Shown piece after piece: positions 1-64,000 of a DNA stretch of 64,000 nt. Below the pieces are notes generated by a model. That model saw only the letters and a list, made by a program, of their open reading frames with translations. It ran no database searches and had not been told where the DNA came from. Source of the stretch: Chthoniobacterales bacterium (GTDB lineage: Bacteria; Verrucomicrobiota; Verrucomicrobiia; Chthoniobacterales; UBA10450); assembly GCA_003244145.1 (NCBI GenBank), contig QHBM01000084.1:1-64000 (forward strand), written 5' to 3'. Position numbers and translations under genes: made by a program. Positions within the stretch are counted from its first letter, which is position 1; every line of letters starts with the position of its first letter.

Positions 1-56
1 GCGCGGCGATCCGCGGGGAGTGCGGCGAGGTATTGGGCCACGGTGGTAGCTGTCAT
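1..56 (-). CDS. DUF1801-like protein, N-terminal part only (runs off window)
   Basis: Reading the minus strand from the ATG at 54-56 gives MTATTVAQYLAALPADRRA, which continues past the window edge. This opening (a short stretch, then a helix with the pattern QYLAALPxDRR) is typical of the DUF1801/YdhG-like family of small proteins, whose biochemical role is not settled. Only about 18 residues are visible, so the family call rests on the N-terminal pattern alone. The gene is divergent from the alcohol dehydrogenase at 267. The roughly 200 bp between them hold no gene I can support; the plus-strand ORF at 43-270 overlaps this start and looks like a shadow. Confidence 0.45.
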   Translation of the reverse strand, partial: MTATTVAQYLAALPADRR

Positions 57-266
57 GTTGGCGACGATACCCGCTGCGGCTCGCGGGCGCGAGCTTTACG
101 GCAGCGTTGGTAGGGAGCCAACTCCACGGCTGGATGGGGATGTGCTGGGGAGGGAGGCCGGGCGGGATGATCCAGTTATCGCCCTGGCTGAGGGCAAATG
201 TGAGCAGTCGCGAAAATTCCGGGAGCGCGTAGAGTTCGTCTCCATTTATTCCATTCATCAAAATCT

Positions 267-1337
267 ATGATCAACGCCCACTCTTACGCTGCCTACGACC
301 CGAAATCGCCCCTCAAATCCTGGGACTTCCAACGCCGCGATGTCGGGGACGACGATGTCCAGATCGATATTTTGTATTGCGGCGTTTGTCATTCCGATCT
401 CCACTTCGCACGGAGCGAGTGGATGCCGGTGACTTATCCGCAGGTGGTGGGGCACGAGATCATCGGCAAGGTGGTTGCGGCCGGGAAGAATGTGAGCAAG
501 CACAAGGTAGGCGACCTGGTGGGCGTGGGATGCATCGTCGATAGCTGCCGCCATTGCGAGAGCTGCAAGGAGGATCTCGAGAACTATTGCCTCGAAGGCA
601 TGCAGGGGACCTACATGGGTGTCGAGAAACAGACCGGCCAGCGGACGCAGGGCGGTTACTCAACGGTGATCGTGGTGGACGAACATTACGTCCTGCGCAT
701 TCCGAAAGAGTTGGACCCGGCGAAGGCCGGCCCGCTCCTTTGCGCTGGGATTACGCTTTACTCACCGTTACGGCATTGGCACGCCGGCCCGGGCAAGACG
801 GTGGGTATCGTCGGCCTCGGCGGGCTGGGGCACATGGGAGTTAAGTTAGCTCACGCGATGGGCGCGAAGGTGGTCCTCTTTACCACTTCGCCCGACAAGG
901 TCGCGGACGGGAAGAAGCTGGGCGCGGACGATGTGATCATCTCGAAGAACGAAGAAGAGATGGCGCGCTACGCTGGGAAGCTCGACTTGATCGTGAATAC
1001 GGTCTCTGTGTCGCATAATCTGGATCCATTCATTAACCTACTGAAGCTTGATGGCACGATGGTGCTCGTGGGCGCGCCGGCTACGCCGCATCCTTCGCCG
1101 CAGGTTTTCCCGATGCTCATGCGGCGCCGGTCGCTCGCTGGCTCTGGGATTGGCGGAATTAAGGAGACGCAGGAGATGCTCGATTTCTGCGCGGAAAACA
1201 ATGTCATGCCCGAGGTTGAGATGACTTCCATCCAGGACATCAACCAAGCCTGGGACCGGGTGGTAAAGAGCGACGTGAAGTACCGTTTCGTCATCGACAT
1301 GGCAACGCTGAAGACGGAAAAGCCAGCGGCCTCTTAA
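267..1337 (+). CDS. Zinc-dependent NAD(P) alcohol dehydrogenase (cinnamyl-alcohol/YahK-like)
   Basis: A cytoplasmic medium-chain dehydrogenase that would oxidise or reduce an alcohol/aldehyde pair, most likely with NADP(H). The catalytic zinc site is visible as Cys41 in GVCHSD and His63-Glu64 in GHE. The structural zinc site is complete, with Cys94, Cys97, Cys100 and Cys108. A Rossmann motif GLGGLGHMGVK follows near residue 185. The length of 356 residues and the motif order match the YahK/cinnamyl alcohol dehydrogenase branch. The start at 267 is supported by direct entry into the conserved N-terminal region. The physiological substrate cannot be read from sequence. It stands alone, with no partner genes. 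The antisense ORFs at 258, 460 and 968 are shadows. Confidence 0.93.
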   Translation: MINAHSYAAYDPKSPLKSWDFQRRDVGDDDVQIDILYCGVCHSDLHFARSEWMPVTYPQVVGHEIIGKVVAAGKNVSKHKVGDLVGVGCIVDSCRHCESCKEDLENYCLEGMQGTYMGVEKQTGQRTQGGYSTVIVVDEHYVLRIPKELDPAKAGPLLCAGITLYSPLRHWHAGPGKTVGIVGLGGLGHMGVKLAHAMGAKVVLFTTSPDKVADGKKLGADDVIISKNEEEMARYAGKLDLIVNTVSVSHNLDPFINLLKLDGTMVLVGAPATPHPSPQVFPMLMRRRSLAGSGIGGIKETQEMLDFCAENNVMPEVEMTSIQDINQAWDRVVKSDVKYRFVIDMATLKTEKPAAS

Positions 1338-1667
1338 TACACTGCGCGTTCAGCGGGGGTGGACATACAACGGGGAATTTGCCAAGGGCAGGGTAAGCGA
1401 CGCTCGTGGTGCACGGTTACGAGCTTCCTACTTCCCGTCCTTCCATTTCGAAATTTCGTTCGTGAAAGCGTCGTGGCGTTGGACCAGCGGACCTGTGCTG
1501 TCGATCCAACGCCTGTTTTTTTAGCGAACAGGTGAACTTGCCTGCGAAATCGCGGACTTGTGCGTCGTCTGTTCTGAAGCACAAACGCGATTCGTAAAAT
1601 CATCGCCAGGAATGATCCCAAAGGTAATCACGGGAAACGCGCAACTCACGGGCTTTGCCAGGTGAGC
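1338..1667. other. Intergenic region without a supported gene
   Basis: About 330 bp between the dehydrogenase stop and the stop of the convergent DUF3828 gene. The 95-codon minus-strand ORF (1334-1621) has no recognisable domain, signal peptide or protein-like composition. An inverted pair CCTGTT/AACAGG surrounds a run of seven T near 1513-1531; it could be a weak terminator between the convergent genes but has too short a stem for a firm call. Confidence 0.4.
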
Positions 1668-2117
1668 TTACAGATCGGACTGTAGGATTTTCTTGAGAGA
1701 CGAACCGTCTTCGTAGCGAATGTCAGTGATCCTCCAGCCGTCGGGCGTGTGTATGAGCGCGTAAACAATGCGCGTCGCTTTTCCCAGATTTTTGAAACGG
1801 ACGGTGACGCGTGTTTCTGTTCCAACGCGTTCTGCTTCGGAGATGGTGAAGTCGGAGATTTCGGTTAATTGCGCATTGTAAAGCGGATCGCTGTCAACGC
1901 GGCCTACTTCACCATTCGCTTCCTTGATGTCTTTTAAGTAGAGCTTCAAGAGCTCGGGCGCGAAATAGCGGCCAAGCGAGTCCGTCTTATCGAGTGGGTC
2001 GTGCTTTGACCGGTGCGCCCGATAAAACTGCGTGATGACATCTTTGGGCGACAGGTCGGCCGCGACAACAATCGTGGCAGTGCACAGCGCAACAACAAGA
2101 ATGAGGAAAGAGCGCAT
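1668..2117 (-). CDS. Secreted DUF3828-like protein
   Basis: A 149-residue protein starting at the methionine of MRSFLILVVALCTATIVVAAD, a clear Sec signal peptide with likely cleavage after the AxA-like VVAA. I prefer this start over the tracked one at 2150 because the extra 11 residues would precede the charged N-region. The mature part (KDVITQFYRAH at the N-terminus, then a beta-rich half with WRITDIRYEDG) fits the DUF3828 pattern, a small fold related to NTF2-like and immunity-type proteins, usually exported. The function is unknown. The neighbour downstream on the same strand lies beyond the 330-bp gap; upstream is the esterase gene at 2215, about 100 bp away. Confidence 0.65.
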   Translation of the reverse strand: MRSFLILVVALCTATIVVAADLSPKDVITQFYRAHRSKHDPLDKTDSLGRYFAPELLKLYLKDIKEANGEVGRVDSDPLYNAQLTEISDFTISEAERVGTETRVTVRFKNLGKATRIVYALIHTPDGWRITDIRYEDGSSLKKILQSDL

Positions 2118-2214
2118 GAAGGTTTCTACGAGCGAACCGCCGGAAGGCAAGTGTGCGTACGAGTGGGGGACGCCTACGCGTTGATAGCCTTCGCGAACTG
2201 GCGTGCAATGACGC

Positions 2215-2946
2215 CTAGAAATGCGCGCCGACGTATTCCCACATCTGGTGATGCCAGTAGGGCCATTCGTGTCCGCCCTTCGGGCCCCAGTCGTCCAGAT
2301 GATGAGCTATTCCGCGGCTATTGAGCACATCCGACATGCGGTAGGTCGGCCCGGGCACTTCCCATGGGCCACAGCCGGTTGCGAGGTGGATGTCGCAGCT
2401 CGCGAGCTGGTGGAGAAACCAGGGATCGTTCTGGTTGGCCATATAGTCGACCGGGTTATTGAAGTAGAAGTTGTCGTCATACATCCCGTCCATCGAATCG
2501 CGCAAATCGTAAACGCCGGAGAGCGCGTAGCAGCGCTTCACCCGGTCGGGGTGCTTGAAGAGGGTGTTGGCCGCGTGGTAGGCGCCGAGTGATGCGCCGT
2601 AGGTGGTGATCGGAATACCGGGCGTCTGGCACAGGGAGTCGATGAAGGAGAAGACTTCGCTGGCCACGTGGTCGTCGTATTGCGCCTGGAGCCAGCTCCG
2701 ATGGAAGGGGTGCGCTCCTTTGTTGCTGAACGAATCGCTCTGGACTCCGTTGATGGAGAAGAATCGGATGCGCCCTTGCTCGATGTAAGGGCCAAGTGTG
2801 CGAACCATGCCCTGACCTTCCTGCTCATGCTCGTCGCCCATGCTCGTCGGGAAGGCGATGATGGGCATGCCGTAATTGCCGTAAACGTTGACGCCCATGT
2901 CGCGATTGAGACGATGTGAATACCAACTGTGATGGTCGCGATCCAT
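2215..2946 (-). CDS. Putative esterase, alpha/beta hydrolase (esterase D/PF00756-like)
   Basis: A 243-residue alpha/beta hydrolase of the putative-esterase family. The nucleophile elbow GASLGAY and a late histidine in GGHEWPYWHHQ are visible, with an Asp candidate in LDDWGPKGG. The start MDRDHHSWYSHRL is chosen over the tracked MSPHV start, because similar proteins begin just before the strand that leads to YGNYGMPIIAFPTSMG. There is no signal peptide, so the enzyme is probably cytoplasmic. Related enzymes act on carboxylic or thioesters, but the substrate is unknown. It has the same strand and close spacing as the DUF3828 gene, though no shared function is evident. Confidence 0.8.
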   Translation of the reverse strand: MDRDHHSWYSHRLNRDMGVNVYGNYGMPIIAFPTSMGDEHEQEGQGMVRTLGPYIEQGRIRFFSINGVQSDSFSNKGAHPFHRSWLQAQYDDHVASEVFSFIDSLCQTPGIPITTYGASLGAYHAANTLFKHPDRVKRCYALSGVYDLRDSMDGMYDDNFYFNNPVDYMANQNDPWFLHQLASCDIHLATGCGPWEVPGPTYRMSDVLNSRGIAHHLDDWGPKGGHEWPYWHHQMWEYVGAHF

Positions 2947-3067
2947 ATTTTGCGAGGATACCGGATTGACGTGTGGGCTCAAGCCCGGTTTGGCTATCGA
3001 GCGCGCGGGCGCGGGAGTGGTCAGTTCGGATTGGAGGCGCGACCGAATCCCACTCGCCTCGGGGATC

Positions 3068-3409
3068 TTACTGGTAGGCTTTCAAGAGCGACGGGATGTC
3101 GACCGGCGGAACGCCCAAGGCCTTGAGATTCTCTGCGGCATAAGCGCCGCCGTCGCTTTCGGCGACCTTCCAGTCTGGGCCCGCCCGATGCAGCACCACG
3201 GAAAGATCGTTTTCATCGGAGTAGGCGGTGCAGAGCGCCCAATCATGAGAGACCGAGGCGTGCAAGACCTTCCCGAACTTTTTCGCCACAACCTTTCGCA
3301 CCCGATGAACATCCTTCGGGTCGCCAAAGTCCCCGGCCAAGGCCGGGATAATCAAGCTGAGAAGGACGACAGCGGCAGCCAGGGTGATGTATCGGGGTAA
3401 TGTTCTCAT
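3068..3409 (-). CDS. Small secreted protein of unknown function
   Basis: A 113-residue protein with a textbook signal peptide (MRTLPRYITLAAAVVLLSLIIPALAG, cleavage likely at ALA/G). The mature part is about 87 residues and includes HDWALCTAYSDENDLSVVLHR, a strand-rich segment suggesting a small beta domain for the periplasm or outside. I do not recognise the family. A 7-bp repeat array lies about 50 bp upstream of its start, and the gene is divergent from the duplicated-domain protein at 3549. Confidence 0.6.
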   Translation of the reverse strand: MRTLPRYITLAAAVVLLSLIIPALAGDFGDPKDVHRVRKVVAKKFGKVLHASVSHDWALCTAYSDENDLSVVLHRAGPDWKVAESDGGAYAAENLKALGVPPVDIPSLLKAYQ

Positions 3410-3460
3410 CGTTGCTAAGCCTGAGGCTCACCCGTTCGCCTGTCAAAGTCCTCTATGGAG

Positions 3461-3481
3461 AGGTCGGAGGTCAGAAGTCAG
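3461..3481. repeat. Heptanucleotide tandem array, three units
   Basis: Three consecutive 7-bp units (AGGTCGG, AGGTCAG, AAGTCAG) lie in the divergent spacer between the genes at 3068 and 3549. Same family as the arrays at 10688, 14477, 16161, 17254, 21636, 27337 and 38684. Confidence 0.75.
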
Positions 3482-3548
3482 AAAAAAGGCTTGTTCTTGC
3501 TGCACGAAAACGATGTGATCCGCGGACAAATAAATAGGAGAAAAGAAA

Positions 3549-4133
3549 ATGAGAAAGATTATGTGCCGTGTGTTGGTAGCGTTGTTTACAGTCGGCCTGT
3601 TTTATTCTCCGGCAGTTTCAAGTGCGGGCGGCCCTCCAGATCTCACCGGAAATTGGGTTGGATATTACAACGACGGCAGTAAATCGGAATACGTTTGGGC
3701 CATCCACCAAACGGGTTCGACTCTTTCGATCGAAAACGTCGGGGGTACGCCAGCCAAGTCCAAAGGACGTCTCGAAGGCGATAAAGTTTTTGCGCAAGAC
3801 TTTGCGACCCAGAACGGAAAGCTGTCTGCCGACGGCACAAAGATCACCTGGACGGACGGCGTCGTTTGGAAAAAGTCAGCCAGTGCTGTAAATCTCACCG
3901 GAAATTGGGTTGGATATTACAACGACGGCAGTAAATCGGAATACGTTTGGGCCATCCGCCAAACGGGTTTTACTCTTTCGATCGAGAACGTCGGAGGTAC
4001 GCCAGCCAAGTCGAAAGGACGCGTTGAAGGCGATAAAGTTTTTGCGCAAGACTTTGCGACCCAGAACGGAAAGCTGTCTGCTGACGGCACCAAGATCACC
4101 TGGACGGACGGCGTCGTTTGGAAAAAGCAATAA
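3549..4133 (+). CDS. Secreted protein made of two nearly identical ~80-residue beta domains
   Basis: A 194-residue protein with a signal peptide (MRKIMCRVLVALFTVGLFYSPAVSSAG) followed by two copies of one domain. Each copy starts LTGNWVGYYNDGSKSEYVW and ends DGTKITWTDGVVWKK. Over the aligned part the copies differ at only three residues (His/Arg, Ser/Phe, Leu/Val), so this is a young duplication. The domain alternates short strands with turns and resembles small lipocalin-like or WxG-type beta modules of exported proteins, but I cannot name a family. A good ribosome-binding site (AGGAG, about 10 bp before ATG) supports the start. Either unit alone would make a plausible full-length secreted protein. 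Confidence 0.8.
   Translation: MRKIMCRVLVALFTVGLFYSPAVSSAGGPPDLTGNWVGYYNDGSKSEYVWAIHQTGSTLSIENVGGTPAKSKGRLEGDKVFAQDFATQNGKLSADGTKITWTDGVVWKKSASAVNLTGNWVGYYNDGSKSEYVWAIRQTGFTLSIENVGGTPAKSKGRVEGDKVFAQDFATQNGKLSADGTKITWTDGVVWKKQ
3641..4130 (+). repeat. In-frame tandem duplication, 252-bp period
   Basis: Two DNA copies begin with TCTCACCGGAAATTGG at 3641 and 3893. The copies differ at about a dozen positions over roughly 238 bp (about 95 percent identical), several of them synonymous. The 252-bp offset is exactly 84 codons, so the reading frame is kept. This shows a recent unequal crossover or slippage event within the gene at 3549. Confidence 0.92.
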
Positions 4134-4188
4134 ACTGAAGTTGCAGACTGTCACGTCCCGGGAAAATCGCAGCAGGGTGATGCTCACT

Positions 4189-4203
4189 GCGACAGAGCGC
4201 CGT
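4189..4203. repeat. Short dispersed repeat, relative of the element at 34225
   Basis: The 15-mer GCGACAGAGCGCCGT at this site occurs in reverse complement inside the imperfect hairpin at 34225-34251. Both sites are intergenic, here just after the duplicated-domain gene and before the rsmH stop. It is probably a degenerate copy of a dispersed palindromic repeat. Confidence 0.45.
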
Positions 4204-4242
4204 GCCTACAACGTCGAGGCGTCTTGATCTGTAATCGCCTCG

Positions 4243-5286
4243 CTATCCTTCTGCCTCAGTGCGGCGGGCCCAACGCAGTTTCGCCGAAGTCGCACGCGGG
4301 TTGGCGCGGCGTTCTTCAGTGCTGGGCCTAACGACCTCAGTCGCGATCTCCGCGTAATGGCGCTCGCGCAGGCCGGCTTCGAACGCCTTCTTCACCCGCC
4401 GATCTTCGCCGGAGTGAAAGGTAAGAATCGCGACGCGTCCTCCGGGATTCAGACACGCAGGGAGATTGCGTAGGAAAGTGTCGAGAGCGGAGAACTCGTC
4501 GTTCACGGCGATGCGCAATGCCTGGAAAACGCGCCGGACCGAAAGCTCCTGCTCCTCTTCCTTTCGCGAGAACAACGCCGCGCGAATGGCGTGAGCCAGC
4601 GCGCGCGTGGAGGCGAATGTCTTTCCCGCGAGACTTGGCGCGAGCGCCGGATTGGATTCATCGGCATTCTCCAGGAACAGGCCAGAAAGCTTCTCCGCGG
4701 AAAGTTTTTGCAGTAGCACCGACGCGGGCGCGCCGCGTTCCGGATTCATGCGGAGGTCGAGCGGCCCCTCTAGTTTCAACGAAAAACCGCGCTTGGGATC
4801 GTCGAGCTGCATCGATGAAACGCCGAGATCGGCCAGGATCAGATCGACGGCGGCGATCCCCCTGCGCGCCAGCAGTTGTGGCAACCCGGCGAAGTTGGTC
4901 CGATGCGCGGTGAAAGTGTTTTCGTCGAAGCCGAGCGCACTGAGACGCGCCTCAGTCTTCGGCAGCTCGATCGGATCGGCATCGAGACCGAGCAAGCGAC
5001 CACCCGGTTGCAGCCGCGGAAGAATTTCCTGTGCGTGACCGCCGTAACCGAGCGTGCCATCGACTGCGATCTCTCCCGGCTTTGGATCGAGCGCGGCGAG
5101 CACCTCCGCCACCATGATCGGCCGATGCGAACCAACGGGCGTTTTCCCGGAAGCGAGCACCTTCGCAATCGTGTCCGAGTAGCGAGCGGGCTCGTGCTCC
5201 TTGTATTTTTCCTCGAAGCGGCGCGGATTCTTTCCACGATAACGCGCCCGGCGGGGTGGGCGATCGGCCGGAGGATCGTTGGGCAT
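4243..5286 (-). CDS. rsmH: 16S rRNA (cytosine-1402-N4)-methyltransferase, RsmH
   Basis: RsmH uses S-adenosylmethionine to methylate N4 of C1402 in the decoding centre of 16S rRNA. The family landmarks are present: HRPIMVAEVL, the SAM-binding VDGTLGYGGHA, ADLGVSSMQLDDPKRGFS, a central helical insert, and the C-terminal AILTFHSGEDRRVKKAF and ANPRATSAKLRWA. The tracked ORF starts at 5451, but the upstream 55 residues are low quality and overlap the divergent gene. MPNDPPADRPP at 5286 is the better start and gives 347 residues. Between that start and the usual HRPIM beginning lies about 50 residues with RYRGKNPRRFEEKYKE, an extension seen in one RsmH subgroup. No mraZ, ftsL or ftsI is near, so it is outside a division cluster. 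Confidence 0.92.
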   Translation of the reverse strand: MPNDPPADRPPRRARYRGKNPRRFEEKYKEHEPARYSDTIAKVLASGKTPVGSHRPIMVAEVLAALDPKPGEIAVDGTLGYGGHAQEILPRLQPGGRLLGLDADPIELPKTEARLSALGFDENTFTAHRTNFAGLPQLLARRGIAAVDLILADLGVSSMQLDDPKRGFSLKLEGPLDLRMNPERGAPASVLLQKLSAEKLSGLFLENADESNPALAPSLAGKTFASTRALAHAIRAALFSRKEEEQELSVRRVFQALRIAVNDEFSALDTFLRNLPACLNPGGRVAILTFHSGEDRRVKKAFEAGLRERHYAEIATEVVRPSTEERRANPRATSAKLRWARRTEAEG

Positions 5287-5389
5287 ACTCTTGGCGGAGG
5301 TTAGTGCCGACCGCGACACCGCGCGAAGCGAAATCAAACGAGAGAACCATGCGAGTGTCGATGGGTCGGGGCGCGATTCAGCTCCGACT

Positions 5390-5938
5390 ATGCGATTGTT
5401 TATGTGCATTTCCTGTTTGAGTATGACGTTGGGTTTGTGCGGCTGCGCCAATGAGCCGACCTCGGATTCATCGCGCGCGCGAAAAGAACCGTTGCTCGAT
5501 CCTGTGGCGTTTTTCGCAGGACGAACGGCCTCCTCCGGCGTGATGGAAAACAGAGTAAATGGTTCGAAGCGCCGAGTGACGACAGAGACACGCGGTCATC
5601 GCCAAGGCGAGACTTTGGTCCTGGAGCAGAACCTTTCGTTCAGCGATGGCACCAGGCAACATCGCTCGTGGCGCATCCGAAAACTGGATGCGCACCACTA
5701 CGAAGCCACCGCGAACGACATTGTCGGAACCGCGCGCGGGGAAGCGTCCGGCAATGCGTTTCACTGGAGCTTCACCCTCGCGCTTTCGCCCGGAAACCCG
5801 CTGGCGAACGTGCGGATGACGCAATCGATGTATCTCCAACCCGACGGGAGCAGCCTGATCAATCACACCACTATCCGGAAACTAGGAATCGTCGTTGCGC
5901 AAGTAAACGAACAGTTCCGCCGCCGCGGTTCCAGGTGA
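5390..5938 (+). CDS. DUF3833-like lipoprotein
   Basis: A 182-residue predicted lipoprotein. The start MRLFMCISCLSMTLGLCGCANEP gives a short hydrophobic leader with a lipobox LCGC, so the cysteine of GCAN is the likely lipidated residue. The tracked start at 5279 lies upstream in the rsmH region and adds non-leader sequence. The body contains LDPVAFFAGRTASSGVMENR, the typical opening of DUF3833 proteins, and ends with NEQFRRR. Family members are small envelope lipoproteins of unknown role. It is divergent from rsmH with a spacer of about 100 bp. Confidence 0.75.
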   Translation: MRLFMCISCLSMTLGLCGCANEPTSDSSRARKEPLLDPVAFFAGRTASSGVMENRVNGSKRRVTTETRGHRQGETLVLEQNLSFSDGTRQHRSWRIRKLDAHHYEATANDIVGTARGEASGNAFHWSFTLALSPGNPLANVRMTQSMYLQPDGSSLINHTTIRKLGIVVAQVNEQFRRRGSR

Positions 5939-6074
5939 CAGCAACGCCAAGGAGGTGGTCTTGCACGAAGTTGCGCGTTGTCGCCGCCGGTTCTGACTCA
6001 TGGGAGCGATTCTGGTTTCCGCTCTCGCAGAAATTCAACGTGACCTTTTAGGCCGGAGATTGCAGGGTGCGATC

Positions 6075-7811
6075 ATGCGCGGTCATTACCTGTCCATGTT
6101 CGGCGCAGTGGTGGTATTCGCTGCGACGCCAGGCGCGCGGGGAGGAGTAGCGGACTCGTATCTGAGCACCTACCTCGGGATGTTCCCAACCCGTGCGACG
6201 CAGGCGGGGGATCACGCGTTCGATAGCAAGCTGGAAGATTTTTCGGCGGAACAGCTAAAGCGATGGGTTGAGTTCAACGAGGCAGAACGCGGCCGACTAA
6301 CAAGACTGCTGAGCGCGCCCGATTTGCCATTCGACGATCGGCTTGATGCCGAAGCGTTGCTGGCCCACGTCGAGCGCGAACTGCACCAACAAACCGTGCT
6401 GCGGCGGCCGCAGCGCGATCCGCTCTACTGGTCCGAAGTCATAGCCAACGCGGCGGTCTTTCTCCTGGTGCGCGACGATCTGCCCCTGGCGGAGCGACAG
6501 CAACGCGTGCGAGCACGCGCGCGTTTGTTGCCCGCTTTCTCGCGCCAGGGTAGCGAAACCCTCACGCGAGCGAAAAGCGACGAGGTCGCGCCGGAATTGT
6601 GCAAGATCGCGGTGGGACAGCTGCGCGCCACCGCCACGTTTTACCGGGACGGGTTCGCGCGCGCGGTGGGCGATCAGGCGGAAGCGCGCGACGAAGGCGA
6701 ACAGGCAGCGAAGGCAATATCGGAGCTTGCCGACAACATCGATAAGCTCTCGCAGCACGCGACCGGTTCGCCCAGGCTCGGCCAGGAATACGCCAGAACG
6801 TTTCGTCTGGGCACCGGGATTACTGAACCTGTGGCCGATGTTTTGAAACGGGCGACCTCGGACCTCGCGGCCAAGAGGACGGAAGCCGCGGATTTCGGCC
6901 GCAAGGTTTGGCGGGAATTAATGAAGGATGAAAAGCCGCCGGCGGACGATACCGCTTTGCTGCGCCGACTCTTTGAGCGCGTGGCTGAGGACCGTGACAC
7001 CAACGAGGAGACTTATGCTTCCCGCTGGAAAGCAAACGTTGGTGAGATCGAGAAGTTTGTGCGGGAAAAGCGAATCATGACGCTGCCGGATCCGCTCACC
7101 TTGATGGTGGACCGGGCGCCGGCGTATTTTGTTGGTCAGAGTGTTGGCGGGGTCTATCCGGCCGGAGCCTATTCGCCGGAAGCAAAGACAATTCTCTTTC
7201 TGCCGGTCCCGCCGCACGACGCGACGGCCGGGCAGCGCGAAGCGTTCTTCCGCGATTTTAACCGGCCGTTTAGCCGGATGATTGTGCCGCATGAACTGAT
7301 TCCAGGTCATTACGTGCAGCTCAAGTATGCCGCGCGTCATCCGCACAAGGTGCGCGCGCTATTTCCGGATCCGGTTTACATCGAAGGCTGGGGGACGTTT
7401 TGCGAGCGGCTCTTGCTGGATCAAGGCTGGGGCGGTGCGTTGCCGCGCCTGGCGCATCTCAAGAAGCAACTCGAGAACATCGCCCGCACCATCGTGGACA
7501 TTCGGGTCCACACGGAGAACATGTCGCGCGAGGAGATGACGCGGTTCGTGAAAGAGGAGGCGCTGCAAGGCGAACAGCTGGCTAGTAACATGTGGACGCG
7601 AACCCTGACCAGCTCACCACAGATCACTACCTACTACCTCGGCTATGCGAAAGTGACGGAGGTGTACGACGCTGCTCGCGCGGCCCAACGGGACAAGTTC
7701 GAGCTGCGCCGCTTCATGGATGGAATGATGCGGCTGGGACCGGTCCGGCTCGAACATTATCTAGAGCAAGTACGCACAACCGATTCGCCTGCGGATGATA
7801 GTAAACGCTAG
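6075..7811 (+). CDS. DUF885 family putative zinc metallopeptidase
   Basis: A DUF885 protein of 578 residues. The hallmark is the late HELIPGHYVQ motif, the HExxPGH variant of the metallopeptidase zinc site, followed by an acidic IEGWGTFCERL segment that usually supplies further ligands. MRGHYLSMFGAVVVFAATPGARG at 6075 looks like an export signal and is the preferred start; the tracked start at 6000 adds 25 residues without signal features. The rest is the alpha-helical fold of the family. Members are treated as secreted or periplasmic peptidases, but proven substrates are few. The gene stands alone, convergent with the cyclase gene at 7892. Confidence 0.85.
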   Translation: MRGHYLSMFGAVVVFAATPGARGGVADSYLSTYLGMFPTRATQAGDHAFDSKLEDFSAEQLKRWVEFNEAERGRLTRLLSAPDLPFDDRLDAEALLAHVERELHQQTVLRRPQRDPLYWSEVIANAAVFLLVRDDLPLAERQQRVRARARLLPAFSRQGSETLTRAKSDEVAPELCKIAVGQLRATATFYRDGFARAVGDQAEARDEGEQAAKAISELADNIDKLSQHATGSPRLGQEYARTFRLGTGITEPVADVLKRATSDLAAKRTEAADFGRKVWRELMKDEKPPADDTALLRRLFERVAEDRDTNEETYASRWKANVGEIEKFVREKRIMTLPDPLTLMVDRAPAYFVGQSVGGVYPAGAYSPEAKTILFLPVPPHDATAGQREAFFRDFNRPFSRMIVPHELIPGHYVQLKYAARHPHKVRALFPDPVYIEGWGTFCERLLLDQGWGGALPRLAHLKKQLENIARTIVDIRVHTENMSREEMTRFVKEEALQGEQLASNMWTRTLTSSPQITTYYLGYAKVTEVYDAARAAQRDKFELRRFMDGMMRLGPVRLEHYLEQVRTTDSPADDSKR

Positions 7812-7891
7812 GGACTACGGGATGCCAACCGCGGTCGCCGTAGCGCGAGCAAGCGGTCGAAGCTGAAGTAGCTTAGACAAAAGCCGTCGAC

Positions 7892-10411
7892 TCAGTTTTT
7901 CGGTGCGAGTGAGGCGAGAATTTTCTTGAAGCGAGCATTGCCGCGTAAGGCTTCCCACTGCGGGTAAAGTAAGAGCTCGCCGTAGGTCACACCGCAAGGG
8001 ATGGCGGCGGAGACAGCTAATTCCTGAAGCGCCAGATCGGTCTCACCGGTCCACGCGTAGATCATCGCCAGATTTGTGACGAAGCTCGGCCCGTCGAGGC
8101 TGTCCTTGTTGACCGGAAGGAGATCGCAGGCGTGACGACCTTCACGAATCGCCTCTTCCTTTCTGCCAAGGGCGGCATCGATCAACCCCAGTCTGCTCCA
8201 GGCGGCGGCGTAGTCCGGCTGTTCAGCGACGGTCTTGGCCTCGATCGACCGGGCGGCGTTAAAGGCGGCGGTCGCTTCGCTGTCGTTGCCGAAGGTTCGC
8301 GCCTCGAGACCGACGAACCACTCCCGCGCCCAGAGTGAGTTATTATAAGTGTCCCGCAATCCTTCCGGACGAACTGCTCGCAAAGCAGTCGCGGTGAGAT
8401 TGCGGTCGCGTGCGGCCAGGCCGCAGAAGAAGAGACCATTGGCGAGCTCGGGCGCGGATTTCGCGTCGGCCTTAACGATGCTGGAAAGTTGCGTTCGCCA
8501 CGGGCGGACATCGCCACGTTCAAGAAATGAGAGCTGGGCCAGTTGCGTGGCGACGAATTGATCGGTCGGGCGTACCAACAAGGCGCGTTCGTAAGTTTGG
8601 GCGGCCTCGCGATACCGGCGTGTGACCTGATAGGTAATCGCGGTTTCCAACAAGTAGCGATAATTGCGCGGGTCGAGCTCGATCCCGCGCTCCCAGTTCC
8701 GGATCGATTCCTCCCAGCGATTTTGCCGGCGATCGAGCGCTGCGGCGTAGATGGAGACGGCTGGATTGTTCGGCAAGGAAGGCCGCGCCAGCTCCAGCTC
8801 GATGCGTGCGGCGTCGTAATCGCGCTTTGCTTTATAGATATAATCCGCGCGTGCGAGGTGGACTTCGCCCGCGTCCGGATCAACCCGAGCCGCACTCTCG
8901 ATGGCCAGTCGCGCATTCCCGAGGCGCGCCGGTGTATGATCAAATCCCTGCCAGTAAAGATCGATTTGCGCGGTGAAGAGCAGAGCGTAGGCGCGGATGA
9001 AATTAGGATCTCTTACGACCGCTTGTTCCAGGAGCTTGACTGCTTCGAGGAGTGATTCTTTTGCATCGGGATTCGAGGCGCGTTCCAGGTGTTGCCATGC
9101 TTCCACGTAAAGGCGTTCCGCAATCGCATCGACGGTGCCGGGACGGCCCAAAGCGGCGCGCTCTTTCGGCGAGATCCGGACCTGGAGTTGATCGGCGATC
9201 GCTTTCGCAATTTCGGTTTGAATCGCGAAGACGTCGGCGAGATTGCGGTCGTAGACCTGCGCCCAGATATGCGCATCGGTGCGCGCATCGATCAGCTGCG
9301 CGTTGACCCGGATGTGGTCGCCGATCTGCTGGACGCTGCCCTCGAGCACATGCGCAACGCCAAGTTGCTGCCCGATCTCGCGCAGATTGCGGGCGCGCAC
9401 CGTCTTGTACTGGCTCACGCTCGTCCGGCTGATTACTTTCAGGTCCGCCACCTTGGCGAGATCCGTCAGAATCTCATCCTGCATTCCATCGGCAAAGTAA
9501 GCTGCGTCCTGGTTCGCACTCAGGTTCTCGAATGGCAGCACTGCGATGCTCTTTCTCGGCACGGCAACTCGACGCGTCGATTCAGCCGATGAGGCGCTTT
9601 GGGTCGCATCGGAAAAGGTCGAGAGTCGCGGCTGGAACAACGAGTAAGCGGCGACAAGACCGAGCGCTGCGAGGCCGAGGACAGTAACCAGCGCAGCCTT
9701 ACGAGTGCGGAAGGTGCCACGCGCAGTCCCCAGCTGAACGGCTTTCGATGGGAGCGCGGGGTTGCCCAGCTCTCCGGTATAAAGATTGACCACGGAAATG
9801 ACGGCTCCGTGTTTAACCTCACATTCGCCGATCGCATGCAGGGAGGGCTTCCAGCGCGCAAAGTGCTCCAGATCTTCCGCCACGTGGCGCGTAAGCAGAA
9901 TGTGGCCGGCGTCGCCGAAGTCCATCACGCGCTGCGCAATATTTATCCCCGCGCCGGCGAGGTTCGCCTGGTCGTTGACGTCGGTGATGTGATTGATCGG
10001 TCCACTGTGAATTCCCATTCGCAGCGGTAGCCCCGGGTGCCGCTTCAAGGCAGTGCTTATTTCCAGGGCGCAAAGCGCCGGAGCTTCGAGACTCTCGGTA
10101 AACACCAACACCATGCCGTCGCCGGTTGGGAGTCGCAGAAGTTTGCCGTGTGCTTCGGCGGTCCGGAACTGTTGCGTGCCGCGAACGATCTCTCGCAGCT
10201 CATCGAGCAGCTGCGTTTGTTCATGAATCAACAGCTTCGAATAACCGACAATGTCCACGCACAAGACGTGTCCGATCGCGATCTTTTCGCCATGGGAGGT
10301 CGATACCGAAGACTCGTCTTCCGGTCCGCAATCCGTCGTCCGAACAACAGACAGCCGCCCCGGTTCGCGGTCGGGCGTCCTTGCGGGCTGGAATGCGGGT
10401 GAATTCGACAT
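7892..10411 (-). CDS. Class III adenylate/guanylate cyclase with transmembrane, FlgO-like and TPR regions
   Basis: An 839-residue signalling protein if started at MSNSPAFQP (10411); the tracked start 37 codons upstream looks spurious. In that numbering the cyclase domain covers about 45-220. It has metal-binding aspartates in VDIVGYSKL (D53) and PTGDGMVLVF (D98) and the transition-state pair in GINIAQRV (N157, R161). One transmembrane helix lies at about 240-257. Beyond it is a FlgO-like segment (KSIAVLPFENLSANQDAAYFADGMQDE) of the kind found with these cyclases, then roughly 350 residues of TPR-like helices. The product is probably a cyclic nucleotide. Residue Leu stands where many ATP-specific enzymes carry Lys before the GDG motif, so the nucleotide used is uncertain. 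Confidence 0.87.
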   Translation of the reverse strand: MSNSPAFQPARTPDREPGRLSVVRTTDCGPEDESSVSTSHGEKIAIGHVLCVDIVGYSKLLIHEQTQLLDELREIVRGTQQFRTAEAHGKLLRLPTGDGMVLVFTESLEAPALCALEISTALKRHPGLPLRMGIHSGPINHITDVNDQANLAGAGINIAQRVMDFGDAGHILLTRHVAEDLEHFARWKPSLHAIGECEVKHGAVISVVNLYTGELGNPALPSKAVQLGTARGTFRTRKAALVTVLGLAALGLVAAYSLFQPRLSTFSDATQSASSAESTRRVAVPRKSIAVLPFENLSANQDAAYFADGMQDEILTDLAKVADLKVISRTSVSQYKTVRARNLREIGQQLGVAHVLEGSVQQIGDHIRVNAQLIDARTDAHIWAQVYDRNLADVFAIQTEIAKAIADQLQVRISPKERAALGRPGTVDAIAERLYVEAWQHLERASNPDAKESLLEAVKLLEQAVVRDPNFIRAYALLFTAQIDLYWQGFDHTPARLGNARLAIESAARVDPDAGEVHLARADYIYKAKRDYDAARIELELARPSLPNNPAVSIYAAALDRRQNRWEESIRNWERGIELDPRNYRYLLETAITYQVTRRYREAAQTYERALLVRPTDQFVATQLAQLSFLERGDVRPWRTQLSSIVKADAKSAPELANGLFFCGLAARDRNLTATALRAVRPEGLRDTYNNSLWAREWFVGLEARTFGNDSEATAAFNAARSIEAKTVAEQPDYAAAWSRLGLIDAALGRKEEAIREGRHACDLLPVNKDSLDGPSFVTNLAMIYAWTGETDLALQELAVSAAIPCGVTYGELLLYPQWEALRGNARFKKILASLAPKN

Positions 10412-10687
10412 GGGTTTCAAAGGCGCAATGCCTCTGGCTACTAGAGCAGGTGATGTTCCGTTGCCGATGCTCAATTGGGCTTCCGTCGCTCGCGAAATGC
10501 GTCGGGTTGCCCATCGTTGCAATCTGGACTTCGTCGCCTCGCTCCGTCGAGGTTCGAACCGCGTCGGAACGCTTGCCCCACGTGCACTGATCTGATGCGA
10601 TGAACCAATGAGACGCCTCTTCTCCCGGTCATCGCCTGCCTGTTTTGGTAGGGCGAGACTCCGTCGAGCCGCTTGGCATCTAAGAAC
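10412..10687. other. Upstream region of the cyclase gene with a palindrome-like element
   Basis: No gene is supported here; plus-strand ORFs such as 10126-10590 are antisense shadows. At 10648-10675 the sequence GTAGGGCGA is followed by a loosely palindromic GACTCCGTCGAGCC. The same GTAGGGCGA leader precedes a perfect hairpin at 11432. This suggests a dispersed palindromic repeat family. Confidence 0.4.
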
Positions 10688-10737
10688 CTGAAAGTTGAAA
10701 CTCTGAAAATCTGACCTCTGACCTCCGACGTCCGCCC
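10688..10737. repeat. Tandem 7-bp array ending exactly at a start codon
   Basis: Seven units in a row: CTGAAAG, TTGAAAC, an 8-bp TCTGAAAA, TCTGACC twice, TCCGACG and TCCGCCC. The next base is the A of the ATG at 10738. The units are reverse complements of the GGTCAGA type seen elsewhere. The array occupies the place where a ribosome-binding site would lie, and no purine-rich site is visible, so translation initiation of the downstream gene may be unusual. Confidence 0.8.
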
Positions 10738-11379
10738 ATGAAATTCTTCTCGCTCCCGCTCATCGCCTTGTCCCTTGTCTGCCTCACTCCGCAGCCGGCC
10801 CGCTGCGCCCGCGGCCCCGCGACACTCGATGACCTGAAGAAGATCGAGATCATCTGCTTCGTTCCCACCTGGCTGCCGAAAGGTTTCAAGGTAAAGAGCG
10901 TCAGGATCACCTACGACGAGCCCGGCCCCGATGACGGCGGCGGACGTTTCCCGCTCTACAACATCGAATGGAGCAACGGTCCGAGCCGAACTGGCGGAGA
11001 GCAGACCTTCTCCATCGATTCCGCCCGCGAAGGTATCGGCGATCGCAACCTCCTGGACACCGACGACAGCGAAGACGCCGAAATCCCATCGCCCTTCGGC
11101 CGGATGTTCATCATCTACACCCCGAAAGATTCCTCGCGGGAAAAAGCGAAAGGTGACAGACCTATCCGCAATCCGGTTTCCGCGATCCGCAATTCTTCGC
11201 CCGGCCGCAAGACCGAAATCAAATCAAACTGGACCAGCGACGCCAACATGATCCGCGAAAAAGCAAAGGACTTGCTCGTTCATCCCACCCTCGGCAGATA
11301 CAACGGCTTTTCCGCAACCGGCATCACTGTGTCTGATTTCTTGAAGATAATTAATTCGCTTCGCCCAATCCGGCCTTGA
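10738..11379 (+). CDS. Secreted protein of unknown function
   Basis: A 213-residue protein with signal peptide MKFFSLPLIALSLVCLTPQPARCARG. The mature part contains CFVPTWLPKGFKVKSVRITYDEPG, similar in style to DUF4367-like or anti-sigma-associated outer domains that begin with PxYLPxGF, and ends with a helical segment NGFSATGITVSDFLKIINSLRP. I cannot assign a family with confidence. The start is abutted by the heptamer array at 10688-10737. An internal stretch repeats NP/NS-type wording (IRNPVSAIRNSS), a short local repeat. Confidence 0.6.
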   Translation: MKFFSLPLIALSLVCLTPQPARCARGPATLDDLKKIEIICFVPTWLPKGFKVKSVRITYDEPGPDDGGGRFPLYNIEWSNGPSRTGGEQTFSIDSAREGIGDRNLLDTDDSEDAEIPSPFGRMFIIYTPKDSSREKAKGDRPIRNPVSAIRNSSPGRKTEIKSNWTSDANMIREKAKDLLVHPTLGRYNGFSATGITVSDFLKIINSLRPIRP

Positions 11380-11431
11380 GGCTTCCCCAATAACCAATCA
11401 TTAGTAACGGCGACCTTGGGCGCCCGAAATT

Positions 11432-11463
11432 GTAGGGCGACCCGCCTCAGGCGGGTTGCCACC
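11432..11463. repeat. Palindromic element with perfect 7-bp stem
   Basis: After the leader GTAGGGCGA the sequence forms ACCCGCC, loop TCA, GGCGGGT, a perfect stem. No T-run follows on either strand, so it is more likely a dispersed REP-like element than a terminator. It lies between the convergent genes at 10738 and 11503. Confidence 0.5.
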
Positions 11464-11502
11464 TCCGCCTTTTCCAGAAGAGAATTGGCGAGCGCCGGAT
11501 CG

Positions 11503-11865
11503 CTAAAGCAAGACGATCACGAGACAGAGAATCGCGACGCCCGCCGCCGGTATCGATTTCTTCAGCGGATCCGCAATCTTGAAGTGCATGGCGACAGCGC
11601 CAAGCATCATGAATCCCATCCCGATCGCCGCCGGTCGCACCAGTAATTGGAACCAAATTCCAACAATGAGGGTGAGCGCGAGAAGGATCTTGATCGCGCC
11701 GACCAGGTACATCATCGCGGGCGGCAGCCCGTAAGCGGAAAATTCCCCGCGCAGATCGCGCGCGTTCCCACCACGGTATGGGCTCGGTTTATCCGCGCGC
11801 AGAAGCCAGACATTAAGAACGCCGAGCGCGACGAAGAGTTGAAGGGCGATGCGCAGGTAAACCAT
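11503..11865 (-). CDS. DoxX-like small membrane protein
   Basis: A 120-residue integral membrane protein started at MVYLRIALQLFVALG (11865); the tracked start 12 codons earlier adds a poor N-terminus. Four hydrophobic helices are visible: VYLRIALQLFVALGVLNVWLL, then PPAMMYLVGAIKILLALTLIVGIWF, AAIGMGFMMLGAVAMHF, and GVAILCLVIVLL at the very end. Size, helix number and the PPAMMYLVGAIKI pattern fit the DoxX/DoxX-like family. Members are linked to oxidoreductase systems or stress responses, but no partner is nearby. Confidence 0.75.
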   Translation of the reverse strand: MVYLRIALQLFVALGVLNVWLLRADKPSPYRGGNARDLRGEFSAYGLPPAMMYLVGAIKILLALTLIVGIWFQLLVRPAAIGMGFMMLGAVAMHFKIADPLKKSIPAAGVAILCLVIVLL

Positions 11866-11975
11866 AGGCGGAAGAGTCACGGTGGCGCGACACTTCCGCA
11901 AGATTATTGACTCCCTCCACTCCAGTCTTGCCTATCGCAGTCCGATCACCTTTGAATTCCAACTAGACCAAAAGA

Positions 11976-12061
11976 ATTGATCCCTAATTCACTGTCCGAA
12001 GAATCAGGGCAAGCCCAAATTGATCCTTAATTCACTGTCCGAAAAACCAGGGCAAGCCCAG
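11976..12061. repeat. Two direct copies of a 43-bp intergenic repeat
   Basis: Two head-to-tail copies beginning ATTGATCC and containing TAATTCACTGTCCGAA and CAGGGCAAGCCCA occupy 11976-12018 and 12019-12061. They match at 39 of 43 positions. The copies lie in the spacer between DoxX and the MFS remnant. No coding function is evident. Confidence 0.85.
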
Positions 12062-12105
12062 TCTGTGATTCTCGCTCAGTAATGTCGTGATCATGTGGCG
12101 CTACG

Positions 12106-12277
12106 AGGGGCTTCGCTCCAAGTTAGGCAAGAGCCAGGTGAGCAGGCCTATGAGGGGAAGATAGGAACAGACCTGGAAGACGAATGCGATGCTGGTGTGA
12201 TCGGCCAAGGCGCCTAACACAGCGGAACCGATGCCTCCCAATCCGAAGGCAAGACCGAAGAAGAGCCCGGCTATCAT
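12106..12277 (-). pseudogene. 3' remnant of an Fsr-like MFS transporter gene
   Basis: About 170 bp align almost without gaps to the last part of the intact MFS gene (around 13209-13380, offset 1103 bp). The fragment encodes the C-terminal segment around AGLFFGLAFGLGGIGS through LADHTSIAFVFQVCSYLP. It lacks the rest of the gene and any start. The many scattered substitutions suggest an old paralog or old duplication. The tracked ORF at 12123-12434 reads this DNA in a wrong frame. The homology stops at about 12277, where the sequence changes to unrelated DNA. Confidence 0.85.
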
Positions 12278-12428
12278 CCGCTAAGAGTTCCGGCGTCAGT
12301 GCGGAAGGTTTCGGAAGCACGGAAAATGGCCCGGTCTGACTCGCGTGAATCACCGCGATTTTATGCGAATCGTGGGAGCAACAAAAAAATCTCGACAAAT
12401 CCTCGACTGACAATGTAGGGGTGATCTT

Positions 12429-13025
12429 ATGCAAAAATCATCCCTCAGAGTTGTCCCCATCTATGTCCTCGCTGCTCTCCTCCTCCAAGCATGTCCCCCA
12501 AACGTCGATCACAAGAAGCCATCCACGGTAGGGGGAAATGATGCCATTCCGCTAAAGTCGGTTTTGGCAGTTGTAAATGAGGCGGTAAGCAAAGCTGAAA
12601 AAGTCCAGCAAGCGAAGGGGTCGCCGCTTCGCCTGAAATCGGCAAGCTTCACGTTCAAGACCGTAAGCACCATCGAAGGAGGAGGGGAGCTCGGAGTCTT
12701 GGTAATAAATGCCAGCGTGTCGATCTCGAACCAAACCACGGATTCGGTTACATATAGCTACGAAAAACCGAAGACATCCCTGTTGGCGCTGACAACCAAT
12801 GCAGAGGCAGGCAAATTGGCGACGGCAATTGACAAAAAGCTGAATGCTGCGGTGCCGGATTTCCATAATATCCCTCTGAACGAAATAAAGGTTGGTGTTG
12901 ACTTTGGGGTAGAACGAAAGGTTGGCGCCAATGCCAAGATTCCAGTCTGGAGCATCACAATTGGGCCCAAGGTTGCCGCTAGCAAGAACGCCGTTCAGTC
13001 GATTAGTTTGGTCTTCGGAAAATAG
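12429..13025 (+). CDS. Predicted lipoprotein with a trypco2-like domain
   Basis: A 198-residue protein with leader MQKSSLRVVPIYVLAALLLQACPPN and lipobox LLQAC, so a membrane-anchored lipoprotein is likely. The region IPLKSVLAVVNEAVSKAEKVQQAKGSPLRLKSASFTFKTV resembles the trypsin-co-occurring domain 2 (trypco2), which typically opens with IPL and an amphipathic helix followed by strands. That domain is known from predicted conflict systems with proteases; no such protease is adjacent here, though a protease-nuclease fusion lies at 41.4 kb. The gene sits between the MFS remnant and the intact MFS gene. Base composition appears somewhat more AT-rich than its neighbours. The domain call is from pattern memory, not a search. 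Confidence 0.6.
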   Translation: MQKSSLRVVPIYVLAALLLQACPPNVDHKKPSTVGGNDAIPLKSVLAVVNEAVSKAEKVQQAKGSPLRLKSASFTFKTVSTIEGGGELGVLVINASVSISNQTTDSVTYSYEKPKTSLLALTTNAEAGKLATAIDKKLNAAVPDFHNIPLNEIKVGVDFGVERKVGANAKIPVWSITIGPKVAASKNAVQSISLVFGK

Positions 13026-13113
13026 CTTTTCATTCCGCGCGTTATCAAGAAAAACGCGGCAGTCTGTGAGTCTCGCCCGCTTTTGAAGGGCCGGAGGCAC
13101 AGATAAGGGAAAA

Positions 13114-13148
13114 AACGTCCAACGCCGAACGTCCAATGTCGAATTCGG
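13114..13148. repeat. Heptanucleotide tandem array, five units
   Basis: Units AACGTCC, AACGCCG, AACGTCC, AATGTCG and AATTCGG follow one another with a strict 7-bp period in the spacer between the convergent lipoprotein and MFS genes. The unit wording differs from the GGTCAGA type but the period is the same. Confidence 0.7.
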
Positions 13149-13194
13149 ACAAGGACGGGAAGCGTCCCTCCGAAAGCTAGAAGGCTTGAAGCGA

Positions 13195-14451
13195 TCATGC
13201 GGCTCTATGACGGGTTCGCTCCAAATTAGGTAAGAGCCATGTGAGCAGACCGATGAGAGGGAGGTAGGAGCACACTTGGAAGACGAATGCGATGCTGGTG
13301 TGATCGGCCAAGGCGCCTAAGACTGCGGAACCAATTCCTCCCAATCCGAAGGCTAGACCGAAGAAGAGCCCGGCAATCATCCCGACTCGGCCGGGAACCA
13401 GCTCCTGGGCGTAGACGAGGATAGCTGAGAAGGCCGAGGCCAGGATAAGGCCGATGATCGCGGTGAGAATACCCACCCAAAAGAGGTTCGCGTAAGGCAG
13501 CGCCAAAGCGAACGGCGCCACGCCCAGGATCGAGGCCCAGATTACGCTCTTGCGTCCAATGCGGTCGCCGACCGGGCCGCCTAACAGGGTCCCGGCTGCG
13601 ACCGCGAAAAGGAAAGTGAAGAGATGGAGCTGCGCACTCTGGACCGTGAGTCCGAACTTTCCGATCAGAAAGAAAGTGTAGTAGCTGGACATGCTGGCGA
13701 GATAAAAATATTTGGAAAACACGAGCGCGATCAGGACCGCGAGTGACATTATTACTCGACCGCGAGTCAGGGTCTGAGTCCCCCGTTGTTGAACCGCGGC
13801 AACCTTTCGTTTGTCGGTTAGGTGCGCGCGGTACCAGCGGCCGATGCCGGTGAGCACAGCTATCCCGATCAAAGCCAGGAGAGAGAACCACATCACGGAG
13901 GATTGGCCGCGGGCCACTACGATCAGGGCCGCGAGAAGAGGGCCGAGCGCGCTGCCGGCGTTGCCGCCGACTTGAAAGAGCGATTGGGCAAAGCCGAGTC
14001 GTCCGCCGGAAGCGAGATGCGCGATGCGCGAGGCTTCCGGGTGGAACACCGAAGAGCCGATGCCAACGAAGGCGACAGCGACAAGAACCAAAGCCAGGCT
14101 GCCAGCGAAGGAAAGGAGGATGAGCCCCGCCAAAGTAAATGTCATTCCCGCGGCCAGCGAGTAGGGCTGCGGCCGGCGATCTGTGTAAAGGCCGACGAAT
14201 GGTTGGAGGACTGACGCTGTGAGTTGGTTCGCGAGAGTGATAAGCCCGATGTGAACGAAATCCAGATGAAGGGCGCTCTTGAGAATGGGATAGAGCGACG
14301 GGATCAAGGACTGCATCGCGTCATTGAGCAGGTGAGAGAAGCTTAAGGCCGTCAGCACACCAAGCACCGGAGCAGTGGTCGACGAATCCGGCCTGCCCGA
14401 TTTGGTTTTAAGGTCCGGGACGGAGCCCGGAGCATCAGGCGGAGTGGGCAA
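13195..14451 (-). CDS. MFS exporter, fosmidomycin-resistance (Fsr)-like
   Basis: A 418-residue major facilitator with about 12 transmembrane helices. The opening SFSHLLNDAMQSLIPSLYPILK is characteristic of the Fsr branch, and GDRIGRKSVIW marks the usual loop between helices in the second half. The family exports fosmidomycin and related compounds in Escherichia coli; the natural cargo here is unknown. A 30-residue hydrophilic N-terminus precedes the first helix. A partial copy of its 3' end lies at 12106-12277. An 8-bp/7-bp repeat array begins 25 bp upstream of the start. Confidence 0.88.
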   Translation of the reverse strand: MPTPPDAPGSVPDLKTKSGRPDSSTTAPVLGVLTALSFSHLLNDAMQSLIPSLYPILKSALHLDFVHIGLITLANQLTASVLQPFVGLYTDRRPQPYSLAAGMTFTLAGLILLSFAGSLALVLVAVAFVGIGSSVFHPEASRIAHLASGGRLGFAQSLFQVGGNAGSALGPLLAALIVVARGQSSVMWFSLLALIGIAVLTGIGRWYRAHLTDKRKVAAVQQRGTQTLTRGRVIMSLAVLIALVFSKYFYLASMSSYYTFFLIGKFGLTVQSAQLHLFTFLFAVAAGTLLGGPVGDRIGRKSVIWASILGVAPFALALPYANLFWVGILTAIIGLILASAFSAILVYAQELVPGRVGMIAGLFFGLAFGLGGIGSAVLGALADHTSIAFVFQVCSYLPLIGLLTWLLPNLERTRHRAA

Positions 14452-14476
14452 GAGATATTGTCACACCGAGATAAAA

Positions 14477-14569
14477 TACTGAAAAGCTGAAATTTTGAGA
14501 TGCTGAAATCGGAGAAAGGAAGTGACCAGTGACATGTGACGCGTGACGCGAGGTCAGAGGTCAGTGGAA
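14477..14569. repeat. Composite array: 8-bp units passing into 7-bp units
   Basis: From 14477 five 8-bp units of the type TACTGAAA/AGCTGAAA/TGCTGAAA run to 14516. From 14521 seven 7-bp units follow (AGTGACC, AGTGACA, TGTGACG, CGTGACG, CGAGGTC, AGAGGTC, AGTGGAA). Adjacent units are always most alike, as expected if the array grows by local copying with drift. It lies upstream of the MFS start. Confidence 0.78.
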
Positions 14570-14576
14570 GGACGCG

Positions 14577-14606
14577 CTGAAAATAGCCCAGCGCTTTAGC
14601 GCTGGG
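14577..14606 (-). repeat. Palindromic repeat, copy 1 (perfect 8-bp stem)
   Basis: CCCAGCGC, loop TTTA, GCGCTGGG at 14587-14606, with AAAATAG on the left. Read on the minus strand it gives CCCAGCGCTAAAGCGCTGGG then CTATTTT. The same wording occurs on the plus strand at 15210-15234. It is 3' of the phosphatase gene and could also act as a terminator. Confidence 0.7.
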
Positions 14607-14637
14607 AATGCGGGTGTGCGCGGAATCGTTGGTCCGG

Positions 14638-15114
14638 TCAGCGGAAGTGCAGCCGAATGAGGCGGGGCTCTTTTTCCCGGAGGACGATCCAAAGATTGTC
14701 GTAGTCATTGTCGGCAATGTTGATCGGCGCAGAGATGCCGAGAGTTTTGATGAGGTCGGGAATGGTGTTGCCGTGGCCGACGACAAGGACGTTGCCCGAA
14801 GAACCTTGAAGTTTCGCGATGAGGGCCGCGCTATCTTTGGAGGAGACGATGGCCGGCTCGAGGTGAAGGGCTTTCGCCAAGGGCGCAGCGGTTTGTTGGG
14901 TGCGCTTGAACTGGGTGGTGTAGATCGCGGAAATCCCGGCGTCTTTAAGAAGAGTCGCCAGAGATTCGGCCCGAGCGCGGCCGGCTTCGGAGATATCCGT
15001 GTCGTCGCTGGCATCGGCTTTCTCGGCGTGGCGAACGAAGAAGATGGTCGACTGCGCGGCCGCCGTGGAAACAAGCAGGACAGATAGCAGCAGGAAGGTA
15101 ATTGAACGTTTCAT
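14638..15114 (-). CDS. Secreted histidine phosphatase family protein (SixA/phosphoglycerate-mutase-like)
   Basis: A 158-residue exported member of the histidine phosphatase superfamily. The start MKRSITFLLLSVLLVSTAAAQS gives a signal peptide; the tracked start eight codons upstream is less convincing. The catalytic RHAEKA motif (phospho-accepting His) follows soon after the cleavage site, and the second His lies in VVGHGNT. IYTTQFKRTQQTA is the usual family segment with conserved Arg. The size matches SixA-type minimal domains, but the signal peptide suggests an extracytoplasmic phosphatase and not a phosphohistidine regulator. The gene is bracketed by inverted copies of one palindromic repeat. 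Confidence 0.86.
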   Translation of the reverse strand: MKRSITFLLLSVLLVSTAAAQSTIFFVRHAEKADASDDTDISEAGRARAESLATLLKDAGISAIYTTQFKRTQQTAAPLAKALHLEPAIVSSKDSAALIAKLQGSSGNVLVVGHGNTIPDLIKTLGISAPINIADNDYDNLWIVLREKEPRLIRLHFR

Positions 15115-15209
15115 AGTGGTGTGCGCGCAACCTACCACAGGTACGGGACGGACAGGGAGCGTAAAGTGATGGCGAAACCGAATGGAGGTGCGCCGCCGAA
15201 CAGGTTTGT

Positions 15210-15234
15210 CCCAGCGCTAAAACGCTGGGCTATT
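15210..15234 (+). repeat. Palindromic repeat, copy 2
   Basis: CCCAGCG, loop CTAAAA, CGCTGGG, then CTATT. It is the inverted counterpart of the element at 14577-14606, on the other side of the histidine phosphatase gene, and lies in the leader region before trmO. Confidence 0.7.
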
Positions 15235-15279
15235 GTCACCGGACAGTTGCGTCGGAGAAAGAGTGAACAACCTTCATGG

Positions 15280-15687
15280 ATGAACTCTTACATGCTCGAG
15301 CCGGTTGGCTTCATCCGATCGACAGTGAAAGGCCGTGAAGACGCGCCGCGGCAGGGGCCGGAAGGTGCGCCGGACGCGTGGCTCGAGATCGAACCGCGAT
15401 TTGCGGAGGCGTTGCTGGGAATGGAAGTCGGTCACGAGCTGATCGTGATCACGTGGTTGCACGACGCGAAGCGCGACGTGCTGAAAGGACATCCGCGCAG
15501 CGATGAGAGCCGTCCGCTCACGGGTGTCTTTTACACGCGCTCACCGGTGCGGCCGAACCCGCTCGGGCTGCATCCTGTGACGGTGCGCGAGATTGCCGGT
15601 ACCCGCGTGAAGGTCGGGCCAATCGAAGCATTCGACGGCACGCCGGTGGTCGATATCAAGTCAGCGTCGACCCGCGCCGACGAATGA
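15280..15687 (+). CDS. trmO: TrmO-like tRNA (t6A37-N6) methyltransferase
   Basis: A 135-residue single-domain TsaA/TrmO protein. TrmO transfers a methyl group from S-adenosylmethionine to N6 of threonylcarbamoyladenosine at position 37 of certain tRNAs. Family motifs are visible: the opening EPVGFIRSTVKGREDAPRQG, then LIVITWLHDAKRDVLKGHPR, GVFYTRSPVRPNPLGLHPV and VGPIEAFDGTPVVDIKS. The start at MNSYMLEPVGF (15280) is placed by alignment to the family; the tracked start adds 53 unrelated residues that include the palindromic repeat. It lacks the extra C-terminal domain found in Escherichia coli TrmO, which is common in other bacteria. Confidence 0.88.
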   Translation: MNSYMLEPVGFIRSTVKGREDAPRQGPEGAPDAWLEIEPRFAEALLGMEVGHELIVITWLHDAKRDVLKGHPRSDESRPLTGVFYTRSPVRPNPLGLHPVTVREIAGTRVKVGPIEAFDGTPVVDIKSASTRADE

Positions 15688-15700
15688 CAGGCGTCGAGAC

Positions 15701-16165
15701 ATGAAAACGATTCAAGGTTACCATCTCATCAAGCCGGAAGAGCTTTCCTGGCGGCCTTCCAATCTGATGAAAATCCCGAACGCCGATTATCTGGAGCGGA
15801 CCGGGAGTGAGAATCTTGGTGCGCGGCTGTGGCGGTTGCCGCCCAGGAGCGCGAACACATTGCACAAGCACATCCGGGCGGAGGAGTTCTATTTCGTGTT
15901 GGAAGGCGAGGGGCGCATGCGCGTGGGCGACGAGACACTCACTGTCCCAAAATACGGCGGCGTGCTGGTCGGGCCGGACCAGTTGCGCCAGGTGTTTAAC
16001 GACACCGACGCCGAGGTGCTCTGGCTCATCGTGGGCGCGCCGGAGGAGTTGGAATTTCTGTCGGGCGCACAGACCAATCCTGATATGTCACTCGTTTACC
16101 CAGTTGACCCGAAACAATTGCCGAAGGAACTCGCCGGCGTGGGATGGCCGCCGTCGGAAAAGTAG
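15701..16165 (+). CDS. Cupin-domain protein
   Basis: A 154-residue single-cupin protein. The metal-binding histidines and glutamate appear in NTLHKHIRAEEFYFVLEGEGRM, and the second motif lies around GVLVGPDQLRQVFND, where the usual His is replaced by Arg-Gln. This suggests a sugar-isomerase-like or oxalate-decarboxylase-like small cupin with a partial second motif. It starts 13 bp after trmO, so the two may be cotranscribed; the second cupin follows at 16198. Substrate unknown. Cytoplasmic, no signal peptide. Confidence 0.82.
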   Translation: MKTIQGYHLIKPEELSWRPSNLMKIPNADYLERTGSENLGARLWRLPPRSANTLHKHIRAEEFYFVLEGEGRMRVGDETLTVPKYGGVLVGPDQLRQVFNDTDAEVLWLIVGAPEELEFLSGAQTNPDMSLVYPVDPKQLPKELAGVGWPPSEK

Positions 16166-16197
16166 AAAGTAGAAAGTAGAAGGAGGAGAGTTCAGAG
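16161..16197. repeat. Heptanucleotide array running into a start codon
   Basis: Three identical AGTAGAA units, then GGAGGAG and AGTTCAG, then AG and the ATG at 16198. The first unit overlaps the stop codon of the preceding cupin gene. The unit GGAGGAG happens to be a strong Shine-Dalgarno sequence, so the array itself may supply the ribosome-binding site of the next gene. Confidence 0.8.
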
Positions 16198-16596
16198 ATG
16201 GAAATCAAACGAAATGGCTCGCAATCGTCGAGCAAGGGACCGGTTGAATATTTTAGCGGCACAGTTCGCATCGATCCTCTGTTTGAAGCGCCGGACCCAG
16301 CGCGCGTGCGTGGCGCGAGCGTTACCTTCGAGCCCGGTGCCCGCACGGCCTGGCATACCCATCCGCTCGGTCAGACGTTGATCGTCACTTCGGGTCTTGG
16401 GTGCGCTCAGCGTTGGGGCCGACCAGTCGAGGAAATTCGGCCGGGGGATGTTGTCTTGATTCCGTCCGGTGAAAAGCATTGGCACGGCGCCACGCCAACG
16501 ACCGCGATGGCGCATATCGCTATTCAGGAAGCGCTGAACGGCAAGGCGGTCTATTGGATGGAAAAGGTCAGCGACGAACAGTACGAGCATTCCTAG
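16198..16596 (+). CDS. Cupin protein of the mandelonitrile-lyase-like/carboxymuconolactone-associated type
   Basis: A 132-residue cupin. The first motif is [19 protein letters not shown] with two His and a Gln ligand position, and the second is [28 protein letters not shown]. This wording matches the small manganese cupins annotated as hydroxynitrile-lyase-like or as partners of carboxymuconolactone decarboxylases. The reaction in this organism is unknown. Translation probably uses the GGAGGAG unit of the repeat array directly upstream. It is likely cotranscribed with the cupin at 15701. Confidence 0.85.
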
Positions 16597-16712
16597 ACAG
16601 GATTAGCCCGATTGTTACGAGACCCAAGAATCTTCACGATCGAAGTCGCAGAGGTCGCAGAGACAACTCCCAAAGTTCTCTGTGTGCGCCGTGCTCTCCG
16701 CGGTTAATCCAA
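16597..16712. repeat. Intergenic repeat-like element with hairpin and terminal inverted words
   Basis: The spacer starts with GACAGGATTAG and ends with AATCCTGTAAATCCTGTCC, an inverted match. Inside, a 9-bp doublet AAGTCGCAG/AGGTCGCAG leads into a hairpin CGCAGAGA (16656-16663) and TCTCTGTG (16677-16684). Such CGCAGAG...CTCTGTG hairpins and AATCCTGT doublets are familiar dispersed words in several bacterial phyla. It may be a small non-autonomous element or a terminator region for the convergent cupin and DUF1697 genes. Confidence 0.45.
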
Positions 16713-17246
16713 TTAATCCTGTAAATCCTGTCCAAGGATCTTCACGACTTTCTCGATCGTGTTCCAATTGCGCGTGGTGACCGGCACACCCAGTAGCTTC
16801 TCGATCTTACCCAGGTAGCTGATCGCTTTCATCTCCCGCCGATACAGACCCAGGACGAACCTGTCCTGGATCGCAATGACCTTCAAAAGCCAATCGTCCT
16901 CCGAAGGCAAACTAAGAGGAATAGGAGGCAGTGTGCGAAGTGGTTTGTGTAACACGTTCACGAACCGAGTTATGTTGGGGCCCGAGGGTTCCCGTGAGAA
17001 TGGATCCTTTGCCGCGAGTTTGATGATGTCGCGCGCGGGACAGATCATGATCTCGCATTTGAACGGCAACTTGCGAGCAATCGCGGCGCGCAGAACCGAT
17101 TCGCTCACCACTTCGCGCACCACGAACGTCCCGACCGCGCCAATGTTCACGAGCCCGAACTTCGACAGCTCCTTGGCTATGGCTGCCGGCCGGCACAGGT
17201 TCGCCCCACCGACGTTCACCGCACGAAGAAAGACGACTGAGGGCAC
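16713..17246 (-). CDS. DUF1697 family protein, non-ATG start
   Basis: A DUF1697 protein of about 178 residues. The hallmark opening is VVFLRAVNVGGANLCRPAAIAKELSKFGLVNIGAVGTFVV, where most family members have INVGG and a SGNVVF-like strand. No ATG is available at the family start; a GTG at 17246 (or TTG at 17252) gives VPSVVFLRAVNVGG. The tracked ORF starting at 17450 reads through a repeat array and is too long. The function of DUF1697 is unknown; it is a small cytoplasmic alpha/beta protein. The start codon is immediately followed upstream by the heptamer array at 17254-17295. Confidence 0.75.
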   Translation of the reverse strand: MPSVVFLRAVNVGGANLCRPAAIAKELSKFGLVNIGAVGTFVVREVVSESVLRAAIARKLPFKCEIMICPARDIIKLAAKDPFSREPSGPNITRFVNVLHKPLRTLPPIPLSLPSEDDWLLKVIAIQDRFVLGLYRREMKAISYLGKIEKLLGVPVTTRNWNTIEKVVKILGQDLQD

Positions 17247-17253
17247 GGGCAAA

Positions 17254-17295
17254 TTAGAAAGTAGAAAGTGGAAGGTGGAAGGTGGAAAGTGGAAA
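17254..17295. repeat. Heptanucleotide tandem array, six units
   Basis: Units TTAGAAA, GTAGAAA, GTGGAAG twice and GTGGAAA twice form a perfect 7-bp period. Neighbouring units are identical in pairs, which points to stepwise duplication. On the minus strand the array is a pyrimidine tract just upstream of the DUF1697 start. Confidence 0.85.
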
Positions 17296-17357
17296 GTATA
17301 GACCGCGTTTCGGCTGATTTGAAAATCTTTACCCGAGACTTGTCTGGATGAAACTGA

Positions 17358-17534
17358 TTTTGGCGCGAGAACAAGAAAGTAATCTTGAGGATTTCCGCCG
17401 ACAACAAACCGAATCTCGCCGGTGGTCCCCATTGGACAGCGGAGCTGCACGCGGTCTGGAATCTCGACACCGCCAGGTTCGAGACCGTGGATTTCAAGCC
17501 GGGGAAGATCTCCGACCGTCCCTGGCTTCGGTAG
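17358..17534 (+). pseudogene. Possible C-terminal gene fragment
   Basis: Between a TGA at 17355-17357 and the TAG at 17532-17534 one frame reads FWRENKKVILRIS, then GGPHWTAELHAVWNLDTARFE, ending DRPWLR. The composition and strand-like pattern look protein-coding, unlike the two overlapping tracked frames. There is no start codon and no upstream continuation, so it would be a decayed 3' end. I do not recognise a family. Confidence 0.3.
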
Positions 17535-17617
17535 AAGAGAGGGAACGGTCGCAAACCGGCGGGGATGTTTTCAACTCCGCTCTTGTTTGTCGGCGCAGCG
17601 CCGGGTAGTTAATCGCG

Positions 17618-18349
17618 ATGCTGCGTAGCTCAGGCGCGACCGAATCCCGTGATCTTCCCGGATTTCGCTTACGCGGGCGAGAGGTGGCGCGGCTGGAATC
17701 GTTTAGCGACGCGGTTTTCGGTTTCGCGCTCACGTTGCTCGTGGTCTCGCTCGACGTGCCGAAATCGTTCAACGATTTGGTGACCACGATGCGCGGCTTT
17801 CCGGCCTTCGCGCTCTGCTTCATGTTTCTGGCCCTCATCTGGAACGGCCACTACAAATTCTGTCGTCGCTACGGCCTCGACGATGGCACGACGCGGTTCC
17901 TCACCTGCGTGATGCTTTTCCTCGTTCTCTTCTACGTCTATCCGCTCAAGTTCCTTTTCAATTTCAGCATCAACGGCCTCGTCTTCGATTCCGTTCCGCC
18001 CGCATCAATGACCGGATCGCAATTCTCCAGCCTGCTGGTGATTTACGGCCTGGGCTTCGCGGCAGTTTACGGCGCCATGACGCTGCTTTATCTCCACGCC
18101 TATCGTTTGCGGGAAGCGCTCGGACTCAACGATCTCGAAAAATTCGACACCCGATACCAAATCTTTCGGCTCGTCGCGCTCACTGCCTTTGGGCTGATCG
18201 CTGCCGTGCTCGCCTGTGTCCCGATGGTGCGAAATTGGAGCAGTTTGGTTTACATGCTTCTCTTTCCCATCCTGCGGACGTCGCGCGGTATTCACCGCCG
18301 TCGCCGCGCGCCTTATATCGCGGCGATGAAGAACGGCCTTACGGAATAG
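17618..18349 (+). CDS. TMEM175-family (DUF1211) membrane protein, putative potassium channel
   Basis: A 243-residue membrane protein. The family signature RLESFSDAVFGFALTLLVVSL is present near residue 25, and about six transmembrane helices follow. Prokaryotic TMEM175 proteins assemble as tetrameric potassium channels with six helices per subunit. The first 20 residues are less hydrophobic, and their DNA contains the 17-mer AGGCGCGACCGAATCCC that also occurs at 3035-3051 in a non-coding context, so a later start is possible. The C-terminus is rich in Arg (GIHRRRRAPY) and would be cytoplasmic. No partner genes. Confidence 0.83.
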   Translation: MLRSSGATESRDLPGFRLRGREVARLESFSDAVFGFALTLLVVSLDVPKSFNDLVTTMRGFPAFALCFMFLALIWNGHYKFCRRYGLDDGTTRFLTCVMLFLVLFYVYPLKFLFNFSINGLVFDSVPPASMTGSQFSSLLVIYGLGFAAVYGAMTLLYLHAYRLREALGLNDLEKFDTRYQIFRLVALTAFGLIAAVLACVPMVRNWSSLVYMLLFPILRTSRGIHRRRRAPYIAAMKNGLTE

Positions 18350-18375
18350 ATCCGCCGAAAAGGTGATCGAACACG

Positions 18376-18480
18376 TTAGGCATTGCCGATCATGACGATT
18401 GGGCCTTCGCGTTTCGGCACGCCGCCTTCACGCTCGAGACTTATGGCGAATGCTTTGATCTGCGCGACTTCCGTCTCCCG
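18376..18480 (-). other. Open frame continuing after the M28 peptidase stop codon
   Basis: Directly after the TAG of the M28 gene the same frame stays open for 34 codons. It includes ETEVAQIKAFAISLEREG and ends VMIGNA before TAA. The wording looks protein-like. It has no start codon of its own. It may be a remnant of a longer C-terminus or of a decayed neighbour. Confidence 0.25.
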
Positions 18481-20760
18481 CTAGAACTGATAGCGTCGCG
18501 CAACCAGGGTGACGTCGCTGCCGTATGTGGGTATGGTCTCTGCGGGTCGTGCCGGTGATGCTCGATCGGCTGTGGGCAAGCCGGGCGAAGTATCGGCTAC
18601 CCATATCTTCACCGGCTTCTGCGCGAGAAAGCGCAACTCCAGCTGCGCGCCTTCAGCGGGAACATTCTCGAAGCGGAGCGACCAGGGCGCATTGCTTTTG
18701 GGGTCACCCTGCATCGGCTGGAAACGGCCGTTCCAACCCGCGGCAAGCAGTTTCAATTCTCCTGGCAATCGCACCAACAGCGATCGCGCGTCGCGGGCGG
18801 AGGTGAGCTGCAAAGTGAGCGAGCGAATGTTATCCGCAGTGGTGTCGTTCGTAACAGTAACCGAGGGGGCCGCCAGTGGCAGCAACGTCGCTTCGGCACT
18901 TAGGAGCGGCCGATCGGAGCCGGCGGCAAACTCAGGATCAACCTGTCGGCGCGGATTGTCTCCTAGCATATGCGCGGTCCATGCATCGGGCGCGTTATCG
19001 TAGGTTGTCCATTTCGCTTTCTTCTCATCTGCATTCACGCTGTAGATCAAACTGTCGCGGCGCGGATGCTCGGCACTGAAGTGCGAGAGATAGATGCCGG
19101 ATACGATCAGGAAGGCGGAGAGAACAAATACGACCGTGACCGTCGCAAGTGCTTTGCTAACGAGGCGATCGAAGAGCGGCACAGCGAGTGCCATTAGTGT
19201 GGTCAGAAGAAAAACATCCGCGCCGACGGAGAGGTAGTTGAAATTGAGGCTGACAAAAAACATGTAGGCAAGTGGCACCAGAGTCAGGAGCGCCGGGATG
19301 ACGAAAAGCAATTCGGATAGCGGGCGTGCCCGTTCGGGGATCCAAAAGGTGAAGAGCAGACCGGCCATCCCAAAGAGGAGCGGCCATTGCAAGACGTAGC
19401 TACCGCCAACAAGCAGAAAACAAAGGACAAGTGTAAGCAGCGCGGCGGCGAAGAGCTGGCCGGCCGCCAGGTTCGCGAGGCCAAGCTTTGCGCGGAGAAA
19501 TCGTAGCGACGCAAGCCCGCAACCGACCCCGACTCCCATGACCCCGGCAAACAAGAGCTGATTGCTTCTGGTATCGCCCTCGAGGAATTCACCGGCAATC
19601 AGCTTTGCAACAGCAAAGGCCGCAAACGTCCCACCGCCTATTACCAACAGCTGAAGGAAAAAACTCCCGAAACCGACGGCGACCTTTCCGAAGGCGATTC
19701 CGTTTCGTTTTCGCCCGCGAGCACAAATGATCGCGAAGGCGACAGGAGCGAGGAACGCGAGCGCCCACACTAGCCAGACTGGATAAACGAACAGTTGGCT
19801 GCCGAACCAATTGAAGTAAACCAGATCGGGTTCTCTACCAGGAGCGCGCGGTAAATTTCCGAAATGGCGCGCGAGCGCGAGGACATTCGCCCCCATGTGC
19901 TGCACGCTTTGTTTGTCCAGGTTCTCGATCGAGTCGAGTCGCGAATGATAATTCTGGAAGGTTTCGAGGAAGGCGAAATTAAGTCCGCTTAATCCGGCCG
20001 CTTTGAGCGGCGTGAAATCGGTGTCGTTAGGCAGGAGCTTGTAGACTGAGGCCATCAAGGACGACGCCATCGGGTATGGCGCCGCGCGCGCGAACTCGCG
20101 GATCAGCGCGCCATTGTCGTTGCTCGTCTCGAACATCAAAGCCGGCCCCGAACTGCCTCGCGCTTCGAGATTCAGCATCAGCCCGATGCGATCGGCCAGC
20201 TCCCGATGATCGGCCGCGAAGGCCTGGGCCCCGAATAGCCCGCGGGCTTCTTCTCCATCGCTGAACAAGACGACAAGATCGTTCTTGAGCGGAGGGCCCG
20301 CTTGCAGCGCGCGGATGGTCTCGAGAATCACGATCACGCCCGCGCCGTCGTCCGCTGCTCCGGGGCCTTCAGCTACGGAGTCATAATGAGCGACGAGCAT
20401 TACGGCGCGGTTGTTCGATTGGCCGCGAAAAGTAGCCACGATGTTCTGGACAATGCCGGAATTCAGAATGCGGCCGCGTTGGGCGGAGCCGATTGTCCTC
20501 TCGACTTGGACGTCGCCGCCGAGCCGCAAAAGATTTTCCACCAAATAATCGCGCACTTGATCATTGCTTCCGATCGGATGCGGCTGTTTCGCGATCTGCT
20601 GCAGGTGCGTCATCGCACGTTCGGCGGAAAAAACATCGAGCGGCGCCAGGGTGGTAAGGGCTGGCGGAGGTCGCGTCCCGTAAAGGGCAAGGCCGCTTGT
20701 GATGATCACCGCGAGCCAAAGCCCGAGCGTCGCCGACGCGGCGAATAACGGCCGTTTCAT
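18481..20760 (-). CDS. M28 family metallopeptidase with a polytopic membrane region
   Basis: A 759-residue protein. An N-terminal helix (LFAASATLGLWLAVIITSGLALY) is followed by an M28 peptidase domain at about 45-310. The dizinc ligands can be placed: His125 in AHYDSV, Asp137/138 in AADDGAG, the Glu pair 170-171 in SDGEEARGLFGA, Glu199 in NLEARG and His272 in NYHSRLDS. Residues about 325-590 hold roughly eight transmembrane helices, and the last 170 residues form a soluble beta-rich domain. This layout resembles the vacuolar/ER M28 proteases (Pff1, ERMP1). It probably acts as an aminopeptidase on the outer face of the membrane. Monocistronic or cotranscribed with the cupin at 20776. Confidence 0.88.
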   Translation of the reverse strand: MKRPLFAASATLGLWLAVIITSGLALYGTRPPPALTTLAPLDVFSAERAMTHLQQIAKQPHPIGSNDQVRDYLVENLLRLGGDVQVERTIGSAQRGRILNSGIVQNIVATFRGQSNNRAVMLVAHYDSVAEGPGAADDGAGVIVILETIRALQAGPPLKNDLVVLFSDGEEARGLFGAQAFAADHRELADRIGLMLNLEARGSSGPALMFETSNDNGALIREFARAAPYPMASSLMASVYKLLPNDTDFTPLKAAGLSGLNFAFLETFQNYHSRLDSIENLDKQSVQHMGANVLALARHFGNLPRAPGREPDLVYFNWFGSQLFVYPVWLVWALAFLAPVAFAIICARGRKRNGIAFGKVAVGFGSFFLQLLVIGGGTFAAFAVAKLIAGEFLEGDTRSNQLLFAGVMGVGVGCGLASLRFLRAKLGLANLAAGQLFAAALLTLVLCFLLVGGSYVLQWPLLFGMAGLLFTFWIPERARPLSELLFVIPALLTLVPLAYMFFVSLNFNYLSVGADVFLLTTLMALAVPLFDRLVSKALATVTVVFVLSAFLIVSGIYLSHFSAEHPRRDSLIYSVNADEKKAKWTTYDNAPDAWTAHMLGDNPRRQVDPEFAAGSDRPLLSAEATLLPLAAPSVTVTNDTTADNIRSLTLQLTSARDARSLLVRLPGELKLLAAGWNGRFQPMQGDPKSNAPWSLRFENVPAEGAQLELRFLAQKPVKIWVADTSPGLPTADRASPARPAETIPTYGSDVTLVARRYQF

Positions 20761-20775
20761 CGCGACTGAAAAGCG

Positions 20776-21108
20776 TCAGGTGAGATTCGTCTGCATGAAT
20801 CTTGAACTCGCGTGGATGTCGATTTGCCGCAGCGTGGTGTCGCCGGAGTTGATGAAGCGGTGCGGCGTGCCCGCTGGAATCACAACAATGCCGCCCGCTT
20901 TCACCTCGCGCTGTTCATCTCCGACGGTGATGGTGGCGCAGCCTTCGATGGTGAAGGCGACTTCGACGTACGGATGGGTATGCAAGGGCGGGCCTTGGCC
21001 GGGCTTCGCCGTGACGATGTAAGCCGAGAAGGGCGCGCCTTGAGTTTCGCCGACAAACTCATGCGACATTCCGATAAACGGCAGTTGATCGAGATTGATG
21101 AAGCTCAT
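20776..21108 (-). CDS. Small cupin-domain protein
   Basis: A 110-residue cupin with both motifs intact: GQGPPLHTHPYVEVAFTIEG and GIVVIPAGTPHRFINSGD. The histidines and glutamate for metal binding are all present. Such small cupins often sit beside enzymes or transcription factors, but no function can be derived here. It lies 15 bp upstream of the M28 gene on the same strand and may be cotranscribed with it. A degenerate repeat array precedes its start. Confidence 0.83.
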   Translation of the reverse strand: MSFINLDQLPFIGMSHEFVGETQGAPFSAYIVTAKPGQGPPLHTHPYVEVAFTIEGCATITVGDEQREVKAGGIVVIPAGTPHRFINSGDTTLRQIDIHASSRFMQTNLT

Positions 21109-21121
21109 TGCTGTGAAGAAA

Positions 21122-21142
21122 AGTAGAAAACGCAGACGTCAG
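21122..21142. repeat. Degenerate heptanucleotide array
   Basis: AGTAGAA, AACGCAG and ACGTCAG follow with a 7-bp period between the cupin start and the asparaginase stop. The units are more diverged than in the other arrays, so this is a weak member. Confidence 0.45.
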
Positions 21143-21144
21143 AG

Positions 21145-21633
21145 CTATCCATTCTCCTCAAACTCGCCGCGCTCGCGATTTTTTCGGACCCGGTCCCACG
21201 GAAAACATTTGCCGTTCATAGCGAGGTAAACTCCGGCGGGCAGCACCTGCACGAATGAGAGCGCACTGCCAAGATTGAAGAGACCGTCGGAGCTGCCAAA
21301 GGCGTAAGGAATCATCGCGCCGGTGAGCACGATGGTTTTTCCCGTGACGGCGCGGGCCAGCGCGGCGGCGGTTTCCGTCATCGTGTCGGTGCCGTGAGTA
21401 ATCACGATGCGATCCTCCTCGGCCCCGAGGCAATTCTGCACGATGAGCGCGCGATCGGCATCGGTCATTTCGAGACTGTCGATCATCATCACGGTGCGGA
21501 TGGTGACCTCCACGCGCGAACGTCCCAGCCGGAGCATCTCGGCCACGTGGGTATCCTTGAAGAAGAGCTGTCCGTCGCGTTCGTTGTATTCCTTATCGAA
21601 CGTGCCGCCGGAGACGAGGATTCGGATGGACAT
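21145..21633 (-). CDS. Single-domain asparaginase-like protein
   Basis: A 162-residue protein covering only the N-terminal domain of type I/II asparaginases (full enzymes are about 330 residues). It retains the first catalytic motif in SGGTFDKEY (Thr) and the second in ITHGTDTMTETAA (Thr-Asp), plus VLTGAMIP. It ends at GEFEENG with no trace of the C-terminal domain that completes the active site across the dimer. Short asparaginase-domain proteins of this size are found in other bacteria and may hydrolyse other amides or have lost activity. The start ATG is two bases from a heptamer array. Confidence 0.82.
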   Translation of the reverse strand: MSIRILVSGGTFDKEYNERDGQLFFKDTHVAEMLRLGRSRVEVTIRTVMMIDSLEMTDADRALIVQNCLGAEEDRIVITHGTDTMTETAAALARAVTGKTIVLTGAMIPYAFGSSDGLFNLGSALSFVQVLPAGVYLAMNGKCFPWDRVRKNRERGEFEENG

Positions 21634-21635
21634 AG

Positions 21636-21663
21636 GGTCGGAAGTCAGAGATCGGAGGAGAGT
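21636..21663. repeat. Heptanucleotide array at a truncated gene and a start codon
   Basis: Units GGTCGGA, AGTCAGA, GATCGGA and GGAGAGT lie between the asparaginase start (21633) and the broken SIMPL gene. The SIMPL reading frame runs into this array and stops there. Confidence 0.75.
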
Positions 21664-21818
21664 CGGGCCCTCAACCGATCGAAACGCAGGGTCACCATGT
21701 CTGCGGGCTTTTCGATTTCGGCTTTCCCTTCGACGTAGATATACGGCTTATCGGGCAATCCGCCTTGGGCGAACAGCGACAGGGGCAGACACAGGCACGC
21801 GAGGAGAACAAGTTTCAT
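21645..21818 (-). pseudogene. Truncated SIMPL/DUF541 gene (signal peptide plus first strands)
   Basis: The frame from the ATG at 21818 encodes a signal peptide MKLVLLACLCLPLSLFAQG and then YIYVEGKAEIEKPADMVTLRFD, the typical start of SIMPL (DUF541) domain proteins. After only 57 codons it ends in sequence derived from the heptamer array. Full family members are over 200 residues, so the gene is cut off. The tracked ORF starting at 22685 joins this frame to an antisense reading of the aminotransferase gene. Confidence 0.72.
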
Positions 21819-22022
21819 ATGGCCGAAGAGTGTCCGAATCGGAGGCTGCCTGCAAGACTTGGCTCGGTCGACATTGGATTCCCTGGGCTGTGTTAATGCG
21901 CGAAACTCACTGACTACTTCAGCGTAATCTCGCGCCCCACGGTCAACAGCTGCGTGGAGAGAAGGCTGACATTTGACAAAAGACAAGACGCGCCAGCGCG
22001 CTATAATGCTCGTTTCGTCGTC

Positions 22023-23207
22023 ATGAATAAGAACCTCGATCTCCGTCTCGCCAGGCGCATGGCGCGTCTCGGCACGGAGACCGCGTTCGAGGTCCTGGTG
22101 AAAGCGCGAGCGCTCGAGGCCACGGGCCGCGACATCGTCCATCTCGAAATCGGGGAGCCTGATTTCGATACCCCGGAAAATATTATCTCTGCGGCGACGG
22201 ACGCGTTGCACAAGGGCTTCACCCACTACGGACCCTCGGCCGGTTTGCCCCAGCTGCGTGAGACCATCGCGCAGTACGTGACTGAGACGCGCCAGGTAAA
22301 AGCGACGCCGGAAGAAGTGGTCGTTGTCCCCGGCGGCAAGCCGATCATTTTTTTCGTTATTCTGGCGCTGGCCGAAGAAGGGGATGAAGTCATTTACCCG
22401 AATCCCGGATTCCCGATCTATGAGTCGATGATCAATTACGTCGGCGCGAAAGCCGTGCCGATCCGGTTGCGCGAGGAGATGGATTTCCGGCTTGACGTCG
22501 GCGAGCTCGCCCGGCTGATCAACGACCGCACGAAGCTCATCATTCTGAATTCGCCGCAGAACCCGACCGGCGGCATGCTGACGAAGGAAGACATCGACGG
22601 CATCGCGCGCGCCATCGGCGACCGCAACATCATGGTGTTGACCGACGAGATCTACAGCCGCCTCATCTTCGAAGGCGAGCATCATTCGATCATGTCAGTC
22701 GACGGAATGCAGGAGCGCTCCATTTTGCTCGACGGTTTCTCCAAGACCTACGCCATGACTGGCTGGCGGATGGGCTACGGCGTGATGCGCGCCGACCTGG
22801 CGATGCACGTCGCGCGGTTGATGACTAACTCCAACTCCTGTACCGCGAGCTTCACCCAAGTCGCCGGCATTGAAGCGCTCCGCGGACCGCAGGCCTCGGT
22901 CGAGGCGATGTGCGCCGAGTTCAAGAAGCGGCGCGACATCATGGTTGCCGGCCTGAACCAGATCAAAGGTTTCTCCTGTCGCTTGCCCAAGGGCGCGTTC
23001 TACGTTTTCCCCAATATCAAAGAAACCGGGTGGCCATCGAAGAAACTGGCCGACGCGTTGCTCGACGACGCCGGAGTCGCTGGATTGTCGGGGACGGCGT
23101 TTGGCGATTTCGGCGAAGGCTATTTGCGATTCAGCGTGGCGAACTCAATCGAGAACATCGAGAAGGCGCTCGATCGCGTCGGTGCGTGGGCGAAGAAGAA
23201 TCTTTGA
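22023..23207 (+). CDS. PLP-dependent class I/II aminotransferase
   Basis: A 394-residue aminotransferase of the aspartate-aminotransferase fold. The pyridoxal phosphate lysine lies in DGFSKTYAMTGWRMGY, and the cofactor-binding Asp/Tyr in VLTDEIYSRLIF. The substrate carboxylate Arg is expected in the C-terminal YLRFSVAN. HLEIGEPDFDTPENI and NSPQNPTGGML are typical. The start MNKNLDLRLARRM is chosen because the tracked upstream 23 residues include AT-rich leader DNA. Specificity (aspartate, aromatic, alanine) cannot be read off. A 2-hydroxyacid dehydrogenase follows 24 bp downstream, which suggests linked amino acid/2-oxoacid conversion. Confidence 0.9.
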   Translation: MNKNLDLRLARRMARLGTETAFEVLVKARALEATGRDIVHLEIGEPDFDTPENIISAATDALHKGFTHYGPSAGLPQLRETIAQYVTETRQVKATPEEVVVVPGGKPIIFFVILALAEEGDEVIYPNPGFPIYESMINYVGAKAVPIRLREEMDFRLDVGELARLINDRTKLIILNSPQNPTGGMLTKEDIDGIARAIGDRNIMVLTDEIYSRLIFEGEHHSIMSVDGMQERSILLDGFSKTYAMTGWRMGYGVMRADLAMHVARLMTNSNSCTASFTQVAGIEALRGPQASVEAMCAEFKKRRDIMVAGLNQIKGFSCRLPKGAFYVFPNIKETGWPSKKLADALLDDAGVAGLSGTAFGDFGEGYLRFSVANSIENIEKALDRVGAWAKKNL

Positions 23208-23231
23208 AGGGAGGAGAAATTTTTCTTAGCT

Positions 23232-24356
23232 ATGGCCGACAAGAAACGAATTTTTGCCACCTCCCGCATCGGCGATCCCGCGGAGAACCGTTTGCGCGAG
23301 CGCGGTTATGAGCTCGAGGTTTTTCAAGGCCCGGAAGCGCCGCCGAAGAAATTGATCATCGAGAAATTGAAAAGCGGCGTCGACGCGTTGATCACCACGC
23401 TCCGCGATCCGATCGACGCCGAGATCTTCGAAGCAGGGAAGGGGACACTCAGGGTCGTGGCGCAGATCGCCGTCGGTTTCGATAACATCAACCGCGCCGA
23501 CGCCAACAAATACCAGGTCCCATTCACGAACACCGCCGACGTCCTTACTGAAGCGACGGCCGAGTTTGCGTTTCTCATGCTCGGAATGCTGGCGCGCAAA
23601 ATGTATGCGAGTGAGCGTCTGGTGCGGGAGCAGAAGTGGCCGTCGTGGCATCCATTCCTGCCGTTTCTCGGCGACGAAGTGACCGGCAAAACCATCGCTG
23701 TTATCGGCACCGGACGAATCGGACTGGCGATGATCAAGAAATGCTCGGGGTTCGACATGAATATTCTGTGCTACGACCCGGCGTATCATAATGACAATTA
23801 CGTGGCCGCGATTCAGGAGTTGATGGACCTGCGCCATGCGCGGGAGATTCAGAAGGAAAAAACCTGGATCAAGTACGTGGAGTTCGAGGAGGCGCTTCGC
23901 GGCGCCGATTACGTGAGCATCCACGTGCCGTTGTTGCGCGAAGGCGAAACCGATAAGCCGACCTATCACGTCATCAACGAGAAAACGCTGAAGCTGATGA
24001 AGCCGACGGCCTACTTGGTCAATAGCTCCCGCGGCCCGGTCGTAGACGAGAAGGCGCTCGCCCAGGCGCTGAAAGACAAGGTCATCGCCGGAGCGGCGCT
24101 CGACGTCTTCGAGAAGGAGCCGCTCCCCGCCGATTCGCCGCTGCTCGATCCCGAAATCGCGGACCGCACCCGGTTGTTCCATCACTTCGCCAGTGGCGGG
24201 CAGATCACTCGGCTCTCGGTCGATCCCGACAAAGGCATGGCCGGGCGGACGGCGCAGGCGGTGATCGATGTGTTGGAAGCGAACTACGGCGGCGACCCTA
24301 CGAAGATGCCGTACGTAGTGAATAAGGAAGCGTTTACGAAGCCTGCCTCGCCGTAG
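23232..24356 (+). CDS. D-isomer-specific 2-hydroxyacid dehydrogenase
   Basis: A 374-residue NAD(P)-dependent dehydrogenase that would interconvert a 2-oxoacid and a D-2-hydroxyacid. The Rossmann motif is AVIGTGRIGLAMIKKC near 155. Catalytic Arg lies in NSSRGPVVDE and Glu in DVFEKEPLP. The catalytic His region reads LFHHFASGGQ, in place of the common PHIGSAT wording. An insert with YHNDNYVAAIQELMDLRHAREIQKEKTW after the Rossmann motif is longer than in glyoxylate reductases. It is probably in an operon with the aminotransferase upstream. A GGGAGGAG sequence lies about 18 bp before the ATG. Confidence 0.9.
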   Translation: MADKKRIFATSRIGDPAENRLRERGYELEVFQGPEAPPKKLIIEKLKSGVDALITTLRDPIDAEIFEAGKGTLRVVAQIAVGFDNINRADANKYQVPFTNTADVLTEATAEFAFLMLGMLARKMYASERLVREQKWPSWHPFLPFLGDEVTGKTIAVIGTGRIGLAMIKKCSGFDMNILCYDPAYHNDNYVAAIQELMDLRHAREIQKEKTWIKYVEFEEALRGADYVSIHVPLLREGETDKPTYHVINEKTLKLMKPTAYLVNSSRGPVVDEKALAQALKDKVIAGAALDVFEKEPLPADSPLLDPEIADRTRLFHHFASGGQITRLSVDPDKGMAGRTAQAVIDVLEANYGGDPTKMPYVVNKEAFTKPASP

Positions 24357-24368
24357 CCGTCGCAGCGA

Positions 24369-24839
24369 TCAGATTTCTCTGCGCATGGTCACGGTGCCTT
24401 CACTGTCGCTCACAATCTTGAAACCGAATCGCTCGTAGAGCCGTACTGCTGGGTTGGTGGCAGAGGCGCGAATCGAAATCGCTGAGTGGTGAGGATTCGC
24501 TTTGACTAATTGGGTGAGGAGCGCGGCGCCAAGGCCACGTTTGCGCTGGCCGGATTTGACCGCGAAGGCAAGTTCGGGCGCCGATTCCGTCTGCTCACTG
24601 TCTCCCTTAGCCTCGGGCACACGATACCAAACCGCGCCAAGCACTTCCTGACTCGCCTTATCGGACACGAGAAAACCGGTGTCGCCCGCGCGGCCCCAGC
24701 CCTCAACGTAGCGAGCATATTGAGGTTGTTTCAGAATGTCGCGGGACGTCGCTTTCTCGGCTGTTTGGAGGGCTTGATACAGCATGTCCCACAGAATCGA
24801 TTCATCCATTGCCGTGAGCGGGCGAATCACGTAGTCCAT
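24369..24839 (-). CDS. GNAT family N-acetyltransferase
   Basis: A 156-residue acetyltransferase of the GNAT superfamily, using acetyl-CoA to acylate an unknown amine. The acetyl-CoA-binding A motif is seen as VKSGQRKRGLGAALLTQLV (Q/RxxGxG/A). The C-terminal ATNPAVRLYERFGFKIVSD is the usual B-motif region. The start MDYVIRPLTAMDE is preferred to the tracked one five codons upstream. It is convergent with the dehydrogenase gene, 12 bp apart. Confidence 0.87.
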   Translation of the reverse strand: MDYVIRPLTAMDESILWDMLYQALQTAEKATSRDILKQPQYARYVEGWGRAGDTGFLVSDKASQEVLGAVWYRVPEAKGDSEQTESAPELAFAVKSGQRKRGLGAALLTQLVKANPHHSAISIRASATNPAVRLYERFGFKIVSDSEGTVTMRREI

Positions 24840-24968
24840 AAGTGAGAGAATCAATAATTAAGAAGGGAAAAGCAACTCTTCTGGTAAAGGTTGACGGCTG
24901 GAATAGCGCGCTCAACAAACTGGAGAAAATTGTCAGCAAGTAATTGTCGATATAAACAAAGGAAAAAC

Positions 24969-25337
24969 ATGAATACCGAAGAAGTAGCGAAGAAAGTGGT
25001 GGAGCTGGTCCGCAAACAGGCGTGGAAAGAAGCGGTCGATACTCTCTACGCGAAGGATATTGTAAGCGTGGAAGCTACGGCAAGGGACGGCAGCTCGCCG
25101 GAGACGCACGGGATCGAAGGGGTGCACAAGAAGGTGGACTGGTGGATAACCGCCATGGAAGTGCACAGCTTCAAAGTCACCGGGCCGTTCGTCGCGCACG
25201 ACCGATTCGTGGTGCAGTACGACGTGGATGTGACGGATAGGGAATCAAAGAAGCGATTCCAAATGTCCGAGGTCGGCGTCTACACCGTGAAAGACGGTAA
25301 GATTGTCCGGGAAGAGTTTCTGCCCGCCTCAGATTAG
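24969..25337 (+). CDS. SnoaL/NTF2-like protein
   Basis: A 122-residue protein of the SnoaL-like NTF2 superfamily: a helical N-terminus (EEVAKKVVELVRKQAWKEAVDTLYAKDIVSVE), then strands with GIEGVHKKVDWWI and DRFVVQYDVDVTDR. This fold hosts ketosteroid-isomerase-like enzymes and many binding proteins, so the exact role is open. The start at 24969 is supported by an AAAGGA ribosome-binding site; the tracked start adds 26 residues of non-family sequence. Confidence 0.82.
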   Translation: MNTEEVAKKVVELVRKQAWKEAVDTLYAKDIVSVEATARDGSSPETHGIEGVHKKVDWWITAMEVHSFKVTGPFVAHDRFVVQYDVDVTDRESKKRFQMSEVGVYTVKDGKIVREEFLPASD

Positions 25338-25417
25338 AACGGTTTGGGGCTGCGGTGAAGATTCGCCGTAACCGATTTTGTGTGGTGGCGTCTTAATATT
25401 CTGAGGTGACGCTTATA

Positions 25418-26392
25418 ATGAAAGCCCTTTTGATTTGTGTCTTGCTGACGTGGTCGATCTTGTCGGGTGCGCTTGGGAAGGGCTATGACCCGTTAGCAAT
25501 CGCTCCGAAATTTCAAGCGCAGTCGCGCGATTTGACTGTGCACGACGCGGCGCGGAACCGCGATATTCCGGTGCGGCTTTATCTGCCGGCTAACGAGAAG
25601 GCGGAGCCGGTGGTGTTATTCAGTCATGGGCTGGGCGGATCGCGCGCCGGCAGCAAGTTTCTCGGAGAACATTGGGCGGCGCGCGGTTACTTGGCGGTCT
25701 TTGTCCAACATCCGGGGAGCGACGAGGCGGTGTGGAAGGCGGCAGCGCCCGGACAACGCCTGGCTGCGATGCGCGAGGCCGCGTCCCTGGAGAATTTTCT
25801 TTTGCGGGTGAAGGACGTAACGGCCGTGCTCGATCAACTCGAAGCCTGGAACAAGAGTGGCCCGCTCGCCGGCCGGATGGACCTAACGAAGATCGGCATG
25901 TCGGGGCATTCCTTCGGCGCAATAACGACCGAAGCGGTGAGCGGCGAAACATTCCCGGCTAGCGGAAGGACGCTAGCCGATTCTCGCATTCGCGCCGCGG
26001 TCATCTTCAGTCCGAGCATCCCAACTTCCATGAGCCCTGAACGAGCGTTCGGCGACGTACGAATTCCCTGGCTGCTAATGACCGGTACGCTCGACACCGC
26101 GCCCATCGGCCACGCCGATGTGAAATCGCGACTGGCAGTTTACCCTGCGCTGCACGGTGCGCCGAAATATGAAGTGGTCTTGGACAAAGCTGAGCACTCG
26201 GCGTTTACAGATCGCGCCTTGCCCGGCGATCAGGCACCGCGTAATCCGAATCATCATCGCGTGATTCTCGCGCTCTCGAGTGCGTTTTGGGACGCGTATC
26301 TGCGCGGCGACAAGGATGCGCTCGCGTGGCTGAATGGCGCCGGCCCACGCACTGTGCTCGAGGCGGCCGACGACTGGAAAGCATCACCTTAG
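25418..26392 (+). CDS. Exported alpha/beta hydrolase (dienelactone-hydrolase/PAF-acetylhydrolase-like)
   Basis: A 324-residue hydrolase with an N-terminal signal-like helix MKALLICVLLTWSILSGALGKG. The oxyanion strand is VVLFSHGLGGSR, and the nucleophile elbow is GMSGHSFGAIT. An acidic residue follows in LLMTGTLDTAP, and the His is in DKAEHSAFTDR. The order and spacing fit the platelet-activating-factor acetylhydrolase-like or dienelactone-hydrolase-like group. Activity on lipids or esters outside the cytoplasm is plausible. The ATG at 25418 is preferred to the tracked start four codons upstream. Confidence 0.84.
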   Translation: MKALLICVLLTWSILSGALGKGYDPLAIAPKFQAQSRDLTVHDAARNRDIPVRLYLPANEKAEPVVLFSHGLGGSRAGSKFLGEHWAARGYLAVFVQHPGSDEAVWKAAAPGQRLAAMREAASLENFLLRVKDVTAVLDQLEAWNKSGPLAGRMDLTKIGMSGHSFGAITTEAVSGETFPASGRTLADSRIRAAVIFSPSIPTSMSPERAFGDVRIPWLLMTGTLDTAPIGHADVKSRLAVYPALHGAPKYEVVLDKAEHSAFTDRALPGDQAPRNPNHHRVILALSSAFWDAYLRGDKDALAWLNGAGPRTVLEAADDWKASP

Positions 26393-26453
26393 AAGATTCC
26401 GGAGGGCGAAGTTGGCTTGCCAACGGGGGACCGGATCGGAAACATTCGCTTCG

Positions 26454-27257
26454 ATGCATCGTTATGCCGGCTCATTGAGAGGCGCGCTCGCGCTGGGCTT
26501 CGTCATCGTTTTCGCAAGGCAGGCATCCGCGACCACTCTCGCCGTCACGGGTATTCTCAGTGCCGCCACAAGTTCCAACAACACTCTGTTGATAGTTCTC
26601 CTCGTAGTCGGTGCCACGGCCCTCTGCGGCCTGGTCCTTTACGCCGACTACGTGCGGTCGAACAAAATCGAGGCGTTTGCTCGTTCGCTGGGAGTTCCTT
26701 TTCGCCGGAAGCCGACCGGATCAGATAATGCGCTGCCGATCGGCTGCTCTCTCGAAAATAAGGGCCGCAACCACATTATCGCGAATGTTCTGGAGGCTCT
26801 TCACACCGACGAGCTGGTCCTGACCTTGTTCGATTATCAATACACAGTCGGGTTTGGAAGACAGAGTCAGAACTATAACCAAACCATCGCCAGGATGCAG
26901 GCGCCGCTGTTGAAGCTCCCGTACTTTAATCTCTATCCCGAGACAATCTTTGCGAAAATGGGGAAGGTGTTTGGCGCTTCCGATATCAACTTCTCGGACG
27001 CGCCGGAGTTCAGCGATAACTATATCTTGCGCGGCGGGGATGAGGCCGCTCTTCGGGCGATCTTTACTCCCGCGCTGCGGCAATTCCTCGAGCCACTTCA
27101 ACACCTTAGCATCGAAGGAGCGGACGACGTCCTGTTCCTCTATCGCTGGCAGCGCCGCACGAAGCCGCGGGATCTGGCGGCAGCGATCGAACAAAACAAA
27201 CGGCTCCTCGCCCTTCTCTTCGAGGGGCAACAATCCATGGGGCAATCCCCGGGATAG
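26454..27257 (+). CDS. Membrane-anchored protein of unknown function
   Basis: A 267-residue protein beginning MHRYAGSLRGALALGFVIVFARQASA, a signal-like segment, with a second transmembrane helix LLIVLLVVGATALCGLVLYADYV at about residues 44-66. The remaining 200 residues are probably cytoplasmic and include NHIIANVLEALHTDELVLTLFDYQYTVG and a late DDVLFLYRWQRR, consistent with an alpha/beta domain seen in uncharacterised membrane proteins. The tracked start at 26334 overlaps the hydrolase gene, so the internal ATG is better. Closely downstream of the hydrolase. Confidence 0.68.
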   Translation: MHRYAGSLRGALALGFVIVFARQASATTLAVTGILSAATSSNNTLLIVLLVVGATALCGLVLYADYVRSNKIEAFARSLGVPFRRKPTGSDNALPIGCSLENKGRNHIIANVLEALHTDELVLTLFDYQYTVGFGRQSQNYNQTIARMQAPLLKLPYFNLYPETIFAKMGKVFGASDINFSDAPEFSDNYILRGGDEAALRAIFTPALRQFLEPLQHLSIEGADDVLFLYRWQRRTKPRDLAAAIEQNKRLLALLFEGQQSMGQSPG

Positions 27258-27336
27258 CGCGCAAGGGCCAGGAAAAAGGCGGGGGGCAGAACGAGATTGC
27301 GGACTGGAGTCGTTCCGCGCCAAGCTCGCTGACCGA

Positions 27337-27364
27337 AGGCCAGAAGTCAGAGTTCAGAAGTCAG
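27337..27364. repeat. Heptanucleotide tandem array, four units
   Basis: Units AGGCCAG, AAGTCAG, AGTTCAG and AAGTCAG in strict 7-bp register, in the spacer between two plus-strand genes, about 45 bp before the ATG at 27411. Confidence 0.8.
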
Positions 27365-27410
27365 CAGATACCAGTTTCCTCTCACCACAGAAGCGTGAAG
27401 CTTGGCGATA

Positions 27411-27917
27411 ATGAAACCGGTGCGCGTGGAAGTGAACGACGAGATGCAGCAGGGCTACGTCTATTTCCGCACCAGGCCGATGGGGCGCGGGTTTCGGGCG
27501 GAATTTAAACCTGAACTAACGCCTCGGCGAATGCTGGAGCTGGGCGTCTTCGGCGGAAAATATCTGACGGATTGTCGCGAGGAATTTCCCGCGAGCTGGT
27601 TCAAGCAGGCCAAGCTCTGTCCGGATCGACATGATCCTTCACTCAATTATTTCGGCGTGAATGCTTCACAACCGCTCTCGACCTGGCACGAGAAGGGCTG
27701 GATTTATCCGGAAGATCCGCGGGGCTGGTTTCAGTGGTATTGTCGTTACTATTCCGGGCGGCGCTGCGCCGACGATTTGCGGCAGATCGGGAGATGGCGC
27801 GCGGTGAGGCGTCATATCGCGCAGTTGAAAAAGAATTGCGCGCCACGCGATCTCGATTGCCGACGGCGGCAACGCCAGGCGCTGCTACACTGGGCTTACG
27901 ATTCGCGAAAGATTTGA
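27411..27917 (+). CDS. Conserved protein of unknown function, aromatic and Arg/Cys-rich
   Basis: A 168-residue protein. The tracked start at 27402 is a TTG; the ATG three codons later is preferred. The sequence has many Trp, Tyr and Arg residues, e.g. MLELGVFGGKYLTDC, then GWIYPEDPRGWFQWYCRYYSGRR and a basic C-terminus with KKNCAPRDLDCRRRQRQALLHW. Six Cys are spread out. I recall similar uncharacterised proteins in diverse bacteria and some fungi, with no known role. No signal peptide or membrane segment. Confidence 0.65.
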   Translation: MKPVRVEVNDEMQQGYVYFRTRPMGRGFRAEFKPELTPRRMLELGVFGGKYLTDCREEFPASWFKQAKLCPDRHDPSLNYFGVNASQPLSTWHEKGWIYPEDPRGWFQWYCRYYSGRRCADDLRQIGRWRAVRRHIAQLKKNCAPRDLDCRRRQRQALLHWAYDSRKI

Positions 27918-27991
27918 ACGCGAGCAATCCGGAAGTTCGCCGGCGATTAGATATGAAGACACATAGCTTGCCCCAAAACTGGAATCAGACC

Positions 27992-28465
27992 CTATCGGGA
28001 GACTAGGAGGCAGGCCAGACCTATCGCCACCAAATCTTCGCAGAGAGCAATAAAAATGTCCTTGATCTGCAGACCAGAGACCAGCCGCTTTCTGATTTCG
28101 TAACCTCCAAACGCTCCGATCACTCCGCCGATCGCGCCTAACAACGCACCGATCACTAACGATTGACCGGCTGGCGCGAACAGGCAGGCGCCGCAAAAAC
28201 CTCCGGTGACCATGCGAGCCAGGAGAGGTCCGAGTGCCGTTCGCTTCGGAGTTGCCGACAGCTTGTCGGCGACAAACTCGCCGATCGCCAGCAGCGAAAA
28301 TATCGTGACGGCTGCGCCTGTTCCCATGAAGGCGAGGCCTCCCCCATTCAGATTCAACCACCCCAGGTGAGCAGCCCAGGCCACCGCGGCTGGCGCGGTC
28401 AGCGAACGCAAACCAGCGACCACCCCGATTCCAAGCGCCAGAACGAAAACATAATTCGCATTCAT
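27992..28465 (-). CDS. DUF4126 family membrane protein
   Basis: A 157-residue membrane protein starting MNANYVFVLALGIGVVAGLRSLTAPAAVAWA, the characteristic DUF4126 opening with GLRSLTAP. Further helices include LAFMGTGAAVTIFSLLAIGEFVADKL and GALLGAIGGVIGAFGGYEIRKRL. About five transmembrane segments are likely. The function is unknown. The tracked start is four codons upstream (MGRS) and is less natural. Confidence 0.82.
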   Translation of the reverse strand: MNANYVFVLALGIGVVAGLRSLTAPAAVAWAAHLGWLNLNGGGLAFMGTGAAVTIFSLLAIGEFVADKLSATPKRTALGPLLARMVTGGFCGACLFAPAGQSLVIGALLGAIGGVIGAFGGYEIRKRLVSGLQIKDIFIALCEDLVAIGLACLLVSR

Positions 28466-28602
28466 CGATCTGCCCAATTACACGCATTTCGACACGCAGT
28501 TGTCACGTCGCGAATCGGCTCGCTTTCGATTGGCGTTGACACCAAAACATCGTTTGGATAAAACGGCTGCGTTCGGTTTCCCCATCCAAGAAAGGATCCA
28601 TT

Positions 28603-28827
28603 ATGATCGATCTCCTGCGCGCCTTACGCACTCACGCAACTTACGGCCGGCGACTCGCCGCATTTGTTCCCGCTCTCATCCTGGCGGATCTGTTTTACGG
28701 GTTTCACAGCTTTACGCTTGAATGCATGGCGTTCCTCGCGACCTGGCTCGTCTTCGATTTCATCGCGGAATGGATGACTCGGCTTCTCGGGTCGAAAGGA
28801 CGCGATCGCCAGGTCACAATGAGTTAG
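28603..28827 (+). CDS. Small membrane protein of unknown function
   Basis: A 74-residue protein with a basic N-terminus and two hydrophobic segments (RLAAFVPALILADLFYGFHSF and MAFLATWLVFDFIAEW). AAAGGA lies just upstream of the ATG as a ribosome-binding site. The C-terminus is charged (GSKGRDRQ). No family recognised. The next small ORF starts 15 bp after its stop. Confidence 0.6.
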   Translation: MIDLLRALRTHATYGRRLAAFVPALILADLFYGFHSFTLECMAFLATWLVFDFIAEWMTRLLGSKGRDRQVTMS

Positions 28828-28842
28828 ATAGGACATCAATCA

Positions 28843-29025
28843 ATGCGCAACCCATCCGACAAGGAACCTGACGACGCGCCTCCGGGCGGCCGGGCCTTTC
28901 AACGAATTCAGCAGGATCGCAAGGCGCGGGGACTGGACCCACTTCCGACACCCGGCACCGAGGAGACACCAGAATCTGAGGAGAGTGATACCAAGCAATC
29001 CCCTAAGACAACCAAAGAGGAATAG
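28843..29025 (+). CDS. Small acidic, disordered protein of unknown function
   Basis: A 60-residue hydrophilic protein rich in Glu, Asp, Pro and Thr. It includes GRAFQRIQQDRKARGLDPL and an acidic C-terminus PESEESDTKQ. The close spacing after the membrane protein at 28603 suggests cotranscription. Likely disordered. It could be a non-coding stretch with an open frame, but the absence of overlapping alternatives favours a real small gene. Confidence 0.42.
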   Translation: MRNPSDKEPDDAPPGGRAFQRIQQDRKARGLDPLPTPGTEETPESEESDTKQSPKTTKEE

Positions 29026-29119
29026 CTCAGCCTTCCTAAGATTGAATTGCGTCTACTCACACCTGATTCGCGCCCGCTCGCCTTCGCAGTCAAGCGCGCG
29101 ATCCTAACCCCTAACCGAT

Positions 29120-31387
29120 ATGAAACGCCCCATTTGGAAACGTGCAGCCGGTAAAAAGGGCAAGAGCGCCCACCGCAAGGCGGCACAATACGCGAAAAAG
29201 TATTATCCAGGTGGTAAAGCCCTGCAGAGAATTAAATACTTTGAAACCCAACGCGACTTGGCTTGCACGACATTAGTTCGCGGTTTTGTTACTTCAGAAG
29301 CCAGCGCCGCTCCGCGAATTTCCCGAAAGGCTCCGGCGCGACCGAGCGTAAAGCCGGCGGCTGAATACGCGAAGGCGAATCGAGCGAAAAGCCGGCTCAT
29401 CCCAACCAAGTTCGCCGCTAGCGTGGCGCTTCCGGTCTGGCGTCCCCTGGGACCAACCATTATCCCACACGGTCAAACCTATGGAACGGGCGGTAACAAC
29501 AAGCCGCCCGTCGCCGGCCGCTGCTCGGGGGTTTGTATTTCGCCTTCAAATCCAAACCACTTGGTCCTTTGTTCGGGAGGCGGCGGACTCTGGGAGACCT
29601 TGGATCAGGGAACGACCTGGCGCCCGCTCACGGATCAGCAGCCGACGTTATCAATGGGTGCGATCTGCGCCGCGCCCAGTTCGCCGAACATTGTCTATGC
29701 GGGGACGGGCGATGGAGATAACCAGAGCCAGCTAGGTGTAGGGCTGCTCCGGTCGTCCGATGGCGGCCAGACCTGGGAGCATCTCCCGGCCAACGAGCTT
29801 TCCGGCATTGGTGTTCATGATCTCGCGGTCGATCCTTCTAATCCGCTTCATGTCTGGGCAGGCACATCGGAGAAGCTCCTTGAAAGCACTGATGGTGGAG
29901 TGACCTGGCGCGCGGCCCAGCTCACCACTACCTGGGATATTTCCGTTAATCCAAATGATCCTCAGGAGATTTTTGCCGCTACTGTCCCCGGCTTGGTTCG
30001 TTCTGGCGATGGTGGCGCGACCTGGACACGCGTGGCTCTTCCCGGCTCGACTCCGGGCTCGCGCTTCTCGCGGATGGAAGTTTGTCACGCGCCTTCCAAT
30101 CCGGCCATCGTCTATGTCGGCGCCGTTCTAGATAAGAAGGTCATGCTCTGGCGGCGTGCTTCCAATGGCGGCGCCTTCTCCGCCGAGAAACCTCCCTCGA
30201 TGAAAGCAAACTCGGACATCGACCAGGCTTGGTATGACTGGTGTATGGCGATCTCTCCAGTTGATCCCAGCATTCTTTATTGGGGCGCGGTGGAGCTTTA
30301 CAAGGGAATGCGCGGAGCGAGCGGTTGGACCTGGCGCAACATCTCGTCTCGAGCTAGCGGCGATTCCATTCATCCCGATCAACATCATCTGGCCTTTGAT
30401 CCGTCCGATGCCAATGTGCTTTTCGCCTGTAACGATGGGGGAGTGTTTCGTTCGCCGGATGGCGGCGCGAGTTGGAAAGCGCTCAATAAGGGACTTAGCA
30501 TTACCGAGTTCGAATTCCTGATTCATCTCGAAAGCGACGACAACTGGCTCATAGGTGGAACGCAGGACAACGGGACCCTGGGTCAGCCTGACAACGGAAC
30601 CTGGAACCAGATTGCGCTCGGGGATGGCGGCGATTGTGGCGCGGACGATACTAACAAGCTTTGTTACCACTCCTTCTACGGCATCGGGATTGAGCGTGCT
30701 CCAGCTACCGGCCCGAACGCTTTTAAGTGGAAGGATGTTTCTCCGCCGGCGCCTGACGACTATGAAGCGCTCTTCTATCCTCCCATGGACGTAAGCGACA
30801 GGCTTATCGCCAAGGCCGGGGTTACAGTTTGGATTTCGGATGATAGCGGCGACAACTGGAACGAAGTTGATTACGGCGGGACGGGCGGCGAGATGGCTTC
30901 GGCCGTCAGCATTGTGGACGCGAAGACCCTCATCATCGGAACTGAAAATGGGCGATTGGCTCGCGTTGCACGAGCTACTTCCGGCTGGGCCAAAGCGACT
31001 GTCACTCAGTTAACGAGCCCGTTAGGCGGATTCCTCAGTGACATCGTCGTCCTGGGAACTACTAAACAGCTTATCTGGACAAGTAGCTCCGCCTTTGGAG
31101 GAGGCCATGTCTTCCGCTCGACTAACGGTGGCAAGACCTGGAGCAATCGCACGGGCAACCTGCCGGACATTCCAGTTAACGCGATTGTGATCGATCCGAA
31201 AAACACACAGCGCATTTTTGCTGCGACTGATCACGGAGTCTACCGGAGTCAGAACGCCGGGACCAAATGGACCGACTTTAGCAACGGACTTCCCAACGCC
31301 GTCATCGGCGACATGATTCTTCACGAACGCCGGCGAGTCCTTCGCATCGGCACCCGCAACCGCGGCGCGTGGGAAGTCGCCTTGTAG
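29120..31387 (+). CDS. Large Asp-box/BNR beta-propeller protein (sialidase/VPS10-like fold)
   Basis: A 755-residue protein dominated by Asp-box repeats: LRSSDGGQTWEHL, LESTDGGVTWRA, VRSGDGGATWTRV, FRSPDGGASWKAL, FRSTNGGKTWSNR and YRSQNAGTKWTDF. Such SxDGGxTW motifs mark the blades of sialidase-like and sortilin-like propellers. Between them are PSNPNHLVLCSG-type segments. I see none of the catalytic Arg triad or Asp of true sialidases with certainty, so the enzyme role is open. Unusually, the first 60 residues are strongly basic (KRAAGKKGKSAHRKAAQYAKK) and lack a signal peptide, which is odd for a fold normally found outside the cytoplasm. Confidence 0.83.
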   Translation: MKRPIWKRAAGKKGKSAHRKAAQYAKKYYPGGKALQRIKYFETQRDLACTTLVRGFVTSEASAAPRISRKAPARPSVKPAAEYAKANRAKSRLIPTKFAASVALPVWRPLGPTIIPHGQTYGTGGNNKPPVAGRCSGVCISPSNPNHLVLCSGGGGLWETLDQGTTWRPLTDQQPTLSMGAICAAPSSPNIVYAGTGDGDNQSQLGVGLLRSSDGGQTWEHLPANELSGIGVHDLAVDPSNPLHVWAGTSEKLLESTDGGVTWRAAQLTTTWDISVNPNDPQEIFAATVPGLVRSGDGGATWTRVALPGSTPGSRFSRMEVCHAPSNPAIVYVGAVLDKKVMLWRRASNGGAFSAEKPPSMKANSDIDQAWYDWCMAISPVDPSILYWGAVELYKGMRGASGWTWRNISSRASGDSIHPDQHHLAFDPSDANVLFACNDGGVFRSPDGGASWKALNKGLSITEFEFLIHLESDDNWLIGGTQDNGTLGQPDNGTWNQIALGDGGDCGADDTNKLCYHSFYGIGIERAPATGPNAFKWKDVSPPAPDDYEALFYPPMDVSDRLIAKAGVTVWISDDSGDNWNEVDYGGTGGEMASAVSIVDAKTLIIGTENGRLARVARATSGWAKATVTQLTSPLGGFLSDIVVLGTTKQLIWTSSSAFGGGHVFRSTNGGKTWSNRTGNLPDIPVNAIVIDPKNTQRIFAATDHGVYRSQNAGTKWTDFSNGLPNAVIGDMILHERRRVLRIGTRNRGAWEVAL

Positions 31388-31401
31388 AACGCGAAGTCTA
31401 A

Positions 31402-31842
31402 CTAACTCTGCGGCCGGTTACGATCGTAAGGAATAATGTTGTCCCACTCCTCGGCGGAGGAGCGGGCGACGAAGGCCACCACAGGCTCAGTGTCGCTCAT
31501 ATTGAAAACTTCGTGAGGCACGCCGGGCTTTATGTAAATGAAATCGCCGGCTTCATTCTCCACCGACTGCTTAAGTCCCGGTCCGAATTCATGGCGCACC
31601 TTTCCTTCGAGGATGTAAAGAATCAGTTCGAAGCCGACGTGAATGTGAGCGTAGGCCACGCCGCCCGGCGGAATGGTGGCGATGTTGGCTGATAGTTTGG
31701 TCGTGCCCACATTCTTGGCGGACATGCCCTGCTTGTAATGAATGCCGTTCCAATCCCTGCGGGCGCCGCCGCCGCGAATGGTCAGGATCCCATCGTGATC
31801 TTCCACCGCGCTAAGTTGGATGTTGTCTTTGTCGTCCTTCAT
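31402..31842 (-). CDS. Cupin-domain protein
   Basis: A 146-residue cupin with motif one GGVAYAHIHVGFELILYILEG and motif two GDFIYIKPGVPHEVFNMSD. Histidines and Glu for metal binding are present. Starting at MKDDKDNIQLSA rather than the tracked MFMK is a guess. The wording EAGDFIYIKPGVPHEVFNMS resembles cupins that act as small-molecule binding or isomerase proteins. Convergent with the propeller gene; substrate unknown. Confidence 0.83.
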   Translation of the reverse strand: MKDDKDNIQLSAVEDHDGILTIRGGGARRDWNGIHYKQGMSAKNVGTTKLSANIATIPPGGVAYAHIHVGFELILYILEGKVRHEFGPGLKQSVENEAGDFIYIKPGVPHEVFNMSDTEPVVAFVARSSAEEWDNIIPYDRNRPQS

Positions 31843-31876
31843 AAACAATGGTCTTTTCTATCCGGCCAGGCTAACT

Positions 31877-32449
31877 CTAATCCATGTTAGGCTTGGGCAA
31901 CGGAGACGTGATCGTGACGTGGGTGATTTTCTCCTTGGGCGCGCGCGTGGCTTCCAAACGCACCTCGCCTTGCGCGGCATCTTGCGGGCGCAAGGTAATG
32001 ATCACGGTCTTCGTGTCGTTGATGCTGTTGTTGCTCCGGCCGAAGCTCATCCCCTCGGTCTTTGCGGCTTCCCAGGCATCGCCCAATTCCGCGGGCGTGA
32101 GCGGGGAAGTCCCGGTAACGATGATGTGAACCTGATCGTCGATGATCTTTCTCGTGGCCGGACCAGCCGCGGTGAACTGCGGGAGCTTCGGCGTCCACGC
32201 CGGCAAGGCGATCGGACCCGGCGCTTCGAGTTGTTTTTTCAAAGCAGCCTTCTCCTTCGCCTGGTCCTGCTCCATCTCGGCCAGCTGCGGCTTCACGTCG
32301 GGCACTTTCATGTTCATCTTCTTCGCTTGTTCCTCGGCGTCCTTTAGCATTTTGGCGACATCCGGGTTGGCCTCCTGGGCGCGGGTCACGGGCGCGAACG
32401 AGAGCGCAGCGGAGAGCAGGAGCGTAACCGATACGAAGTTCGATTTCAT
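31877..32449 (-). CDS. Secreted protein with coiled-coil N-terminal half
   Basis: A 190-residue protein beginning MKSNFVSVTLLLSAALSFAPVTRAQE, a clear signal peptide. Residues about 30-75 are highly charged helix (DVAKMLKDAEEQAKKMNMKV, then LAEMEQDQAKEKAALKKQLE), probably a coiled coil. The second half has strands such as HIIVTGTSPLTPAELGDAW and KTVIITLRPQD. No family recognised. The tracked ORF starts 72 codons upstream, in sequence that overlaps the divergent TetR remnant. Confidence 0.68.
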   Translation of the reverse strand: MKSNFVSVTLLLSAALSFAPVTRAQEANPDVAKMLKDAEEQAKKMNMKVPDVKPQLAEMEQDQAKEKAALKKQLEAPGPIALPAWTPKLPQFTAAGPATRKIIDDQVHIIVTGTSPLTPAELGDAWEAAKTEGMSFGRSNNSINDTKTVIITLRPQDAAQGEVRLEATRAPKEKITHVTITSPLPKPNMD

Positions 32450-32589
32450 AATGAAAGAATGAGCCATTGCGCCACCGGATTCCAGCATTCTCTCGCTCAG
32501 AATCGCCTCTTCCTTGCACCTACAAGCTATCTCACAAATACCGCTGGCGATTCTGCGCGCAGCCAAGTAGTAGCTGCGACGCCAAGCTA

Positions 32590-32955
32590 GATCCACGTCA
32601 GCCCTTGCCCGCCCTGGAAAGATTTTTTGCGAAAGTAGAGACCATCTTGACCACAGAAGGTCCACTTATCGAAACATTGTCGCGCGCCATTTGGACGGAC
32701 AGTGCCTTGCTCGAGGCGGATCGCACGTCGGCGGTGCAGGATCGCCGCATATTCGCAGATTTTTTTCGCCGGGCCCAAGCGGCTCGTTCGCTTGATCCGG
32801 CCTTGGATCCGGTTGTGGCGGCAGACGCACTCGGGGATCTTTGGACTGGGTCGATCCTGCTTTGGCTGGCTTTCGGGCGGAGTTACAGCCTGTCGAAAAC
32901 GATCCGGCCCAAGGTGCGCCTGTTGTTCAATGGTCTGAAGAAAGGGAAGAAATGA
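32590..32955 (+). pseudogene. TetR-type regulator, C-terminal part only
   Basis: About 120 in-frame residues (LERFFAKVETILTTEG, then LSRAIWTDSALLEA and FFRRAQAARSLDPALDPVVAADALGDLWTGSILLW) have the helical pattern of the ligand-binding half of TetR-family repressors. The N-terminal helix-turn-helix is missing; upstream sequence in all three frames lacks it, and no ATG is available. The tracked frame begins at a TTG inside unrelated DNA. Its stop overlaps the start of the hydrolase gene (ATGA), as expected for a former regulator-target operon. It could still be translated as a stub, but it cannot bind DNA in the usual way. Confidence 0.6.
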
Positions 32956-34205
32956 TGAAATACATCTTGTTTGTTCTCGTGACATCGATCGTGTTCACGG
33001 CCGCGGCAGCGGGGAGCGAAGGCTGGGCCGGTCTTTATCGCAAGACCGGTGGTTCCGTGATCGGAATCGGTGAGCTACATGAGTTTGGTAAGGCCGAGGT
33101 TTTGGTCGATTACAGCACGGGAGAGGCCGGTCCTCTTTTCCAAGTTTCCGAGGGCCGAATGGGTGTAGGGCGCGCTATTGGCGATCAGTCGCCGCCGCCC
33201 ATTCATCAACTGGAGCGAAGCGGGGGACAAATCCGCTTGGATGGTAAAGTGCTCACGGAAATTCCGATCGCGCGTCAACCGTTCCAAGTGAAAAACGGCC
33301 CGATAAAAATCGCGGGCGAACTCGTCCGAACAAAAGAGAAAGCAAAGGGAGTGGTCGTCGTGGTTCATGGTTCGGGCGATGGGCCGCGGCGTGCCTATGA
33401 CATCTGGACGAATTTTTTTCTTTCGCGCGGCTGGGCGGTGGTGGTCTATGACAAGCGTGGCTCGGATAGCTCAACCGGCGATTGGCATGACGCGAATTTG
33501 ACGACGCTGGCGGGCGATCTTGATTCTGTCATTACCTGGACGCGTACTCGACCTGAATTGAAGGGTCTCAAGCTCGGAGTCTGGGGAGTTAGCCAGGCGG
33601 GATGGATCATCCCGCAAATCGCCGCCGAGGGCAGCGCAGATTTCATTATTGTTCAAGCTGGACCGGCTACGCCGGTGGACGAGTTCCTCGGCAAGACCTT
33701 GGAAAGCGAGCTGCGCGCATACGGATTTTCATCCGAGGAAATCGGGAAGGCGCAGGCTTATTATGCGCTCGACGTTGCGGTGTCTCGAGGCGAAAAGCCC
33801 TACGCGATGATCGAGGCGGCATATCGCGAAGCGATGTCAGCCGGCGCGGAATGGATTCTCAAAGCCCCGGATCCTGAAGGCGCGCCGGACCGCCGGTTTA
33901 TGGCTGCGATCGCGGGCTTCGATCCGGCGCGCTACTGGCAAAAGGTTCGCGTTCCACTCCTGGCTTTGTTCGGAGGCAAGGACCACGTCGTTCCTGCGGA
34001 AGAGAATCGAGGAAGGCTCGAAACATTTCTGGCCGAGGCTGGTAATAAGCAGGCGGAGATCGTGACTTTGGAGAATGACAACCATCTCAACATGCTGGCC
34101 AAGACAGGCGTCCGCACGGAATACGCGACGCTAAGCCGATTCGACCCAGTTTATTTCGCAACGATGACCCGATTTCTCGAGCGAATGGCGCTTCTGCATC
34201 GGTGA
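32952..34205 (+). CDS. Exported alpha/beta hydrolase (acyl-CoA thioester/peptidase S9-like group)
   Basis: A 417-residue protein with signal peptide MMKYILFVLVTSIVFTAAAAGS. A propeptide-like N-terminal domain of about 120 residues contains GWAGLYRKTGGSVIGIG and is followed by a hydrolase domain. There, GVVVVVHGSGDGPR marks the oxyanion strand, GVWGVSQAGWI the nucleophile elbow, FGGKDHVVPAEE the acidic residue, and ENDNHLNM the histidine. This arrangement is common for secreted hydrolases annotated as alpha/beta hydrolase or S9-like. Its ATG overlaps the stop of the TetR remnant, pointing to translational coupling. Confidence 0.85.
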   Translation: MMKYILFVLVTSIVFTAAAAGSEGWAGLYRKTGGSVIGIGELHEFGKAEVLVDYSTGEAGPLFQVSEGRMGVGRAIGDQSPPPIHQLERSGGQIRLDGKVLTEIPIARQPFQVKNGPIKIAGELVRTKEKAKGVVVVVHGSGDGPRRAYDIWTNFFLSRGWAVVVYDKRGSDSSTGDWHDANLTTLAGDLDSVITWTRTRPELKGLKLGVWGVSQAGWIIPQIAAEGSADFIIVQAGPATPVDEFLGKTLESELRAYGFSSEEIGKAQAYYALDVAVSRGEKPYAMIEAAYREAMSAGAEWILKAPDPEGAPDRRFMAAIAGFDPARYWQKVRVPLLALFGGKDHVVPAEENRGRLETFLAEAGNKQAEIVTLENDNHLNMLAKTGVRTEYATLSRFDPVYFATMTRFLERMALLHR

Positions 34206-34224
34206 TTTTTCCGGCTGCTTCGCA

Positions 34225-34251
34225 GTAGCGACGGCGCTCTGTCGCCGCTAC
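34225..34251. repeat. Imperfect palindromic repeat
   Basis: GTAGCGACGGCGC and TGTCGCCGCTAC form an imperfect hairpin after the hydrolase gene. Part of it (ACGGCGCTCTGTCGC) recurs inverted at 4189-4203. Likely a dispersed REP-like element. Confidence 0.5.
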
Positions 34252-34355
34252 AACGCACCTACGAGTCAAAACATGCGTGACATCAGCGCGAGCTTGGCGT
34301 TAACTCGGAATCCATCCGCTATTCGCATCGCGGTTAATCCAAAATCCTTCTGTCT

Positions 34356-34745
34356 ATGAACAAGGTCAAAAATCTCAAGAAAAAGATCCGGCGACTGAAG
34401 GCTCGGATGGAAAAAGATACAAAGAGGTTGGAGAAGCTGGCACGGAAGCTTGGAGCGGCACAGGCGACGGCCAAAACTACTGCTCCACGCGAACCACTTG
34501 TTCGGACCAACAAAAAGAGGAAGCCAGCGCCGGCTTCGGCGCCCACGGAAAAGAAGAAGGATGAGCCCAAACCCACAGTCAAACCTGTGGCGACCGAGGA
34601 AAAGAAGAGCTCTGCTCGGAAGGCCAAGAGAAAACTGAACCTCACGCCGGAACGCCGCGCGCAACTCTCGGCGGCAATGAAAGCCAGATGGGAAGCCAAA
34701 AGAGCTGCTGCTGCCGGCGAAAAGCACGGCGACGCGGCCAATTGA
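34356..34745 (+). CDS. Lysine/alanine-rich basic protein, putative nucleic-acid binding
   Basis: A 129-residue very basic protein. The N-terminal third is a coiled-coil-like helix (KNLKKKIRRLKARMEKDTKRLEKLARKL). The middle is Pro/Lys/Ala-rich like histone H1 tails, and the C-terminus LTPERRAQLSAAMKARWEAKR is a short motif often found at the ends of bacterial basic proteins. Binding to DNA or RNA is a reasonable inference but no fold is identifiable. It stands alone between palindromic DNA and the convergent M48 gene. Confidence 0.7.
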   Translation: MNKVKNLKKKIRRLKARMEKDTKRLEKLARKLGAAQATAKTTAPREPLVRTNKKRKPAPASAPTEKKKDEPKPTVKPVATEEKKSSARKAKRKLNLTPERRAQLSAAMKARWEAKRAAAAGEKHGDAAN

Positions 34746-34838
34746 GATTTTACCCTGCGGGATGCGACTGAGCAGCAGTAGGACGACGCAAAGGCGATGA
34801 GCTCGCTTTAGCCGGAGCTTTTTCGCAGCGCCAAATCC

Positions 34839-36806
34839 TTATTGCGACTGAAGAAATGGCGGCACGGGGCAATCGAGCGCGTCGGCGATGGCGCGGAGAA
34901 GCTCGGCTTCGCGGGGTTGGATGACGCCGTCTGCGGCGACGGTTTGCGCGCAGGCACTCAGGACATTCTTTTTGATTTGCGGGGCGGCTTGGCTGAAGCG
35001 ATCGAGTGCACTGTCCAGATGAGAGAGGTCGCATTGGTCGGGCGGCAGCCACGGAATTTCGACGCGGGCGATCCGGCCTAACGACTCCGCGCCTTTGGTG
35101 AAGGCGGCTTGCGCTTGGGTGGGATCGTCCTGACCGGCATAGGCCGTCGCGGATAACAGGATGCCGCCGTCGCGGGCGAGGGGACGCAGGTCATAGAACT
35201 GGGTGACCGATCGGCCCGCGGGATAGAAGTGGGTATCGAGATGACGCATCACGATTTTCTGAAGCATGTATTCGAACAAGTCGGTTTGGTTGTCGCACTC
35301 GGCGAGAATTTTCACGGCGGCGCGGAACTGGGCATACTGCGGCCGGGAAAGACGGCGCAGCGCGGGCAGCGCCAGATCCACGAGCGGAAGTCTTACCTGC
35401 GGCGGAAGGCTTTGGACCTCCGGCCAGATTTTTTCGGTCTCGTGGCGCATCGCGTCGGAAGTAGTTCGGCCGAGTTCTTCGAGTTGTTTCTGTTGCGTCG
35501 TTGCGTCTGCGCTGAGAAGAAACGCGCAGATTAAGGCGGACGCGCCGAGCGGATCGCGGGCGGCTTCTTGCAATGAAGCCGGAAGCATTTGGTGAAGATC
35601 GATGGCGTAATCGAGATGCTGCGTCGTTGGCCGGCCGATATCGGCAACGATGCTTTGCTGCGCGACGACGGCGGTGGCAAGAAATGGAAGCGGTGGCGGA
35701 GTTGAAAGTGGTGGCGGCGGCGGTGGTTGTGAACTGGGAAGTGGCGGCGGCACGAGACGCGGAGGTGGTGGTGGTTGAGAAACTGGAAGTGGGGGAGGCG
35801 GTTCGGGCGGAGGCGGCACCACCGATGTGGGGAATTTTCCATCGAAGCTCGGATCCAGAGCGCGAATGCGTTCTTCCAGTGGCGGGTGCGTGGCGAAACC
35901 GAAGAAGGAACTCTTGAGGCCGTTCGCGAAAAATAAGTGGCTGGCTTCGCTGGCCCGCGGCGATTGCAGTGCGGAACCTTCACCAAGTCCGCCGATTTTC
36001 TTGAGCGCACCCGCGAGTCCGGAAGGGTTACGGGTGAACTGCACGGCTGCGGCGTCGGCCAGAAATTCACGCTGACGGCTGACGGCGGCCTGGATCAAGC
36101 GCCCGAACAAGACGCCGATCCAGCCGACGATGATGAGAGCGAGTCCGAGCAACGGCAGCGGATTTTTTTTGCCGCGGGTGCGGATAAGGATGCGTCCGAT
36201 AACAGTCAGGCAAAGAATTCCAAAGATGAGCCCCATCAAACGCAGATTGAGCCGCATGTCGCCGTTGAGCAGATGGCTGAACTCGTGCGCGATGACGCCT
36301 TGCAGTTCGTCGCGCGTGAGCATGGTCATGCAACCGCGCGTCACGCTCACGGCCGCATCGCTGGCGGAATGTCCGGCCGCAAATGCGTTGATCCCGTCCT
36401 CGCTATCCATGACGTAGACCTGCGGGACGGGAACGCCGGAAGCGATCGCCATTTCTTCCACGACGTTCAGGAGCTTGCGTTCGTTGGGGTCGGTCGTGTT
36501 CGAGTTGACCAGGCGGCCGTCCAATAATTCAGCGACGGCGCGCCCGCCGCGCGCGAGGGCCATGGTCTTGAAGACGGTGCCCATCGCAATGACGCCCAGC
36601 GTGGCCAGGGCCGTCTCAACGAACAGTTCAGGCTGCAAGAAACTGAAGGTGGTTTCGCCGCTGGAATCCTTGAGGGAGACGCCGCCAAAGATCAGCGCGA
36701 CAGCGGCGTAAACCGCCAGGATCAGCAGGGCGATGGCGATCGCAAAATAGAAGACCAGGAACGCGGTATGGCGTCGGGCTTTTTCCTGGCGCTCGAAGAA
36801 GTCCAC
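34839..36806 (-). CDS. M48 (HtpX-like) membrane metalloprotease with proline-rich linker and C-terminal TerB-like region
   Basis: A 655-residue membrane protease. Helices at about 15-40 and 62-82 precede the zinc site HEFSH (174-178), with the third ligand Glu247 in REFLADA. Two more helices lie at about 188-206 and 217-238. THPPLEERI ends the protease domain. A long Pro-rich linker (residues 330-380) leads to a helical C-terminal region with ACAQTVAADGVIQPREAELLRAIADALDCP, similar to TerB-like tellurite-resistance folds. HtpX-type proteases degrade misfolded membrane proteins. LemA lies 18 bp upstream, the usual partner. Confidence 0.9.
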   Translation of the reverse strand: MDFFERQEKARRHTAFLVFYFAIAIALLILAVYAAVALIFGGVSLKDSSGETTFSFLQPELFVETALATLGVIAMGTVFKTMALARGGRAVAELLDGRLVNSNTTDPNERKLLNVVEEMAIASGVPVPQVYVMDSEDGINAFAAGHSASDAAVSVTRGCMTMLTRDELQGVIAHEFSHLLNGDMRLNLRLMGLIFGILCLTVIGRILIRTRGKKNPLPLLGLALIIVGWIGVLFGRLIQAAVSRQREFLADAAAVQFTRNPSGLAGALKKIGGLGEGSALQSPRASEASHLFFANGLKSSFFGFATHPPLEERIRALDPSFDGKFPTSVVPPPPEPPPPLPVSQPPPPPRLVPPPLPSSQPPPPPPLSTPPPLPFLATAVVAQQSIVADIGRPTTQHLDYAIDLHQMLPASLQEAARDPLGASALICAFLLSADATTQQKQLEELGRTTSDAMRHETEKIWPEVQSLPPQVRLPLVDLALPALRRLSRPQYAQFRAAVKILAECDNQTDLFEYMLQKIVMRHLDTHFYPAGRSVTQFYDLRPLARDGGILLSATAYAGQDDPTQAQAAFTKGAESLGRIARVEIPWLPPDQCDLSHLDSALDRFSQAAPQIKKNVLSACAQTVAADGVIQPREAELLRAIADALDCPVPPFLQSQ

Positions 36807-36824
36807 CGATTCTGTGGCGAAGAT

Positions 36825-37418
36825 TTAGAACGCGACTTTGGGCGCTTCCTTTTGTTCCGGCTTCTCGACCACGAAGAGTTCAGCCGGGCCAAAACCAAAT
36901 GTGTTTGCGATCATGTTGGTGGGAAAAACCTCGCGGCGCGTGTTGTAGCCCATGACCGAATCGTTGTAGGCCTGGCGCGCGAACGAGACTTTGTTTTCGG
37001 TCGAGGTCAGCTCTTCCATCAAACTGAGCATGGTCGTGTTCGCCTTGAGATCGGGATAAGCTTCGGCCAGGGCGAACAACCGGCCCATGACGCCGGAGAG
37101 CGCGCCTTCGGCGGAAGACAATTCTTTCATGGAGGAAGCGTCGCCCGGGTTGGCGGCGGCGCGGGTATTGGCGGTGGCGGCGGCGTTGCGCGCGGCGATG
37201 ACGGCTTCAAGGGTGCCGCGCTCGTGCTGGAGATAACCCTTGGCGGTTTCGACCAGGTTCGGAATCAGGTCGTAACGTCGTTTGAGTTGCACATCGATTT
37301 GCGAGTAGGCGTTCTTGTAGCGATTGCGCAACGTGACCAGGGCGTTGTAGGCGCCGATGACGAAGATGATCAGGAAGAACCCGACCAAAAGAATGACGCC
37401 GAGAAGGATTAAGCCCAT
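36825..37418 (-). CDS. lemA: LemA family protein
   Basis: A 197-residue LemA protein. One N-terminal transmembrane helix (LGVILLVGFFLIIFVIGAYNALV) is followed by the family segment KNAYSQIDVQLKRRYDLIPNLVETAKGYLQHE. It ends with a helical bundle and EVFPTNMIANTFGF. LemA proteins are membrane proteins with a mostly extracytoplasmic helical domain, often encoded beside M48 proteases as here. The exact role is not settled. The start at 37418 is the family start and is first in the two-gene operon with the M48 gene. Confidence 0.93.
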   Translation of the reverse strand: MGLILLGVILLVGFFLIIFVIGAYNALVTLRNRYKNAYSQIDVQLKRRYDLIPNLVETAKGYLQHERGTLEAVIAARNAAATANTRAAANPGDASSMKELSSAEGALSGVMGRLFALAEAYPDLKANTTMLSLMEELTSTENKVSFARQAYNDSVMGYNTRREVFPTNMIANTFGFGPAELFVVEKPEQKEAPKVAF

Positions 37419-37515
37419 AGAATTTCCTCTGCTAAAGTTGGCCCATTGCTAGGGCAAAGCGGTTGCGCAGGCAATCACAAACTCCCGGTTCGCGAATAAT
37501 GCGATAGGTTAAATC

Positions 37516-38238
37516 ATGAGCCGGGACTTCGAGGAGCTGGATTTCCAGGAAACGCCGCTGGGCGCGCTCATTCTGCGGCGGCGGCGGATGCTCTCGTTAG
37601 GCGGCCTCGAGATTTACGAAGTGAAACTCGGCGACGCCTTCCTGATGTCGAGCCTGTTTCATGAAGTGGAGGAGGCGCTCGCTCATCGGGGCCTGGCTGA
37701 TTTGAAGGGAACGCACTGGGACGTGGTGGTCGGCGGGCTCGGACTCGGCTACACCGCGCGGGCCGCGCTCGCGAATCGCGAGGTCGCGTCGCTTCTGGTC
37801 ATCGACGCTTTGCAGCCGGTGATCGATTGGCATCAGCGCGGCCTCGCGCCGCTCGGTCCGGAACTGATGGGCGATCCGCGCACGCGAATGTTGCAGGCCG
37901 ATTTTTTCGCGCGCGCGCAATCGGTGGACGGATTCGATCCGGAGCAGCCGGGCAGGCGTTTTCACGCGGTCCTGTTGGACATCGATCATTCGCCACGCAG
38001 TTTGCTGCACGAGGGGAACGCGACGTTCTATCAGGCGGAAGGACTGCGGGCGCTCGCGGCCCATCTCTATCCGGGCGGCGTTTTCGCTCTTTGGTCGGAC
38101 GATCCGCCGGATGACGAATTCCTCAGCCTGCTCGGCGGCGCGTTCGCGAACGCGCGCGCGCATATCGTCACGTTTGCCAATCCGCTGCTGGAAGGCGAAT
38201 CGGCCAGCACGGTCTATGTGGCGGAGAAAGGAGAATGA
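37516..38238 (+). CDS. Spermidine-synthase-like protein
   Basis: A 240-residue Rossmann-fold protein resembling the catalytic domain of spermidine synthases and related aminopropyl- or methyltransferases. VVVGGLGLGYTARAALA is the nucleotide-binding motif and LVIDALQPVIDWHQ the acidic strand end. ADFFARAQ and VLLDIDHSPRSLLHEGN cover the expected active-site region, with Asp residues present. Specificity is unclear; such stand-alone proteins are often only distantly related to true polyamine enzymes. Divergent from lemA with a 97-bp spacer. Confidence 0.8.
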   Translation: MSRDFEELDFQETPLGALILRRRRMLSLGGLEIYEVKLGDAFLMSSLFHEVEEALAHRGLADLKGTHWDVVVGGLGLGYTARAALANREVASLLVIDALQPVIDWHQRGLAPLGPELMGDPRTRMLQADFFARAQSVDGFDPEQPGRRFHAVLLDIDHSPRSLLHEGNATFYQAEGLRALAAHLYPGGVFALWSDDPPDDEFLSLLGGAFANARAHIVTFANPLLEGESASTVYVAEKGE

Positions 38239-38280
38239 TCGGGGCTCAGCGCGATCAACTCTAATCGTGTAGAGTGACGC

Positions 38281-38697
38281 ATGTCAGATCCTCGCAACGT
38301 TGCCCACGCCAAGAAAGTCACTCAGGAAAAAGATCACGAACAAGCCAAGTCTCCCGCGACCGCCAAACAAAAATCGAGGAAGGCAAAGCCCGCCGCTGAA
38401 TCCGCCGTGCCGGCATCGGCTGTGGAACCAGCGAAGTCAGAGTCAGCGGCTCCGGGCGAATTGGAGAGATCGCTCGCAGTCCTTTCCAAGCTCAAGGACA
38501 TGGAATTTCATTCGCGTGCGAATATCGAAGCGCTCGCGGAACTGACGTTAACCATCGAAGACGAACTGAAGCAGAAGGAGTTTGTCGAACCGATCGGCGC
38601 GCTCTATTCGGCCCAGGATGGTTTTCACACCAAGATCGCGGCGCTGATCGCGAGCTACGAAGCAAAGTGCGAAAGCCTTAAGGAAAGTCCAAAGTAG
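38281..38697 (+). CDS. Protein of unknown function with a disordered basic N-terminus
   Basis: A 138-residue protein. The first 60 residues are Lys/Ala/Ser/Glu-rich and likely disordered (QKSRKAKPAAESAVPASAVE). The second half is helical (SLAVLSKLKDMEFHSRANIEALAELTLTIEDEL, KIAALIASYEAK). No family recognised. Its last codons and stop lie within a heptamer array (AAAGTCC, AAAGTAG), so the C-terminal SPK is repeat-encoded. Confidence 0.55.
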   Translation: MSDPRNVAHAKKVTQEKDHEQAKSPATAKQKSRKAKPAAESAVPASAVEPAKSESAAPGELERSLAVLSKLKDMEFHSRANIEALAELTLTIEDELKQKEFVEPIGALYSAQDGFHTKIAALIASYEAKCESLKESPK

Positions 38698-38711
38698 AAA
38701 GTGGAAAGACA
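38684..38711. repeat. Heptanucleotide array overlapping a stop codon
   Basis: Units AAAGTCC, AAAGTAG, AAAGTGG and AAAGACA. The TAG of the gene at 38281 is part of the second unit, so the array contributed the end of that reading frame. Confidence 0.78.
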
Positions 38712-38754
38712 GGCGCCCTTGACCGAGGTCAGGCGAACGACGCAGGATCGTTGC

Positions 38755-39282
38755 ATGCGCCCACTCATTCTTTTCATTGCCCTTATCGGTGCGACCGGCT
38801 CGCTGCGCGCGGAACCGGTTTCTCTGCTCGGTGGCAAACTGAAACTCGAAACGACCGACACTTTCGTCGCGGAAAAGAAACCCACCTCATCCAAGCAATC
38901 AATCGCGGATTTCAAGGCGAGGAAGAGCGACGCCTGGGGCGCGATCCTGCGTGGGACACATGGTCTGCAGCCGGACGGTTTGAAGGGTTACATGGATAGG
39001 AAGGTGGCGGAATACACCAAAGGGATGGCGTGGCTCCCGCGCCTCGATTGGTTGAAAAAAGAGATCGTGACGATCGACGGACGCCAGTGGGCCGACATGC
39101 GATACATCGCGCCGCGAGAGAAAGCGAAAGACCCGCGCGACGGTTTGTTGTACACGCGCATCCTAGCGACGTCCTATGGCGGGCAATTACTCGAAATCAC
39201 CTTCACCAGCAACACGGACGAGAACCCGGCCTTGAAGGACAAGATCGACCAGTTGATGGCGTCGGTGAAGCTGACGGAATGA
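38755..39282 (+). CDS. Secreted protein of unknown function
   Basis: A 175-residue protein from MRPLILFIALIGATGSLRAEPV, a signal peptide with likely cleavage at LRA/E. The mature part opens with a strand SLLGGKLKLETTDTFV, has a helical middle, and ends with LLYTRILATSYGGQLLEITFTSN, a pattern seen in small exported domains of unknown function. The tracked start at 38701 lies in the repeat array, so 38755 is better. Confidence 0.65.
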   Translation: MRPLILFIALIGATGSLRAEPVSLLGGKLKLETTDTFVAEKKPTSSKQSIADFKARKSDAWGAILRGTHGLQPDGLKGYMDRKVAEYTKGMAWLPRLDWLKKEIVTIDGRQWADMRYIAPREKAKDPRDGLLYTRILATSYGGQLLEITFTSNTDENPALKDKIDQLMASVKLTE

Positions 39283-39293
39283 AGGCAGAGCGC

Positions 39294-40028
39294 CTAGTCG
39301 AGAAGCTCGACGGAATCGCCTCGGCGCAAAATGCCCTCTACCTTCACGGTGCCGTAAACACCGGCCATGCCCTCGTGGGCTTGCGCGACCGTCTTTAGTA
39401 ACGCCGGCTCTTTTTCCGCTGTGTCGGGATCGAGTGTGATCATCATGCAACGGCCGTCGCGTTTCACAATGGAGACGATCGCGGTCGGTCCGATACGAAT
39501 GGAGCGGCCGACAAACGCGTCCTCGGCGAAACCATCGGCCGCGGTTAGGTCCAGGTAGACGTTGGCTCTGAAGCGCCGCTTATCCAGGGTCAGGCCGGTT
39601 TCTTCGCCGAGCGTTCGCACGGTTTGCAAACTGATGATCGAGACCGGATGGCAATCTGTCAGCGCGCGATCCGAACGCATTAGGGTGAGCTCGTGTTTAC
39701 TTTCGAGGCCGAGGCGCAGGCGGTCGATCAACGCGGGATCATCGATCGCGACCGTGTCACCCGCTGGCGTTTCCACATCGATCGTGAGCTCGTTCGCGCT
39801 GGTGCAGTCCTGGTTGGGCCGACGATAACGCGGCCGAAACCGCAGCATTTGGCGCTGGTCCCTGCCGGTGAAGTAGGGAAACTCTTTTCGGCTGGCCGAA
39901 CTGTTGAAGGCGAAAAGGCGATCGCCTTTGATTCCGGAGTAACCCGCGAAGACCTCATCCAACTCTTCGCCTCTCATGCTCTTGACCGGATAACGCCAGA
40001 GACTTTCCACGGTTCCGATCCAGCTCAT
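39294..40028 (-). CDS. MOSC-domain protein (with N-terminal MOSC beta-barrel)
   Basis: A 244-residue MOSC protein. It begins SWIGTVESLWRYPVKSMRGEELDEV, the typical N-terminal beta-barrel segment, and continues with the C-terminal MOSC domain. There the conserved Cys lies in KRDGRCMMITLDPDT. MOSC domains bind or carry sulfur for molybdenum enzymes (compare the eukaryotic mARC and molybdenum cofactor sulfurase C-terminus). No molybdenum enzyme is encoded in the window. The start MSWIG is chosen over the tracked MRAM three codons upstream. Confidence 0.85.
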   Translation of the reverse strand: MSWIGTVESLWRYPVKSMRGEELDEVFAGYSGIKGDRLFAFNSSASRKEFPYFTGRDQRQMLRFRPRYRRPNQDCTSANELTIDVETPAGDTVAIDDPALIDRLRLGLESKHELTLMRSDRALTDCHPVSIISLQTVRTLGEETGLTLDKRRFRANVYLDLTAADGFAEDAFVGRSIRIGPTAIVSIVKRDGRCMMITLDPDTAEKEPALLKTVAQAHEGMAGVYGTVKVEGILRRGDSVELLD

Positions 40029-40111
40029 CGCACGCATTGTATCACAGCGGCCTTTCGAAACCAGATTGAGCAGATGCGGATTGGCCGCGCACGGACGATA
40101 GTAGCGGCCTT

Positions 40112-41416
40112 ATGTCGTTTCGCGCTCTGCAACTTTCGCCCCCGATTCTCAAAGCTATCCAGGAGGCTGGCTACACCGAACCGACTCCCATTCAACTCGC
40201 CGCCATTCCGGAAGTGCTGGCCGGGCGCGACGTGATCGGCATCGCCCAGACCGGCACCGGAAAGACGGCCGCGTTCGTTTTGCCCATCCTAACCAAACTC
40301 TCCGCCTCCCTCGCGGAGGGAAGGCGTCGCGGAACGCGCGCTCTCATCGTCGCTCCCACCCGTGAGCTGGTAGTCCAGATCGAGGAAAACGTGCGCGCCT
40401 ACGCGAGACATCTTCCTTTGCGAATGGCAACGGTTTTCGGCGGCGTGAGCGAACGGCCGCAGCTCGAAGCGCTCCGTTCCGGTGTCGATCTCGTCGTTGC
40501 TACGCCGGGCCGGTTGATCGATTTGATGGGCCAGCGTGCCGCCAACTTTTCCGGGCTCGAATTTCTTGTGCTCGATGAAGCCGATCGCATGCTCGACATG
40601 GGTTTCCTGCCTCCGATCCGGCAAATCGTGAAGGCGTTGCCGCGCCGGCGGCAAACGCTGATGTTCTCGGCTTCGCTCTCGCGCGAAATCGAAAAGCTCG
40701 CCCACGAATTCCAACAGGCGCCCAAGATTATCGAGATCGGCCGCCGCGCCAATCCGGCCGACACCGTGACCCAATTCGTTTACGACGTGCGCTCGCATCT
40801 GAAGCCGGCGCTCCTTCTCCATCTCCTGGCCGATCCGCAGTTCAATACCGTGCTGGTTTTCACGCGGACGAAGCACGGCGCCGATCGCATCGCGCGCCGC
40901 CTCGAGGGCAGCGGAATCAAGACCGGCACGATTCATTCGAACCGTTCGCAAAATCAGCGGCTGCGCGCGTTGAAGGATTTCAAATCGGGCGCGGTGCGGG
41001 TGCTGGTCGCGACCGACATCGCGGCGCGCGGCATCGACGTCGATGGAATTTCGCACGTGGTGAACTTCGATTTCCCGATGCACTCGGAGGATTACGTCCA
41101 CCGGATTGGGCGGACCGGTCGCGCGCATGCGGTGGGCGATGCGATCAGTTTCGTTACGCCGGAGGATCAGGGTCCGTTGCGTTCGCTCGAACGCTTTATT
41201 GGCCGCGGAATCGTGCGCAAGAAAGCGGAAGGGTTCGATTACAATGCGGCGGGCCCGCCACGCGAAGAGCGGGGCAGGGGAGATGGCCGCATGGCCCGGC
41301 CGAAAGCGGTCGAGCCGCGGTTGCCCGGAAATTCCCCGCGCGGCGGCGGCGACCCAATGCAACGCAATGGCGGTGGCCGGCGTTCGTTTGGACGGTCGCG
41401 CTCGCGTTCGCGGTAA
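40112..41416 (+). CDS. rhlE: DEAD-box RNA helicase, RhlE-like
   Basis: A 434-residue ATP-dependent RNA helicase. All core motifs are seen: Q motif around EPTPIQLAAIP, Walker A AQTGTGKTA (45-53), PTREL, TPGRLID, DEAD (155-158), SAS at 186-188, VATDIAARGIDVD and HRIGRTGR. The C-terminal tail after about residue 370 is Arg/Gly-rich and disordered (GNSPRGGGDPMQRNGGGRR), as in RhlE-type helicases acting on ribosomal RNA or mRNA. The assignment to RhlE and not another DEAD-box group is by overall wording. Divergent from the MOSC gene. Confidence 0.9.
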   Translation: MSFRALQLSPPILKAIQEAGYTEPTPIQLAAIPEVLAGRDVIGIAQTGTGKTAAFVLPILTKLSASLAEGRRRGTRALIVAPTRELVVQIEENVRAYARHLPLRMATVFGGVSERPQLEALRSGVDLVVATPGRLIDLMGQRAANFSGLEFLVLDEADRMLDMGFLPPIRQIVKALPRRRQTLMFSASLSREIEKLAHEFQQAPKIIEIGRRANPADTVTQFVYDVRSHLKPALLLHLLADPQFNTVLVFTRTKHGADRIARRLEGSGIKTGTIHSNRSQNQRLRALKDFKSGAVRVLVATDIAARGIDVDGISHVVNFDFPMHSEDYVHRIGRTGRAHAVGDAISFVTPEDQGPLRSLERFIGRGIVRKKAEGFDYNAAGPPREERGRGDGRMARPKAVEPRLPGNSPRGGGDPMQRNGGGRRSFGRSRSRSR

Positions 41417-41435
41417 GGTCGGTGCGCGCCGCGGC

Positions 41436-43529
41436 TTACTTCGCGTGCTGATCTGCCGTGTGGTAGGCCTTGGGAAACTTGATCAGCTTTATTTTTTTCT
41501 CGAGTTCTTTGATGGAGAGGGCATGCATCTCCCACTCGGGGGTCAAAGCGAACTCTTCTTCCACCGGCACCTTGGTCAGGTCCTGCTCGAGGACGAAGGC
41601 CCAAACCTGGAGCTTGCCGCCTTTGACCGCGCACACGACTTTCCAAAAATCGCGCGGAATCCTGACGCTCACATTTCCTGCGTTATCTTTTCCGGCGAAG
41701 AGCGGGTCGTCATCCGCCAGAACGGGTCCGGCGAAAAGGCAATAGTTCTCCGTCTTCTCCTTCGCTTTCGCCTGCCCGAGGACGAAGTTCTCCAGGTTCC
41801 CCCAGAGACCATGCAAGCGACTTTGATTGAAGTTAGCCCTTTGCGGTGAGCAGTTGGTGGTGTGAAACGTGTCGCCGTTCGCGCGTTGCACCTCCGCGAA
41901 GTCTACTCCCCAGCAGACGTCCTCGCGCCGCACGATATGTCCCTTGTCGAAAGCCGCGTTGTCCTTCGAGTAGAAGGTGTCGGGCAAAGTGACGGTGTCG
42001 TCCACGCGCGAATCGGCAACCCATCGTTCGATTTCGCCATTCTCCAAACCGGTCAGACCTTTACGGGAATAATCACGGTCCTTCTCCGGCATTCGGCTCT
42101 TGTCGCTGCCGTCCACATTTGAGGCGGTGAAGATCGCGAGCCGCCGGGTCTTATGAAGGACGACACTGAAATGGTCGTAGGGAATGATGGTGCCGCCATT
42201 CTTCATCTTGCCGATAATTTTTTTGTCGATCACGGTGGGCAGCGGTGTCGAGACCCCGAGGAATTTTGTCTGGAACCCTTTTCGCGAGCTGTAGTCCTTG
42301 TCCACGATCGGCTCCTTCATCGTCTCGAATTCCGAGGGGCCACCGACCACTGCGCCGGAAACGGGGCCGGGCCCTGCTCCAACGGTTGCGGCGGAGAGGG
42401 TGAGCGGCTGACCGAGAACGGTGAGCTGGAGGTCAACAACGAGAGAGACGCGCTGGGCGCCGCCTCCGCTGTTTGATGGGAGGGATGGAGATGAAGAGGG
42501 TGTGCTCATGATTTCTTTCGCGTTCGGATTTTGGAAGGCCAGCGCAAGGACATCGCCGCCATTCATGGCCTGTTGGAGCTCGGCGAGGTGGCCGTTCTTT
42601 TCTTTGGCTTCGGCCAGAATCGCCGCGCAGATCTTACTGATGCGCACGCCGGCATTTGCGATCCAATCCACCTCAGAATCGTCGATGCCCTCAAGGCTGG
42701 CGACCCTCCGTCCATCCTTCAGAACAAAGAGGTTGCCATCACGACGCGCTTTACCTTGATGGTGAAGAGCGGCCACCTGAAGCGAATCGTTAAAGACTGG
42801 AGCGCCCGAGGATCCTTGAGCCGTGTCGCTCCTATAGACGAGGAACTCGGGATCGCTGTCATCCACCAACTGATTCTCGCGGATGGCGAATTGACGTCGT
42901 TGTCCGCCAGGGTGCTGGATAATAGTCAACCATTCCGGCGCCTTCGCTTTCCCGGATTCGGGGATTAACCGAAGGTAACCAAAGCGCGACAATGGTTCCC
43001 CGCCATTAGTCGAAGCCGCTTCGACCGAGACCAGCGCGAAGTCGAGCGCGGCATGATTGAAAAAGAAAAGGTCCGGCCGCAACCGATAGATGAAAGAAGG
43101 TGTTGGGTCGCCGGCGATGTCGAGGCGAAAATTAAATTCCACAGTGGAGGAAGCCGCCTCTTCCGCGGTGGGGAAAACGTGTTCGTTCGTCAGGAATAAA
43201 CGCGGGGAGACCATGAACCCCGTGGCGCAGCCACGCTCATGTCCGAGCGAGCTGCGGATGCTGATTCGCGCCACTGGCTGCGCCGCGACCAGCGCGCGTT
43301 CGAGGTAGAACTGATCGACCAAATCATTTGTTCCGATGAGCCGCTCGAGCTCGGTCTCGGAAGGTCGCGCTCCGCCCTCACTCAGAAATGAGCGGCGCTT
43401 GCGTGTGTCACTGCTCGCCCGCGCGCGTTTTGCCGTCGGGAGAAAGGTCAGCGCCTGGTGCCGTGTGATTCCGGCCAGGACGCGCTGGGCGCCGTCCTTC
43501 ACGGCAGATTTTGTTTCCTCGATCTTCAT
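41436..43529 (-). CDS. Trypsin-like serine protease fused to a NUC1 (DNA/RNA non-specific) endonuclease
   Basis: A 697-residue two-enzyme protein. Residues about 85-260 form a trypsin-like domain with His117 in LTNEHVF, Asp163 in ALDFALV and Ser241 in AQGSSGAPVF. A helical linker region (300-340) and a low-complexity patch follow. Residues about 420-680 are a NUC1 nuclease domain with the signature DKGHIVRREDVCWG (catalytic His531; Lys replaces the usual Arg in DRGH) and HTTNCSPQRANFNQS. It has no signal peptide and no membrane segment, so export by Sec is not predicted. The start codon overlaps the stop of the patatin gene by 4 bp, so the two are surely cotranscribed. The architecture suggests a self-processing or protease-activated nuclease, which is inference. 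Confidence 0.88.
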   Translation of the reverse strand: MKIEETKSAVKDGAQRVLAGITRHQALTFLPTAKRARASSDTRKRRSFLSEGGARPSETELERLIGTNDLVDQFYLERALVAAQPVARISIRSSLGHERGCATGFMVSPRLFLTNEHVFPTAEEAASSTVEFNFRLDIAGDPTPSFIYRLRPDLFFFNHAALDFALVSVEAASTNGGEPLSRFGYLRLIPESGKAKAPEWLTIIQHPGGQRRQFAIRENQLVDDSDPEFLVYRSDTAQGSSGAPVFNDSLQVAALHHQGKARRDGNLFVLKDGRRVASLEGIDDSEVDWIANAGVRISKICAAILAEAKEKNGHLAELQQAMNGGDVLALAFQNPNAKEIMSTPSSSPSLPSNSGGGAQRVSLVVDLQLTVLGQPLTLSAATVGAGPGPVSGAVVGGPSEFETMKEPIVDKDYSSRKGFQTKFLGVSTPLPTVIDKKIIGKMKNGGTIIPYDHFSVVLHKTRRLAIFTASNVDGSDKSRMPEKDRDYSRKGLTGLENGEIERWVADSRVDDTVTLPDTFYSKDNAAFDKGHIVRREDVCWGVDFAEVQRANGDTFHTTNCSPQRANFNQSRLHGLWGNLENFVLGQAKAKEKTENYCLFAGPVLADDDPLFAGKDNAGNVSVRIPRDFWKVVCAVKGGKLQVWAFVLEQDLTKVPVEEEFALTPEWEMHALSIKELEKKIKLIKFPKAYHTADQHAK

Positions 43530-45637
43530 GGGGTAGGCCCTGGCAGGCTTTGGAGTATTCCATCCATCGCTTCGCCATTTTGGACGACGTCGTCATTCCG
43601 GCGCACTTGGTCCTGCATCGTCTTCGCCGCGGCGGCGGACAACATCCAGCCTAACGGCAACGGCACCTTCAGGTCGTGAAGTCCGAAGTAGAAGATGTCG
43701 GGACTCTTTGGTTCGGCCTCGTCCGGCTCGAGCGGAGCTGCGGTGACACCCGGCTGGACTGCCTTAAAGCGACGCTGCTCGACCTTGATCGCTTTTTGCG
43801 CGTAGGTGCCGCGCGCAGTGCGTGTGTTCATGAGCGTGAAAAGCGGGGCGGTGACTTCGCCCATGAAATGTCCCGTGACCGTCTCCGATTTCGTGCGCTT
43901 GGGTCCAGGCGGTTCCGGTCCCGGTTTGGCCGGCGCAATCATGAGAGATTGCTTGCGCGGATCGTTGCTGATCATGATCACCTTCACATCCACGTTCGTG
44001 ATTTTCTTGAACGCGCACCAATCCTTGATCCGGGTCGCCAGCTCATAGGCGGTGGTGGCGGCGGAATTCTCAAAGTAACCGCCATCCACGATGCGCGAGC
44101 CATCCGGGAAATGTCCGGCCGGGCTAACGAAGGTGAAACGCGCGCTCATGTGCGCCGCGGTGCTGAGAGGAATGTGGCAGGCCGCTTCCGTCGCGCCCAG
44201 GCTGTAACCGGCGAGTTTTTCCGCCGCATCTTCCGCATCGAGAAAATTATTCGTGACGCGCAGATTGCTGGTGATGATGCGATTTCCTTTTTCGACCGAG
44301 GTGCCGTTGAGGAGAAGCGCCGGCATCCACTCGCGCGGGCCGGGTTTCCAAAGATCGACAAAGGAACCGGCAAAGCGGTCGTTCCCCATGGTCTCGCGCC
44401 ACGCTTTTTCCCATCCCATTTCGAGCGAACGGCCGCGATCGAAACTGAGGATGGGGCAAGGCAGGAAGCGTTGGACCAAATCGGGATAGAGCATGGAGGC
44501 GAGCGTCGGCGAAAGAAAATCCTGACCCAGGATGAGGTGCGCCTTCTCGTTGAACTTAAAAGAACTCGGCTCCGACAGTAACGCGTCGAAGACAGCCGCC
44601 CCGAGGCTTCCGCCAGAAACGCCGCTGATCGCGAAGAGATGCGGCGCGAAATTCGGATTCCGGTCCTGGATTTCACCGAGAACAATCGCCGTCCAATACG
44701 CGGCTCGAATTCCGCCTCCTTCCGTGGCCACGATGTAAAGAGGATGCGTCGTGCCCGCGCCGTGATTTTTTTCTACCGCGTCGTACCAAGTTTGGAACGC
44801 TTTCAAGGCGCTGACGCGTTTCACCTCCTGGCGAGGCAGTTCGCGAATGGCGTGATTGTCGTTCCAAAGACTGAAGAGGAGCGCGAGCAGAAAGAAACAG
44901 GTGAGGAATGGAAATTGAAAACGAAGACCGAGAAAAACAAAGAAGCTGCCGAGAGCAATCCAGGAAGAAGCAGAGAGCAATAGGATGGTGCCCAGGCCCA
45001 TGAATTGGGCGACCGGAACGGGCGCGATGGTGAAAGCGACGAAGAGGGCCAGCGATACCAGAGCGATAAGGCCGAGACCTGCAATGGTGCCCCAGGAGAA
45101 ATCGCCCACGCCAGTTACGTTGCGTGATGGCGTGGAACCCAGCCATTTTCGGCGGAGGATGAGCAGCAAATAAAAGACAACCGCGAGAACGGCGGAGAAA
45201 ACAGCGAAACCGATCAGCCATTGCCAGGTTTGGGTGCCTTTGTCATAGGAACGCGAAGCGACGAAAAATCCAAAGGCCACGATCAAGATCGGTGCGACTC
45301 CCAGTATCCGCGGAACATGGGTCAGGGCCCATTGTGAGGACGGACCTTTGTAGGAGCCGGGAAGATCGAATGAGAGAAGGACGCGCGCGCCGTACCAACT
45401 GCAGACCGCCCAAAGAATCAGGGCCGCGAAGAATCCGATGACACGAGGCCAGTAGGCCAGCTCACCGATCGCCATTCCTTCGCCGATGGTGCGCAGGATT
45501 TCTGTCCCTTGCGCAACGCAAAGAAAAACGGGACACGCAATGAGCGCTACCAGAACGCTGAAGCGACACGGTTTGAGCTGGTGGTAACGATCGCGAATCC
45601 CCAACCAGAGGCGCTGCAACCAGATAAAGGGTGGCAC
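43526..45637 (-). CDS. Polytopic membrane protein with patatin-like phospholipase domain
   Basis: A 703-residue protein. The first 260 residues contain about eight transmembrane helices (for example 27-43, 65-84, 109-127, 139-161, 184-204, 224-257). The C-terminal 400 residues form a patatin-like lipase domain with oxyanion motif GGGIR (307-311), nucleophile elbow GVSGGS (Ser341) and the dyad aspartate in DGG (Asp518). Patatins hydrolyse acyl chains from phospholipids or other esters; in several anti-phage systems they are membrane-damaging effectors. A multi-pass membrane anchor on a patatin is not the usual form. It is the fourth gene of the operon, 3 bp after the small helical protein and overlapping the protease-nuclease by 4 bp. 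Confidence 0.88.
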   Translation of the reverse strand: MPPFIWLQRLWLGIRDRYHQLKPCRFSVLVALIACPVFLCVAQGTEILRTIGEGMAIGELAYWPRVIGFFAALILWAVCSWYGARVLLSFDLPGSYKGPSSQWALTHVPRILGVAPILIVAFGFFVASRSYDKGTQTWQWLIGFAVFSAVLAVVFYLLLILRRKWLGSTPSRNVTGVGDFSWGTIAGLGLIALVSLALFVAFTIAPVPVAQFMGLGTILLLSASSWIALGSFFVFLGLRFQFPFLTCFFLLALLFSLWNDNHAIRELPRQEVKRVSALKAFQTWYDAVEKNHGAGTTHPLYIVATEGGGIRAAYWTAIVLGEIQDRNPNFAPHLFAISGVSGGSLGAAVFDALLSEPSSFKFNEKAHLILGQDFLSPTLASMLYPDLVQRFLPCPILSFDRGRSLEMGWEKAWRETMGNDRFAGSFVDLWKPGPREWMPALLLNGTSVEKGNRIITSNLRVTNNFLDAEDAAEKLAGYSLGATEAACHIPLSTAAHMSARFTFVSPAGHFPDGSRIVDGGYFENSAATTAYELATRIKDWCAFKKITNVDVKVIMISNDPRKQSLMIAPAKPGPEPPGPKRTKSETVTGHFMGEVTAPLFTLMNTRTARGTYAQKAIKVEQRRFKAVQPGVTAAPLEPDEAEPKSPDIFYFGLHDLKVPLPLGWMLSAAAAKTMQDQVRRNDDVVQNGEAMDGILQSLPGPTP

Positions 45638-45640
45638 GGT

Positions 45641-45976
45641 TCAGACTTTCCCGGGGACTGCGGTCAACGCCGTGGTGATGATCACACTAAAAACCGAATC
45701 GCGGAACTGTTCGATCTGGACCGTGCCCGCACTCGCCGCCTGGAGCGCCTTCATTTCGGCCGCGGCTTTTTGCGATTCAACCAGGAAAGTAAACTCATCC
45801 TGGTCGATCTCATTATTCGCGAGCTGCTGCACCCATTGCTCCAATTTCGTTTTTGATTCCTGCAGGAATGCCTCCGCGTCTTGTTTCCCCTGCCCGGCGA
45901 ATTGTTTTAGGTCTTTCTCTGCGAGTGGCCCGAGCTGGTTTTTGATGTCGGTAAGGATTTGATTGAAGTCAGCCAT
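45641..45976 (-). CDS. Small helical protein of unknown function in the hydrolase operon
   Basis: A 111-residue protein, largely amphipathic helix: FNQILTDIKNQLGPLAEKDLKQFAGQGKQDAEAFLQES, then TKLEQWVQQLANNEIDQDEFTFLVESQKAAAEMKALQAA. The last 30 residues (TVQIEQFRDSVFSVIITTALTAV) are more hydrophobic and could contact the membrane. No signal peptide, no known family. The spacing of 3 bp to the patatin gene and 15 bp to the lipoprotein gene makes it part of the operon. A role as a chaperone, inhibitor or immunity-like partner is possible, but nothing in the sequence proves it. Confidence 0.62.
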   Translation of the reverse strand: MADFNQILTDIKNQLGPLAEKDLKQFAGQGKQDAEAFLQESKTKLEQWVQQLANNEIDQDEFTFLVESQKAAAEMKALQAASAGTVQIEQFRDSVFSVIITTALTAVPGKV

Positions 45977-45991
45977 ATGGGTTTCCTCGGT

Positions 45992-46432
45992 CTAAGAATG
46001 CGGCTTGTCGTTTTCAGTTTTTATTAGGATGTCGAAGAGGCCGCTCACCTGACCCTTGGCGTCGTCGACGAAGGCGGGCGAAAGAGTGCCCTTCTTTTTC
46101 CACAAATTGAAAAGGTTGCTCAGTTGCGTCTTGATCTTTTTCCACTGCTCGACGGTAGGGATGTTTTGCGTTCGTTGCTGTTCGCTGCTGATGGCCGCGT
46201 CGATTTTCTGCATGAGTGAGTCGACATCAGCCGACACGCCGGTGTACGGCGCACTATTCTTTGCGCGACCAATCAGCGCGAGCGAGCTGGCCTTGATCGC
46301 TTTGTCGGTGTTGGAGGCGGCCTGATCGAATTTGGTCGAGGACAACAAACTCTTGGTCGTGTTACAGCCAAATTGCCCAGCGAGGAGCGAGGCGCAGGCG
46401 AGAACGACGCAGACGTTTTTAAGGGATCTCAT
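45992..46432 (-). CDS. Predicted lipoprotein of unknown function in the hydrolase operon
   Basis: A 146-residue protein with leader MRSLKNVCVVLACASLLAGQFGCNTT; the Cys in QFGCN is the likely lipidation site. The mature part is helical, with GVSADVDSLMQKIDAAISSEQQRTQNIPTVEQWKKIKTQLSNLFNLWKKKG, suggesting a helical bundle. No family recognised. It is the second gene of the five-gene unit, 43 bp downstream of the hydrolase lipoprotein gene. Confidence 0.66.
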   Translation of the reverse strand: MRSLKNVCVVLACASLLAGQFGCNTTKSLLSSTKFDQAASNTDKAIKASSLALIGRAKNSAPYTGVSADVDSLMQKIDAAISSEQQRTQNIPTVEQWKKIKTQLSNLFNLWKKKGTLSPAFVDDAKGQVSGLFDILIKTENDKPHS

Positions 46433-46475
46433 GGTGTGTCTTTCGGTTTTGGTTTGGTTGGCGAATGGAACTTGG

Positions 46476-47573
46476 TCACGCGCGGGGTGTCGCTAAGAGG
46501 CGGTAAACGCCGCCATCCCGACCTTTTTCCAAAGTATGGTTTTCGCGCTCGGACGTGTTTTTTCCGCGGATGAGCGCGCGAATATCTTCAAACAAGACGG
46601 GACGGTCATAGGAATGGCCGAATAGGTCGGAGCGCACGGCTGACGCGTCGATGACGTCGATTTTTTCGGCAAGGCCTCCATTAGACAATTCCCCCAAGCG
46701 CGCATGGTCGTGCAGGAATGAGGAGAGACCCAGGGCGTGATCGCGGCTGGACGCGTAGACGGTTACATGACCGCAAAGCGCGCGGGCGCGGACGATATTC
46801 TGGCGAAAGTAAAGGCGATTGACGTCGGGCTCGAGGAGGATCAGGTGAGCGAACATCGGTTGCCGTGGATTGATCTGTCCCGCGCGAATCAGAGAAATAT
46901 CGCGCAAAGCATAGGTGACGGCCCGAGCGCCAAGACTATGGCCGATGAGGACCGCGGGAGTCGTCACGTCATCGCGGTGCAGGCCAATATCATGGTGCAG
47001 GTTCGTGAGGAATCTTCGAATGTTTTCCTGGTTCAGCAGAGCCGTCTCTTCATCCTTGAGATAGGCGAGGGCCTTGCTCGCCGAGGCCCAGCTATAAATT
47101 GCGGGCCGCGCCGCCGCATCGGGCTGAAGCTCATGCGCAAAAACTGCGGCCCGGTGTACGGCCGTGGCAAACGTGTTGTTGAATCCGTGAATGTAAACAA
47201 TCAGCGGATGTGCGCTGCTGATCTGGTTTCGCACCTCGGTGTCGAATCTTCCCGGCAACAACCCGGGATTCCCGGCCAGCGGCGGATCATAAGAAGCAAT
47301 TCGCGTCTTGCCCGGTCCGATTTCGACGGTGGCCAGGCCATACCTGACTATTTGAGGGTTGCTAGCCTCGGGACCGAACGCCGCGTCGGGACTTCGAGGA
47401 TTCTCTATGACTGCCCGCGTGGTTGCGAAATAAACCGGGACCGTAGCGGCCTGGCGTGGGTTATCGGGCCCAGAGCATCCGACCGACCAAACCAGTAAGA
47501 GAAGCATCCACGGGAACGGAGACAGGTTTCGATTACGGGCAAAACGCCGCGTGGACTGGAAGGAGCGATTCAT
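46476..47573 (-). CDS. Lipoprotein alpha/beta hydrolase (DUF900-like)
   Basis: A 365-residue hydrolase with a leader ending in SVGCSG (lipidated Cys33 likely). The body has the DUF900 pattern: VPVYFATTRAV near 46, LIVYIHGFNNTFATAVHRA for the oxyanion strand, and the nucleophile elbow LIGHSLGARAVTY (Ser213). An acidic residue lies in LLEPDVNR and the late His in SSRDHALGLSS. DUF900 enzymes are serine hydrolases of little-known substrate. As the first gene of a tightly packed operon with a patatin, it gives the unit a second lipase-type active site, outside the cytoplasm. Divergent from the flavoprotein at 47753. Confidence 0.85.
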   Translation of the reverse strand: MNRSFQSTRRFARNRNLSPFPWMLLLLVWSVGCSGPDNPRQAATVPVYFATTRAVIENPRSPDAAFGPEASNPQIVRYGLATVEIGPGKTRIASYDPPLAGNPGLLPGRFDTEVRNQISSAHPLIVYIHGFNNTFATAVHRAAVFAHELQPDAAARPAIYSWASASKALAYLKDEETALLNQENIRRFLTNLHHDIGLHRDDVTTPAVLIGHSLGARAVTYALRDISLIRAGQINPRQPMFAHLILLEPDVNRLYFRQNIVRARALCGHVTVYASSRDHALGLSSFLHDHARLGELSNGGLAEKIDVIDASAVRSDLFGHSYDRPVLFEDIRALIRGKNTSERENHTLEKGRDGGVYRLLATPRA

Positions 47574-47752
47574 CTTAGGGAGTCTTTTGCCTCATGGCCA
47601 AACGCCCGGACTTCGTCGCAAGGCTGTGCGAAACGGCGTGGGGTTGTAAAGATCATTCTTCCCGCCTTCGCCAGGGTACGCGCGACATGTCCTTTCACTC
47701 TCCGGCGACACGTGGAGTTGATCGTTTGGAATTGAGAGCTGAGAGTGCCGCG

Positions 47753-49402
47753 ATGGCGGAACACGGTTTGGAGGCAGTCGCATTTCCGAGGCTCAGCGAA
47801 GAGCAGATTGAGCAGCTCGGGCGTTTTGCGGGCACGCGACCAAGAAAATTTCGCGCAGGGGAGGCGCTTTTTCGGGTGGGCGATCGCGACCTGAGGTTCT
47901 TCGTGATCAAGTCCGGCGAGGTCGAGATCATCGACGAAACGGGCGACAAGCCGAAGGTGGTCACGGTGCATCAACCGGGAAGTTTCACCGGCGACGTCAA
48001 TCATGTCACCGGCAACCCTGCCGTGGTCAGCGGGATCGCCCGGGTCGATTGCGAAGCTTACGAAATATCGAGCGAGGCTTTGCGTGAGATTTTGAACCAG
48101 GACCCGCGCCTGAGCGACATCATCCTGCAAGCACTCATCGCGCGGCGCCAACTCCTCCGGGAATCGAGCGACTTCACCGGCTTGCGCGTCATCGGTTCCC
48201 GCTATTCGAAGGACACATTTCGCATCCGCGATTTTCTGGCGAAGAATCGAGTGCTCTTTACCTGGCTCGATCTCGAAGGCGATCCGGCGGTGGGTCAATT
48301 GCTCGAACAGTTTGGAGTGACCGAAGCCGACACGCCGGTGGTCGCGTGCGCCCGCATGCTCCTTTTGCGCAATCCCTCTAATCGCGAGCTGGCTGAAGAG
48401 CTCGGCATCCGCCGGCCGGTGGAACATACGGTTTACGATCTCGCGATCGTTGGTTCGGGACCGGCGGGATTGGCCGCCGCGGTGTATGCCGCCTCCGAAG
48501 GGTTGAGCACGATTGTCCTGGAAACCACGGCCCCGGGCGGACAGGCCGGCAGCAGCATGCGGATCGAGAATTATCTCGGATTTCCCACCGGCATTACCGG
48601 CAGCGAACTGGCCGACCGCGCCGTCCTCCAGGCGGACAAGTTCGGCGCGCGCATTTCCATTCCCACCCCCGTAATCAAGCTCAGCTTCGACCAAGCCTAC
48701 TCCGTTCTCGGATTGGAAGGAGGCGAGACGGTTGTCGCCAAGTGCCTGCTTATTGCTACCGGGGCCGAGTATCGGCGGCTTGAAGTGGAAGGCTGCACCC
48801 GCTTCGAAGGCAACGGCGTTTATTACGCCGCGACGCCGAACGAAGCCCAGATGTGCCGGAACTCAGATGTGGTGCTTGTTGGCGGCGGAAACTCCGCCGG
48901 GCAAGCTGCAGTCTATCTTTCCCAGAATGCGAGAAAAGTATTTTTAATTATCCGGGGCGATGACCTTTGCAAAAGTATGTCGGCGTATCTGGCCCACCGA
49001 ATTCTCAATACACCCAACATCGAGTTACTTCGCGATACCACGATCACCCGCATGTCCGGCAATGACTCTCTCGACTCAATCGAAATCCTCAATAGCAAGA
49101 CCGGGGAAAAGCGGACCTTGCCGGTCAGTGCCGTCTTCAGCTTCATCGGTGCGACGCCGCGGACTGATTGGCTCCCGCCGGAGATCGAGAAGGACGCGAA
49201 GAGTTTCGTCCGCACCGGAATCACCCTGGCGGAATCGCCTCATTGGTCGCTGAAACGGCAGCCGTTCCTATTGGAGACCAGTCGGCCCGGAGTCTTCGCT
49301 GCCGGCGACGTGAGGTCTGGGTCCGTCAAACGCGTCGCTTCCGCCGTGGGCGAAGGCTCGATGTCCGTCCAGTTCGTGCATGAATATCTGAAGGAGAGGT
49401 AA
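47753..49402 (+). CDS. Cyclic-nucleotide-binding/glutaredoxin-like/thioredoxin-reductase-like flavoprotein
   Basis: A 549-residue protein if started at MAEHGLEAVAF (47753); MSFHSPATRG at 47687 is an alternative. Order of domains: a cyclic nucleotide-binding beta-roll at about 15-125 (FRAGEALFRVGDRDLRFFVIKSGEVEII), a glutaredoxin/thioredoxin-like segment at about 150-225, then a thioredoxin-reductase fold with FAD motif IVGSGPAGLAAAVYA, GGQAGSSMRIENYLGFP and VVLVGGGNSAGQAA, and a final AAGDVRSGSVKRVASAVGEG. The position of the redox CxxC (normally CATC) reads YAATPNEAQMC, so the standard disulfide is absent. The family is known; the substrate is not. The UBP zinc finger gene starts 4 bp after its stop. 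Confidence 0.88.
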   Translation: MAEHGLEAVAFPRLSEEQIEQLGRFAGTRPRKFRAGEALFRVGDRDLRFFVIKSGEVEIIDETGDKPKVVTVHQPGSFTGDVNHVTGNPAVVSGIARVDCEAYEISSEALREILNQDPRLSDIILQALIARRQLLRESSDFTGLRVIGSRYSKDTFRIRDFLAKNRVLFTWLDLEGDPAVGQLLEQFGVTEADTPVVACARMLLLRNPSNRELAEELGIRRPVEHTVYDLAIVGSGPAGLAAAVYAASEGLSTIVLETTAPGGQAGSSMRIENYLGFPTGITGSELADRAVLQADKFGARISIPTPVIKLSFDQAYSVLGLEGGETVVAKCLLIATGAEYRRLEVEGCTRFEGNGVYYAATPNEAQMCRNSDVVLVGGGNSAGQAAVYLSQNARKVFLIIRGDDLCKSMSAYLAHRILNTPNIELLRDTTITRMSGNDSLDSIEILNSKTGEKRTLPVSAVFSFIGATPRTDWLPPEIEKDAKSFVRTGITLAESPHWSLKRQPFLLETSRPGVFAAGDVRSGSVKRVASAVGEGSMSVQFVHEYLKER

Positions 49403-49406
49403 GGCG

Positions 49407-49676
49407 ATGACAGAAGGAGCCTGCGCGCATATCAGTGCGGTTACGTCGGTTAAACAACCCGCGCGCCCGGTGTGCGAGGAGTGCGTGAAGATTGGTTCGT
49501 CGTGGGTCCATTTACGGACGTGCCAGGAATGTGGAGCAACGCTTTGCTGCGACGACTCACCGAATCGTCATGCCACCAAACACGCGCACGCCAGCGGCCA
49601 TCCCGTGATCGCGTCCGCGCAGCCCGGCGAGCGCTGGCTCTACTGCTATCCGGACGACGCGATTACGGAATACTAA
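49407..49676 (+). CDS. UBP-type zinc finger protein
   Basis: An 89-residue protein that is almost entirely a ubiquitin-protease-type zinc finger (zf-UBP). Cys and His residues follow the expected order: C6, H8, C23, C26, C39, C42, C47/48, then H55, H61 and H65 region (RHATKHAHASGHP). In eukaryotes this domain binds the free C-terminus of ubiquitin; in bacteria it occurs as a small stand-alone protein. Starting 4 bp after the flavoprotein stop, it forms a clear pair with it, a pairing found in other genomes. Confidence 0.85.
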   Translation: MTEGACAHISAVTSVKQPARPVCEECVKIGSSWVHLRTCQECGATLCCDDSPNRHATKHAHASGHPVIASAQPGERWLYCYPDDAITEY

Positions 49677-49677
49677 G

Positions 49678-50235
49678 CTAAATGCGTCTCCCTCGGCCCG
49701 AGGCCTCGATGAGCTTTGCCAGTCGGTTACTTCGCGTCTCTTCTTTCTTCGCGCTTATTATCCACCAGACCGCGGTATGCCGGTAGGACGCAGGTTGTGC
49801 TTGGAAAAACTTCCAGGCCGCGGGCGAGGAGCGGAATTCTTGCTCCGCCCGTTTACCCAACTCGGCGGTCTTTCGGTTCTCGTAGGCGTAGATGCCAGAT
49901 CTTGCCGGTGCGCGACGCGCGAAAGCTTCTACGCCCGCTGGCCGCATCCGCCCGGTGCGTGTTAGCTCTTCTACCCGGCGGATATTCACGGTGCTCCAGT
50001 TGCTCTTCGATTTGCGCGGAGTAAAGCGGATCTTGTAACTCTTCTCGTCGATGGTCTTGCGCAGGCCGTCGATCCAGCCCACGCACAGAGCTTCATCGAC
50101 CGACTCGGGCCAGGTGATGCTAGGCCGGCCGGAGTCCTTCCTGTGAAAGCCAACCCAAAGTTCCGGTGTCGTGGCGTGATTCTGCTCCAGCCATTTTCGG
50201 AATTTCGCTGGCGATCGAAAGAAGACCACCTTCAT
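49678..50235 (-). CDS. YdeI/OmpD-associated family protein
   Basis: A 185-residue protein beginning MKVVFFRSPAKFRKWLEQNHATTPELWVGF, the standard start of the YdeI/OmpD-associated family. It continues with DEALCVGWIDGLRKTIDEKSYKIRFTPRKSKSNWSTVN and ends with a helical Lys-rich tail. The function of the family is not established. The tracked start 77 codons upstream covers sequence with no family match and overlaps the neighbouring promoter region. Convergent with the zinc finger gene (1 bp apart). Confidence 0.88.
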   Translation of the reverse strand: MKVVFFRSPAKFRKWLEQNHATTPELWVGFHRKDSGRPSITWPESVDEALCVGWIDGLRKTIDEKSYKIRFTPRKSKSNWSTVNIRRVEELTRTGRMRPAGVEAFARRAPARSGIYAYENRKTAELGKRAEQEFRSSPAAWKFFQAQPASYRHTAVWWIISAKKEETRSNRLAKLIEASGRGRRI

Positions 50236-50344
50236 TGTTAAGGTAGGTGACCCGAAGCTCCATCGCCGCGCAAGGCGAAACCGGGCGCGCACAACGGGAA
50301 AAAGCTCTTTCTCCAACCTAATTTCCTGCTTTCTTAATGCATAT

Positions 50345-51008
50345 ATGATTGCCACCCTGCCGCCGATTACCGAACGAAAGCGGCTACGTTCGCCAGCGCC
50401 GACGCCGCAAGCTCTCGCCGGGGACGGTAAGAGCTTATGGATCGGTTCACGCGATCTCCGGCGCATCTATCGGATGGAACCGAAGACGTGGACGGTTTTC
50501 GAGGAGAGGGAAGCGCCCGGGATTCCGTGGGCGGCCGTTGCGAAAGGCGAGACACTTTGGTTTACGCTCGGGGAGGGACCCGAGGATGATCGTTATCTCA
50601 GGCGTTATACTCCTGGCCGAAGGATTTTCCAAGACCGAACGAATACCGTGTCCGGAGCTGACAGGGTCCTACCTCAGTTTCGATGGCGAGAATCTTTACC
50701 TAAGTCAGTGGTACAAGCATCGGATACTTAAACTCGACGAGCTAGGGAATATTATCCGCGTGATCGAAGTCGGCGCGGAGATAAGCGGTCACACTTTTGT
50801 GAATGGATCGATCTATGTCTTGTGCGGGACCGAACAGGGCGAGGGTGATTGGCGAATTGCGCGCCTCGATCTCCGGCAGGAAGCGCCCGAGATCACGGAA
50901 CTCGCTCGAGTTCCGTTCCAATGCCGCTCACTCGCCTTCGATGGCGAGCATCTTTGGACGAATCATCGCGAAGCCGACGAGGTCGTCTCGTTCGCAATCC
51001 CGGTTTAG
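50345..51008 (+). pseudogene. Beta-propeller-like gene, copy 1, single-base frameshift
   Basis: The frame from the ATG at 50345 (MIATLPPITERKRL) reads on with LWIGSRDLRRIY and LWFTLGEGPEDDRYLRRYTPG, then jumps into another frame at about 50619. There it continues as EGFSKTERIPCPELTGSYLSF and runs to the stop. The paralog at 59938 shows that the intended wording is RYTPGEGFSETERI; copy 1 carries one extra C in the GGCCGAAGG stretch. Joined, the protein would be about 220 residues with short WIG/WFT/LW repeats typical of small propellers. One base could be a sequencing error, which only the reads can settle. Confidence 0.75.
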
Positions 51009-51218
51009 CGAAGGCCGATCGTTCTCAGAAACTGGTCGTCGATTTTGCCGATGATGGGGAGGCCGTGGTCTCTTCGATAGCGCCTGACTGCCCAGCGCGT
51101 TTCGAAACCAAACTGACCCGAGTGATCGCCGACGTAATACCCATCTTCCTCCAAGGCCAATTGCACTTTGCGGACAATAGGATCCCGACCGTGGCTTTCA
51201 TAGGTGGCGCCATTGCCG
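51005..51218 (-). pseudogene. Peptidoglycan-binding domain gene, 3' fragment of copy 1
   Basis: The minus-strand frame from about 51218 reads TYESHGRDPIVRKVQLALEE, then VGDHSGQFGFETRWAVRRYRRDHG and ends FLRTIGLR. This equals the C-terminal two thirds of the gene at 60599-60910. The signal peptide and start are missing; upstream the frame meets a TGA (at 51257). Its stop codon overlaps the end of the propeller frame, as in copy 2. The ORF track lists only shadow frames here. Confidence 0.72.
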
Positions 51219-51337
51219 CACGTCGGCCAGGAAGAAGGGTAAAGTCGGCTTCGAGATCAAATGATTGCCGCGATGCGTGTCTGCCTCTCACTTAGAGAAG
51301 CAGACACAACGCGGGCAAGGAGACTAACCAATAGCCA

Positions 51338-54300
51338 CTACGGGCCGCCGCGGTCGTAAATTTCCACGAGACCGACGCCTGTGGTGTTGTTCACTCCCGA
51401 GAGCAGCACCGTGTAAAGGCCCGGTGGGAGCGTCTTCGCTATGGCAGACTCTTTGGAGTTGGTCGGTGCCAGACCGGCAGCGCTGATTTCCGCTGCTTGA
51501 GCCGCATTATCCTGCCAATCGTTGTCCGACATGATCAGCGCGCCATCAGCATCCCGCAGCTCGAGGGAAGGATCAGCCAGCACGTTAGGCACACCAGAGG
51601 TTGTAAGGCTGGGCCCGAGGCCACGGACTACGACTCTGTCTTGACCGCCGTTGTTGCCGAGAATAAAGCCTGCAATCACGATATTGCCTCCGGTTCCAAC
51701 AAAGGCACGCGTGCTGAGGTTCGCGAGCTTCGAAGCAGCGGCTGTATCCAGATCATAGACTTCGAATAAGGCGACACCGGTATTGTTGCCTTTGCCACTA
51801 ACGAGAACTGTATATGCCCCGGGCGGCAGCGTTGCATCGATAGCTGATTCGAGATCATTAGTCGGCGGAAGGCCATCGGCTTTGATCTGAGCCTCCTGGG
51901 TGTCTCTCCAGTTATCGTTTGTTATTGTCCCAAACGAACCGGGACCTTTTATTTGCAGCACCGGGTCGGCCAGCGGATTGCTAACGCCGAATTGGGTCAA
52001 GGAAGGGCCAATAGCTCGGACGATCACGTGCTTGGGCTTGGTCCCTGTAATGATGAAGCCACCAATGCCAATGTTATCGCCTGTCTGCACAAACATGCGC
52101 GTAGATAGGTTGACAGCTTGCGACGCAGGAGTTGGCGTCGGGGTTGGGGTTGGGGTTGGGGTCGGTGTCGGCGTCGGTGTTGGGGTCGGCGTCGGTGTTG
52201 GCTCGGGATTTTCCGAGATTCTAACGACCGCTTCGGATGGAGAACCAAGGTTGGCGCCGATGGCATTGCTTAACGCGACACTAAAGGTCTGCGTGCCTTC
52301 ATTTGGAGCCTTGTCATCGAGCAGAGTGACCGTGATCGTCTTTACCGTTTCTCCGCTGAGGAACGTGAGTGTTCCGGCGTTGGCAACGTAATCGGTGCCC
52401 GCGGTGGCAGTGCCGTTTGTCGTAGTGTAATCGACCGTGGCGGGCGGAGTCGTAGGACCCGTGCGAGTAACCGTGAGGACAACGTTCCCGTCTTCCTCAT
52501 TGGCGCTGTACTCAAGTGACGCGAACTCAATACTCGGACTCGGGGCCGGGGTCGGCGTGGGTGTAGGGGTTGGAGTCGGTGTTGGGGTCGGTGTCGGCGC
52601 GGCCGGATCGAAGACCGTGAATTGAGTTCCGCCCTGTGTTACATCGAAAGGCTCATCGGCGTTGCTGTAGAAGTCATAGGCCTCTCCCCGGAGTCCGGTC
52701 GCGACAGTGTTGTGACCGATAACGATGTTGCCGCCAGCCAGATTAAGTTTGGAGACCTTTACCGTTACGCTGATGGTGTTATCTGCGAGGTTAACCTCGC
52801 CAGCGTCTGCCTCTCCGAATTCGTAATAATTGATGATGCCACTTTCCGCTCGAACGGCGCGACCATAGAAAAACACAAGGTTGTTAGGATATGGAACAGG
52901 TTCCGGTGCGTCGCACCCGTAACATACGCGAGAATCCCTTGCCTCAAAATAGTACTGCTCGCCTCGGTCAGACAGGCCGTAAGTGTAGCCTCCATTGGCG
53001 CTCACGACGGAGTGTGGAGCTCCGACCGAGAAGCTCATCCGCCAGACACCGGGATCTAAGTTGACGAAATCTCCCCCGCCAAGATCCGAGAGCCTCATCT
53101 TAGCACGAATCGCGAGTTGATCACCGGCGCCGATAGATTCGTATTTGATCGAAACAATATCGAAGCGATCGTCGTAATCGAGCCGCTCGTTTGTATCGGG
53201 ATCCAGCACGTCCCCAACGAAGTCGGTCACCTGCTCGCCGTTCGGCCCAGGCTGCGCCGGGGGTATTATGTCAAACGGGTCCCCGGGCACGCCCGGGGTG
53301 GGGGCGGGAGGCGACACACTAGGATCCGTTGCCACGGTATCTCCATTGCCTTTGATGCTCGGACCCGCGATTTGCCGAGCCACATAGACCATGCCGCTGT
53401 AGTCATTGTGATCGTCAGTGTAGGCGACCACAGCGGCGCCCTTCGGATCAAACGAGAGCTGGATATAGTCGAGAATATTGCTTCCCTCTTTTTCGTTCTC
53501 CAGAGAGATATGGCCGGAATGGACGAAGTGCTCCGGTTCGTTGACTTCCGAGATTTCGAACGCAGGAGTATTAGCGGTCGCCGTCAGGGTCTGAGCGAAA
53601 TAAATCTTCCAATCGGCGGGGGCCGCATTTTCCGCGCTCTTGGTCCCATACCACACGATTCCCACAGCACCGGGGGTGCTACCGGTCTCAAGCCACGGCA
53701 TGACATTAATCTTGGTCGTGACGCCATCGTTCACCCGCACCGGATTGGACCATGTCTGCCCCTGGTCCTTCGAATCGATCAGGAAGACGTCTGTCCCATT
53801 CGAGTAAACACCATACACGGTGCCATTGGGCGTCCCGTCATCAGCTACTTTGGTCACGAATAGTTTGTGAGCTACACCATTCGGATCGCTGGCGGCTAGA
53901 TAGAAATTATACGAGGTTGGCGCCGGAGGAGCAGGCGTCGGCGCCGTCGGCGCGTATGCAGGGCGCAAGTTGAGCATAGGAGGCGTTGGGACGCCGACCG
54001 CCACGTTTCCTGTGCCGCCGGCAAAATAAACTACACCATCACTCTGGTGAACATCGATCGGCCCTTGCTCGCCAATACTCAGTCCCGTGGGCAGGCGCGA
54101 CGGAAACGTAAGGCCGGCGTCATCCGAGCGAGCAACGCTGGCCTCGCCGCTAGATTCGGCGATCCGGTAAAGCAGATAGGTTACGTCGCCGCCTAAAAAC
54201 TCTTCCGACTGGAACTGCTTGGCCGGGTTGGAAAACTCGGTCCTGCTTAAGTCGAACGTGATTCCAGAATCTCTACTGTTCCCGGTCAGGATGTAGCGGC

Positions 54301-55750
54301 TGCCATCGTCATCGTACCGAACGCTCAAGGCCAGGACTGGCGGTGGAGTAGGGGTGGGTGTCGGGGCTGCAATGGTAAATGCCGTTGGAGCAGGCGTAGG
54401 ACTTGACAGAGCGAACCCAACCGCCAACGCGAGATGTCCATCGACAGAATCGTCTTCATTGCTATCGGTGTTAAATAACTTCGGCCGGTCGGCGCGATAA
54501 AGCGGCACCTTCAGGTTAGGGTCATAACCCGGATTAGGCGAACCATCGACGTTCTCGCGAAGATCGAAATACCAGAGGTCGACGTCGGGTTGGGGCATAT
54601 CGCCACGCATCGCGCCGATGTAAGTGTTGCCCTGAAAGTCCGTGCGAACGTTCGGGTTCCCATCGCGCTGCGAGGTCGGCGCCTTGAGATTAACATTCGG
54701 GCCGAATTTGATCGTGGCATTTTCCTCAGCGGTGTAGGCGGCACTCCGAGTCTGCGGATTGGGAATCGTTGTTACGGTTACGGTGCCGTCATACTCGCTG
54801 GGGCCCGCCGGAGGGCGCGCCGCGGCCGGGGAAGGCGGCTGGTTATAGAAAACGTCAACGTAGTAATAGGAGTTACCATCGAGCTCTTCCGGGAAGAACA
54901 CGACCTCTTCAGGCGTTGAGCCTTTGTGGGCCGCATAGGCTACCACAGGTCCCGAGTCGCTGCGCGACCGGACGTAAACATCAAAATCACTTACTCCATC
55001 CTTGGGCGCGATTTTCACCTTCACTTCCAGACCGTGGTAATCTTCCTTACTTCCATCCACATAGAACTGGTAGGTGTCGTGGAATGGCCCCTTGGGGGTA
55101 GTGGTAAAATTTGGTCCGAACCACAAATAACCTCCGCTAGTCCCATACGGGTTTGCGCTGCAATTACCATTGTTGCCGCTTTGGAAAGTGACTCCGAAAG
55201 CGGTCGAGACGGTGTCAGCGTTATAAACGAAGTTATCGCCTCCGTTGTAGCATGCGGTAATGCGATATGAGCCAGCTTGAAGTGTCACGGATGCAGGTAG
55301 TGCGACATAGCGAAAGCCATCGATAAGGGTGCCCGTTGTTCCCGAGGGCACATTCAGGGGGCCGGCGACGATGTTGCCGTTACTATCTAAAATGGTTACA
55401 TCATGCGCTTCGCCAAGACCATCCCCATCTTGATCCCAAATCCCCAGGTCGCTCACGACTTCCGCTCCGCTAAGGGTGAAATCCCAACCCCACCCACCAG
55501 ACTGATTGTACAGGGTCCCGCCGGTAAAACTCAACGCGGGAGTCGGTGTCGAGCTAGGGGCGGGAGTGGGCACAGCCCCACTCCACGACACCGAAGAACC
55601 CGGCGAGGGATAAACCGTGGGGCCTTGGCCGAGCGCTAGACTGGACGCGCCGATCAGCAGCGCAACGGCGATAAAAAATGATCGCCCCTCGGGTAAAAGA
55701 CGGGAAATGCTCGCGATTTTCGGCGCTCTTTCGTTACCATTCGTTTTCAT
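51338..55750 (-). CDS. Giant secreted protein with Calx-beta domain, Thr-Pro linkers and a C-terminal domain pair
   Basis: A 1470-residue protein started at MKTNGNERAPKIAS (55750), where a hydrophobic segment FFIAVALLIGASSLALGQG follows. An N-terminal beta domain resembles a choice-of-anchor or lectin-like module. A long middle has propeller-like and sialidase-like strands (e.g. QSDGVVYFAGGTGNVAVG). A Calx-beta domain (EFASLEYSANEEDGNVVLTVTRTG) sits between two Thr-Pro repeat linkers. The end is two copies of a ~125-residue domain starting NLSTRMFVQTGDNIGIGGF and NLSTRAFVGTGGNIVIAGF. Divergent from the second giant gene, which ends with the same domain pair. Probably displayed on or released from the surface. 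Confidence 0.85.
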   Translation of the reverse strand: MKTNGNERAPKIASISRLLPEGRSFFIAVALLIGASSLALGQGPTVYPSPGSSVSWSGAVPTPAPSSTPTPALSFTGGTLYNQSGGWGWDFTLSGAEVVSDLGIWDQDGDGLGEAHDVTILDSNGNIVAGPLNVPSGTTGTLIDGFRYVALPASVTLQAGSYRITACYNGGDNFVYNADTVSTAFGVTFQSGNNGNCSANPYGTSGGYLWFGPNFTTTPKGPFHDTYQFYVDGSKEDYHGLEVKVKIAPKDGVSDFDVYVRSRSDSGPVVAYAAHKGSTPEEVVFFPEELDGNSYYYVDVFYNQPPSPAAARPPAGPSEYDGTVTVTTIPNPQTRSAAYTAEENATIKFGPNVNLKAPTSQRDGNPNVRTDFQGNTYIGAMRGDMPQPDVDLWYFDLRENVDGSPNPGYDPNLKVPLYRADRPKLFNTDSNEDDSVDGHLALAVGFALSSPTPAPTAFTIAAPTPTPTPPPVLALSVRYDDDGSRYILTGNSRDSGITFDLSRTEFSNPAKQFQSEEFLGGDVTYLLYRIAESSGEASVARSDDAGLTFPSRLPTGLSIGEQGPIDVHQSDGVVYFAGGTGNVAVGVPTPPMLNLRPAYAPTAPTPAPPAPTSYNFYLAASDPNGVAHKLFVTKVADDGTPNGTVYGVYSNGTDVFLIDSKDQGQTWSNPVRVNDGVTTKINVMPWLETGSTPGAVGIVWYGTKSAENAAPADWKIYFAQTLTATANTPAFEISEVNEPEHFVHSGHISLENEKEGSNILDYIQLSFDPKGAAVVAYTDDHNDYSGMVYVARQIAGPSIKGNGDTVATDPSVSPPAPTPGVPGDPFDIIPPAQPGPNGEQVTDFVGDVLDPDTNERLDYDDRFDIVSIKYESIGAGDQLAIRAKMRLSDLGGGDFVNLDPGVWRMSFSVGAPHSVVSANGGYTYGLSDRGEQYYFEARDSRVCYGCDAPEPVPYPNNLVFFYGRAVRAESGIINYYEFGEADAGEVNLADNTISVTVKVSKLNLAGGNIVIGHNTVATGLRGEAYDFYSNADEPFDVTQGGTQFTVFDPAAPTPTPTPTPTPTPTPTPAPSPSIEFASLEYSANEEDGNVVLTVTRTGPTTPPATVDYTTTNGTATAGTDYVANAGTLTFLSGETVKTITVTLLDDKAPNEGTQTFSVALSNAIGANLGSPSEAVVRISENPEPTPTPTPTPTPTPTPTPTPTPTPTPASQAVNLSTRMFVQTGDNIGIGGFIITGTKPKHVIVRAIGPSLTQFGVSNPLADPVLQIKGPGSFGTITNDNWRDTQEAQIKADGLPPTNDLESAIDATLPPGAYTVLVSGKGNNTGVALFEVYDLDTAAASKLANLSTRAFVGTGGNIVIAGFILGNNGGQDRVVVRGLGPSLTTSGVPNVLADPSLELRDADGALIMSDNDWQDNAAQAAEISAAGLAPTNSKESAIAKTLPPGLYTVLLSGVNNTTGVGLVEIYDRGGP
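52131..52201. repeat. Thr-Pro linker minisatellite (first block)
   Basis: A run of GGGGTT/GGGGTC/GGCGTC hexamers (minus strand ACCCCA-type, encoding TPTPTP) between the Calx-beta domain and the C-terminal domain pair. The unit is degenerate at synonymous positions. A second block lies at 52541-52599, upstream of the Calx-beta domain in the protein. Confidence 0.8.
52541..52599. repeat. Thr-Pro linker minisatellite (second block)
   Basis: About ten hexamer units encoding (TP)n on the minus strand between the middle region and the Calx-beta domain of the giant protein. Such tracts vary in length by slippage. Confidence 0.75.
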
Positions 55751-56023
55751 AAAGTCTCGATTGTCATCCGGGCTAGATTTTTTTGTCAAGGCATTTATTA
55801 ATGAGGTGGACTCAGCGGTGAATATTCCCGTCCGCGGTTGACCCAAACAATAATTGAAGACCCCCGGCGCCGACGTGCTCTTGGCGCAATCCAGAGCCCG
55901 TCATTTCGAGTTTGGCACGCGGAATAGAGCGTGACTTCCCCGCGCCGAACTCTTACGTTTACAGGTATGATCACCGCCAAAGACAATCGAAATCTCTGAT
56001 ACACAAAACGCCGGCCTTAATTC

Positions 56024-59000
56024 GTGTTCTTTAATTTTCGCCTTTCCCTTGGATTTGTTATTTGCGGGCTGGGAATCTTGCTCTCACTGGTCGCCTTCGG
56101 CCTTTTTTCGGGGCCAGCTGCCCTGGGCCAGGCAGCAAAGCAGAGTGAAACTTCCGGCGATGTCCAGTTCGGTAGTTCATATCACCACGACCTCTCGCCA
56201 GCTTTTCGCGATCTTCCATCTCAAACGGCCGCAGATCTTCAACAAACGGGCGAGCACGAAGCGAACGAAAACCCTAAGGTGCCGTTCCGCCATGAAGATA
56301 GTCCCGATCCGGTGATTCAAGACAGCCATCCCTCGGCGCTGCGCGCTCTGGCGCCGGATTTGCCTGCCGCCCTCCTTAACTTTGACGGAATCGCGTTCCC
56401 CGGCGTCGCGTGCAACTGCGCGCCGCCCGATACCAACGGTGCCGTGGGGAAAACGCAGTACGTCCAAATGGTTAACGAGGGTTATCAGGTTTTCGACAAA
56501 GCTTCCGGCACTTCAGTCCTGGGGCCCAATAGCATCTCTTCTGTTTGGACTGGCTTTGGCGGCCTGTGTGAAACCGGCGGGCATGGCGATCCAGTCGTGC
56601 TCTACGATCACCTGGCCGACCGCTGGATTATCAGCCAGTTTGCCGGCGCGGGCAGCGGCCCCATCACCGACGAATGCGTGGCCGTTTCTACCACGGCCGA
56701 TGCTACCGGCACCTATAACCGCTATGCTTTTCACCTCGGCTCCAATTTTTACGACTATCCCCATCTCAGTGTCTGGCCGGATGGCTATTACATGAGCGTG
56801 AACGTTTTCAGCGGCGACACCTACCTGGGCCCGCAGGCTTTCGCTTTCGATCGGGGCAAGATGCTCGATGGCCTGCCAGCTAATTTCATCAGCCCGGTAG
56901 GACCTCTCGGCGGAACGGTCGATCCGTTTTTGCCCGCGGATCTGGATGGGCCGACCCTGCCGCCAGCCGCCGCGCCAAACACATTTGTGGGATTCCCGGG
57001 ACAGGCGACCGCTCAAAATTATACCACCTATCATTTTCACGTGGATTTCACCACGCCGGCGAATTCGACGTTTACAATTTTCGCTTCTCCGCCCGCGGCG
57101 GGCTTCACCGCGCTCTGCCCTGCTACTCGGGCCTGCGTGCCTCAAAAGGGAGTCACTTCGGCAAATAATCTGGATGGCCTGGGTGACCGCCTGATGTTCC
57201 GTCTCGCCTACCGAAATTTTGGGGACCATGAAGCCGTCGTTGGAACCTATAGCGTCAACGCCGGGGGGGTGGCCGGCCTGCGCTGGTTCGAGCTGCGCAA
57301 CGTTACGAACGGACCGGTCACAGTCTTTCAAGAGAGCACTTACCGGCCGGACACCTCCTGGCGCTGGATGGGCAGTGCTGCGATGGACGGACAAGGAAAT
57401 CTCGCCATCGGCTATAGCGCCTCCAGCTCGACTATCAACCCCCAGCTCCGTTACGCGACGCGGTTGGCGACGGATCCCCAAAACTTTCTAAGTCAGGGCG
57501 AAGTCCATCTGTTTGATGGCACTGGCAGCCAGAGCGGGACCGGCAATCGTTGGGGCGATTACGCGTCGTTGACTATTGACCCCGTCGACGACAGCACCTT
57601 TTGGTTCACCAGCGAATACTATTCTACGACGAGCACGTACAGCTGGCGCACGCGCGTCGGCAGTTTCAAAATAGTAGCGGTAAGTCCATCGCCTACTCCT
57701 ACTCCAACGGCAACTCCGACAGCGACGCCTACCCCAACGGCAACACCAACCCCGACCGCGACGCCTACTCCTACTCCAACGGCAACACCAACCCCGACCG
57801 CGACGCCTACTCCTACTCCTACTCCAACGGCAACACCAACCCCGACCGCGACGCCTACCCCGACACCAACGGCAACACCTACCCCGACTCCAACGGCAAC
57901 GCCAACACCGGCACCGCCTTCGGGCCTAACCTACTCCGTTAATCCGGCGGTTTATACCTGGGGCCAGGCGATCACAAACAACACCCCTTCCAACTTCGGC
58001 GGGACTCCGACCGCCTACTCGATTTCTCCTGCTCTCCCCGCAGGATTGACGTTTGACACAACGACGGGAGTAGTCGCCGGCACCCCGTCCGCAGTTTCCC
58101 CCACTACGAATTATACCGTCACAGCGTCCAACTTGGGTGGTTCGGGCCAGACGATACTGACAATAACAGTTAATAAGGCGAACCAAACGATTACCTTCAG
58201 CCCGCTTGCCGGCAAGACTTATGGCGACCCAGCCTCCGCTGTGAATGCGACCGGTTCGAGTGGCTTGGCGGTGACATTTTCGATCGTATCGGGGCCGGCC
58301 ACCATCAGCGGCAACATAGTGACTATTACTGGCGCAGGCGCAGTTACAGTGCGCGCAGCACAGGGAGGTGACAGTCACTACAACCCAGCTCCCGATGTCG
58401 ATCAATCGTTTGCCGTGGCAAAGGCAGCTACGTCAGTTTCGGTCATCTCAACCCTTAACCCGTCGAAATCGGGCGATAGTGTCACCTTTGGGGCGGGAGT
58501 CGGGTCCAGCGTAAGCGGGACACAGACAGGCTTCGTTCAGTTTGAGGACAACGGCGCAAGCCTCGGTCCTCCACAGCCACTCAATAGCGGAGCAGCCGCC
58601 ATTTTCTCTACATCGGCCCTCAGCGTCGGGACACATATTATCACCGCGACCTACCGGGGCGACAGTAACTTCAGCGGGTCGACAGGGACACTAGGGGGAG
58701 GACAAATTGTTAACGCCCTTGCCGCGCAGTCGCAGAACGTCTCGACCCGGCTCAGAGTGCTAACCGATGACAATGTAATGATTGGCGGCTTTATCATAAC
58801 TGGAACCGCATCGAAGAAGGTCCTGCTGCGAGCGATTGGTCCATCGCTACCGATTGCGGGCGCCTTAGCCGATCCTATCCTGGAGTTACATTTCTCGGAC
58901 GGCCGCGTCATCCCGAACGACAACTGGAAAATTAACGATCAGACGGGGCAATCGCAGGAGGCAGATATCCGTGCGACTACTATCCCGCCAACAAGCGATC

Positions 59001-59500
59001 TGGAGTCCGCGATGGTGCAGACGCTATCGCCGGGAGCCTATACGGCGATCGTACGAGGGAAGAATGGCGGCACCGGCATCGGGCTGGTGGAAGCTTATGA
59101 CCTGGATCAGGCGGCCCTGTCGAAAATGGCGAACATCAGCACACGTGGCATGGTGGACACCGGGGACAATGTCATGATCGGCGGCTTTATTTTAGGGCCA
59201 GACACGTCTGCTACGACCAAGGTAGTAGTGCGAGGAATCGGTCCTTCGTTGACGCTGACCAATGCGCTTCAGGATCCGACACTGGAATTACATGATGGTA
59301 ACGGTGCGAAAATCGCTTCGAATGATAACTGGCAGGAAGACGCCGGCGCAGCCGAGATTCAAGCCGACAAGCTCGATCCGAAAGACCCACGCGAAAGCGC
59401 GCTCTTGCGAGTGCTCGCACCGGGCGCCTACACTGCGATCCTCGCCGGCAAAGACGGCACGATTGGCCTCGCCTTGGTCGAACTTTACAATTTGCAATAA
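56024..59500 (+). CDS. Giant secreted protein with Ig-like domains, TPT linker and the same C-terminal domain pair
   Basis: A 1158-residue protein with a GTG start ([30 protein letters not shown]). The N-terminal 540 residues look like a secreted beta-propeller or hydrolase-like module ([38 protein letters not shown]). A 75-residue TPT/TAT linker follows at about 555-630, then a putative-Ig domain ([24 protein letters not shown]), MBG-like and Ig-like repeats ([34 protein letters not shown]). The end is two C-terminal domains starting [19 protein letters not shown] and [19 protein letters not shown]. Divergent from 51338-55750, with a shared spacer of about 270 bp. Confidence 0.87.
57691..57916 (+). 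repeat. Coding minisatellite for the TPT/TAT linker
   Basis: About 225 bp built of six-base units such as CCTACT, CCAACG, GCAACA and CCGACC, encoding alternating TPTPTATP. Larger blocks recur, for example CCGACCGCGACGCCTACTCC appears three times. The array keeps the frame (multiples of six) and is clearly expanding or contracting by slippage. Confidence 0.88.
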
Positions 59501-59507
59501 ACCTTTG

Positions 59508-59524
59508 CTCTCCAGGTTGGAGAG
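59508..59524 (+). terminator. Possible terminator hairpin after the giant gene
   Basis: CTCTCCA, loop GGT, TGGAGAG: a perfect 7-bp stem eight bases after the stop at 59500. No long T-run follows, so a factor-independent terminator is only weakly supported. Confidence 0.35.
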
Positions 59525-59599
59525 AATTGATGCACCGAAGTCGGTACCAAGCACCATTGTTTTTTTGGTTGCCCAAGCGTCGGTAAAGCCTTAGCAATA

Positions 59600-59857
59600 A
59601 TGATCGCCCGTCGATCGCAATTGCCATTGAAAACATTTCTAAACACGATCCTGCTCGCAGGTCTTTTAGCCGGAGGCGCCTGCTCGCGGGCGAAAAAGCC
59701 GGCAGAAAACATTGTTGAATTAACGCCGAACCCGAGGTTGCGGTCGGACAGTGAGCAGCTGCAAACCGCGGTGGCGAAAGAAGCGAAAGCCGCCGAGGAG
59801 AGGGAACAGGCGGAGCAGCTCAAGCAAAGCCCTGCTCCCTCCCCACCGCAGCCGTAA
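59600..59857 (+). CDS. Small predicted lipoprotein
   Basis: An 85-residue protein. The leader ends in LLAGLLAGGACSRAKKP, a good lipobox with the Cys as lipidation site. The short mature part is a charged helix (QLQTAVAKEAKAAEEREQAEQLKQ) and ends in PAPSPPQP. No family. Such small lipoproteins with a single helix are common in the envelope. Confidence 0.62.
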   Translation: MIARRSQLPLKTFLNTILLAGLLAGGACSRAKKPAENIVELTPNPRLRSDSEQLQTAVAKEAKAAEEREQAEQLKQSPAPSPPQP

Positions 59858-59937
59858 ATCCTGCAAGGCACGGTTGCGAGCCAGGAGAAATGTCGAAGAG
59901 ATCACCGCGAAGTAACTTCGCGGCGGCACGACCAATC

Positions 59938-60602
59938 TGCGAGCGACCACCGAACAAAGGCAGCTTTCTTCCCCGGCGCCGACCCCGCAAGCCCTCGCCT
60001 GGGACAGCAACACCTTATGGATGGGCTCGCGCGAGCTGCGGCGCATCATCGGATGGCCGCAAAGACATGGACGGTTTCCGAGGAGCAGAAGCGCCGTCAA
60101 TTCCGTGGGCGGCTGTGTCCACCGGTGAAGCTCTTTGGTTCACGATCGGGAAAGGGGCAAGGATGATCGTTATCTCCGGCGCTACACTCCGGGCGAAGGA
60201 TTTTCCGAGACCGAACGAATTCCTTGTCCGGAGTTAACAGGGTCTTATCTCAGTTACAAGGGCGAGGACCTCTACCTAAGTCAGTGGTATAAGTACCGTA
60301 TACTTAAGCTGGACAAGTTGGGGAAGATCACGCGCGTGATTGAAGTCGGCGCTGAAATTAGCGGTCACACTTTTGTGAATGGATCGATCTATGTCTTGCG
60401 CGGGACGGAACAGGGCGAGGGTGACTGGCGGATCGCGCGTCTCGATCCCCGGGAGGAAACGCCGGAGATCACAGAACTCGCTCGAGTTCCGTTCCAATGC
60501 CGCTCACTCGCCTTCGATGGCGAGCATCTTTGGACGAATCATCGCGAAGCGGACGAGGTCGTCTCGTTCGCAATCCCGGAACCGAGGACAAACGCAGCTT
60601 AG
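59938..60602 (+). pseudogene. Beta-propeller-like gene, copy 2, several frameshifts
   Basis: Paralog of 50345-51008. Aligning the DNA by eye shows at least three single-base length differences: after GCGCATC (60047 area), in GAGGAGCAGAAGCGCC (60080 area), and at GGAAAGGGGCAAGG (60155 area). No ATG lies at the equivalent start. The last third is intact and is the tracked ORF 60135-60602 (RYLRRYTPGEGFSETERI to SFAIPEPRTNAA). The 5' part is therefore decayed, while the 3' part is close to copy 1. Confidence 0.75.
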
Positions 60603-60910
60603 CGCAGACCGATTGTTCTCAGAAACTGCTCGTCGATTTTCCCGACGATGGGCAGGCCATGGTCCCTTCGATAGCGTCTGACCGCCCAGCGCGTTTCGAA
60701 ACCAAACTGACCCGAGTGGTCTCCGACATAATACCCGTCTTCTTCGAGTGCCAATTGCACTTTGCGGACGATGGGGTCTCTGCCGTGGCTTTCATAAGTG
60801 AAGCCATCGGGAAGAGTGAGAGGCTCATCGACCTGGCGGGAAGCGCTCGCGGATTGGCCTAGCCCGAGCATTCCAATAAGCATGAAACCGAACAGAGTTA
60901 GTTTTTTCAT
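60599..60910 (-). CDS. Secreted peptidoglycan-binding domain protein
   Basis: A 103-residue protein from MKKLTLFGFMLIGMLGLGQSASAS (signal peptide). The mature part is a single PG_binding_1-like domain: RDPIVRKVQLALEEDGYYVGDHSGQFGFETRWAVRRYRRDHGLPIVGKIDEQFLRTIG. Such domains bind cell-wall peptides. It is the intact version of the fragment at 51005-51218. The tracked start at 61198 lies upstream in the divergent lipoprotein region, so the ATG at 60910 is chosen. Its stop overlaps the end of the propeller copy 2 frame. Confidence 0.85.
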   Translation of the reverse strand: MKKLTLFGFMLIGMLGLGQSASASRQVDEPLTLPDGFTYESHGRDPIVRKVQLALEEDGYYVGDHSGQFGFETRWAVRRYRRDHGLPIVGKIDEQFLRTIGLR

Positions 60911-61081
60911 AGATAGAGACAGCTCCAGTGTTGGCTGAACCATCGCTCTGTCGTGGGGTTTTGCAACGTTGCGAAATTCTTCCCTGGCTCGCTTCTCGGA
61001 CCCGGAGTACGGGCCATCGAAATCTGGCGTAGCCTGCGCCCGGTGCTTGACGAAGAGCGTCACGGGCGCTCTGGTCGCAGG

Positions 61082-61555
61082 ATGCGCAGCCGTTTTTTCC
61101 ACGTGACCGTTCCGGTTACGATGATCGCCGTCGTCATGGTGGGCTTCGCTGGTTGCTGGAAAAAGAGCGGGGAAGCGGTGGTGCTGGAAAAGGAACATAT
61201 CGCCGCGGCAGAGCCCAGTCCTACACCAAAAGACAATCCACCTCCCGCTCCTTCGGCGAGCCCCGCTAAAGCGCCGGAAAAAGAAGAGGTCGCAGCGGCG
61301 CTTGAGTTAGCAGCGGACGAGATCGTGGTCGATTCCATTGTCATGAAGAAGGATGTGCGCGGCACCAGCCGCGACCCGCGAGCAATCGATCGCGAACAAT
61401 GGATCGTAAGGTTGGAGATGATTCAGGACCTGCGCAAGCTCACGGTGTTCACTGAGCGGGCGCGCTGGGAGAAGTTAAAGGTAGGCGATCGCGTTAAGGT
61501 CACCTATCGCCAGGGCAAGTATACGGGCTCGATCTGGAGCGTTAACATCGATTAG
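61082..61555 (+). CDS. Predicted lipoprotein with a C-terminal beta domain
   Basis: A 157-residue protein. The leader runs from MRSRFFHVTVPVTMIAVVMVGFAGCWK with the Cys of FAGCW as lipidation site. A Pro/Ala-rich linker (PSPTPKDNPPPAPSASPAKAPEKE) precedes a strand-rich end (QWIVRLEMIQDLRKLTVFTERARWEKLKVGDRVKVTYRQGKYTGSIW), an OB/SH3-like pattern. Seven bp before the SolA-like gene, so possibly cotranscribed. Confidence 0.66.
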   Translation: MRSRFFHVTVPVTMIAVVMVGFAGCWKKSGEAVVLEKEHIAAAEPSPTPKDNPPPAPSASPAKAPEKEEVAAALELAADEIVVDSIVMKKDVRGTSRDPRAIDREQWIVRLEMIQDLRKLTVFTERARWEKLKVGDRVKVTYRQGKYTGSIWSVNID

Positions 61556-61562
61556 CAGAGCT

Positions 61563-62714
61563 TTGACCTTGAAAAGCGGCTTTGATGTTGCGGTAGTAGG
61601 TTTGGGCGGAATAGGAAGCGCTATTCTGGCTCATTGCGCGTCGCGCGGTGCGGATGCCATTGGGTTCGAGCAATTTTGTCCTGCCCACGACCTGGGGTCT
61701 TCGCACGGCAGGACCCGCATGATTCGTAAAGCTTACTTCGAAGATCCCGCTTATGTCCCGCTCGTTCTTAGGGCGTTCGAGTTATGGCGCGAGCTGGAAC
61801 AGGCCACGGGCGAAAAACTGTTGCGCGTCACCGGCGTGCTCTCAGTAGGCAGGGAAGGCAGTGCGATAATCGAAGGAACCCAGCGTGCAGCGCGAACGCA
61901 CGATCTCTTATTAGAGTCCTTTACCCGACAAGAGATGAAGGCGCGTTATCCAAGCCTTGAGCTATCTCAGGGCGAAGTGGCACTCTTCGAACCGGACGGC
62001 GGCGTGCTCGATCCGGAGCGAGCTGTGCGAGCGCATTTGAAAACGGCGGAAGCGTCGGGAGCCGCGACCTGTTTTGGCGTGGCCATGGAGAGATGGCAGG
62101 CAACAGCTGATGGCTTTGAGCTCCACCTTTCCGACGGCACAAGTGTCTCCGCGAGAAAACTTGTTCTCGCGCTGGGTTCCTGGTTCCAGGAAATTCTTGC
62201 GGCGTTAGGGATTCGCATTCGCGTGCAGCGCAACGTCCAGGCCTGGTTCACGCCCGCGACCAGGATCTATCAAGCGCCAAACTTTCCGGCCTTCCTCCTC
62301 GATCGTCCGGAACTACCCGCGCCCCTCTACGGTTTTCCCGATTTCGGCGACGGCGTCAAAGCGGCGTTTCACGGCTTCGGCGACTTGACCGATGCGACTC
62401 ACATCGATCGCGTGGTAGATTTCTCGCGCGACGTCGAGCCGATCGTCAGAGCGATGGACCAATGGATGCCGGGGGCGACCCAAACTTTCCGCGAGGCCAA
62501 GGCATGCATGTATTCGCTTACACCTGACAGCAATTTCGTGATCGACCGTCATCCGGAGCACGCCGACCTGATCTTGTGCGGCGGGTTTTCCGGCCATGGC
62601 TTCAAATTCGCGCCGGTCATCGGCGAAATCGGAGCTGATCTGGCTTTGGAGGGCGGCTCGCGGCATCGGGTTGATTTTCTCTCCTTGCGAAGATTTATCT
62701 CCACGGCGCCTTGA
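61563..62714 (+). CDS. solA: N-methyl-tryptophan oxidase/sarcosine oxidase-like flavoenzyme (SolA-like)
   Basis: A 383-residue flavin oxidase of the monomeric sarcosine oxidase/SolA group. FAD motif VVGLGGIGSAILAH opens the protein, then GSSHGRTRMIRKAY, and the covalent-flavin Cys is Cys315 in EAKACMYSLTPD (monomeric sarcosine oxidases use Cys315, SolA Cys308). GGFSGHGFKFAP closes the FAD site. The substrate may be an N-methyl amino acid such as sarcosine or N-methyltryptophan. No ATG fits the start; TTG at 61563 (MTLKSGF) or the TTG two codons later is used. Confidence 0.9.
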   Translation: MTLKSGFDVAVVGLGGIGSAILAHCASRGADAIGFEQFCPAHDLGSSHGRTRMIRKAYFEDPAYVPLVLRAFELWRELEQATGEKLLRVTGVLSVGREGSAIIEGTQRAARTHDLLLESFTRQEMKARYPSLELSQGEVALFEPDGGVLDPERAVRAHLKTAEASGAATCFGVAMERWQATADGFELHLSDGTSVSARKLVLALGSWFQEILAALGIRIRVQRNVQAWFTPATRIYQAPNFPAFLLDRPELPAPLYGFPDFGDGVKAAFHGFGDLTDATHIDRVVDFSRDVEPIVRAMDQWMPGATQTFREAKACMYSLTPDSNFVIDRHPEHADLILCGGFSGHGFKFAPVIGEIGADLALEGGSRHRVDFLSLRRFISTAP

Positions 62715-62751
62715 GGTGTCGCTATCCATACGGCAAAGTGCGGCCCATCAC

Positions 62752-63213
62752 GTGAGCAAGCGAACAAAAACTCTCAGCATAACTTTCTTTGTGATCGGAT
62801 CGATTGCGCTAGGGCAGACCGCAAACGCCGGATCTGTCGGCGATTTTTTTAAGGCTCTGGGCAATTCCATCGCTCATCCGGGCCAGCACCCAAAGCCCAA
62901 GCCGCATGACACTCCGGCCGCGAGCAAGCGGCCCAAAAAAGATGGGCCGGTCAGTGTCGCCGATTTGCCGCCGGCGCCCAACCAGCCGCCGCCGGTAGCC
63001 ACGACGCCGACGCCCACAGTGCGCCCTGCTTCGATCTCGTCGGAGACGAAGAACTCGAAGCGCGATATACCTTATGCCATCCCGGTCCCGAACAAGCCCG
63101 GCTTTGTCACCAGCCCGTACGCGCCGAAGCAGGGCCTGGTTGATGTTCGTGGTTTCCCGAGTGGGAGCGAAGTCAAAGATCCTTATACCGGCAAGATCTT
63201 TCTCACGCCCTAG
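62752..63213 (+). CDS. Secreted proline-rich protein of unknown function
   Basis: A 153-residue protein with a GTG start (VSKRTKTLSITFFVIGSIALGQTANAGSV), giving a signal peptide. A long Pro-rich region (PKPKPHDTPAASKRPKKDG, APNQPPPVATTPTPTVRPA) is followed by a short conserved-looking end RDIPYAIPVPNKPGFVTSPYAPKQGLVDVRGFPSGSEVKDPYTGKIFL. The end resembles small domains found at the C-terminus of several secreted verrucomicrobial proteins, though I cannot name it. The tracked start 52 codons upstream overlaps the SolA-like gene. Confidence 0.65.
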   Translation: MSKRTKTLSITFFVIGSIALGQTANAGSVGDFFKALGNSIAHPGQHPKPKPHDTPAASKRPKKDGPVSVADLPPAPNQPPPVATTPTPTVRPASISSETKNSKRDIPYAIPVPNKPGFVTSPYAPKQGLVDVRGFPSGSEVKDPYTGKIFLTP

Positions 63214-63233
63214 GGCAGAGTTAACTCCAGTTA

Positions 63234-63899
63234 CTAGGGGGCGATGGCGCGGACGACGAGGTTGTCGAAGCGGACATCCATGGGTTGACTCTTAGGTTGC
63301 GTCGTTACCGCAAAGCCGACCGAGCCCACCTCAAAGGCGTCATCTGTTTTCTCGAGGAGCTTCTCCCCGTTGACATAGAAGGTGAGCGTGCTGCCGGAAC
63401 AATCAGCGCGCAGACGGTTCACCGCGTTACCCGGTTTGATCGCTTTTGATTCCTTGCCATAGGCGATCGCATCCCAAAAAGTAGGACTGGTCCGTTTCAG
63501 GATCGCATAGAGGCCGTCTCCACGGATGGCAAAGACGTAGGCTTTGCTGGCGGTTTGTTCGTTGGCTTCCGCGCGGCAGAGAATCCCGAAGACGCCATTT
63601 CCCGGACCGGCGGCGAGCCGCGCGTCCACTTCCACCGAGAAATTATCGAACTTCTGTTTCGGCAGGATCGAGTAGGTATTGAAGTCGGCTTTGTTAAGGA
63701 GGATGCGATACGCGCCCTCGAGGTAAGCAAACTCACCGTAGTCAGTCTTGGAAACATTCCAGCCGTTCGCGGGCTTGGAGAAGTCATCCTGGAAAAAGAC
63801 GGTGCCGCCGGCTGCCGAGCTGGCACTACTTTGGGCGAAGCTCGCTAGCTTAAACATCGTGCCCAGAATGAAGAGCGAACCCAGGAGCTTAAGTTTCAT
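63234..63899 (-). CDS. Secreted LamG/DUF1080-like carbohydrate-binding protein
   Basis: A 221-residue protein with signal peptide MKLKLLGSLFILGTMFKLASFAQSS. The rest is a concanavalin-A-like beta sandwich of the DUF1080/LamG type: VFFQDDFSKPANGWNVSKTDYGEFAYLEGAYRI, then DNFSVEVDARLA, GNGVFGILCRA and DVRFDNLVVRAI. Such domains bind or cleave carbohydrates, or serve as adhesion modules. Monocistronic, convergent with the proline-rich gene. Confidence 0.82.
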   Translation of the reverse strand: MKLKLLGSLFILGTMFKLASFAQSSASSAAGGTVFFQDDFSKPANGWNVSKTDYGEFAYLEGAYRILLNKADFNTYSILPKQKFDNFSVEVDARLAAGPGNGVFGILCRAEANEQTASKAYVFAIRGDGLYAILKRTSPTFWDAIAYGKESKAIKPGNAVNRLRADCSGSTLTFYVNGEKLLEKTDDAFEVGSVGFAVTTQPKSQPMDVRFDNLVVRAIAP

Positions 63900-63919
63900 A
63901 ACTTAGAGTTAGTGTAACT

Positions 63920-64000
63920 TCACATTCCAAGCGCCGTTCGCAAGTGAGGCACGAGGCGTTTGCTGAACTCCACTGAATCGCCGGCGGAAAGGTGCGACCA
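63920..64000 (-). CDS. C-terminal end of an unidentified gene (runs off window)
   Basis: In the minus frame ending with TGA at 63920-63922 the last 26 codons read WSHLSAGDSVEFSKRLVPHLRTALGM. The wording looks like a genuine protein end with an amphipathic helix. Too little is visible for a family call. Confidence 0.4.
   Translation of the reverse strand, partial: WSHLSAGDSVEFSKRLVPHLRTALGM

Follow-up and report, generated by a model that had tools for sequence, protein, structure and literature searches.

In the genome of a soil Verrucomicrobium, a short L-asparaginase-like gene is preceded by a tandem array of 7-nt units and by the 5' end of a SIMPL gene, which raises the question of how the start of one gene came to lie directly ahead of another, and of what part the array played in this. 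The window analyzed here is the whole stretch of 64,000 nucleotides (G000:C65:1-64000) from a draft genome of 3.63 Mb in 173 contigs with an assembly completeness of 88%. Its congeners are, according to matching contigs, metagenome-assembled Spartobacteria/Chthoniobacterales that share about 80-90% DNA identity with G000 across the genes compared, and gene order around 21636-21967 is locally scrambled between these congeners.

A SIMPL remnant ahead of the asparaginase gene

The asparaginase gene (21145..21633, minus strand) encodes an intact 162-residue protein carrying the N-terminal domain of PF00710 (E 3.4e-26) that is 86-93% identical in 7/7 congeners. In nearly all congeners the homology to it ends at 21633-21636, and in G001 a few bases earlier. 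The array (21636..21656) abuts the start of this gene and is followed by about 22 bp of junction DNA without homology (21657..21678) and by a SIMPL-homologous block on the minus strand (21679..21864), such that asparaginase homology, array and SIMPL homology succeed one another within 43 bp. The block comprises a putative promoter region, the start codon and 47 codons, with 80% DNA identity to the SIMPL gene of G002.

The truncated SIMPL gene that the initial annotation had recognized from a signal peptide and family start is real. Its open reading frame (21818..21645, minus strand; MKLVLLACLCLPLSLFAQGGLPDKPYIYVEGKAEIEKPADMVTLRFDRLRARLSSDL and a stop) spans 57 codons, of which 47 are SIMPL-homologous and the last 10 are encoded by the junction and the array; it begins with a signal-peptide-like segment and closes with a TGA located 11 nt ahead of the asparaginase ATG. 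The first 47 codons share 86-91% residue identity with the N-terminus of the intact PF04402 proteins of G002 and G005, and the match to the G002 protein (residues 1-48, 88% identity, E 4.5e-21) establishes descent from an intact SIMPL gene. Like members of the SIMPL/DUF541 family (PF04402; E. coli YggE, Brucella BP26), the remnant has a signal peptide and the family's first strand, but it retains only about 20 of the 205 model positions and is not a working member: the 57-residue product falls short of the family-model cut-off, with matches to 0 Pfam families. PF04402 yields zero matches in G000, and a search with the full-length G002 SIMPL as query found no further piece of the gene anywhere in the assembly. 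About 80% of the gene is thus missing; at an assembly completeness of 88%, the loss of this remainder is probable rather than certain. Codon conservation in the remnant relative to G002 (dN 0.07, dS 0.89 over 46 codons) would be expected if the truncation is young or if the frame is kept as a leader, and a young age alone may account for it.

The proposal that the gene was cut inside the array holds only for the stop codon of the reading frame. When the intact SIMPL genes of relatives are mapped onto the window, the DNA match ends sharply at 21679 (G002, G005, G007:C24) or 21677 (G007:C15), about 16-22 bp outside the array, and the SIMPL gene was therefore cut beside the array and not within it.

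On its other side, the SIMPL block is separated by a segment of about 103 bp (21865..21967), without a match in the genus, from a class I aminotransferase gene and its conserved leader (21968..23207, plus strand). This segment was considered as a possible gene end (terminating in STQLLTVGREITLK and a stop), and this candidate also had no match in the genus. The aminotransferase is the divergent neighbor of the asparaginase gene in G001 as well, where the two genes are adjacent, about 124 bp apart, without SIMPL between them. In G007 it is a near-neighbor, separated from the asparaginase gene by two small genes (putatively sigma-factor-like and membrane-protein-like, as read from their sequence), neither of them SIMPL. 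The SIMPL gene itself lies 27 kb from the asparaginase gene in G002 and 6 kb away in G005. No relative seen carries SIMPL between asparaginase and aminotransferase, and no relative seen shows an intermediate state. The arrangement in relatives therefore indicates that, in the window, the interval 21637-21967 has been replaced by the array, the SIMPL 5' block and some 103 bp. The junction does contain the array, as the initial annotation stated, but a single deletion in situ is not supported, because no relative seen has SIMPL between these genes. Either a whole SIMPL gene may have been inserted and then cut, or its 5' end alone may have been inserted.

Upstream elements and a proposed promoter capture

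The asparaginase gene is preceded by ATTGC(G)..N17..(A/G)CG(C/T)TA(G/A)CTTCG in G001, G002, G004, G005, G006 and the family member L124, and by weaker versions of this element in G007, L126 and L127. The shared element, ATTGC(G)-about 17 nt-TAGCTTCG (core TTGC(G)-N17-TAGCTT), is built like a sigma70-type promoter. In the congener stretches, this motif together with its context lies nowhere but before asparaginase. In agreement with sigma70-type promoters, TTG and TAxxxT are most often spaced by 23-24 nt upstream of genes, a peak that coding sequence does not show and to which the asparaginase orthologs themselves contribute. Since scanning the window and the loci of six relatives against Rfam gave no match, the conserved element corresponds to no known RNA.

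This element is absent from the window. The SIMPL homology block begins instead in a conserved TTG(C/A)AG-N17-CAxxCT element, represented here by TTGCAG-N17-CACTCT (21827..21855, minus strand), the position of which is conserved in six SIMPL genes and and no other conserved promoter-like element was found on the asparaginase strand. As a point against a promoter here, a consensus scan of the locus returned only the promoter-like site of the aminotransferase. As judged from their form and conservation, the putative native promoter of asparaginase has been lost or displaced, and the putative promoter of another gene now lies upstream on the same strand.

The explanation we favor, at about an even chance, is that the 5' end of SIMPL replaced the native promoter region of asparaginase in a promoter and leader capture that the array did not necessarily cause. 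The SIMPL gene is truncated, the rest of it is absent from the assembly, the native upstream element is missing, and the SIMPL element is kept on the asparaginase strand. We infer the following order of events: a rearrangement would have exchanged the asparaginase promoter region for the SIMPL promoter and 47 codons in the same orientation, the remainder of SIMPL would have been lost, and the SIMPL promoter would now probably drive asparaginase, which follows a remnant frame of 57 codons. Reinitiation at asparaginase across the 11-nt gap is uncertain; for distances of +11 to +20 nt, translational coupling has been reported to vary from gene to gene (PMC10666635).

Experimental evolution has yielded cases of promoter capture by rearrangement, as in the wrinkly spreaders of Pseudomonas fluorescens (PMC4395868). 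The window shares with such captures and with gene fusions born of deletion (PMC4395868; PMC12803068, preprint) the placement of a promoter and 5' end before another gene on the same strand and the loss of the intervening DNA. It differs from them in that there is no in-frame fusion, in that the case is known from sequence alone, and in that SIMPL next to asparaginase is the ancestral arrangement in no relative seen. Promoter capture would put a local account that can be tested in place of the attractive but unsupported rule that arrays mark repair scars: as one gene died, another took over its promoter while its own product stayed the same.

Heptamer arrays in the window and in its relatives

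The array before asparaginase (plus strand) consists of three units, GGTCGGA AGTCAGA GATCGGA, of an RRTCRGA family. It lies below the reach of TRF (score 40) and of a lag-7 scan, its best window has p~0.08, and its assignment to a family of tandem 7-nt units beyond chance comes from the genus: RRTCRGA x3 has 48 matches in 6/8 congeneric genomes against 0 for a reversed control pattern, and 69 period-7 arrays were found at score 20 against 0-2 expected in second-order Markov sequence, with period 8 nearly absent. L124 has an array immediately before asparaginase and no SIMPL there (p 0.004), and L127 likewise has a degenerate array directly or closely before the gene (p 0.013). Conversely, a full SIMPL gene in G005 is followed just past its end by an array built from a different heptamer and then by DUF1697. 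These two arrangements are part of what the initial annotation had named as evidence against its own proposal, and the array looks like an ordinary gene-proximal heptamer array of this group; it does not mark the event and need not have been its cause.

We found no paper on heptamer arrays in Verrucomicrobiota in the literature searched. Another heptamer repeat has been reported to form intergenic arrays near start codons (PMC4679880). The arrays described here resemble TAACTGA in Beggiatoaceae (PMC4679880) and GGGAATC/GGGGAYT in Xanthomonas and Nostoc (PMC4692102) in being short 7-nt tandem arrays that are mostly intergenic and often directly 5' of start codons. As in those repeats, their presence varies between relatives at unchanged gene order, but here there are many unit families per genome and the units are not G-quadruplex.

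Several further features were observed in the genus. At one conserved intergenic site, arrays form inverted pairs (G004:C15:28089-28280, G005:C20:203507-203645, G006:C28:53192-53344), with both arms apparently GGAGCTT-like in G006 and ACGTCCA in G004 and G005, as if the arms changed in concert. Arrays also share one position 5' of a conserved leader (G004:C15:40722-40775, G006:C28:63748-63813, G005:C20:210487-210573); this leader is by its look a candidate TPP riboswitch, and the units vary by species (TACTTTC, TTACTTC). Elsewhere in the window, a C-terminal remnant of a secreted-looking protein (17397-17540, plus strand) has a longer relative in G003:C15, the rest of the gene being missing, with an array end about 94 bp away. 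Positions 3640-4127 hold a tandem duplication, the 252-bp unit of which is repeated at 95% identity.

Alternative explanations

In the view that goes back to the initial annotation, arrays mark, or cause, recombination and repair junctions, and the array before asparaginase would be a scar left when a deletion truncated SIMPL. The close succession of asparaginase homology, array and SIMPL homology is in keeping with this, as is the presence of Ku in the genome and its family. Furthermore, across seven congeneric contigs (847 kb, the contig stretches from 7 congeners on which the array statistics are based), gene adjacency is conserved in a smaller share of comparisons for intervals with an array (0.40) than for array-free intervals (0.51). 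After stratification by interval length, however, the difference amounts to -0.05 (p=0.26), that is, no significant enrichment of arrays at synteny breaks. Broken ends of gene fragments do not lie near arrays either (0/60 within 30 bp and 1/60 within 60 bp, compared to 1.4% and 1.9% of random non-genic points), and the G007 SIMPL gene, broken at its C-terminus by an apparent frameshift, has no array at the break. Arrays are gained and lost at intact gene order, as seen in alignments and in 22/32 comparisons with conserved adjacency, where an array present in one species is missing in the other.

The two other loci cited for the same rule fare no better. The supposed MFS remnant is a full-length gene (14451..13195; residues 1-415 of 418 aligned to orthologs), and DUF1697 (16713-17251), taken as a fragment next to the array at 17254, is full length with a GTG start, even though a true remnant, that at 17397-17540, lies close by. 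Heptamer repeats in Xanthomonas and Nostoc have moreover been reported in regions of increased stability (PMC4692102). Ku is found in nearly the whole family, most genomes of which hold two Ku genes, but array density does not track it: arrays per 100 kb number 2.8 in the family, 0 in members of the order with Ku, 1.6 in those without Ku and 8.2 in the genus, which lends no support to a dependence on Ku in this small sample of 21 family and order genomes. A role of arrays as recombination or repair scars is thus not supported in the sample tested, the limited power of which would allow a modest association with breakpoints, and for the present locus we regard a scar as unlikely. That arrays appear and disappear while gene order stays the same also narrows the possible accounts of their origin.

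A better contender, which we rate as possible yet clearly less probable than promoter capture, is that the SIMPL remnant is neutral debris in decay, with asparaginase read from some other weak promoter or poorly expressed and the array incidental. In line with decay, several congeners have lost SIMPL or carry a broken copy, and the segment 21865-21967 lacks homology, but the retention of both promoter element and reading frame, the intact and conserved asparaginase, and the fact that the sole conserved promoter-like element on its strand is that of SIMPL argue against mere debris. It is also conceivable, at a low probability, that the asparaginase and SIMPL ends were joined by end joining and that a polymerase copied the array as filler from a template such as G000:C13, where the 25-nt array core and edges, AGGGTCGGAAGTCAGAGATCGGAGG, recur identically (6451-6475, L116) before an unrelated gene. 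The two Ku genes of G000 and the longer exact matches shared by arrays within genomes than between genomes (p 0.0005) would accord with such copying; against it, some long matches are to be expected among degenerate units that belong to one family, a species-specific preference for certain units also explains the sharing within genomes, and copying between the two arrays may have run in either direction. The broader proposal that Verrucomicrobiota arrays are copied between loci as filler in Ku-type end joining, with the G000:C13 array as the template here, is accordingly just as improbable. As an observation on that copy itself, it precedes an antitoxin-like ORF (putative family). A misjoined SIMPL piece is a concern in any draft of 173 contigs, but we consider an assembly chimera extremely improbable, since the genes flanking the remnant are neighbors in G001 and near-neighbors in G007 and a chimera would need two false joins.
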